The notes below the pieces were generated by a model, which was given only the letters and a program-made list of their open reading frames with translations, was not told the DNA's origin and did not search any database. Shown in pieces: positions 1 through 32,653 of a stretch of DNA of 32,653 nt. Position numbers and translations under genes: made by a program. This DNA comes from Sphingomonas hengshuiensis (lineage in GTDB: Bacteria > Pseudomonadota > Alphaproteobacteria > Sphingomonadales > Sphingomonadaceae), in assembly GCA_003240755.1 (NCBI GenBank), contig QFNF01000037.1:1-32653 (forward strand). Direction: 5' to 3'. Positions within the stretch are counted from its first letter, which is position 1. Every line of letters begins with the position of its first letter.

Positions 1-77
1 ACGATATGCGCACCGGCATCGGTCGCGGCGATGACCGCGCGCGACGGGGCCACGCGCTGCAACAGACGGAGAGTCAT
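1..77 (-). CDS. Partial CDS, N-terminus only, unidentified; possibly a sugar-acid pathway enzyme
   Basis: An ATG at 75-77 (minus strand) opens a frame that runs off the window edge, giving about 25 residues beginning MTLRLLQRVAPSRAVIAATD. A good ribosome binding site (TAAGGAAT) lies just upstream and overlaps the stop codon of the sugar transporter that ends at 88. The 10-base gap implies one operon with that transporter. The N-terminus loosely resembles fumarylacetoacetate-hydrolase-fold proteins of the AraD1 type that dehydrate 2-keto-3-deoxy sugar acids. That would fit the divergent xylonate dehydratase, but so few residues cannot establish it. The start is reasonably sure; the function is a guess. 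Confidence 0.55.
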   Translation of the reverse strand, partial: MTLRLLQRVAPSRAVIAATDAGAHI

Positions 78-87
78 GCGGAATTCC

Positions 88-1416
88 TTATGCAAAGACG
101 TCTTGATCGGCGGGCACGTCGTCGATCGAATGGGTAACCTTCGACCCCCACAGGGCGTAGAACAGGATGTAGAGTTCGCACGCGGCGGTCAGCAGGAACG
201 ACATCTGCAACCCGTAGCGATCGGCCAGCCAGCCCTGCACCACCACCAGCGCGCCGCCGGCGATCGCCATGATGAGCAGCCCCGACCCTTCCTCGGTCAG
301 CGGTCCCAGCCCCTTGATGCCGAGCGTGAAGATCGTCGGGAACATGATCGAATGGAACAGCCCGACCAGGATCAGCGACCACATCGCCGCCGGCCCCGAC
401 AGGAACGTCGCGCCCAGCATCACCACGAACGCGCCGATCGAGAAGAACGCCAGCACCCTTGCCGCGTCGACCTTCTGCATCACGACGCTGCCGACGAAGC
501 GGCCGATCATCATGCCACCCCACAGCAGCGTCAGATATCGCCCCGCCAGTTCGGTGGTGACATTGGCGATATCGGGCTGGCTGACGAAGTTCACGAACAG
601 GTTGGCGACGCCGATCTCGGCGATCAGGTAGATGAAGATCGCCGGTACGCCGAACACCAGGTTGCGGTGGTTCCACAACGAATGCTTCCTGCGTTCGGCC
701 CGGGCGACGCGGCCGGTCGCGGCCCCCATCGCCGGCAGCGGAAAGCGCGCGATGACGAATGCCAGCACCACCAGCACGACCGCGACCAGCACATAGGGCA
801 GGATCACCGACCGCGCGTCGGCCAGCCGCTCCGCCTGGGTCAGCACGGTGCCGACCTGCGACGTGCCGCCCTTCGACCGGCCGAGGATCAGATACGCGCC
901 GAACAGCGGCGCCAGCATCGTGCCGGCCGAATTCATCGCCTGCACCAGATTGAGCCGCGACGAGGCGGTTTCCGACGGGCCGATGACCGCGACATAGGGG
1001 TTGGCCGCGACCTGCAGCAGCGTGATGCCGCTGGCGATCACGAACAGCATGACCAGCGTGACGCCGTACGACGGCAGGCTGGCGGCCAGCACCATGCCCA
1101 GCGCGCCCGCCGCCATCACCAGCAACCCGACGACCAGCGACGTCTGATACCCGATCCGCTCGATCAGCTTCGCCGAGGGGATCGAGGCGAAGAAATAGGC
1201 GATGAACCACACGCTCTCGATCAGCGTGGTCCGGGTATAGTCCAGGTCGAACACGCTGCGCAGATGCGGCAGCAGCGTGTTGTTGATGACGGTGATGAAC
1301 CCCCACATGAAGAACAGGCTGGCCAGCAGGGTCAGCGCGGGCGCGTAGCTTGCGCTTGCTCTGGCGGGGGCGGGAGCGGGGGCGCCGCCCGGTCGCACGG
1401 AAATGGGGGCCGGCAT
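88..1416 (-). CDS. MFS sugar transporter, FucP/GluP (glucose/galactose or fucose:H+) type
   Basis: The product is a 442-residue inner-membrane protein with about twelve hydrophobic segments. The first begins around residue 25 (LLASLFFMWGFITVINNTLLPHLR), which is the hallmark start of the FucP/GluP sugar:proton symporter family. The motif AANPYVAVIGP near the middle of the N-terminal half is also typical. I chose the ATG at 1416 because AGGGAGA sits 6-12 bases upstream and the family N-terminus follows a short Ala/Pro-rich leader; a longer frame to 1695 would run through the divergent gene's promoter. It is the first gene of a minus-strand unit continuing into the partial gene at 1-77, and is divergent from a xylonate dehydratase. 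The substrate is therefore probably a pentose, hexose or sugar acid from plant polysaccharide. The exact sugar cannot be read from the sequence. Confidence 0.88.
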   Translation of the reverse strand: MPAPISVRPGGAPAPAPARASASYAPALTLLASLFFMWGFITVINNTLLPHLRSVFDLDYTRTTLIESVWFIAYFFASIPSAKLIERIGYQTSLVVGLLVMAAGALGMVLAASLPSYGVTLVMLFVIASGITLLQVAANPYVAVIGPSETASSRLNLVQAMNSAGTMLAPLFGAYLILGRSKGGTSQVGTVLTQAERLADARSVILPYVLVAVVLVVLAFVIARFPLPAMGAATGRVARAERRKHSLWNHRNLVFGVPAIFIYLIAEIGVANLFVNFVSQPDIANVTTELAGRYLTLLWGGMMIGRFVGSVVMQKVDAARVLAFFSIGAFVVMLGATFLSGPAAMWSLILVGLFHSIMFPTIFTLGIKGLGPLTEEGSGLLIMAIAGGALVVVQGWLADRYGLQMSFLLTAACELYILFYALWGSKVTHSIDDVPADQDVFA

Positions 1417-1472
1417 CCTGTTCGTCTCCCTGTCGTCGGCGCATCGCGGGACGGTTTGTTCCGTCGCATCGC

Positions 1473-1502
1473 TTGCCCAATTCTGTTTTGTCTGACTATA
1501 TG
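1473..1502 (+). promoter_or_regulatory. Candidate promoter for the xylonate dehydratase gene
   Basis: TTGCCC (1473-1478) and TATATG (1497-1502) are separated by 18 bases on the plus strand, each matching four of six consensus positions. The -10 element overlaps that of the facing promoter, so the two would compete for polymerase or share control. The match is only moderate. Confidence 0.3.
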
Positions 1503-1521
1503 CGGCAACGCATGGCGTCAA
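1495..1521 (-). promoter_or_regulatory. Candidate sigma70-type promoter for the sugar transporter
   Basis: Read on the minus strand, TTGACG (1516-1521) is followed after 15 bases by TATAGT (1495-1500). Both hexamers are close to consensus; the spacer is at the short end of the usual range. It lies about 80 bases upstream of the transporter start codon. The palindrome at 1500-1513 fills the spacer. Confidence 0.45.
1500..1513. promoter_or_regulatory. Palindrome ATGCG-GCAA-CGCAT, candidate operator of the divergent sugar genes
   Basis: Perfect 5-base arms with a 4-base centre lie between the -35 and -10 hexamers of the transporter promoter and overlap the -10 of the facing one. That is where a repressor such as a LacI- or GntR-family sugar regulator would act. 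A second, looser palindrome, GACGG-TTTGTT-CCGTC, is at 1450-1465. No regulator gene is visible in the window, so its identity is unknown. Confidence 0.35.
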
Positions 1522-1633
1522 CGGCGCGCGGGGGCGGACAGGCGGGATGACGGAACGATGCTCCGCCGGTTCCGGTCCGCCACGGTCCGCCCCGGCGGCG
1601 TCCCGTGCGCCACCTTGCTGGACCGGAATCCCG

Positions 1634-3424
1634 ATGACCGACATGCCCGCCCTGCGCAGCCGCGCCTGGTTCGACAATCCCGACAATATCGACATGACGG
1701 CGCTGTATATCGAGCGCTACCTGAACTTCGGTCTCAGCCAGGAAGAGCTGCAATCGGGCAGGCCGATCATCGGCATCGCCCAGACCGGCAGCGACCTGTC
1801 GCCCTGCAACCGCCACCACCTGGTCCTGGCCGAACGCCTTCGCGAGGGCATTCGCGAGGCGGGCGGCATCGTGCTGGAATTCCCGGTCCACCCGATCCAG
1901 GAAACGGGCAAGCGCCCGACCGCCGGGCTCGACCGCAACCTCGCCTATCTCGGGCTGGTCGAGGTCCTGTACGGCTATCCGCTCGACGGCGTGGTGCTGA
2001 CGATCGGCTGCGACAAGACGACGCCGGCCTGCCTGATGGCCGCCGCGACGGTCAACATCCCCGCGATCGCCCTGTCGGTCGGCCCGATGCTGAACGGCTG
2101 GCACAAGGGCGAGCGCACGGGATCGGGCACGATCGTGTGGAAGGCGCGGCAGATGCTGGCCGCCGGCGAGATCGACAACAGGGAATTCATCCGCCTCGTC
2201 TCGTCCTCCGCACCCTCGACCGGCTATTGCAACACGATGGGCACGGCGACGACGATGAACTCGCTGGCCGAGGCGCTGGGCATGCAGTTGCCCGGTTCGG
2301 CCGCGATCCCCGCCCCGTATCGCGACCGGCAGGAAATCGCCTATCGCACCGGCTTGCGCATCGTCGACATGGTGCGCGAGGACCTGAAGCCGTCCGACAT
2401 CCTGACCCGCGACGCGTTCCACAACGCGATCAAGGTCAATTCGGCGATCGGCGGATCGACCAACGCGCCGATCCACCTGGCGGCGATCGCCCGCCATATC
2501 GGCGTCGACCTGCCGATCGAGGACTGGCAGCGACACGGGCACAAGGTGCCGCTGCTGGTGAACCTGCAGCCGGCCGGCGAATATCTGGGCGAGGATTATT
2601 ATCGTGCGGGCGGCGTGCCCGCCGTCGTCAACCAGTTGATGGGCCAGGGCCTGATCGCCGAAGACGCGCTGACCGTGAACGGCAGGTCGATCGGCGACAA
2701 TTGCCGCGATGCGGCCATCGAGGACGACAAGGTCATCCGCCCGTTCGACCGGCCGCTGAAGGAAGCGGCCGGCTTCATCGTGCTCAAGGGCAATCTGTTC
2801 GATGCGGCGGTGATGAAGACCAGCGTGATCGGCCCCGAATTCCGCACCCGATATCTGTCCAACCCCGCCGATCCCGACGCGTTCGAAGGACCGGCGGTGG
2901 TGTTCGACGGGCCGGAGGATTATCACCACCGCATCGACGATCCGGCGCTCGGCATCACCCCCGAAACGCTGCTGTTCATGCGCGGCGCCGGGCCGGTCGG
3001 CTATCCCGGCGCCGCCGAAGTCGTCAACATGCGCCCGCCGGCGTACCTCATCACCGAGGGCGTCCATGCGCTGCCGTGCATCGGCGACGGACGCCAGTCG
3101 GGGACGTCGGGCAGTCCGTCGATCCTGAACGCATCGCCCGAAGCGGCGGCGGGCGGGGGCCTCGCGCTGCTGCGCACCGGCGACCGGGTGCGCATCGACC
3201 TGGGCAGGGGGCGCGCCGACGTGCTGCTAGGCGAGGAAGAACTGGCGATCCGCCGTCGCGAGCTGGAGGCGGCGGGCGGGTATCGATACCCCGCGTCGCA
3301 GACCCCGTGGCAGGCGATCCAGCGTTCGGTCGTCGGGCAGATGGCGACCGGCGCGATTCTGGAAGGGGCGGAGGCGTTCCAGCAGATCGCCCAGACGCAG
3401 GGGTTGCCACGGGATAATCATTGA
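1634..3424 (+). CDS. xylD: D-xylonate dehydratase (IlvD/Edd family, XylD type)
   Basis: This 596-residue enzyme belongs to the IlvD/Edd dehydratases, which use an iron-sulfur cluster and Mg2+ to remove water from sugar acids. The reaction expected here is D-xylonate to 2-keto-3-deoxy-D-xylonate in the oxidative (Weimberg/Dahms) xylose pathway. The family cysteines are present: Cys58 ([12 protein letters not shown]), Cys126 with Lys128 (GCDKTTP) and Cys199 ([11 protein letters not shown]). Comparison from memory with Caulobacter XylD shows similarity along the whole length, from [19 protein letters not shown] near the start to the terminal asparagine-histidine. The ATG at 1634 is preferred because it places this N-terminus as in the family; the frame opens earlier (1547) without similarity. 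L-arabinonate dehydratase is a close alternative, since these enzymes often accept both. It stands alone on the plus strand, divergent from the transporter unit. Confidence 0.87.
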
Positions 3425-3452
3425 AGTTGATGGCGCGAGAAGCGTGAGAACA

Positions 3453-3563
3453 CCGTTCGTGCTGAGTAGAGACTGAGCGAAGTCGAAGGCTCGTATCGAA
3501 GCACCATTGGCGGTCCTTCGATACGCCGCTTCGACAAGCTCAGCGGCTACTCAGGACGAACGG
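3453..3563. repeat. Dispersed imperfect palindrome, family A (TTCGACAAGCTCAG type)
   Basis: Nested arms pair across about 110 bases: CCGTTCGT with ACGAACGG, CTGAGTAG with CTACTCAG, GAGCGAAGTCGAAG with CTTCGACAAGCTC, and GTATCGAAG with CTTCGATAC. The RNA would fold into one long hairpin. A diverged relative is at 21693-21805. From memory this type is scattered between genes in sphingomonad genomes. Confidence 0.8.
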
Positions 3564-3619
3564 GGGTTTGCATACGCACCCTGCCCCATACCGCCCGCCC
3601 CCTCACCCACAAGAAAGAT

Positions 3620-3740
3620 CCGTTTCATTCGAGCAGCTTCGAGCCCGTCGAGAAGCGTCCGTCGAGAACTTGGTCGCTTGGGGCACCCCCTTCTCGACTA
3701 CGGTTCTCGACAAGCTCGAACCTGCGCTCGAAGCAAACGG
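3620..3740. repeat. Dispersed imperfect palindrome, family A variant (CTCGAAGCAAACGG type)
   Basis: The outer arms CCGTTT and AAACGG enclose CGAGC/GCTCG and CGTCGAGAAC/GTTCTCGAC pairs. The right arm, from ACTACGGTTCTCGAC to CTCGAAGCAAACGG, is almost identical to the right arm of the copy at 15283-15384, so the two share a recent origin. Confidence 0.8.
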
Positions 3741-3847
3741 GGTGGAGGGGGAAGCGGGAGGTAGGGTTAGAGGTGCCGAACCACCCCCCGTCTTGCCAAT
3801 GCAACATCCCCCCGCCACACTCGGCGCAACCAACGGGGGGATAGCGC

Positions 3848-5263
3848 ATGACGAAAACCTGGCTGCTACTGGCGACCCTGCTCGCCCCCCTGTCCGCCGC
3901 CGCGCAGGACGCCGCCAACCTGTCCCCCGCCGTCGCCCCGTCGGCGCAGGGCGACGTGTCCGTCACCATCTACAACGACGATATCGCGCTGGTGCAGGAT
4001 ATCCGCCCGCTCACGCTGCGCAGCGGACAGGTGCGACAGGATTTCCCCGACGTCAGCGCGCAGATCCGCCCGGAAACCGTCTCGCTCGCCGTGCCCGACG
4101 CGCGGATCGTCGAACAGAATTTCGATTTCGACCTCCTGTCGCCGTCCAGCCTGATGGAAAAGGCGGTGGGGGAGACGATCACCCTGCTGCGTACCAATCC
4201 CGCGACCGGCGCGGAAACCCGCGAACGCGCCCGCGTGCTGGCGGTCAATGGCGGCGTCGTGCTGCAGATCGGCGACCGGATCGAGGTGCTGCGCGACGAC
4301 GGCCTGCCGGTGCGCGCGATCTTCGACCACGTGCCGCCGTCGCTGCGCGCGCGACCCACGCTGTCGGTGACGCTCGACAGCAGCCGCGCGGGCACCCGCC
4401 CGGCGACCTTGTCCTATCTCAGCCGCAATCTGGGGTGGAAGGCCGATTATGTCGCGCTGCTCGACCGCAGGAGCGGGACGATCGACGTGCAGGGCTGGGT
4501 GACGCTCACCAACACCACCGGCACGACCTTCACCAACGCACGCACGCTGCTGGTCGCCGGATCGGTCGGATCGGTCGAGGACGACAATGTCTATCGCCCC
4601 GGTCGCCCGCAGCGGCGCCCGACGATGCAGGCCGGAACCGAAAGCGCGACGCGCGAACAGCTCGGCGATTTCTACCTCTATCCGCTGCCCGGACGCACCA
4701 CGATCGCCGACAGGCAGACCAAGCAGGTCAGCTTCCTCGACGTGAAGGGCGCGGCGGCGACCAGCGGCTATCGCTTCGTCAATGGCTGGCTCGGCACCGC
4801 CGAACAGCCGCAAAGCGCGCAGAGCATCGTGCGGTTCAGCAATGCGGCGCAAGGCGGGCTGGGCGACGCGCTGCCCGCCGGTACCATCCGCGTCTATATG
4901 CGCGACGCGCGCGGCCAGTCGCAGTTCACCGGCGAAGCGGCGATCGACCACACGCCGCAGGGGTCGAAGATCGCGCTGGCGACCGGCGACGCGTTCGACG
5001 TGAAGGTCCGCCCGGTCGTCGAAAGCCGCACGCGGATCAACGCCAGCCGCTGGCAGACGACGATGCGCTACGCCCTGACCAACGCCACCGCCGCCCCGGT
5101 GACGGTCGAACTGGTACAGGGCGGGCTGGACTGGAGCGACACGCGCCTCGTCGAACAGAGCCGCCCCGGCACGCGCGCCGATGCCGGGCAGAATGTCTGG
5201 CAGGTGCCGGTCCCTGCCAATGGATCGGCGGTCGTCACCGCGACGTTCGACACCCGCTACTGA
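3848..5263 (+). CDS. Exported DUF4139 domain protein
   Basis: The 471-residue product starts with a clear Sec signal peptide (MTKTWLLLATLLAPLSAAAQ, probable signal peptidase cleavage after AAA), so it is exported. No other membrane segment is evident. The rest is beta-rich and matches the DUF4139 family, whose function is unknown; the conserved segment LYPLPGRTTIADRQTKQVSFL begins near residue 277. The end has the alternating hydrophobic strands of an Ig-like fold (AVVTATFDTRY). The stop codon overlaps the next start (TGATG), so translation of the second paralogue is probably coupled. The two proteins share order and motifs but differ greatly in sequence. A periplasmic or cell-surface role is inferred from the signal peptide only. 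Confidence 0.85.
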   Translation: MTKTWLLLATLLAPLSAAAQDAANLSPAVAPSAQGDVSVTIYNDDIALVQDIRPLTLRSGQVRQDFPDVSAQIRPETVSLAVPDARIVEQNFDFDLLSPSSLMEKAVGETITLLRTNPATGAETRERARVLAVNGGVVLQIGDRIEVLRDDGLPVRAIFDHVPPSLRARPTLSVTLDSSRAGTRPATLSYLSRNLGWKADYVALLDRRSGTIDVQGWVTLTNTTGTTFTNARTLLVAGSVGSVEDDNVYRPGRPQRRPTMQAGTESATREQLGDFYLYPLPGRTTIADRQTKQVSFLDVKGAAATSGYRFVNGWLGTAEQPQSAQSIVRFSNAAQGGLGDALPAGTIRVYMRDARGQSQFTGEAAIDHTPQGSKIALATGDAFDVKVRPVVESRTRINASRWQTTMRYALTNATAAPVTVELVQGGLDWSDTRLVEQSRPGTRADAGQNVWQVPVPANGSAVVTATFDTRY

Positions 5264-6804
5264 TGCGCGCCGGGCGGGCATGCGGACGGGGCATCGGCCA
5301 CGCCGCCCTCCCGATCGCCGGGCTGCTGACGGTCGCCGCCCCGCTGGCCGCCCGCGACCCGGCACCGGCCGCGACCGTCACGTCCGCCGCGCCGCAGAGC
5401 GTCGCCGTCACCCTGTACCGCGCACCCTATCGCGGCGCGCGCTACGCGATCGACCTGCGCAACCCGCAGGGCTATGCGCTCGTCACCGAAACCCGCCGCA
5501 TCTCCGTGCCGAAGGGCCGCGCGGTGCTGCGGTTCGAAGGGGTCGCGGGCGGCATCATCCCGGTCAGCGCGGTGATCGACGGCCTGCCCGGCGGGACGAT
5601 CGAAAAGAACCGCGACGCGCGCCTGCTCTCCCCCGCCGCGCTGGTCGACGGTACGCTGGGCAACCGGGTGATGCTCCGGCGTACCGACCGCCGGAGCGGC
5701 GTGGTGCGCGAGGAGCCGGCGACGATCGTCTCCGGCCCGGCCGGCGGGGTGGTGGTGCAGACCGCGAACGGCGTGGAAGCGCTCGGCTGTGCCGGCCTTG
5801 CCGACAGCCTGAAATATGCCCGCGTGCCCGCCGGCCTGTCCGCCCGGCCGGTGCTGAGCGTCACCACCGACAGCCCGTCGCGGCGGACCGTCACCGTCCG
5901 CCTGTCCTACCTCGCCACCGGCTTCGACTGGTCGGCCAGCTATGTCGGCACGCTGGCCGGCGACCGGCTGAACCTGTTCGCGTGGACCACGCTCGCCAAC
6001 GGCAATGCCGAGGGGTTCGCCGATGCCGAGGTACAGGTCGTCGCCGGCCGGCTGAACCGTGAACGCGTGGACAGGGTGGAGGCCGCCGCGACCCGGCTGC
6101 AACTGCGCTGCCATCCGCTGGGCACGACGACGTCGAACCTGCGGCCGCGCAGCTTCGAGGCGGCGGACGAGATCGTCCTCACGGGCGCGCGGATGGCCAC
6201 CCCGCCGCCGGTCGTGATGACGGCGGCGCCGCCAGCACCCCCGGCGCCCCCCGCGCCCGAAAATCTGGGCGACGTAAAGCTCTACCGCCTGCCCGGACGC
6301 ACCACCGTCGCGGCACGGGGGCAGAAGCAGGTCGCGCTGCTGCGGCAGGATGGCGTCGCGTACAGCCGGGTTTATCGCCGCCGCGTCGGTGCCGGCGAGG
6401 TGATCGAGGGCGGCGCGCTCGACATCGTGCTGCGCGTGAGGAACGAGAAGGCCGACGGCCTCGGCATCGCGCTGCCCGCCGGCACCACCGCGCTCTATGC
6501 GCCGCGCGGGGATGCCAGCCTGCTGGTCGGCACCGGCGTGATGACCGACCGCGCGGAGGGCGAAACGCTGCTGATCGGCGCGGGCAGCAGCCGGCAGGTG
6601 ATGGTGACGCAGGTCGGGCTGGCGCCCGGCAACGCCCGCCTGACGCTGACCAACAGGCGGGGCGTGCCGGCCGATGTCGAGATCCCGATCGGCCATCCCG
6701 GCGACAGGGTCCAGGGGCCGGGGCTCGAACGGATCGACGGCATCCGGACATGGCGCATCACCCTTGCCCCCGGCGACACGGCCACGCTCGACTATCGCTA
6801 CTGA
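5263..6804 (+). CDS. Second DUF4139 domain protein, paralogue of the preceding gene
   Basis: The 513-residue product begins at the ATG of TGATG, sharing one base with the upstream stop codon. A basic leader and hydrophobic stretch (GIGHAALPIAGLLTVAAPLAA) look like a signal peptide with likely cleavage near AARDP. The DUF4139 signature recurs as LYRLPGRTTVAARGQKQVALL near residue 340. It is preceded by an insert absent from the first paralogue: a proline/alanine-rich linker (APPAPPAPPAP) after a low-complexity stretch. Two cysteines (LGCAG, LRCHP) could form a disulfide. The C-terminus again ends in a strand with TLDYRY. The gene is convergent with the next one and overlaps it by seven bases, leaving no room for a terminator. 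Function unknown; probably acts with its paralogue in the envelope. Confidence 0.83.
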   Translation: MRAGRACGRGIGHAALPIAGLLTVAAPLAARDPAPAATVTSAAPQSVAVTLYRAPYRGARYAIDLRNPQGYALVTETRRISVPKGRAVLRFEGVAGGIIPVSAVIDGLPGGTIEKNRDARLLSPAALVDGTLGNRVMLRRTDRRSGVVREEPATIVSGPAGGVVVQTANGVEALGCAGLADSLKYARVPAGLSARPVLSVTTDSPSRRTVTVRLSYLATGFDWSASYVGTLAGDRLNLFAWTTLANGNAEGFADAEVQVVAGRLNRERVDRVEAAATRLQLRCHPLGTTTSNLRPRSFEAADEIVLTGARMATPPPVVMTAAPPAPPAPPAPENLGDVKLYRLPGRTTVAARGQKQVALLRQDGVAYSRVYRRRVGAGEVIEGGALDIVLRVRNEKADGLGIALPAGTTALYAPRGDASLLVGTGVMTDRAEGETLLIGAGSSRQVMVTQVGLAPGNARLTLTNRRGVPADVEIPIGHPGDRVQGPGLERIDGIRTWRITLAPGDTATLDYRY

Positions 6805-8108
6805 CGCCGCCGGCCGGGCAGGTGCAACACCACGCGCCTGAACCCCGCCCCGGGCAGCAGCCAGCACGACATCACCGCGATCGACAGCGTGGCGAAGCCC
6901 AGCGCGCCGAAGATGCCCGCCACGCTGCTCCCGCCCGCCAGCATCGCCGTGACCACCGCGACCATCGCCACGGTGACGATCGCGTTGATGACGTTGTTCG
7001 CGGCGATCACCTGCGACCGCTTTTCCGCCGGGCTGCCCGTCTGGAGGATGGCGTAGAGCGGCACGACGAACACGCCGCCGCTGATCGCGATGCCGGCAAG
7101 GTCGGCCAGCATGTGCCAGCTACCCGGCGTGGCGAGGAACGCGGCGATATCCGCGCCCGGCGTCACCACCACGAACCGGGTGCTGGTGATCCACAGGTCG
7201 ATCAGGAACAGCGCCAGCCCGATCGCGGCAAGCGGGACGTAGCGCGCCGACACCTCGCCCCTCAGCAGCCGGTTGACCAGCAGCGACCCCGCCGCGACCG
7301 ACAGGCTGAACACCGCGAGGAACAGCGTCACCACCTCTGCCCGCGCGTCCAGCGTACCCGCGACCAGCGGGGCGAATTCCGACAGCACCACCGCGCCCAC
7401 CGAGAAGAACCAGCTAATCCCCACGATCGCCAGCCACACCCCGCGCCCGCCATGCGCCGCGCGCAGGACCGCCCAGGTGCTGCGAAACGGGTTCGGGTCG
7501 ATCCGCATGCCGGGTGCCGCCGACGGCGCCGCCGGCACCGCCAGCGCGGCGAGGAACCCCAGCACCGCGACGCCGAACGCCACGATCCCGGCTTCCCAGG
7601 GCGGGATGATCCCGCCCAGCAATTGCCCGGTCAGGATCGCGACGAACGTCCCCGCCTCGACCAGCCCGGTGCCGCCCATCAATTCATGGCGGTGAAGATG
7701 CTGGGGCAGGATCGAATATTTGACCGGCCCGAACACCGTCGAATGCACGCCCATCAGGAACAGGCAGGCCAGCAGCACCGGCACCGATTCGAACCAGAAG
7801 CCAACCAGCGCCAGCGCCATGATCGCGATCTCGGCAGCCTTCACTGCACGGATCAGCCACGCCTTGTTCCATGCATCCGCCATCTGCCCGGCAAGGCCGG
7901 AGAACAGGAAATAGGGCAGGATGAACAGGCCGGCGGAGATCGTCGCCAGCGTCGCGGCTCGGGTGGGGTCGGCGCGGTACAAGGTGAAATTGGCGAGGAA
8001 CAGCAGCGCGAACTTCAGCAGATTGTCGTTCATCGCGCCGAGGAACTGGACGACGAACAGCGGACCGTAGCGACGCGTGGCCAGCAGCGAGAAATCGGGT
8101 GCGGACAT
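6798..8108 (-). CDS. MFS transporter, LplT-like (lysophospholipid flippase type)
   Basis: The 436-residue membrane protein starts MSAPDFSLLATRRYGPLFVVQFLG and continues AMNDNLLKFALLF. This N-terminus is typical of the LplT/Aas-linked MFS branch that moves lysophospholipids across the inner membrane. HSTVFGPVKYSILPQHL in the fourth to fifth helix region is also characteristic. In many bacteria this transporter is fused to an acyltransferase and acyl-ACP synthetase; here only the transporter is present and no such enzyme is adjacent. The ATG at 8108 is preceded by GAGGGAAAG at good spacing. It lies 112 bases downstream of another MFS gene on the same strand. The substrate is inferred from family resemblance. 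Confidence 0.8.
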   Translation of the reverse strand: MSAPDFSLLATRRYGPLFVVQFLGAMNDNLLKFALLFLANFTLYRADPTRAATLATISAGLFILPYFLFSGLAGQMADAWNKAWLIRAVKAAEIAIMALALVGFWFESVPVLLACLFLMGVHSTVFGPVKYSILPQHLHRHELMGGTGLVEAGTFVAILTGQLLGGIIPPWEAGIVAFGVAVLGFLAALAVPAAPSAAPGMRIDPNPFRSTWAVLRAAHGGRGVWLAIVGISWFFSVGAVVLSEFAPLVAGTLDARAEVVTLFLAVFSLSVAAGSLLVNRLLRGEVSARYVPLAAIGLALFLIDLWITSTRFVVVTPGADIAAFLATPGSWHMLADLAGIAISGGVFVVPLYAILQTGSPAEKRSQVIAANNVINAIVTVAMVAVVTAMLAGGSSVAGIFGALGFATLSIAVMSCWLLPGAGFRRVVLHLPGRRRQ

Positions 8109-8220
8109 GTCTTTCCCTCGTCCGGGTTCGGTCGTCGTCCCGCCGGTCGGGCGGAACACCCGTTTTCCCGAATCAGCGCGCCGGGACAATGCCCGACATG
8201 CCCCCGTCGTCGTCGACCGG

Positions 8221-9891
8221 TCAGTTCGATCGCGTCGGGTCGGTCATCGGGTCGGCCATTTCGCGCGGCCCCGGCAGGCGGGTGACGGGCAGCGACCCGG
8301 TCTGGCGCTCGATCATGCGATGCACGCGCGGCGGCTCCGTCCCTTGATGCAGCGCCAGCAACGCGTCGCTGTTCGCGCGATCCGCCTCGGTCCGGCGCTG
8401 GTTGTGGCGGATATATTCGAGCCAGGTCGAGACATGATAGCGTTCGATCCACAGTTCGGGATCGTTCAGGTCGCGCAGCAACGCCCACAGGTGCGCGCCG
8501 TCGCGCCGCCGGATGCGCCGCCGTTCGTTCATGACGCCGAGGAAGTGGACGACGTCCTTTGGCGCGATGCGATAGTCGATCGTCACCACCACCGGCCCCG
8601 ATCGCGGTTCGACCGGTACCGCGGTATCGGGCGTTTCCCACCCGCGCGGCGCCAGGTTGCCGGTTTCGATATCGCGCAGCGGCAGTCGCAGCCCGGCGAC
8701 GACGCTCAGCATCTGTACCGCCGCCGCGGCCAGCAGCGCGACCGCCACGCCCGACCCCTCGGCGACCGATCCGAACAGCCAGCTACCGACCGTCATGCCA
8801 CCGAACGCCGACATCTGGTACAGCGCCAGCGCGCGCGCCACGACCCAGCGGGGTGCCGCCATCTGCACCGATACGTTGAACGTGCTCAGCGCCGACACCC
8901 ATCCCGCCCCGGCCAGCACCAGCGCGAGGAGCGTCAGCGGCAACCACGGGCTGATCGCGACGACGGCGGCCCCGATCGCCAGGGCGGTCGCCGCCACGCG
9001 CACCAGCCGTTCCGGGCTCCAGCGCCGCCGCAGCCGCACGCTGCCGAGCGCCCCCAGCACCGCGCCCGCGCCGAACCCGCCGAGCAGCGCGCCATAGGTC
9101 AGCGGCCCCCCGGTCACGATGTCGCGCGCGACCAGGGGCATCATCGCCGGCACCGCGCTCGCGGCGATGCCGAACAACGCCGCGCGGATCAGCACGGTAC
9201 GCAGCGAGGGGGACATCCGCACATAGCGCACCCCGGCGGCCATCGCGAGGCCCAGCGTCTCGCGCGGCAGCAGGCGCGGCGCGTAATCGGGCTTCCACCG
9301 CGCCAGCACCGCGATCAGCCCGATATAGCTCAGCGCATTGGTCAGGAACGCCGCCGCCGCCCCGGCGATCGCGACGATCGCCCCGCCCAGCGCCGGGCCG
9401 ACGCTGCGCGCGATGTTGAACCCCATCGAATTCAGCGCGACCGCGCTCGGCAACACGCTGCGCGGCACCATGTCGCCGACCGATGCCTGCCATGCCGGGC
9501 CGTTGATCGCCGTCCCGCACCCGATCAGGAAGGTGAACGACAGCAGCAGCCACGGGCTGAGCCACCCCGCCCATGCGCAGACCGCCAGCACGATCGACAC
9601 GAACAGCATGAATCCCTGCGCCGCCAGCATCACCCGCCGCCGGTCGAGATTGTCGGCGACCGCCCCGGCCCATAGCGACAGCAACATGATCGGCAGCGTC
9701 GTGGACGCCTGTACCAGCGCGATCATCTGCGGCGACGCCGCCAGCGACGTCATCATCCACGACGCGCCGACCGACTGGATCAGCCCGCCGAAATTGGACG
9801 CCATCGACGCGATCCAGATGGCGCGGAAGATCGGGATCGACAGCGGCGAGCTATGCGTCGCTGTCGCGGTCGTTACGGACGGGGATGCCAT
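8221..9891 (-). CDS. MFS transporter with C-terminal soluble domain (MFS_3, EntS-like)
   Basis: The 556-residue protein has an MFS_3 (enterobactin-exporter-like) transporter domain in about residues 15-410. Recognisable parts are IFRAIWIASMASNFG, the inter-helix loop GAVADNLDRRRVM, and INGPAWQASVGDMVPR. A hydrophilic C-terminal domain of about 130 residues (VVVTIDYRIAPKDVVHFLGVMNERRRIRRRDGA and on) follows, as in the full-length members of this family. That extension resembles an antibiotic-biosynthesis-monooxygenase-like ferredoxin fold, judged by pattern only. The protein is probably an exporter of a small molecule. Nothing nearby suggests siderophore synthesis, so the cargo is unknown. The ATG at 9891 is separated by 77 bases from the divergent DUF167 gene. 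Confidence 0.82.
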   Translation of the reverse strand: MASPSVTTATATHSSPLSIPIFRAIWIASMASNFGGLIQSVGASWMMTSLAASPQMIALVQASTTLPIMLLSLWAGAVADNLDRRRVMLAAQGFMLFVSIVLAVCAWAGWLSPWLLLSFTFLIGCGTAINGPAWQASVGDMVPRSVLPSAVALNSMGFNIARSVGPALGGAIVAIAGAAAAFLTNALSYIGLIAVLARWKPDYAPRLLPRETLGLAMAAGVRYVRMSPSLRTVLIRAALFGIAASAVPAMMPLVARDIVTGGPLTYGALLGGFGAGAVLGALGSVRLRRRWSPERLVRVAATALAIGAAVVAISPWLPLTLLALVLAGAGWVSALSTFNVSVQMAAPRWVVARALALYQMSAFGGMTVGSWLFGSVAEGSGVAVALLAAAAVQMLSVVAGLRLPLRDIETGNLAPRGWETPDTAVPVEPRSGPVVVTIDYRIAPKDVVHFLGVMNERRRIRRRDGAHLWALLRDLNDPELWIERYHVSTWLEYIRHNQRRTEADRANSDALLALHQGTEPPRVHRMIERQTGSLPVTRLPGPREMADPMTDPTRSN

Positions 9892-9968
9892 GACGGGTGA
9901 ATGCGCCGCGCGCCGCTTTGTGCCACGCGACTTGCATCGGCGATGGTCGGGACGGCAAGGGTCGGGCG

Positions 9969-10280
9969 ATGCGCGATCCCTTCACCCTCGACGCCACCGG
10001 CGCCACGCTGACCATCCGCGCCACGCCGAAAGCGTCGAGGACGGCGGTGACGGGGGTCGTCGCACTGGAAGGCGGCGCGACCGCGCTGGGACTGCGGGTG
10101 GCCGCACCGCCGGTCGATGGCGCGGCGAACGGCGAGGTGGTGCGGTTCGTGGCGAAGCAGCTCAGGGTCGGACGGAGCGCGGTGACGCTGGTCGCGGGAC
10201 AGACGAGCCGGGTGAAGCGGGTACGGATCGAGGGGGATGCGGTGGCGCTGGAGGCGGCGTTGCGGGCGCTGCTCGCTTGA
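9969..10280 (+). CDS. DUF167 (YggU) family protein
   Basis: A 103-residue soluble protein whose core matches the small DUF167/YggU family: LTIRATPKASRTAVTGV, LGLRVAAPPVDGAANGEVVRFVAKQLRV and VTLVAGQTSRVKRVRIEG. The family has known structures but no settled function. The ATG at 9969 is chosen because AAGGGTCGG lies upstream and the family N-terminus follows. A longer frame from 9897 overlaps the divergent promoter area. It is a single-gene unit followed by dispersed repeats. Confidence 0.88.
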   Translation: MRDPFTLDATGATLTIRATPKASRTAVTGVVALEGGATALGLRVAAPPVDGAANGEVVRFVAKQLRVGRSAVTLVAGQTSRVKRVRIEGDAVALEAALRALLA

Positions 10281-10285
10281 TCGTC

Positions 10286-10305
10286 GTTCCCGCGCAGGCG
10301 GGAAC
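10286..10305. repeat. Short perfect hairpin GTTCCCGC-GCAG-GCGGGAAC
   Basis: Eight-base arms with a four-base centre begin 6 bases after the DUF167 stop codon. This is a half unit of repeat family B (see 14686-14781). It could act as an attenuating or stabilising 3' hairpin, but no run of T follows. Confidence 0.7.
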
Positions 10306-10318
10306 AACGAAGCCCCCC

Positions 10319-10416
10319 CGTCATCCCGGCGAAGGCCGGGATCCATTGTGTCGGGTGTTATCGATGGAAACGCGACGTGGCCGCGTCCATGGATTCCGGC
10401 CTACGCCGGAATGACG
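10319..10416. repeat. Dispersed inverted repeat, family B (GGAATCC/GGATTCC type)
   Basis: The left unit CGTCATCCCGGCGAAGGCC plus GGGATCCAT pairs with ATGGATTCCGGCC plus TACGCCGGAATGACG about 45 bases further on. Each unit is also a small hairpin. It fills the space between the DUF167 and YjfC-like genes, which converge here. Confidence 0.8.
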
Positions 10417-10425
10417 AAACGACCC

Positions 10426-11589
10426 TCAGACGATCGCATGCGGGACGAACCGCGCCAGATCGCGCGTGATCGGCCCGTCATCCTCGCGCACCGACAGCGC
10501 GACCGCCGCGTCGCCGACGATCCACGATCCGACCACCGCATGGTTGCCGTCGAACACCGGCAGCGGTGCAAGGGCCTGCACGACATGGCCTTCCTCGCCA
10601 TAGCCGCCCTCCGGCCCCCGCGCGGTCGCGGCGCCGTCGACCAGTTCGATATCCCATCCCTCGCGCGAGAAGATCGGCTTGCGCACATAGGCGTCGCCGA
10701 TCTCGGCCAGCGCCGCATCGTCGTCGGCAAAGGCGGCGGGCAGCAAATTGGGATGCCCGCGATGGCGTTGCCACAACAGCGGCAGGATGCCCTTGTTCGA
10801 CAGCAGCGCCTTCCATGCGGGTTCGAGGAACAGCGTCTTCGTCGCCGCCAGTTGCTTGGCATACGGCTCGCGCAGCATGTCCTCCCACGGATACAGCTTG
10901 AACAGCGCCGCGATCAGCACGTCGTCGCCATCGACGAACGCGCCGTCGCCGTCGACGCCGATCCGGTCGATCGCGACGAACGCCGGGTCCAGCCCCGCCT
11001 GGCGCGCGACATCCTCCAGATAGCGCACCGTCTGCCGGTCCTCGACATGGTCGTCGACCGATGCGAAATGCACCGTGCTGCCGCGCGTGAACAGCGCGCC
11101 GAAGCGTTCGACCAGTGCATCGTGCAGCCGGTTATACTGGTCGGCCCCCGCCGGCAGCGTGCCGTCGGCGATGCGATCCTCCAGCCATTGCCACTGGAAC
11201 AATGCGGTCTCGAAGATGCTGGTCGGCGTATCGGCATTGTATTCCAGCAGCTTGGCCGGACCGCTGCCGTCGAATGCGAAATCGAACCGTCCATAGAGCG
11301 ACGGGGCATGGGCCTGCCACGACGCCGCCACCACGTCGCGCATGTCCTGCGGAATGGCGAGCCGGTGCATCAGCGCGTCGCTGCCCGCCACTTCGCTCAC
11401 CAGATCACGGCACATCGCATGCAGTTCGGTGCTGGGGCCCTCGATCCCCTGCTCCACTTCCTCGATCGAGAAGGCGTAATACGCCCCCTCCTCCCAATAT
11501 TTCTGGCCGTCCTGATGATGGAAGGTAAAGCCCATCCGCCCGGCGGTCGCCCGCCAGTCGGGACGGGGGGCGACCGCGTGGCGCCGCAT
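10426..11589 (-). CDS. yjfC: Glutathionylspermidine-synthase-like ATP-grasp ligase (YjfC/YgiC family)
   Basis: This 387-residue protein matches YjfC/YgiC, stand-alone versions of the synthetase half of glutathionylspermidine synthase. That fold is an ATP-grasp ligase making amide bonds between a carboxylate and an amine. The characteristic start RMGFTFHHQDGQKYWEEGAYYAF, the middle LLEYNADTPTSIFETALFQW, and the late AYVRKPIFSREGWDIEL with the basic ATP-binding residues are all visible. YjfC and YgiC have no amidase half and their true substrates are not known; peptide or protein tagging has been proposed for the family. It is the last gene of yjfI-pspA-yjfC. Its ATG overlaps the pspA stop (TGATG), so translation is coupled. 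Confidence 0.9.
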   Translation of the reverse strand: MRRHAVAPRPDWRATAGRMGFTFHHQDGQKYWEEGAYYAFSIEEVEQGIEGPSTELHAMCRDLVSEVAGSDALMHRLAIPQDMRDVVAASWQAHAPSLYGRFDFAFDGSGPAKLLEYNADTPTSIFETALFQWQWLEDRIADGTLPAGADQYNRLHDALVERFGALFTRGSTVHFASVDDHVEDRQTVRYLEDVARQAGLDPAFVAIDRIGVDGDGAFVDGDDVLIAALFKLYPWEDMLREPYAKQLAATKTLFLEPAWKALLSNKGILPLLWQRHRGHPNLLPAAFADDDAALAEIGDAYVRKPIFSREGWDIELVDGAATARGPEGGYGEEGHVVQALAPLPVFDGNHAVVGSWIVGDAAVALSVREDDGPITRDLARFVPHAIV

Positions 11590-12329
11590 CAGTCGCGCCC
11601 GATCGTCCCGCCGTCGCGCGTCCCGTCGGACAGGCGCGGCGAATCCTTGGGCTGGGACAGGCGCGCAAGGATATCGTCGGCGCTCGACGATCCGGGCAGC
11701 AATCCGGCGGCCTTGAGCTTTTCGTCGAGGTCCGCGCCGGTGCGCATGTCCTCCAGCTCGGCCTGCGCCCTGAACTTCTCCTCGCGCACCGCCTGCCGTT
11801 CCTTCAGCCGGGCGAGGCTGTCCGCCGCCGACCCCAGCGACGACGTGGCGCCGCCATAGCTGCTGGCGACCGATGCCTGCGCCTTCTGCACGCTCTCGTT
11901 CGCGCGCACGACGTCGACCTCGCGGCGCAGTGCGTCGATCTTGCCGTCGCCGGTCTTGATGATGCCGCGGATCTTGTCCTCGGCCGCGCGCATGTCGGCG
12001 ATCTGCGGCGTCTTGAGCGACTGTTCCTGCTCGATCGTCGCCAGCCGCTGTGCGACCTCGCGCGCCAGGTCCATGTCGCCGCGCGCCATCGCGGCGCGTG
12101 CCGACGATTCGTACTTCTCGCGCTGCGCGGTGAGTCCCTCCAGCTCCTTTTCCATCATCCGCCGCTTGGCGGTCAGCGTCGCGAGGTCGTCGCGCGCCTT
12201 GGCCTGGAGCGATCCGGCATCGCGGATCTGCTGGTCGAGGATCGTCAGCGCCTTCGCATCGACGATCGACTGGCCGGTTTCATGCGCGGTGCCGCGGACC
12301 AGCGCGACCAGATTCTTCCACATCGACAT
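11589..12329 (-). CDS. yjfJ: PspA/IM30 family membrane-stress protein (YjfJ type)
   Basis: The 246-residue product is mostly a long alpha-helical coiled coil, as in PspA/Vipp1 proteins, the bacterial ESCRT-III relatives that bind and protect the inner membrane. The N-terminus MSMWKNLVALVRGTAHETGQ is the amphipathic membrane-binding helix. Coiled-coil heptads run from about residue 25 to 140. The tail ends in a short ADDILARLS helix and a polar C-terminus. It resembles the YjfJ branch more than canonical PspA: there is no pspF, pspB or pspC beside it. The first of two in-frame ATGs (12329 and 12323) is chosen because GGAG lies 8 bases upstream. It sits 13 bases after yjfI and overlaps yjfC. 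Confidence 0.9.
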   Translation of the reverse strand: MSMWKNLVALVRGTAHETGQSIVDAKALTILDQQIRDAGSLQAKARDDLATLTAKRRMMEKELEGLTAQREKYESSARAAMARGDMDLAREVAQRLATIEQEQSLKTPQIADMRAAEDKIRGIIKTGDGKIDALRREVDVVRANESVQKAQASVASSYGGATSSLGSAADSLARLKERQAVREEKFRAQAELEDMRTGADLDEKLKAAGLLPGSSSADDILARLSQPKDSPRLSDGTRDGGTIGRD

Positions 12330-12342
12330 CGACTAAACTCCG

Positions 12343-12774
12343 TTACGCGGCAAATTCGGTGCGCAGCTCGGACGCCGCCTCGATCGCGTTCTGCGCCAGC
12401 ACGCGCAGTTCGATCAGCACGGTACGCAGCGACGATTCGACCGACAGCTCACCCACCAGCTCATAATATTCGCGCCCGCCGACTTCGGCGATGGCGAAAT
12501 TCGACAGCGGCACCAGCTTCTGCGTCTTCAGCAGGAAACGGTTGAACGCATCCGGCTCCGCCTGTTCGTCGACCGGCCACAGCAGCGACGACACGACGAT
12601 CTGCTCGCCCGCGACCGAGACGAAGATGGCGAGGTCGCCGAAATGATGCATGGTCAGCTTCAGGACCGGTTCGGCCTGTTCGATCCGCTCGACGCCCAGT
12701 TCGTCGGCGTGTCCGGCGGCGTCCAGCACCTCGGCCAGCGCGGCGATCGTCCAGCTACGGGGTGCGTCGTCCAT
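12343..12774 (-). CDS. yjfI: DUF2170 protein (YjfI family)
   Basis: A 143-residue soluble acidic protein matching DUF2170, the YjfI family of unknown function. Typical parts are SWTIAALAEVLDAAG near the start, the central EQIVVSSLLWPVDEQAEPDAFNRFLLKTQKLVPLSNFAI, and a C-terminal helix ending SELRTEFAA. The ATG at 12774 follows GGAGGG closely. A longer frame to 12858 reaches into the divergent control region and is unlikely. It is first in the minus-strand yjfI-pspA-yjfC operon. From its position next to PspA, it may be a partner or regulator of PspA in place of PspB/PspC; that is inference. Confidence 0.88.
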   Translation of the reverse strand: MDDAPRSWTIAALAEVLDAAGHADELGVERIEQAEPVLKLTMHHFGDLAIFVSVAGEQIVVSSLLWPVDEQAEPDAFNRFLLKTQKLVPLSNFAIAEVGGREYYELVGELSVESSLRTVLIELRVLAQNAIEAASELRTEFAA

Positions 12775-12802
12775 CCATCCCTCCGAAACGCCACCCGGTG
12801 TA

Positions 12803-12841
12803 TTGGTCGCGCTTGACACCCCAAGCATAAGCGGCGACCAA
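12803..12841. promoter_or_regulatory. Long inverted repeat in the divergent yjf control region
   Basis: TTGGTCGCGCTT (12803-12814) is mirrored by AAGC-G-GCGACCAA (12829-12841), with one extra base in the right arm and a 14-base centre. It lies 29-67 bases upstream of the yjfI start in the only spacer shared by both halves of the cluster. A TTGACA hexamer (12813-12818) is embedded in it, though no good -10 is seen at normal spacing. It could be an operator controlling both directions. No sigma54-type GG/GC site was recognised. Confidence 0.4.
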
Positions 12842-12845
12842 AAAG

Positions 12846-12875
12846 CAAGGTGCGGCAAGGTGCGGCAAGGGGCGA
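12846..12875. repeat. Three tandem copies of a 10-base unit (GCAAGGTGCG)
   Basis: Two identical units and a third with one change (GCAAGGGGCG) follow the inverted repeat in the divergent yjf spacer. This may be a simple replication-slippage repeat or part of a binding array. The unit length is close to one helical turn. Confidence 0.6.
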
Positions 12876-12980
12876 AGCGCGGGATGCGGCACGCGCCCCC
12901 CCTTGGCGAACGCCCCGGTCCGGCGGTATCGACCGTATCGCGGTCCCCCGCCCCCTGTTCAACGCGCGAAGGATCGCGGC

Positions 12981-13619
12981 ATGATTTTCGGCAGCCTGTT
13001 CGGCGGCAATACCCGAGACGAAACCCCGGCGGTCGCCGTGGTGCGCGACATCACCATCGGACGGCAGGTGCGGCTCGACGCGCTGGCGTGGCGGCGGCTG
13101 ACCGGTGCCGCCTTCACCCTCGACCGCGACACGCTGGAAATCACCGCGCAGGGGCTGATCCGGCTGGATGACGGCAGCCATGTCCACCGCTTCTATACCG
13201 ACGACGAACTGATGCTGCAGGCCGTCAGCCAGTCGGCCGACGGGTCGGACGCCGACGACTTCACCCTGTTCCGCCCCTGGTCTTCGACCTATCCGGTCGA
13301 CTGGGCCGATACCGGCGCGTTCCGCAACCGGCTGTCGCAACCGGCATGGGACGAACCCGGACTCGCCCGCTTCGACCGCTTCTGGTATCCCGGCGACGAC
13401 CGGGTCCAGCCGCCGGTCGAACTGTGGGAAGCGGTCTATGAGGAACGCACCGGCCGTCCGGTCCGCCATATCAAGCAGGCCTGCATGCTGTATTCCCGCG
13501 AGGTCCCGCCCGAGGGGCAGGAACTGCTGCTGGCGCTGGCGATGCAGCCCGAGGGCGGCGACCTGACGCACGAGATCATGGTCGGGCTGCCGCTGCTGCC
13601 CGCCGAATTCAACGCCTGA
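12981..13619 (+). CDS. yjfK: DUF2491 protein (YjfK family)
   Basis: A 212-residue soluble protein of the DUF2491/YjfK family, unknown in function. Recognisable parts are the glycine-rich start MIFGSLFGGN, the segment VRLDALAWRRLTGAAF, a central HVHRFYTDDELMLQA, and the late LWEAVYEERTG. The ATG at 12981 has AAGGA eight bases upstream; the longer frame from 12903 has no support. It is the first gene of the plus-strand half of the split yjf cluster, followed after 12 bases by the DUF350 gene. Co-occurrence with PspA, DUF350 and the ATP-grasp ligase is what links it to envelope stress. Confidence 0.87.
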   Translation: MIFGSLFGGNTRDETPAVAVVRDITIGRQVRLDALAWRRLTGAAFTLDRDTLEITAQGLIRLDDGSHVHRFYTDDELMLQAVSQSADGSDADDFTLFRPWSSTYPVDWADTGAFRNRLSQPAWDEPGLARFDRFWYPGDDRVQPPVELWEAVYEERTGRPVRHIKQACMLYSREVPPEGQELLLALAMQPEGGDLTHEIMVGLPLLPAEFNA

Positions 13620-13631
13620 CAGGGGGACGGG

Positions 13632-14045
13632 ATGTTCGATGTTGCCTATTTCGTGGACGGGGCGGTGCATTTCATCGTCGCCTTCGGCCTTGCCTGCCTG
13701 TTCCTCACCGTCTTCAAATGGCTGTACCAGGTCTCGACCCCCTATGACGAACGCGCGCTGATCGCCGCCAACAACCCCGCCGCGGCGGTGGCGCTGGGCG
13801 GTGCGATCATCGGCTTCGCGCTGCCGCTCGCCTCGGCGCTGAGCGTGACGGTCAGCGTGGTCGAATTCACCGCCTGGGCCCTGCTCGCCGGCGTGATCCA
13901 GATCGTCGCCGCGTTCATCATCCGCCGCGTGATCGTGCGCGACATGGCCCAGCGGATCGAGGGCGGCAACATCGCCAGCGCGATCTACAGCGCGGCGACC
14001 TCGATCGGCGTCGGGCTGCTCAACGCCGCATCGATGACCTATTGA
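13632..14045 (+). CDS. yjfL: DUF350 inner-membrane protein (YjfL family)
   Basis: The 137-residue product has about four transmembrane helices: FIVAFGLACLFLTVF, AVALGGAIIGFALPLASAL, ALLAGVIQIVAAFIIRRVI and the C-terminal stretch SAIYSAATSIGVGLLNAASM. This matches DUF350/YjfL, a small family of paired-helix membrane proteins often found with PspA and GSP-synthase-like ligases. A strong ribosome binding site (AGGGGGAC) lies between it and yjfK. The stop codon is 11 bases before the DUF1190 start, so yjfKLM is one operon. A channel-like role has been suggested for such families, but nothing in the sequence proves it. Confidence 0.88.
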   Translation: MFDVAYFVDGAVHFIVAFGLACLFLTVFKWLYQVSTPYDERALIAANNPAAAVALGGAIIGFALPLASALSVTVSVVEFTAWALLAGVIQIVAAFIIRRVIVRDMAQRIEGGNIASAIYSAATSIGVGLLNAASMTY

Positions 14046-14056
14046 GGACCGCTGCG

Positions 14057-14677
14057 ATGACCACCCTGCCCCCCCGCCGCAAACGCTCGGTCGCTGCCGG
14101 CCTGACCGCCGTCGGCGCCGTCGCGATGCTGTCGGGCTGCGACGACAGCAACGAACAGGCACGCTTCGGCCCGCCGACCGAGGTCGCCGCGTTCCAGACC
14201 GTCCAGCAATGCGTCGACAGCGGCCAGTATGACCGCGCCACCTGCACCGCCGCCCAGCAGAAGGCGTTCAACGAGGACGGCAAGGTCGCGCCGCGTTTCG
14301 ACAGTCAGCAACTGTGCGAGGAACAGTTCGGTGCCGCCCAGTGCCAGCGTCGCAGCGAGGGCGGGCAGAGCTTCTTCACGCCCTTGCTCACCGGCTTCCT
14401 GATCGGCCAGATCCTCAACAACAACACGTCACGCTACACCTATGGCGGCCTCTACCGCGACCGGCGCAACGGCGGCGGCTGGTACACGCCGGGGGGCGCG
14501 TATCTCAGCCCCAGCAACGGCTATCGCTACAATGTCGGCAGCAAGGCGATCACCACGCCGGTCACGACCCAGCGCATCCAGACGCGCAGCTCGGTCGTCT
14601 CGCGCGGCGGCTTCGGCGGCCGGGTGAGCGCCCGCTCCAGCGGCGGCTGGGGCGGCGGGCGGTCGTTCGGGGGATAG
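14057..14677 (+). CDS. yjfM: DUF1190 lipoprotein (YjfM/YgiB family)
   Basis: This 206-residue protein has a basic leader and a lipobox (AMLSGC) with Cys28 as the acylated residue, followed by two aspartates. In E. coli, Asp at position +2 retains a lipoprotein in the inner membrane. The mature part matches DUF1190 (YgiB/YjfM): QQCVDSGQYDRATCTAAQQKAF, a second cysteine pair (QLCEEQFGAAQCQ), and a Gly/Ser/Arg-rich tail (GGFGGRVSARSSGGWGGGRSFGG). An in-frame TTG at 14042 overlaps the DUF350 stop, but the ATG at 14057 with GAGG upstream is better. In E. coli, YgiB is also paired with the ligase YgiC, as YjfM is with YjfC, so the glycine-rich tail could be a ligase partner or substrate; that is inference. 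Confidence 0.88.
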   Translation: MTTLPPRRKRSVAAGLTAVGAVAMLSGCDDSNEQARFGPPTEVAAFQTVQQCVDSGQYDRATCTAAQQKAFNEDGKVAPRFDSQQLCEEQFGAAQCQRRSEGGQSFFTPLLTGFLIGQILNNNTSRYTYGGLYRDRRNGGGWYTPGGAYLSPSNGYRYNVGSKAITTPVTTQRIQTRSSVVSRGGFGGRVSARSSGGWGGGRSFGG

Positions 14678-14685
14678 GCCAGCTT

Positions 14686-14781
14686 CGTCCTTCCCGCGCA
14701 GGCGGGAATCCCTATACGCTCACGTCCCGGCTCTGAACGCAGCGTCGGCGTTTATGGGTTCCCGCCTGCGCGGGAAGGACG
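14686..14781. repeat. Dispersed inverted repeat, family B, overlapping a gene end
   Basis: CGTCCTTCCCGCGCAGGCGG plus GAA pairs with TTC plus CCGCCTGCGCGGGAAGGACG over 96 bases. The arms are nearly perfect, so this is a young copy. Its centre resembles that of the copy at 31791-31885 (TATACGC on the left, GCGTTTATGG on the right). The right arm supplies the last codons and stop of the phosphatase on the minus strand. Confidence 0.85.
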
Positions 14782-15249
14782 CTCCCGGACCAATCCCGCC
14801 ACGATCGCCTCCGCCGCCGCCGACACATCGGCCCATGTCACCGCGAAGCCGGCGGCGTCCCCGTAATAGGGATCGGCCACCGCCTCCCCTTCGCGCCCCG
14901 GCACCGCATCCATCAGCAGCCCGATCCGCGCGGTCGAATCCTTCGGCGCCCGCCGCCGCAACTCGGCCAGATTGTCGCGGTCCAGCGCGAGGATATCGGT
15001 GAACCGCCGATAATCCGCCACCTCGACCTGCCGCGCGCGATAACCCGACAGGTCGATCCCGTGCGCCAGCGCCACCGCCTGCGCCCGCCGGTCGGGCGGA
15101 TCGCCCGCATGCCATGCCCCGGTGCCCGCCGAATCGACCATGATCGCCACCCCGGCCCGCGCCGCCGCATCACGCAGCGCCGCTTCGGCAAGCGGGGAAC
15201 GGCAGATATTGCCGAGGCACACGAGCAGGAACGACCGGGGTCGCATCAT
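14752..15249 (-). CDS. Low-molecular-weight protein tyrosine phosphatase
   Basis: The 165-residue cytoplasmic enzyme has the P-loop CLGNICRS (Cys11 as nucleophile, Arg17) and the late DPYYGD loop carrying the general acid aspartate. Between them lie VDSAGTGAWHAGDPPDRRAQAVALAHGIDL and ILALDRDNLAEL. All are standard for this phosphatase family. GGAG in GTGGAGAAACC precedes two adjacent ATGs (15249 and 15246), either of which could be used; the track upstream to 15396 runs into a dispersed repeat. The last residues (about RPSRAGGNP) are encoded by the arm of a family B repeat and are probably not part of the original fold. No exopolysaccharide genes or tyrosine kinase are nearby, so the substrate is unknown. 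Confidence 0.92.
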   Translation of the reverse strand: MMRPRSFLLVCLGNICRSPLAEAALRDAAARAGVAIMVDSAGTGAWHAGDPPDRRAQAVALAHGIDLSGYRARQVEVADYRRFTDILALDRDNLAELRRRAPKDSTARIGLLMDAVPGREGEAVADPYYGDAAGFAVTWADVSAAAEAIVAGLVRERPSRAGGNP

Positions 15250-15282
15250 CGGTTTCTCCACTGACCCCCGCCCCCGCCCGCT

Positions 15283-15384
15283 CGGTTCGAGCAGCTTCGA
15301 GCGAAGTCGAGAACGGCCTGCCTGGGGCGAGCCCGTCGCGACTACGGTTCTCGACAGGCTCGAACCTCCGCTCGAAGCAAACGG
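15283..15384. repeat. Dispersed imperfect palindrome, family A variant
   Basis: Arms CGGTTCGAGCAGCTTCGAGC and GTTCTCGACAGGCTCGAAC with CTCGAAGCAAACGG fold across about 100 bases. The right half is almost identical to that at 3620-3740. It separates the divergent phosphatase and cstA genes, so it lies in the upstream region of both. Confidence 0.8.
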
Positions 15385-15466
15385 AGGGATGAGCATGTCA
15401 CGTCACGAAACCCATGGCATCCGCCGCTCCATTACGCCAATAGTATCCCGAACAGGGGAGTGGCGC

Positions 15467-17548
15467 ATGACAACGGCAGCAAGGACACCCATCGCACCGA
15501 CGGGCATCGGCGGGTGGATCGGCTGGGCGGCGGTGGCGATCGTCGGCGCGGTCGCGCTCGGCTGGATCGCGCTGATGCGCGGCGAACCGGTCAATGCGCT
15601 GTGGATCGTGGTCGCATCGCTCTGCGTCTATGCCATCGCCTATCGTTTCTACGGCCTGTTCATCGCGTCGCGCGTGCTGCGCGTCGATCCGGCGCGCCCG
15701 ACCCCGGCGGTACGGCGCGACGACGGCCTCGACTATGTCCCGACGCACAAGGGCGTGCTGTTCGGCCACCATTTCGCCGCCATCGCCGGGGCGGGGCCGC
15801 TGGTCGGCCCGGTGCTCGCGGCACAGATGGGCTATCTGCCCGGTACGCTGTGGCTGCTGGCCGGCGTGGTGTTCGCCGGGGCGGTGCAGGACTTCCTGAT
15901 CCTCTATTTCTCCACCCGCCGCGACGCGCGGTCGCTGGGCGACATGATCCGCAGCGAAATGGGGCTGATCCCCGGCACCATCGCGCTGGTCGGCGTGCTG
16001 ATGATTATGGTCATCCTGCTCGCGGTGCTGGCGCTGGTGGTGGTCAAGGCGCTGACCGGCAGCCCGTGGGGCACCTTCACCGTCTTTGCGACCATCCCGA
16101 TCGCGGTGCTGATGGGCCTTTATGGCCGCTTCCTGCGTCCCGGCAAGATCGCCGAAATGTCGGTGATCGGCTTCGTCCTGCTGATGGCGGCGATCGTCGG
16201 CGGCGAGCCGGTGGCGCATTCGGCGACCCTGGCGCCGATGTTCACCTATTCGGGCACCGCGCTGGCGCTGATCCTGATGGCGTACGGCTTTATCGCCTCG
16301 GTCGCGCCGGTGTGGCTGCTGCTGGCGCCGCGCGATTACCTGTCGACCTTCCTCAAGATCGGGGTGATCGCCGGCCTGGCGCTCGGCATCCTGATCGTGC
16401 GTCCCGACCTGCAGATGCCGGCGGTGACGCAGTTCATCGACGGCACCGGCCCGGCATTCTCGGGCAAGCTGTTCCCGTTCCTGTTCATCACCATCGCCTG
16501 CGGCGCGGTGTCGGGCTTCCACGCGCTGATCGCCAGCGGCACGACGCCCAAGATGATCGCGAGCGAGGCCGACCTGCGCTTCATCGGCTATGGCGCGATG
16601 CTGACCGAGAGCTTCGTCGCGATCATGGCGCTGATCGCCGCCTGCGTGCTCGACCCCGCCGTCTATTTCGCGATGAACGCCCCGCCCGCGCTGATCGGCA
16701 CGACCGCACAGAGCGCGGCGGCCGCGATCGCCAACTGGGGCTTCGTCGTCACCCCCGACATGCTCGACCAACTGGCGCGCGACGTCGGCGAATCGTCGAT
16801 CCTGTCGCGCGCGGGCGGTGCGCCGACGCTGGCGGTCGGCATGGCGCATATCCTGTCCCAGGTGATCGGCGGGCAGGCGATGATGGCCTTCTGGTATCAC
16901 TTCGCGATCCTGTTCGAGGCGCTGTTCATCCTGACCACGGTCGATGCCGGCACCCGCGTCGCGCGCTTCATGATCCAGGACCTGCTCGGCAGCTTCATTC
17001 CGGCGATGAAGGAAACGCAGAAGCTCGGCCCCAACCTGATCGGCACCGCGCTTGCCGTCGCGGCGTGGGGGTATTTTCTCTACAGCGGCGTCACCGATCC
17101 GCTGGGCGGCATCAACACGCTGTGGCCGCTGTTCGGCATCTCGAACCAGATGCTCGCCGCGATCGCGCTGATCCTGTCGACCGTGCTCCTCTTCAAGATG
17201 AAGCGGGACCGTTATGCATGGGTGACGATCGTCCCGACCGCGTGGCTGCTGCTGTGCACGCTGACCGCCGGCTGGCAGAAGCTGTTCGACGCCGATCCGA
17301 AGGTCGGCTTCCTCGCCCATGCGCGGGTGTTCTCGGACGCGCTGGCCCGCGGCGAGATACTGGCGCCCGCCAAATCGGCGGCGGAGATGCAGCGGATCAT
17401 CCTCAACGACCGCATCGACGCCGCGCTGTGCGTGCTGTTCATCGTCGTCGTGCTGTCGATCCTCGGCTACGGCATCGGCGCGATCCGCAAGGCGAGGGCG
17501 GTTGCCACGCCCACCACGCACGAGGTCGGCGATGCGCTTCCTGCATAG
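15467..17548 (+). CDS. cstA: Carbon starvation protein CstA (pyruvate/peptide transporter family)
   Basis: A 693-residue inner-membrane protein with many helices, of the length typical for CstA. Conserved parts include YVPTHKGVLFGHHFAAIAGAGPLVGPVLAAQMGY, VFAGAVQDFLILYFSTRRDARSLGDM, HALIASGTTPKMI, LTTVDAGTRVARFMIQDLLG and TLWPLFGISNQMLAAIALI. CstA proteins import pyruvate and in some species peptides, and are induced when good carbon sources run out. The ATG at 15467 has AGGGGAG eight bases upstream; a long frame before it crosses the repeat at 15283-15384 and is not coding. The stop codon lies inside the next gene, ybdD, a standard partner. Nearby acs and a crbS/crbR pair fit a shared role in using overflow acids such as acetate and pyruvate. 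Confidence 0.95.
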   Translation: MTTAARTPIAPTGIGGWIGWAAVAIVGAVALGWIALMRGEPVNALWIVVASLCVYAIAYRFYGLFIASRVLRVDPARPTPAVRRDDGLDYVPTHKGVLFGHHFAAIAGAGPLVGPVLAAQMGYLPGTLWLLAGVVFAGAVQDFLILYFSTRRDARSLGDMIRSEMGLIPGTIALVGVLMIMVILLAVLALVVVKALTGSPWGTFTVFATIPIAVLMGLYGRFLRPGKIAEMSVIGFVLLMAAIVGGEPVAHSATLAPMFTYSGTALALILMAYGFIASVAPVWLLLAPRDYLSTFLKIGVIAGLALGILIVRPDLQMPAVTQFIDGTGPAFSGKLFPFLFITIACGAVSGFHALIASGTTPKMIASEADLRFIGYGAMLTESFVAIMALIAACVLDPAVYFAMNAPPALIGTTAQSAAAAIANWGFVVTPDMLDQLARDVGESSILSRAGGAPTLAVGMAHILSQVIGGQAMMAFWYHFAILFEALFILTTVDAGTRVARFMIQDLLGSFIPAMKETQKLGPNLIGTALAVAAWGYFLYSGVTDPLGGINTLWPLFGISNQMLAAIALILSTVLLFKMKRDRYAWVTIVPTAWLLLCTLTAGWQKLFDADPKVGFLAHARVFSDALARGEILAPAKSAAEMQRIILNDRIDAALCVLFIVVVLSILGYGIGAIRKARAVATPTTHEVGDALPA

Positions 17549-17720
17549 GCTGGCGGAGGGGGCGCGGCTGATGGTCGGCGTGCCCGATTACGACCGCTAC
17601 GTCGCGCACCGGGCGGCGCATCATCCCGGCGAACCGGTGATGAGCCTCAAGGAATTCCACCGCGACCGCATCGCCCGCCGCTACGGCACCGGACCGGGAG
17701 CGCCACCGCGCTGTTGCTGA
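17532..17720 (+). CDS. ybdD: YbdD/YjiX small accessory protein of CstA
   Basis: This 62-residue protein overlaps the end of cstA by 17 bases in a different frame. It matches the YbdD/YjiX (DUF466) family, including GVPDYDRYVAHRAAHHPGEPVMSLKEFHRDR and the typical ending in two cysteines (RCC). In E. coli, YbdD and YjiX are needed for pyruvate import by their CstA-type partners. No separate Shine-Dalgarno is needed given the overlap, which suggests translational coupling. The Cys-Cys end is intact. Confidence 0.92.
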   Translation: MRFLHRLAEGARLMVGVPDYDRYVAHRAAHHPGEPVMSLKEFHRDRIARRYGTGPGAPPRCC

Positions 17721-17733
17721 GCGCTTAGTTCCC

Positions 17734-17762
17734 CGTCACCCTGGGCTTAACCCGGGGTGACG
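17734..17762. repeat. Hairpin after ybdD, CGTCACC/GGTGACG type
   Basis: A compact palindrome, CGTCACCCTGGG through CCCGGGGTGACG, starts 14 bases after the ybdD stop. It is a family B-like repeat unit and could end or stabilise the cstA-ybdD message. No T run follows, so it is not a classical intrinsic terminator. Confidence 0.65.
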
Positions 17763-17816
17763 AATTTCGCGATGCCACCACCCGCATCGACGACATCGCC
17801 TGACCCCAAACACAAC

Positions 17817-17902
17817 CGTACCCCCGCGCAGGCGGGGGTCCAGAGCCAAGCCAAGCTGCGATAGCGTATGCCGCCCTGGACCCCCGCCTGCGCGGGGGTA
17901 CG
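17817..17902. repeat. Dispersed inverted repeat, family B
   Basis: CGTACCCCCGCGCAGGCGGG plus GGTCCAG pairs with CTGGACC plus CCCGCCTGCGCGGGGGTACG. The arms are close to perfect over 27 bases. It lies between the convergent ybdD and MHS-transporter genes, as is usual for these repeats. Confidence 0.85.
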
Positions 17903-17922
17903 GGTTTCTGCAACAGTCGTCC

Positions 17923-19584
17923 CTAATCCCGGATATTCCGCCGGAACGTTTCCGGCAGGAACAGCGCGCCCAGCACCAGCGTCACCACCGCCAGCACCAC
18001 CGGATACCACAGGCCATAATAGATATCGCCGGTGGCCGCGACCATCGCGAACGCCGTCGTCGGTAGGAACCCGCCGAACCAGCCATTGCCGATATGATAG
18101 GGCAGCGACATCGACGTATAGCGGATGCGGCTGGGGAACAGTTCGACCAGCAGCGCGGCGATCGGGCCATAGACCATCGTCACCAAAATCACCATGAACC
18201 ACAGGATCAGGATCACCAGCGGCCTGTCGATCGCCGCCGGATCGGCCTTCGCCGGATAGCCCGCCCCGGCCAGCGCCGATGCCAGTTCGCCCTGATAGGC
18301 GGTGATCGCCGCCGCCCGCTCCGCCCCGCTCACCTTCGCCGGATCGGGCGCGACCAGCGTCCGGTTCCCCACCGACACGCTCGCAATGGTCCCCGCCGGC
18401 GCCTCGACATTGGTATAGCTGATGCCGTTCTTCGCCAGCCACGACTTGGCGATGTCGCAGCTCTTCGCATCGAACCTGTTGCGCCCGATCGGATCGAACT
18501 GGACCGAACAGTCGTCGTCATGCGCGCTCACCCGCACCGGCGACGCCGCCTGCGCCTGTGCCAGCGCCGGATTGGCGGCATGGGTCAGCGCGCCGAACAG
18601 CGGGAAATAGGTCAGCGCCGCGAGTCCGCAGCCGGCCATGATGATCCATTTCCGCCCGATCCTGTCCGACAGCCAGCCGAAGAACACGAAGAACGGCGTC
18701 CCCAGCGCCAGCGATATCGCCAGCAGCACGTTCACCGTCGCCCCGTCGACCTTCATCATCTTTTCGAGGAAGAACAGGACATAGAACTGCCCGGTGTACC
18801 ACACCACCGCCTGCCCCATCGCCGCGCCGAACAGCGCGATCAGCACCACCTTCAGGTTCGGCCAGCGCAGGAACGCCTCGGTCAGCGGCGCCTTCGACGT
18901 CCTGCCCTCTTCCTTCATCTTCAGGAACACCGGGCTTTCCGACAGTTGCAGGCGGATCCACATCGACACGCCCAGCAGCAGGATCGACACGAGGAACGGC
19001 AAGCGCCACCCGAACCCGCCGAACGTCTCCTCGCCCAGCAGCGTGCGGAACCCGATCACCACCAGCAGCGCCGCGAACAGCCCCATCGTCGCCGTGGTCT
19101 GGATGAAGCTGGTGTAGAGGCCCCGCTTCCCGTCGGGCGCATGTTCGGCGACATAGGTCGCAGCACCGCCATATTCGCCGCCCAGCGCCAGCCCCTGCAG
19201 GATGCGCAGCAGCACGAGGATGATCGGCGCCGCCACGCCGATGCTGGCATAGCTCGGCAACAGGCCGACCGCGAAGGTCGACAGGCCCATGATCCCCATG
19301 GTGACGAGGAAGGTGTTCTTGCGCCCGACCAGGTCGCCGATCCGCCCGAACACCAGCGCCCCGAACGGCCGCACCGCGAACCCGGCGGCGAACGCGCCCA
19401 ATGCCAGGATGAACCCGGTCGTCTCGTTCACGCCCGAGAAGAACTGTTTCGAGATATAGGTCGCGAGCAGCCCGTAGAGATAGAAGTCGTACCATTCGAA
19501 CACGGTGCCCAGCGACGACGCGGCGATCACCAGTTTCTCGTTCTGGCCCCTGGGCGTTGCCCCGGCCGTCGTTGCTCCTGCCAT
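17923..19584 (-). CDS. MFS transporter, metabolite:H+ symporter (MHS) type with large extracytoplasmic insert
   Basis: The 553-residue protein has the MHS signature: [23 protein letters not shown] in helix 1, [21 protein letters not shown] after helix 2, and [29 protein letters not shown] members import small acids and zwitterions. Unusually, about 115 hydrophilic residues (roughly 336-453), with two cysteines (359 and 376), sit between the ninth- and tenth-helix regions, probably facing the periplasm. The ATG at 19584 follows GGAGAGG. It is divergent from acs, sharing a 158-base spacer, and convergent with ybdD. That setting suggests a short monocarboxylate such as acetate, pyruvate or propionate as substrate, which is inference. 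The insert itself was not recognised. Confidence 0.87.
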
Positions 19585-19667
19585 GCGGCATCCTCTCCTG
19601 TGCGGGTGCGGTCCATGGCCGCACCTCCTGCCGCGCCAGTGTCACCGACGGCGGCCATGCCGGCCAG

Positions 19668-19683
19668 TACGACCTTCGTCGTA
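19668..19683. promoter_or_regulatory. Palindrome TACGAC-CTTC-GTCGTA, candidate operator between acs and the MHS transporter
   Basis: Perfect six-base arms with a four-base centre lie 60-75 bases upstream of the acs start and about 84 bases from the transporter start. That is a normal position for an activator such as a phosphorylated LuxR-type regulator, and one (crbR-like) is encoded just downstream of acs. A TTGACG at 19696-19701 might be a -35 element, but no good -10 follows. Confidence 0.45.
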
Positions 19684-19742
19684 GCGGACGATGGCTTGAC
19701 GCCCGCGCGCGCGACCGCACATCAAGGGCACAGGAGAGAGAC

Positions 19743-21677
<1,935 letters not shown>

Positions 21678-21692
21678 GGGTTTCGACAGATT

Positions 21693-21805
21693 CCGTGCGT
21701 GCCGGATAGGGGCTGAGCGTGTCGAAGACCCGTAGCGAAGCACCGGGGGCGACGGTCCGTCGATACGCCGTTTCGACAGGCCCGATGGCGGCTCGGGACG
21801 AACGG
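21693..21805. repeat. Dispersed imperfect palindrome, family A, just upstream of crbR
   Basis: CCGTGCGTGCCGG at the left and CGGGACGAACGG at the right, with GCTGAGCGTGTCGAAG and CGCCGTTTCGACAGGCCC inside, are a diverged copy of the repeat at 3453-3563. It fills nearly all of the acs-crbR gap and ends nine bases before the crbR start codon. Confidence 0.75.
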
Positions 21806-21813
21806 TAGCGCTG

Positions 21814-22437
21814 ATGACCAGGACCACCATCCTCGTCGCCGACGACCACCCGCTGTTCCGCCAGGCGCTGACGCTGGCGGTGATGCAGGTCCGCCCCGAT
21901 GCGGATATCGTCGAGGCCGGCTCGCTCGACCGCGCGGTGCAGGCCGTCCGCGACGCGGGCGGACTGGCGCTGATCCTGCTCGATCTGAACATGCCCGGCG
22001 CGATCGGCTATAGCGGCGTGGCGCTGCTCCATGCCGAAGCCCCCGACGTCCCCATTCTCGTCATCTCCGGCGCCGACCGTGCCACCGCCTATGCCCAGGT
22101 CGCCCGCTTCGGCGCGGTCGGCTTCGTCGGCAAGGACGCCCCGCTCGAACAGATCGAGGACGCCATCGCCGCGGCCCTGTCCGGCGAACGCATGGTCCCC
22201 GACACCGCACCGGAAGACGACATGGCCGCCCGCGTCGCCACGCTCACCCCCGCCCAGCTCCGCGTCCTGCTCGGTGTCCTCGCCGGCCGCCTCAACAAGC
22301 AGATCGCCCACGACCTCGGCATCGCCGAAGCCACGGTAAAGGTCCACATGACCGCACTCCTGCGCAAGCTCGACGTCGGCAACCGCACCCAGGCGGCCGT
22401 GGCGGCACGCGCGCTGGGGCTGGAGGTGACGGGATAG
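21814..22437 (+). CDS. crbR: LuxR/NarL-type response regulator, CrbR (ErdR) type
   Basis: A 207-residue two-domain regulator. Residues 1-120 form a receiver with acidic Asp10/Asp11, phosphoacceptor Asp57 (LILLDLNMPG) and Lys107 (FVGKDA). Residues 140-205 form a LuxR-type helix-turn-helix (LTPAQLRVLLGVLAGRLNKQIAHDLGIAEATVKVHMTALLRKLDV). CrbR/ErdR regulators activate acs when their partner kinase senses a suitable carbon source. The location between acs and a CrbS-like kinase supports that assignment. Ribosome binding before the ATG at 21814 is weak (ACGGTAGCGCTG), and a palindromic repeat ends nine bases upstream, so the transcript may read through from acs. It converges with the kinase gene. 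Confidence 0.85.
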   Translation: MTRTTILVADDHPLFRQALTLAVMQVRPDADIVEAGSLDRAVQAVRDAGGLALILLDLNMPGAIGYSGVALLHAEAPDVPILVISGADRATAYAQVARFGAVGFVGKDAPLEQIEDAIAAALSGERMVPDTAPEDDMAARVATLTPAQLRVLLGVLAGRLNKQIAHDLGIAEATVKVHMTALLRKLDVGNRTQAAVAARALGLEVTG

Positions 22438-22739
22438 GCGACCGGCGAAGGACGATGGCCCGGGTCCGGCGCCCGGCTTTCCCCATGACCGAAACGGCTG
22501 TCCTACAGACGCCGCCGCGTGCGATGGTCGAACCCGCTCCTTCTCCTCCGCCGATTTCTTGCCCGTGCCCCGTCCGCCCGGTCTGACCACGACGCCATCG
22601 CGCACCGGCCGTAAGGCGACAAAAGCGTGGCGAGTGTGACTTTTGTGAACTTTGGCGGTTTTCCGCGGGGTTCGCACCCCGTTACGGGCAAGGCCCGCGT
22701 CGTCGGACGGCGCTTCCCGGGCGACTCGGCACAGCGTCG
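22438..22739. other. Gene-free spacer between crbR and crbS, possible conserved non-coding element
   Basis: This 302-base convergent spacer has no credible gene; short frames on either strand are low-complexity. A less GC-rich block near 22620-22690, read on the minus strand, carries AACCCCGCGGAAAACCGCC, then AAAGTTCACAAAAGTCACAC, a near-tandem pair of TTCACA/GTCACA. I have a recollection of similar sequences between genes in other sphingomonads, but could not check it. GCGG-TTTT-CCGC and CGGGG-TTCGCA-CCCCG hairpins are adjacent there. It may be a bidirectional terminator region or another dispersed element. Confidence 0.4.
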
Positions 22740-25700
22740 CTATGCCTTGCCCGGCGCGGCGAGCCACCCGTCGAACGCCTCGCCCGACAACGGCTTCAGC
22801 AGTACCGTCACGCCCGCCGCCTGCGCCGCTTCCGCCAGCGTCCGGCTGGCATCCGCCGTCACCAGCGCTGCACGCAGCCCCGGCCGCGCCGCCCGCAACC
22901 GCGCGATCAGCGCCAGCCCGTCGACGTCCCCGCCCAGGTCATGGTCGACAAACGCCACCTCCTCGGCCATCCCGGCCAGCGCCTCGTCGACCGTCGCGGC
23001 GACCCGTACCGCATGCCCCCGGCTCCCGGCCAGCGCCGCCATCGCCCGCCGCACCCCGGCGTCGTCATCGACGATCAGGCACGACAGCGGCCCGACCTCG
23101 CGCGCCACCGTCCGCGCCGGCACCGCTGCCACCGCCCCCTCGGCCATCGGCAACGTCACCGCGAAGCGACTTCCCCGCCCGACCCGGCTGTCGAGCTCGA
23201 CGCCCGCCCCCAGCAACGCCGCCGTCCGCGCGACGATGGCAAGGCCCAGGCCCAGCCCGGCATCCTCGGCATTGGCCAGCCGCTCGAACTCGCGAAACAC
23301 CCGCGAACGGTCCCCGTCGGCAATGCCCGGCCCGCTGTCGACCACCTCGATCCGCACGGTCCCGCCCCGCCGCCGCACGCCGATCACCACCCCGCCCCGC
23401 GCGGTATAGCGCAGCCCGTTGCCCAGCAGGTTCTGCACGATCGAGCGCAGCAGCACCCGGTCGGTTTCGACCACCGCATCGCCCGGCCCCAGCCGCAAGG
23501 TCAGCCCCTTGGCCCGCGCCTGACCGGCAAAGCTGTCGACCAGCTCGACCAGCAGGTCGCGCACCCCGAAACGGGTCGGCGCCGGCACGATCCCCCCGGC
23601 ATCCAGCTTCGATATGTCGAGCAGCGCGCGCAAAAGCTGGTCGGCCGCCGCGATCGACTGGTCGATGCGCGCGGCCAGCGGCCTTGCCCGGTCGTTGGCG
23701 CCGCGTGCCAGCGCCGCGGTGAACAGCCGCGCGGCGTGGAGCGGCTGCAACAGGTCATGGCTGGCGGCGGCGAGGAACCGGGTCTTGTCCGCCGTCGCCC
23801 GCGCCAGCGCGGCGTTCGCGTCCGACAATGCCCGTGTCCGCTCCTCGACCCGCCGCTCCAGATCGGCACGCGCCGTCTGGAGCGCGCGCAGCGCCTGTGC
23901 CTCGGCGGTGATGTCCGAAAAGCACATGACATAGCCGCCGCCCGGCATCGGTCCGCCCACGGTCTTGAGCACCCGCCCGTCGTCGCGCACCCGCTCGAAG
24001 GCGTGCCGCGTGCCGCGCCGCATATGCGCCAGCCGCCGCCGGACATGGTCGTCCACCTCACCCGGCCCGCAATCGCCGCGCAGCGCATTGAACGCGATCG
24101 CATCGGCCACCGGCGCGCCGACCCGGATCATGCCCGGCGGAAAGCCGAACAGGTCGAGGTAACGCTGGTTCCACGCGACCAGGTTCAGTTCGGCATCGAC
24201 CACGCTGACGCCCGGGTCGATATGCTCCAGCGTCGCCGCCAGCAGCCCCTTGGAGAATTGCAGGCTCTGGCCGCTGGCATCCAGCATCCGGGCGACGTCG
24301 TCCGCGCCCAGCCCCTCGCCCGACAGCGCCGACGCGACCAGCCGCCGTGCCGACGACACACCGACCACCTGCGCCACCAGCCGTTCGGCCCGCCTGGCCG
24401 CGCGGGCATCGACATGGGTGCCGGTGCCCAGTTCGGAACGTGCCCGCTCCTCCCCCACGAAGCGCGCCACCAGTTGCGTCAGCTCGGGCAGGTCGCGCAC
24501 CGGCGGTACCCGGTCGTCGCGTACGAAGGGCAGGCGCGGCGCACGCGACATCGCGACGATTGCATGGACGATCAGATTGGCAAGCAGCGTCGCCACCGCC
24601 GCCGCCGCGACCGGCCCCATGCCGCCCCAGCCCGGCACCGGCAACGGCGCGCCGGTCAGCGTCGGGACGAACAGCAGCAGCGTCCACCCCGCCAGCCCGG
24701 TCGCCAGCCCCGCCTTCGCCGCCAATGGATCGCGCCCGCCACGCGCTACCGCCAGCAGCAGCGCCGGCGCGAACTGCGCCATCGCGGCAAAGGCGACAAG
24801 GCCGATCGACGCCAGCCCGCGCATCGGCGGGATCAGCAGCGCGGTCAGCAGCGCGACACCGATGATCCCGCCGATCACCGCGCGGCGCACCCATAACAGC
24901 ATCCGCCCGACATGCGCCGCCCCGGCCATGCGCGGACTGCGCAGGAGGAGCGGCGCGATCAGGTCGTTCGACACCATCGTCGCCAGCGCGATCGTCTCCA
25001 CCACGACCATCGCCGTCGCCGCCGAAAAGCCGCCGACGAACCCCAGCAGCGCGACGACCGGCGCCCCTGCCGCCAGCGGCATGGCGATGACCAGCACATC
25101 GGGCCGCGCGATCCCGCCCTGCACCAGCGCCGCCAGCGTGATCGGCACGACCAGCAGCGCGGTCATGCCCAGATAGGCGACGAACGGCCAGCGCGCCTGC
25201 GCGGGATCGCCCGGCCCGGCGGCGGCGATCACCGTCACATGGAACTGCCGGGGCAGGCACAGCATCGCCGCCGCCGCCAGCGCGGTCGCGACGCAGAAAT
25301 CGGCGATCGCCGGCGCCTTCGCGAACCCGCCCGCCAGCCGTGCGACACCGGCCTCTCGATCCGCCGGCGCCGCCTGCGCCACCAGCCAGAGCGCGAACCC
25401 CGCCACCGCGACGAACGCCGCCAGCTTGACCAGCGATTCGACCGCCACCGCCGCCAGCAGTCCGCTGTCCGCCTGCGCCTGCACCTGCAACCGCGCCTGT
25501 CCCCGCGTGCCGAATGCGACGGCGAACCCGGCGAGCAGCAGCGCGGTCGCGATCATCGGCCGCGTCGCGTCGCCCATGCCCGCGAGCGCGGCATAGCTGG
25601 TCGCGACCGACCGCAACTGGAGCGCGACATAGGGAATGGTGCCGGTCAGCGCGATCAGCGTGACCAGTGCCGCCACGCCGCGGCTGCGCGAGAACCGCCC

Positions 25701-26000
25701 GCCGATGAAGTCGGCGATCGACGTGGCGCCATCGGCCTGCACCGCCCCGACCAGCCGCACCAGCAACCGCCGCCCGGCGACGAACAGCAGGATCGGCCCC
25801 AGATAGATCGGCAGATAGGCCCAGCCATCGGCCACCGCGCTGCCGACCGCACCGTTGAACGTCCAACTGCTGCAATAGACCGCCAGCCCCAGCGTATAGA
25901 CGATCCGCCGGCCGGATGCGCGCATGCCCCGGCGCCGCACGCCCCATGCGACCGCGAACAGCAGCGCGGCATAGCCGATCGCGACGATGAACAGCAGCAA
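22740..26000 (-). CDS. crbS: Hybrid histidine kinase with SLC5-type transporter sensor, CrbS (MxtR) type
   Basis: A 1086-residue membrane kinase. Residues 1-490 form a sodium/solute symporter-like (SLC5) bundle of about 12-13 helices (VYCSSWTFNGAVGSA at 41-55). Residues 500-575 form a STAC-like linker, 585-700 a PAS domain (DPGVSVVDAELNLVAWNQRYLDLFG), and 705-735 a coiled coil. The dimerisation domain carries the phosphorylated His748 (AAASHDLLQPLHAAR), followed by an ATPase domain with NLLGNGLRYT, VDSGPGI and GLGLGLAIV. Residues 972-1086 are a receiver with Asp1019 and Lys1069. This order is that of CrbS/CbrA kinases, and the neighbouring acs and crbR favour CrbS. The start is uncertain: TTG at 26000 is 15 bases from GGGGAGG (26016-26022), while an ATC at 26009 has ideal spacing. 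It lies 55 bases downstream of dnaE2. Confidence 0.88.
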   Translation of the reverse strand: MLLFIVAIGYAALLFAVAWGVRRRGMRASGRRIVYTLGLAVYCSSWTFNGAVGSAVADGWAYLPIYLGPILLFVAGRRLLVRLVGAVQADGATSIADFIGGRFSRSRGVAALVTLIALTGTIPYVALQLRSVATSYAALAGMGDATRPMIATALLLAGFAVAFGTRGQARLQVQAQADSGLLAAVAVESLVKLAAFVAVAGFALWLVAQAAPADREAGVARLAGGFAKAPAIADFCVATALAAAAMLCLPRQFHVTVIAAAGPGDPAQARWPFVAYLGMTALLVVPITLAALVQGGIARPDVLVIAMPLAAGAPVVALLGFVGGFSAATAMVVVETIALATMVSNDLIAPLLLRSPRMAGAAHVGRMLLWVRRAVIGGIIGVALLTALLIPPMRGLASIGLVAFAAMAQFAPALLLAVARGGRDPLAAKAGLATGLAGWTLLLFVPTLTGAPLPVPGWGGMGPVAAAAVATLLANLIVHAIVAMSRAPRLPFVRDDRVPPVRDLPELTQLVARFVGEERARSELGTGTHVDARAARRAERLVAQVVGVSSARRLVASALSGEGLGADDVARMLDASGQSLQFSKGLLAATLEHIDPGVSVVDAELNLVAWNQRYLDLFGFPPGMIRVGAPVADAIAFNALRGDCGPGEVDDHVRRRLAHMRRGTRHAFERVRDDGRVLKTVGGPMPGGGYVMCFSDITAEAQALRALQTARADLERRVEERTRALSDANAALARATADKTRFLAAASHDLLQPLHAARLFTAALARGANDRARPLAARIDQSIAAADQLLRALLDISKLDAGGIVPAPTRFGVRDLLVELVDSFAGQARAKGLTLRLGPGDAVVETDRVLLRSIVQNLLGNGLRYTARGGVVIGVRRRGGTVRIEVVDSGPGIADGDRSRVFREFERLANAEDAGLGLGLAIVARTAALLGAGVELDSRVGRGSRFAVTLPMAEGAVAAVPARTVAREVGPLSCLIVDDDAGVRRAMAALAGSRGHAVRVAATVDEALAGMAEEVAFVDHDLGGDVDGLALIARLRAARPGLRAALVTADASRTLAEAAQAAGVTVLLKPLSGEAFDGWLAAPGKA

Positions 26001-26055
26001 CCCGTTGATGGCGAGCCTCCCCGACCGCCGTCCTACGCGGGGGCGCCCTCGCTTG

Positions 26056-29000
26056 TCAGTGGAAATCGCGCGACCTGGGCACCAGCCGCACGTCGCGCGG
26101 ATGGCGCGCCGCGATCGGGCGGGTCGCCTCGCGCCCCGACGGCGCGGCCTCGCCCAGCGTGTCGAGCAGGTCGCTGCGATCGTGCACCCGTGCGCCCATC
26201 AGGTGGACGATCCCCTCGCGACTACGCTGCACCTCACCCTCGACCAGCATCAGCCGCGCGCCCATCACCTCGCGCCGATACGCCTCGAACAGGCGCGCCC
26301 ACAGCACGACGTTGGTGATGCCGCTCTCGTCTTCCAGCGTGACGAAGATGGCATTGCCCTTGCCCGGCCGCTGCCGGACGAGGACGAGCCCCGCCGCGAT
26401 CACTTTCGTCCCCGCCTCTACCGACCCGATCTCGGCGCAACTGGCCACCCCCATCCGCTGCAATCGATGGCGCAGGAATTGCAGCGGATGGCCTTTCAGC
26501 GACAGGCGCAGCGTCTGGTAGTCGGTCACGACATGCTCGACATCAGGCATCGCGGGCAGCGTCATGGCGGGCTCGGTGCCCAGTTCGGCGGCACGGGCAT
26601 GGGCGAACAGCGGCAATTCGGCGTCGGGCGTGCGCCGTACCTCCCACAATGCCTCGCGCCGGTCGTACCCGATCGACCGGAACGCATCGGCATCGGCCAG
26701 CAGGCGCAGCGCGCGCTGCGGCAGCCTTGCCCGCCGCGCCAGTTCCTCGACCCCGGCAAAGGGTCGCGCCGCGACGATCGCCTCCGCCCAGGTCGCGCGA
26801 AACCCGTCCATCTGCCGGAACCCCAGCCGCAGCGACTGTCCACCATCCTCCAGCAGATTGTCCCACTGACTGACGTTCACGTCGATGCCCCGCACCGGCA
26901 CCTTATGGTCGCGCGCGTCGCGGACGATCTGTGCCGGCGCATAGAATCCCATCGGCTGCGAATTGAGCAGCGCGCAGGCGAACGCCGCCGGATGGCGGCA
27001 TTTGATCCACGACGACACATAGACCAGCCGCGCGAACGACAGCGCATGGCTCTCGGGAAAGCCATAGCTGCCAAACCCCTCGATCTGGCGGAAACAGCGT
27101 TCGGCGAAGTCGGGTTCGTAGCCGCGCCGGGTCATGCCCGCGATCAGCTTGTCGCGCAGCCGATCGATCGTACCGGGATTGCGGAACGTCGCCATCGCCC
27201 GGCGCAATTCGTTCGCCTCGCCGGGTTTGAAGTCGGCGGCGACGATCGCCAGCTTCATCACCTGCTCCTGGAACAGCGGCACCCCGTACGTCTTGTCCAG
27301 CAGCGCCTTTAATTCGTCAGAATCGTGTGGCGGCTTGGGTGATGGGTACGTCACCACTTCCTTCGCGGCGCGCCTGCGCAGATAGGGGTGCACCATGTCG
27401 CCCTCGATCGGCCCCGGCCGCACGATCGCCACCTGGACCGACAGGTCGTACAGGTTTTCGGGCTTCAGCCGCGGCAGCATGTTCATCTGCGCGCGGCTCT
27501 CGACCTGGAACACGCCGATGCTGTCGCCCCTGTGCAGCATCGCGTACACATCCTTGTCGTCGGCCTTCAGGTCGACGGTCAGGTCGTGCTCGCCCAAGCC
27601 ATGCTGCCTGAGCAGGTCGAACGCCTTGCGGATGCAGGTCAGCATGCCGAGCGCCAGCACATCGACCTTCATCAGCCCCAGCGCGTCGATATCGTCCTTG
27701 TCCCATTCGATGAAGGTCCGCCCCGCCATCGCGCCGTTGTGGATCGGCACCATTTCGTCGAGGCGCCCCTGCGTCAGCACGAACCCGCCGACATGCTGCG
27801 ACAGGTGGCGGGGGAATTGCAGGATCTGATCGACCAGCCAGCGCAACTGCGCGATCCGGGGATTGTCGATGTCGAACCCGGCGCTGGTATAGCGCCGCGC
27901 CTCCATCGCGCCCGCAAAGCTGCCCCATACGGTGCTGCCCAGCCGCTGCGTCACGTCACGGGTCAGGCCCAGTACCTTGCCGACCTCGCCCACCGCGCTC
28001 CTCGGGCGATAATGGATGACGGTCGCGGCGATCCCGGCACGCTCGCGGCCATAGCGGGCATAGATATACTGGATCACCTCCTCGCGCCGTTCATGTTCGA
28101 AATCGACGTCGATATCGGGCGGCTCGCCGCGCTGCTCGGACACGAAGCGCGAGAACAGCAGGTCGTGCTCGCTCGGATCGACCGAGGTGACGCCCAGCAG
28201 GAAGCACACGATCGAATTGGCCGCCGACCCGCGCCCCTGACACAATATCGGCGGTTCGCACGACCGTGCGAAGCGGACGAGGTCGTGGACCGTCAGGAAA
28301 TAATACGCATATTTTTCCTGACGGATCAGCGCGAACTCCTCGTCCAGCCGCCGCCGCACCTTGTCGGGCAGGTCGGAGCCGTAGCGGTCATGCGCGGCGG
28401 TCATCACCAGATGCTCCAGCCAGTCCTGCGCCTCCCATCCCTCCGGCACCGGCTCATGGGGATATTCATATTTCAGGTCGGTCAGGCGAAAGGCGATGCG
28501 CCTCAGCAGCGCGACGCTTTCGTCCACCGCCTCCGGACAGTCGCGGAACAGCCGCGCCATCTCGACCGGAGCCTTCAGATGCCGTTCGGCATTGGCCGCC
28601 AGCCGCCGCCCGGCAGCGGCGATCGTCGTGCCCTCCCGAATACAGGTCAGCACGTCGTGGAGCGGGCGCTGCCCGTGCGTCGCATAGAGCGCGTCGTTGG
28701 TCGCGAGCAGCGGCACGCCGACATCGCGTGCCACCGCGATCCGCGCCGCCAGGCGCCGCCGGTCGCGCCCGCCGCGCGGCATCGCGGCCGCCAGCCATAC
28801 CCGCCCCGGACAGGCATCGCGCAGCCGCGCCAGGAGCGTCGCATCCGGCACGGTGACGATCAGCAACAGGCCCTCCTGCCATTCGAGCAGATCGGCAAGT
28901 TCGAGGGTGCAGTCGCCCTTCTTCGCCCTGCGATTGCCGGTGCTGAGCAACCGGGTCAGCCGTCCCCATGCCGCCCGGTCGACGGGATAGGCCACGATAT

Positions 29001-29259
29001 CCGGCGTCCCGTCGGCGAATACCAGCCGCGCCCCGACGACCAGGTCGAAGTCATATTCGGGCAGCCCCGCCTCGCATCGCCCCTCGTTCGCCTTCCTGAG
29101 CGCGAGATACGCCTGCACCACGCCCGCAACGGTATTGCGGTCGGCAATCCCGATCCCGGCCATTTCGAGTTCGTTCGCACGCGCCACCATGTCGGCCGGC
29201 GCCGACGCCCCGCGCAGGAACGAGAAATACGTCGCGGCGATCAGTTCGGCGAAGGGCAT
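26056..29259 (-). CDS. dnaE2: Error-prone DNA polymerase DnaE2 (ImuC)
   Basis: The 1067-residue product is a C-family polymerase of the DnaE2/ImuC branch, which performs damage-induced translesion synthesis. The N-terminal PHP domain starts with FAELIAATYFSFLRGASAP. The polymerase palm has PDIDVDF at 381-387 and LMKVDVLAL with Asp533, the catalytic aspartates. GRGSAANSIVCFLLGVT at 342-358 precedes them, and an OB-fold near the end (ITNVVLWARLFE) is present. Length is normal. Some PHP metal ligands appear replaced, as usual in DnaE2. It is the last gene of the SOS cassette imuA-imuB-dnaE2. The ATG at 29259 has no obvious ribosome binding site, and repeats fill the 204-base gap after imuB. Confidence 0.96.
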   Translation of the reverse strand: MPFAELIAATYFSFLRGASAPADMVARANELEMAGIGIADRNTVAGVVQAYLALRKANEGRCEAGLPEYDFDLVVGARLVFADGTPDIVAYPVDRAAWGRLTRLLSTGNRRAKKGDCTLELADLLEWQEGLLLIVTVPDATLLARLRDACPGRVWLAAAMPRGGRDRRRLAARIAVARDVGVPLLATNDALYATHGQRPLHDVLTCIREGTTIAAAGRRLAANAERHLKAPVEMARLFRDCPEAVDESVALLRRIAFRLTDLKYEYPHEPVPEGWEAQDWLEHLVMTAAHDRYGSDLPDKVRRRLDEEFALIRQEKYAYYFLTVHDLVRFARSCEPPILCQGRGSAANSIVCFLLGVTSVDPSEHDLLFSRFVSEQRGEPPDIDVDFEHERREEVIQYIYARYGRERAGIAATVIHYRPRSAVGEVGKVLGLTRDVTQRLGSTVWGSFAGAMEARRYTSAGFDIDNPRIAQLRWLVDQILQFPRHLSQHVGGFVLTQGRLDEMVPIHNGAMAGRTFIEWDKDDIDALGLMKVDVLALGMLTCIRKAFDLLRQHGLGEHDLTVDLKADDKDVYAMLHRGDSIGVFQVESRAQMNMLPRLKPENLYDLSVQVAIVRPGPIEGDMVHPYLRRRAAKEVVTYPSPKPPHDSDELKALLDKTYGVPLFQEQVMKLAIVAADFKPGEANELRRAMATFRNPGTIDRLRDKLIAGMTRRGYEPDFAERCFRQIEGFGSYGFPESHALSFARLVYVSSWIKCRHPAAFACALLNSQPMGFYAPAQIVRDARDHKVPVRGIDVNVSQWDNLLEDGGQSLRLGFRQMDGFRATWAEAIVAARPFAGVEELARRARLPQRALRLLADADAFRSIGYDRREALWEVRRTPDAELPLFAHARAAELGTEPAMTLPAMPDVEHVVTDYQTLRLSLKGHPLQFLRHRLQRMGVASCAEIGSVEAGTKVIAAGLVLVRQRPGKGNAIFVTLEDESGITNVVLWARLFEAYRREVMGARLMLVEGEVQRSREGIVHLMGARVHDRSDLLDTLGEAAPSGREATRPIAARHPRDVRLVPRSRDFH

Positions 29260-29290
29260 GTCACGAACGCGCCGTGCCCGCCACGCCGCC

Positions 29291-29318
29291 CGTCATCCCG
29301 GCCTGCGCCGGGATGACG
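29291..29318. repeat. Hairpin repeat, family B unit
   Basis: CGTCATCCCGGC and GCCGGGATGACG form a compact hairpin in the imuB-dnaE2 gap, 32 bases before the dnaE2 start codon. It is followed by the longer inverted repeat at 29354-29449. Confidence 0.8.
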
Positions 29319-29353
29319 ACGTGATGAGCAACCTGCGTCATCACCCCACCCTT

Positions 29354-29449
29354 CGTCATTTCCGCGTAGGCGGGGATCCATTCACGCCGACGGTGCGGAT
29401 AGGATCGAACCGCCAGTGCATATGGATTCCCGCCTTCGCGGGAATGACG
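29354..29449. repeat. Dispersed inverted repeat, family B, inside the imu operon
   Basis: CGTCATTTCCGCGTAGGCGG plus GGATCCATT and ATATGGATTCCC plus GCCTTCGCGGGAATGACG face each other over 96 bases. Together with the adjacent hairpin it occupies most of the gap between imuB and dnaE2. The arms carry several mismatches, so it is older than the copy at 14686. Confidence 0.85.
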
Positions 29450-29463
29450 GGGCCGGGGCATCG

Positions 29464-31020
29464 TCACGCGAACACCCCATGCACATACCATAGCGGATCG
29501 GGCGTCTCGCGGTCGTACAGGCCATGGCGAAATATCCAGTAGCGCCGCCCGCGCACGTCCTCGACCCGGTAGTAATCGCGGGTGCGTGTCCTTTCCTGTC
29601 CGCGCCGCCACCACTGCGCCGCGATCCGTTCCGGCCCTTCGAACCGGATCACGTCGTGCAGCATCCGCCGCCAGCGGAAGCGGTGCGGCGGGCCGTCGGG
29701 CACTTCGGCCATCACCTCGATCCGCTGCGGCGGGTCGAACAGGTGGATCGGACGCAGCGGCGGTTCGCCGGTTTCCGGCGCGTCCCAGCCGGTCGGCGCG
29801 AGCATGTCGATCGCCGGCATGGTCAGCACGCCCTGTTCGGGCAGGTGGCTGTCGCCCGGACAGACCCGTGCGATCCGCCCGCGTCCCAGCCGGGTGGTCA
29901 GCCGGTCGACCAGCGCCGCCATCGCTTCCTCGCTCACCGCGCCCCCTTCAAGCTGCAACTGGGTCGGGGCGAGCGGCTCGAGCGCAGGCACGCTCAGGCG
30001 GATCATGTCGAAGCCGAAACCCGGATCGATCGGGTCGGACAGCGCATCGATCCGTTCGCGGAACAGACGCAGGACCGATGGTGGATCGCGCAGGGGAAGG
30101 CCGCTTTCGACCGCCAGGTCGCGCAGCGCACCGTCGGCCCGGTACAACCGCACCGCAAAGCGCCGCCCGCCGCGATCGCGCGCGGTCAGTTCCTGCTCCG
30201 CCTCCGTCGCCAGATCGCCGATCGTCGCCAGCACGTCGCCGTCGCGCGCGATCGGTTCGGCGAAGCGCCGTTCGAAGAACAGGGCCGGCAGCGCCCGGCG
30301 GGGCCGCAACCGCTGGTCGGTATCGCCCAGCAACCGCGCGAGTGCCGCCACCGTCTCCTCCCCGAAACGGGCCGCGATCGGCGCGGTCGGGCGGCTGGCG
30401 AGATCGCCGATGGTGCGCAGGCCCGCGCGGCGGAGCGCCACCGCAATCTCGTCATCCAGCCGCAGTGCCGTCACCCCCAGGCGCCGGATCGCCGCCGCCT
30501 CGCTGGCCGCCGGTGCGCTCTGGAACCGTGCCAGCGCCTGCGCCGCATCGGGCGTGTCGGCCAGCGCGTGGCGCAGCGTTCCGAACCGGGCAAGCCGCGC
30601 CTCGACCTCCGCGACCAGCGCCCCTTCCCCGCCGAACAGATGCGCGCAGCCGGTGACGTCCAATGTCACCCCGTCGCCGCCATCGAGCGCGACCAGCGGC
30701 GTGAACCGGTCGCAGGCGTCCGCAATCCGCTCCAGCCAGCCATGGTCGGCGAACGGATCGGCATCGACCACCGCCAGTTCGGGCAGCAGCGCGCGGGCAT
30801 CGGCCAGCGCCATGCCGGGGGCGATTCCCCTGTCCAGGGCTTGCGGGTCGGCGGCGGCGATGCGCAAGGCGCCGCGCACCGTCTCGACACAGACGAACGG
30901 CGCGTCATCCGGTACGGCGCAGGGGGATTGGCGCAACAGCCGGTCGCTGGGCAGGAACGGCCACCACAGCGCCAGATGGCGTCGGCCGCTGGACCGGGCT
31001 GGTGAAGACGGCTTGCTCAC
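29464..31020 (-). CDS. imuB: ImuB, inactive Y-family polymerase-like protein
   Basis: The 518-residue product has the Y-family polymerase outline with RHLALWWPFLPSDRLLR at the start. It lacks the catalytic acidic pair, as expected for ImuB, which acts as the clamp-binding hub that brings DnaE2 to lesions. The region AAADPQALDRGIAPGMALADARALLPEL and the helix-hairpin-helix IRRLGVTALRLDDEIAVALRRAGLRTIGDLASRP follow. The C-terminus includes the ImuB tail (RVEDVRGRRYWIFRHGLY). GTG at 31020 is chosen because GGAG precedes it by eight bases; no ATG lies close, though an in-frame ATG at 31047 is possible. The first 116 bases overlap the end of imuA in another frame, so translation is coupled. Confidence 0.9.
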   Translation of the reverse strand: MSKPSSPARSSGRRHLALWWPFLPSDRLLRQSPCAVPDDAPFVCVETVRGALRIAAADPQALDRGIAPGMALADARALLPELAVVDADPFADHGWLERIADACDRFTPLVALDGGDGVTLDVTGCAHLFGGEGALVAEVEARLARFGTLRHALADTPDAAQALARFQSAPAASEAAAIRRLGVTALRLDDEIAVALRRAGLRTIGDLASRPTAPIAARFGEETVAALARLLGDTDQRLRPRRALPALFFERRFAEPIARDGDVLATIGDLATEAEQELTARDRGGRRFAVRLYRADGALRDLAVESGLPLRDPPSVLRLFRERIDALSDPIDPGFGFDMIRLSVPALEPLAPTQLQLEGGAVSEEAMAALVDRLTTRLGRGRIARVCPGDSHLPEQGVLTMPAIDMLAPTGWDAPETGEPPLRPIHLFDPPQRIEVMAEVPDGPPHRFRWRRMLHDVIRFEGPERIAAQWWRRGQERTRTRDYYRVEDVRGRRYWIFRHGLYDRETPDPLWYVHGVFA

Positions 31021-31696
31021 GGTTCCACTCCACTTGCCAGCGACCATCGGCACCCCGGCCGCGCTGACGCAATAATTCCAGGTCGAAGGTCGGATGGCCC
31101 GGCGCATTGGCGGGCAAGGGCTGCGACGCACAGGAGCGCACCGCCCAGCGGGTATCGGCGGCGCTCGCCACCGGGGTCGCGGCGATGCGCAGCAGCAGCG
31201 CCGTCACCCCGCTCTCCTCTGCGGCCAGCGCAAGGCGACGGCTGGCGGTCAGGTCGAGCATTTTCGGATCGCGGTGCAGTTCGATCACCGCCACCCCCAC
31301 CCCGGCGCAGCGCACGACATCGGCCGCGGCGCGCAGCACCGACAGCGGGTCAGGCAACAGCCCCAGCAGCAGGCGGGCGGGATCGACGCCGATCTCGACC
31401 AGTCCCGGTGCGTGCAGATGCCCCCCGTCGCGGACCACCGCCGCCTCGCGCAACCACACGATGCCGCCGCCCAGCCGAACCGCGAGCATGCCGGCAAAGC
31501 CGGTCGCGCTGCCGGCATCGCCAATGTCCAGCGCAAAGATTTCGTGCACCCGACCGCGTGCGACCCCGCCATCCAGCGCCGCATCGATATCGCCATGCCC
31601 GGTCGCCACCCGAACCACCTTGCCCACCGGCGCGCACCGCTCCATCGCGGCGACGCGACGTTTCAGCGCGGACAGTACGGACGACTCAACGTTCAT
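30905..31696 (-). CDS. imuA: ImuA, SOS mutagenesis cassette RecA-like protein
   Basis: The 263-residue protein is related to RecA/SulA and is ImuA of the imuA-imuB-dnaE2 cassette. It binds RecA and is needed for induced mutagenesis. VATGHGDIDAALDGGVARGRVHEIFA is the typical N-terminal segment, and GGGIVWLREA, HAPGLVEIGVDPARLLL and VRCAGVGVAVIEL follow. No working Walker A loop is seen, as is normal. The ATG at 31696 sits inside a perfect SOS box, so LexA would cover the start region. It leads the operon and overlaps imuB by 116 bases, encoding a Pro/Ala-rich tail in that overlap. Confidence 0.9.
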   Translation of the reverse strand: MNVESSVLSALKRRVAAMERCAPVGKVVRVATGHGDIDAALDGGVARGRVHEIFALDIGDAGSATGFAGMLAVRLGGGIVWLREAAVVRDGGHLHAPGLVEIGVDPARLLLGLLPDPLSVLRAAADVVRCAGVGVAVIELHRDPKMLDLTASRRLALAAEESGVTALLLRIAATPVASAADTRWAVRSCASQPLPANAPGHPTFDLELLRQRGRGADGRWQVEWNREQAVFTSPVQRPTPSGAVVAVPAQRPAVAPIPLRRTG

Positions 31697-31705
31697 GATT
31701 TGTTC
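31691..31705 (-). promoter_or_regulatory. SOS (LexA) box, GTTC-N7-GTTC
   Basis: GTTCATGATTTGTTC on the plus strand is an exact match to the alphaproteobacterial LexA site, a direct repeat of GTTC with seven bases between. It includes the imuA start codon (CAT at 31694-31696). LexA bound here would block transcription of imuA-imuB-dnaE2 until DNA damage. Confidence 0.88.
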
Positions 31706-31790
31706 TTATCGCGCTTCGGTTGCGGATTCGTCAATCCGGTTGGATTGGAATGATTTCTCGTGGCGGGACGAAGGTCGTTCTGCCTCCTCT

Positions 31791-31885
31791 CGTCACTCCC
31801 GCGCAGGCGGGAGCCCATATACGCCAGCGTGGCGAATCCAGCCGAAACGTCAGCGTTTATGGATTCCCGCCTGCGCGGGAATGAC
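31791..31885. repeat. Dispersed inverted repeat, family B
   Basis: CGTCACTCCCGCGCAGGCGG plus GAGCCCATATACGC pairs with GCGTTTATGGATTCC plus CGCCTGCGCGGGAATGAC. The internal TATACGC and GCGTTTATGG segments are shared with the copy at 14686-14781. It lies upstream of imuA, between it and the insertion sequence. Confidence 0.85.
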
Positions 31886-31922
31886 AGAAATAGTAACCAT
31901 CGCGAAATGTCGATCGGTCCTA

Positions 31923-32653
31923 GGGTCTGTGGGGATTCATCGTGAATTGATGATGGCGGCGGAGAGGTAGATCACAGCCTCGAAGCTGCGATCGGTTTTG
32001 CAAGCACGCATGGCGATGCGCTTGAACTCTTTGAGCTTGCAAAAGAAGTTCTCAATGAGGTGCCGCCATGCGTAGATGGCGGGGTCGATCTTGCGTGCGC
32101 CAATGCGCCGTGGGCGTTGCTGTCGAATGCCTTGTCCGCGATTAGGCCATCGAAGGCGATCCCGTCGATCAACGGCGGAACGCCGACGGTGTCAAAGCGA
32201 TGTCCCGGCATCAGGTGGAAGCGCACGAGGTTGCCCAATGCATCGGTCAGCGCGAGGATCTTGGTCGTCATGCCGCCTTTGGAGCGGCCAATGGCCTGGC
32301 TCTGAGTCCCCCTTTTGCGCCCTGGCCGTGGCGGTGGACTTTCACGATCGTTGCATCGACCATGGCATATTCGAGGTCCGGCTCGTCCGACAGTTCATTA
32401 AATATCCGTTTGAAGACATCGGCTTCGCGCCAGTCGCGAAAGCGCCGGAAGGCCGTACTCCAGTTGCCGAAACGCTCCGGCAGATCACGCCACGGGCTGC
32501 CCGTGCGCGCGATCCACAACACCGCCTCCACAAATAACCGATTGTCTCGGCCGCTTCGACCGGGGTCAGTCCGCTTGCCTAAACAATGCGGCTCGATCTT
32601 CGCCCATTGAGCGTCCGTCAGTATGTCCCGATCCATCCGCAACGTGAATCACA
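31923..32653 (-). mobile_element. IS5-family insertion sequence (IS427-like group), cut by the window edge
   Basis: The left end is GGGTCTGTGGGGATTCATCG at 31923. The other end reads inward as TGTGATTCACGTTGCGG at the window limit, so the terminal repeats match in part (TCTGTG, GATTCA, CGT), with the last few bases outside. A CTA flanks the left end as a possible target duplication. The element carries a two-frame transposase on the minus strand with an A4G5 slippery stretch, typical of this group. Confidence 0.8.
31937..32636 (-). pseudogene. IS5-family transposase, programmed-frameshift type, disabled by an internal deletion
   Basis: The first frame (start at 32636, or 32642) has MDRDILTDAQWAKIEPHCLG and the first catalytic aspartate in MVDATIVK, ending after KAA at 32268. 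The second frame continues the protein (TQSQAIGRSKGGMTTKILALTD) after a -1 shift at GCAAAAGGGGG (32308-32318). That much is normal. Past ADKAFDSNA near 32123, however, roughly 20 residues are missing and the frame changes. The real end (YAWRHLIENFFCKLKEFKRIAMR to AIINSR, stop at 31937) is in yet another frame, so the catalytic glutamate in IENFF cannot be joined. This copy should be unable to transpose alone. Confidence 0.8.

Follow-up and report, generated by a model that had tools for sequence, protein, structure and literature searches.

Which of the six yjfIJKLMC-type families on a Sphingomonas hengshuiensis contig belong together, and what might their ATP-grasp ligase act on? We analyzed a 32,653-nucleotide stretch of DNA (contig QFNF01000037.1, assembly GCA_003240755.1), hereafter the window. 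As the initial annotation had recognized, all six families stand side by side in it, each with a Pfam match above the curated cut-off. Their coordinates describe two divergent arms, DUF2170-PspA-ligase on the minus strand and DUF2491-DUF350-DUF1190 on the plus strand.

10426..11589, minus strand: YjfC/YgiC-type stand-alone ATP-grasp ligase (GSP_synth), 387 aa; Pfam 476 bits
11589..12329, minus strand: PspA/IM30 family protein in the YjfJ position; Pfam PspA_IM30 156 bits
12343..12774, minus strand: DUF2170 (YjfI/BacA, CesT/Tir-like), likely start ATG 12774; Pfam 143 bits; alternative start TTG 12858 (span 12343-12858)
12775..12980: divergent intergenic region between both arms, about 206 bp with the likely starts
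12981..13619, plus strand: DUF2491 (YjfK), likely start ATG 12981, ORF 12903-13619; Pfam 162 bits
13632..14045, plus strand: DUF350 membrane protein (YjfL); Pfam 123 bits
14057..14677, plus strand: DUF1190 lipoprotein (YjfM/YgiB), proposed substrate, likely start ATG 14057; Pfam 125 bits; alternative start TTG 14042 (14042-14677)
14138..14140, plus strand: lipobox Cys codon (C33 counted from TTG 14042); Cys invariant in two alignments
14603..14617, plus strand: tail motif R-G-G-F-G of the DUF1190 lipoprotein; R, G, G and G invariant, F above 90% (34 sequences)
14669..14674, plus strand: terminal Gly-Gly of the DUF1190 lipoprotein, proposed acyl donor

The ligase was described as coupled to PspA, which holds because the PspA stop and the ligase start have one base in common. 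The comparison with E. coli K-12, where yjfI-J-K-L-M-C all run in one direction, is likewise right, and relative to E. coli the genes are rearranged. The layout is nevertheless no local rearrangement, since 51 of 80 loci fetched by ligase similarity have the same order. In the region between the arms (12775-12980), a search for EcfG-like, sigma-54-like and sigma-70-like sites gave no match. The reported lack of pspF, pspB and pspC stands for the eight window proteins scanned, none of which is a PspB, PspC or PspF beside PspA as in the classical Psp system (pspFABC). It does not extend to a relative, genome G001, whose ligase (locus L001) is 95% identical to that of the window: elsewhere in that genome, a second PspA lies about 0.3 kb from a PspC.

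Relation to known systems

The E. coli yjfIJKLMC operon contains all six families, with a ligase of the same YjfC type and a YjfM ending in Gly-Gly, but there all genes share one orientation, whereas the window has two arms facing away from each other and places the ligase after PspA. In E. coli ygiB-ygiC, a Gly-Gly-tailed DUF1190 protein directly precedes the YgiC ligase, against which the window ligase scores highest; this pair differs in following tolC, without adjoining DUF2170, PspA, DUF2491 or DUF350. The gene set itself has been published as the third CesT/Tir-PspA group of Ravi 2024 (PMC11237479), which in the available part of that paper comprises the CesT/Tir-PspA dyad, a GspS-like ATP-grasp ligase, DUF350, DUF1190 and DUF2491. 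That group also includes an ion channel, which we see in Rhizobium and which is absent among the eight window proteins scanned. The Pseudomonas aeruginosa bac operon, as far as described in the available part of PMC10948618, shares DUF2170 (BacA) and PspA (BacB); it differs in having six genes and a proposed sigma-54 site, of which none was found between the window arms.

The ligase retains its catalytic residues

GSP_synth spans residues 12-386 of the 387-residue window ligase, with no other Pfam domain and no CHAP amidase. The nearest solved chains are YgiC (7uk8; E 4.5e-115) and YjfC (7uk6; E 2.2e-109). The initial annotation held the ligase reaction to be unknown, which is out of date, as RefSeq already names E. 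coli YjfC and YgiC "peptide--spermidine ligase"; the spermidine-ligase activity of these two enzymes has reportedly been shown by others. The ATP-grasp active site, whose loss had been named beforehand as grounds for rejecting the annotated model, is present: R101, D103, E116, N118 and K304 align with GspS R316, D318, E330, N332 and K533 (numbers counted from the alignment). The Arg, Asp, Glu and Asn equivalents in Cp1B are reported to be needed for activity (available part of PMC12568646). The bifunctional glutathionylspermidine synthetase/amidase GspSA shares the ATP-grasp family and these catalytic residues, and differs in its fused CHAP domain, present in 8/8 comparators. By sequence, the window enzyme is a predicted peptide-polyamine ligase.

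A conserved C-terminal tail on the DUF1190 lipoprotein

The window DUF1190 protein has an LSGC lipobox and four further conserved Cys, and ends in a tail of the form R-G-G-[FY]-G...G-G (RGGFG plus terminal GG). In its structure model (pLDDT 74), residues ~31-160 are mostly well predicted and residues 171-198 mostly fall below 50, and the tail is disordered according to this model; compared with the PDB, the model gave no match with E <= 0.001. Of the 73 DUF1190 proteins whose ORF reaches a stop codon (ligase-similarity loci plus the window), 71 end in Gly-Gly, as do 112/120 homologues among the matches listed. This end occurs in 32 of 39 homologue clusters, a count that includes one probable chimeric protein (P0101, ending HA), versus a mean of 3.2 and a maximum of 11 in 5000 shuffles. 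Besides the internal motif, the last two residues are the strongest tail positions. Among the 26 DUF1190 proteins of a 249-genome sample, 20 end in GG, four in GS and two in SS, and both E. coli members end in GG. DUF1190 lipoprotein is listed as periplasmic in the available part of PMC3210124. The tail is what is new here: it is not mentioned in the available part of PMC11237479, and no discussion of a DUF1190/YgiB/YjfM C-terminal tail was found in the limited set of literature searched, beyond which an earlier mention is possible.

The tail accompanies stand-alone ligases

DUF1190 genomes nearly always encode the ligase (24/25 in 249 Pseudomonadota genomes, a count that leaves out three weak G191 hits of 24-36 bits; 13/14 in 149 genomes and 13/14 in 114 genomes). 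Where a ligase locus has no DUF1190 call, another small protein bearing this tail adjoins the ligase. A strict tail pattern, defined after the first tails had been seen and also matching 30 of 10,946 other ORFs, finds a partner at 36 of the 42 loci with a stand-alone ligase and at none of 22 controls, the latter being CHAP-fused GspSA loci (0/8) and DUF2170-PspA loci without DUF1190 (0/14). The 42 loci leave out G240, which is below the cut-off, and a G114 ligase fragment with a stop.

Six ligase loci are missed by the strict pattern. The partner lies 3-4 kb off, in the other arm, in G001 and G123 (L083, L099); G032 and G147 have the tail variants YGGFG and FGGFG; in G115, the retrieved sequence covers just the final 43 residues of a tail ORF, at its edge and 2.3 kb from the ligase; and G271 reads RGGLGG...GSVGS. 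The lipoprotein partners of the G015, G114 and G151 ligases end in RGGFTS...SSGG, RGGFKS...SSGG and RGGFGG...GGGE, respectively, and some non-DUF1190 partners end in GE or AS. One type of small partner scores 16.7 bits against DUF1190 (cut-off, 22), and on visual inspection several share a comparable Cys pair; some of these proteins may therefore be reduced DUF1190 proteins that have retained the tail.

In G091, the DUF1190 genome without a ligase, the tail has GGVG instead of GGFG and ends in SEGS, versus a GG end in 13/13 congeners with a ligase; a joint loss of tail and ligase is seen in this one genome. Conversely, no tail protein was found within 8 kb of L016, a DUF2170-PspA-ligase locus with full flanks. 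Six other loci without DUF1190 (L014, L017, L025, L033, L043 and L044) run up to, or close to, the edge of their contig.

A proposed modification and its alternatives

Among the earlier proposals, that of the glycine-rich lipoprotein as a possible ligase substrate gains most, from tail conservation and tail-ligase coupling. We put it at about an even chance that the ligase amidates the C-terminal glycine of the lipoprotein with a polyamine, this enzyme-substrate pair being the core of the module. The ligase would recognize the tail R-G-G-[FY]-G-(about 8-60 residues)-G-G-COOH, phosphorylate its C-terminal glycine carboxylate in an ATP-dependent manner and join the activated glycine to a polyamine amine, probably of spermidine or, in Sphingomonas, homospermidine, giving the lipoprotein a cationic cap. 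Modification of the tail would precede or accompany export, with lipidation afterwards; a step ahead of export must be assumed because ATP and the enzyme are cytoplasmic and the mature tail is outside. The cationic end could then bind anionic lipids, LPS or peptidoglycan. DUF350 would be the usual membrane companion of the ligase-lipoprotein pair, and PspA, the CesT/Tir-like DUF2170 and DUF2491 would form an optional inner-membrane-stress arm. We infer the substrate role, the choice of amine, the timing and the purpose alike. Against the substrate role stand the topology, the non-Gly ends, the lack of a tail protein within 8 kb of L016 and the post hoc pattern.

Some of these points would suit a docking or regulatory tail, by which the lipoprotein or small membrane protein anchors or inhibits the ligase, the true substrate being a small peptide. 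Tail-ligase coupling requires binding only, the end residues vary (GG, GS, SS, GE), the topology problem concerns direct modification, and GspS relatives use the tripeptide glutathione as substrate. We nonetheless regard docking as unlikely: the last two residues are among the strongest positions, as expected for an acceptor carboxylate, and a cytoplasmic enzyme cannot be docked by a mature periplasmic tail.

The tail might instead serve sorting or stability, through protection from tail-specific proteolysis or binding to the outer membrane or peptidoglycan, its link to the ligase reflecting a shared pathway rather than chemistry. Disordered tails rich in Gly, Ser and Arg are a common feature of surface proteins. 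In addition, vesicles from a tolA mutant have been found to contain YgiB (available part of PMC7973035). This reading is improbable given the same tail on partners without a DUF1190 call, its absence at every one of the 22 control loci, including 14 that carry PspA-type modules, and its degeneration in the ligase-less G091.

The six genes are separable

The initial annotation took the six families as one PspA-based membrane-repair machine. DUF2170 occurs in 24 of 249 Pseudomonadota genomes, 14 of them without DUF1190, and DUF1190 in 25, of which 15 lack DUF2170, counts that speak against a single machine and weaken this model. DUF2170-PspA is found without the ligase, and ligase plus lipoprotein without DUF2170-PspA. 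Beyond the 51 loci in window order, the 80 loci include six with all six genes in another order and 15 in which lipoprotein and ligase alone are seen, one of these (L052) on a short contig. In the Jiella/Aurantimonas-type loci (6/80), the ligase lies inside the K-L-M arm. Hence the survey of 249 genomes and 80 loci finds the parts apart, as the annotation had named as a refutation, but along another seam than that between its two halves, the ligase keeping with the lipoprotein and not with PspA. A six-part machine with a ligase working for PspA is therefore highly improbable, despite the 51 plus 6 loci with all six genes, the PspA-ligase translational overlap in the window and the grouping of the families in the available part of PMC11237479.

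A second polyamine-related operon type

The second CesT/Tir-PspA group (spermidine-synthase fusion) likewise combines DUF2170-PspA with DUF350 and a lipoprotein whose end is conserved, but an aminopropyltransferase-like enzyme replaces the ligase and the lipoprotein ends in Gly-Lys, not Gly-Gly. In this sister PspA branch, the GK end is present in 98 of 108 homologues, and at the five loci checked the lipoprotein adjoins a Spermine_synth enzyme. Tentatively, and with more doubt than confidence, we suggest that surface lipoproteins may be polyamine-capped at their C terminus by two PspA-linked chemistries: ATP-grasp amidation of Gly-Gly with spermidine (window, ygiBC, yjfMC) and aminopropylation of Gly-Lys by a spermidine-synthase-like membrane enzyme. 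Either way, a disordered lipoprotein arm would end in Gly and a polyamine-like cation; such ribosomally encoded protein polyamination would explain the recurrence of polyamine enzymes beside PspA in two operon types. For YgiC/YjfC, the available parts of the literature found report an activity and state no natural peptide, and in E. coli the neighbor's tail is a candidate. If the tail is indeed the substrate, the ligase family would gain its missing natural target, and a post-translational modification would link polyamine metabolism to envelope lipoproteins.

The remaining module proteins

The best solved relatives of the window PspA are Vipp1/PspA chains (E 6.4e-6). DUF2170 scores 115 bits against the NCBIfam BacA model, below its cut-off of 300, and is assigned the CesT/Tir fold in the available parts of PMC11237479 and PMC10948618. 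The DUF2491 model (pLDDT 84), built from an alignment of only 8 sequences, gave no PDB match with E <= 0.001 and so speaks neither for nor against the enzymatic role proposed for this family in the available part of Ravi et al. 2024 (PMC11237479).

Gene content and arrangement of the module

The module (10426..14677) contains all six families named in the initial annotation, encoded by six neighbouring genes that form two divergent arms:
Minus strand: DUF2170, PspA and the GSP_synth ligase, a stand-alone ATP-grasp enzyme
Plus strand: DUF2491, DUF350 and DUF1190, the last a YgiB/YjfM-type lipoprotein

E. coli K-12 carries the same families as yjfI-J-K-L-M-C, but in a single direction, and has a second lipoprotein-ligase pair, ygiB-ygiC. 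The set corresponds to the third CesT/Tir-PspA operon group of Ravi et al. 2024, who link it to polyamine metabolism (PMC11237479), and a crystal structure is available for the P. aeruginosa DUF2170 protein BacA (PMC10948618). The gene set is already known. The layout, initially described as a rearrangement, does differ from that of E. coli but is common: among 80 loci picked by ligase similarity to the window, with Sphingomonas over-represented, DUF1190-DUF350-DUF2491 faces DUF2170-PspA-ligase in 51. DUF2170-PspA faces DUF2491-DUF350-DUF1190-ligase in six (titles Jiella, Aurantimonas and Fulvimarina MAG), DUF1190 faces the ligase in ten, the ligase is followed by DUF1190 in five, DUF2170-PspA is missing in one, and fewer genes are visible in seven, mostly at contig edges.

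A similarity search identified Sphingomonas proteins as the closest relatives of the ligase (93-95% identity). The module on a contig titled Bacillus sp. 2B10 (L009) has a ligase 94% identical to Sphingomonas, and this assembly is probably mislabelled or contaminated. In a Rhizobium locus (L190:6632-7687), an ion-channel/TrkA-N gene heads the DUF2491-DUF350-DUF1190-ligase arm.

Co-occurrence across genomes

Among 249 Pseudomonadota genomes, sampled with less bias, GSP_synth occurs in 44, DUF2170 in 24, DUF2491 in 12 and DUF350 in 68, and DUF1190 is matched in 26 (25 of them real). This survey does not bear out the proposal that the six families form one machine, as the parts occur apart: DUF2170 and DUF1190 are common to only 10 genomes (in nine on the same contig, at most about 5 kb apart), so that 15/25 DUF1190 genomes are without DUF2170 and 14/24 DUF2170 genomes without DUF1190. 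The ligase is present in 24 of the 25 DUF1190 genomes (Fisher p = 2e-20, with genomes that are not independent) and in 13/14 in both a 149-genome family sample and a 114-genome genus sample.

A conserved Gly-Gly tail

DUF1190 proteins carry a C-terminal tail ending in Gly-Gly in 71 of the 73 with a stop codon from the 80 loci and the window (exceptions, L035 and L062; the cut protein of L052 falls outside this count). The same end is found in 112 of the best 120 of 200 homologues from a protein search, while the 26 ends in the 249-genome sample are GG (20), GS (4) and SS (2). When 213 distinct ends were clustered at 50% identity, GG was found in 32 of 39 clusters; shuffling the last 25 residues 5000 times gave a mean of 3.2 and never more than 11. 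Farther inside, 8 to 62 residues ahead of the C-terminal end, a motif that is mostly RGGFG occurs as [GSQR]G[FYV]G in 38/39 clusters; R-G-G-x-G and the cysteines are invariant in 34 aligned sequences. Both E. coli members, YgiB and YjfM, have the tail, and the predicted DUF1190 model combines a globular part with a tail of pLDDT below 50. YgiB is listed as a lipoprotein with lipobox LAGC (PMC3210124) and among the contents of tolA-mutant vesicles (PMC7973035).

The tail follows the ligase

The tail tracks the ligase rather than DUF1190 or PspA. The only DUF1190 genome without a GSP_synth match in all three samples (G091, locus L211) has a degenerate tail, with GGVG where others have GGFG and the end SEGS, whereas its congeners with both genes end in GG in 13/13. 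This is a natural loss, observed once. On a Curtobacterium plasmid (L191:3968-5662), the ligase is annotated in two pieces and looks broken, and the adjoining DUF1190 retains its GG-ending tail.

DUF1190 was not called in the genome or locus of 14/39 stand-alone ligases from the 249 genomes or of three further ones from the family sample, and small tail-bearing proteins not called as DUF1190 adjoin such ligases. The DUF1190 profile scored at most 16.7 bits, for one protein, and reached the cut-off for none of eight small partners; four further ones matched no family in a profile scan. By eye, the partners have a lipobox or N-terminal hydrophobic stretch.

A strict search pattern, written after the first tails had been seen, requires [RKS][GSQ]G[FYV] within 60 residues of the C-terminus plus a small-residue or GE-type end. 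It detects a tail ORF at 36/42 stand-alone ligase loci, but at none of eight loci of CHAP-fused glutathionylspermidine synthetase/amidases and none of 14 DUF2170-PspA loci without DUF1190, where stretches of equal or greater length were searched. In the ligase-similarity loci it hits 63/73 DUF1190 ORFs, and it hits 30 among the 10,946 remaining ORFs of all six frames. The six misses are accounted for on inspection: at two loci the partner lies in the other arm, two have a motif variant and one an RGGL variant, and at one the tail is cut by the edge of the stretch. One locus counts against a strict rule: Sphingomonas corticis (L016) keeps DUF2170-PspA-ligase, and neither DUF2491-DUF350-DUF1190 nor a tail protein was found within 8 kb, possibly through displacement or loss.

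A sister branch with Gly-Lys lipoproteins

Among the 14 loci with DUF2170-PspA but no DUF1190, six (L216, L218, L220, L221, L222 and L224) encode a lipoprotein with a Ser/Arg-rich tail, ending in Gly-Lys in all six. A Spermine_synth protein adjoins it in five, and L222 also has AdoMet_dc and Peptidase_M50B genes. Homologues of the L222 lipoprotein end in GK in 98/108 and in K in 103/108; GK ends 18/21 clusters (shuffle mean, 0.19; maximum, 3). These loci represent the second CesT/Tir-PspA group of Ravi et al. 2024, for which monitoring of polyamines or of "aminopropylation of other substrates" was proposed (PMC11237479). In the literature searched, with key subscription papers outside the search, no mention was found of the tail-ligase pairing or the Gly-Lys parallel.

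A putative modification of the tail

The RefSeq product name of both YjfC and YgiC is "peptide--spermidine ligase", which reportedly goes back to Pederick 2023. GspS also uses spermidine, and homospermidine is a chemotaxonomic feature of Sphingomonas. Glutathionylspermidine synthase activity is described as absent from YgiC (PMC12506659). The tail is an economical choice of acceptor because it is the sole conserved C-terminal carboxylate encoded beside stand-alone ligases. The ligase would activate this carboxylate as an acyl phosphate and couple it to an amine, perhaps spermidine as in the name of its relatives or, in Sphingomonas, homospermidine. RGGFG would serve for docking, and the Gly-Gly end would receive the amide. 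The genes, the catalytic residues of the ligase, the tail and its coupling to the ligase are observed, and the substrate, the amine, the timing and the role at the envelope are inferred from them. The reaction would presumably precede export, much as slow exported fusions are biotinylated before export. The counterpart in the sister branch would be extension of the encoded terminal lysine by an aminopropyltransferase-like enzyme, and both chemistries would give the lipoprotein a tip that is cationic and resembles a polyamine, which may function in the envelope.

Control

Control was expected to be unlike the classical Psp response. PspB, PspC and PspF are indeed missing among the genes scanned at the six-gene locus, but the genome of a relative of the window (G001) carries another PspA gene elsewhere (G001:C1:344356-345493), with a PspC gene about 0.3 kb away. 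The pair probably represents a classical psp locus, and the classical response may therefore coexist with the module.
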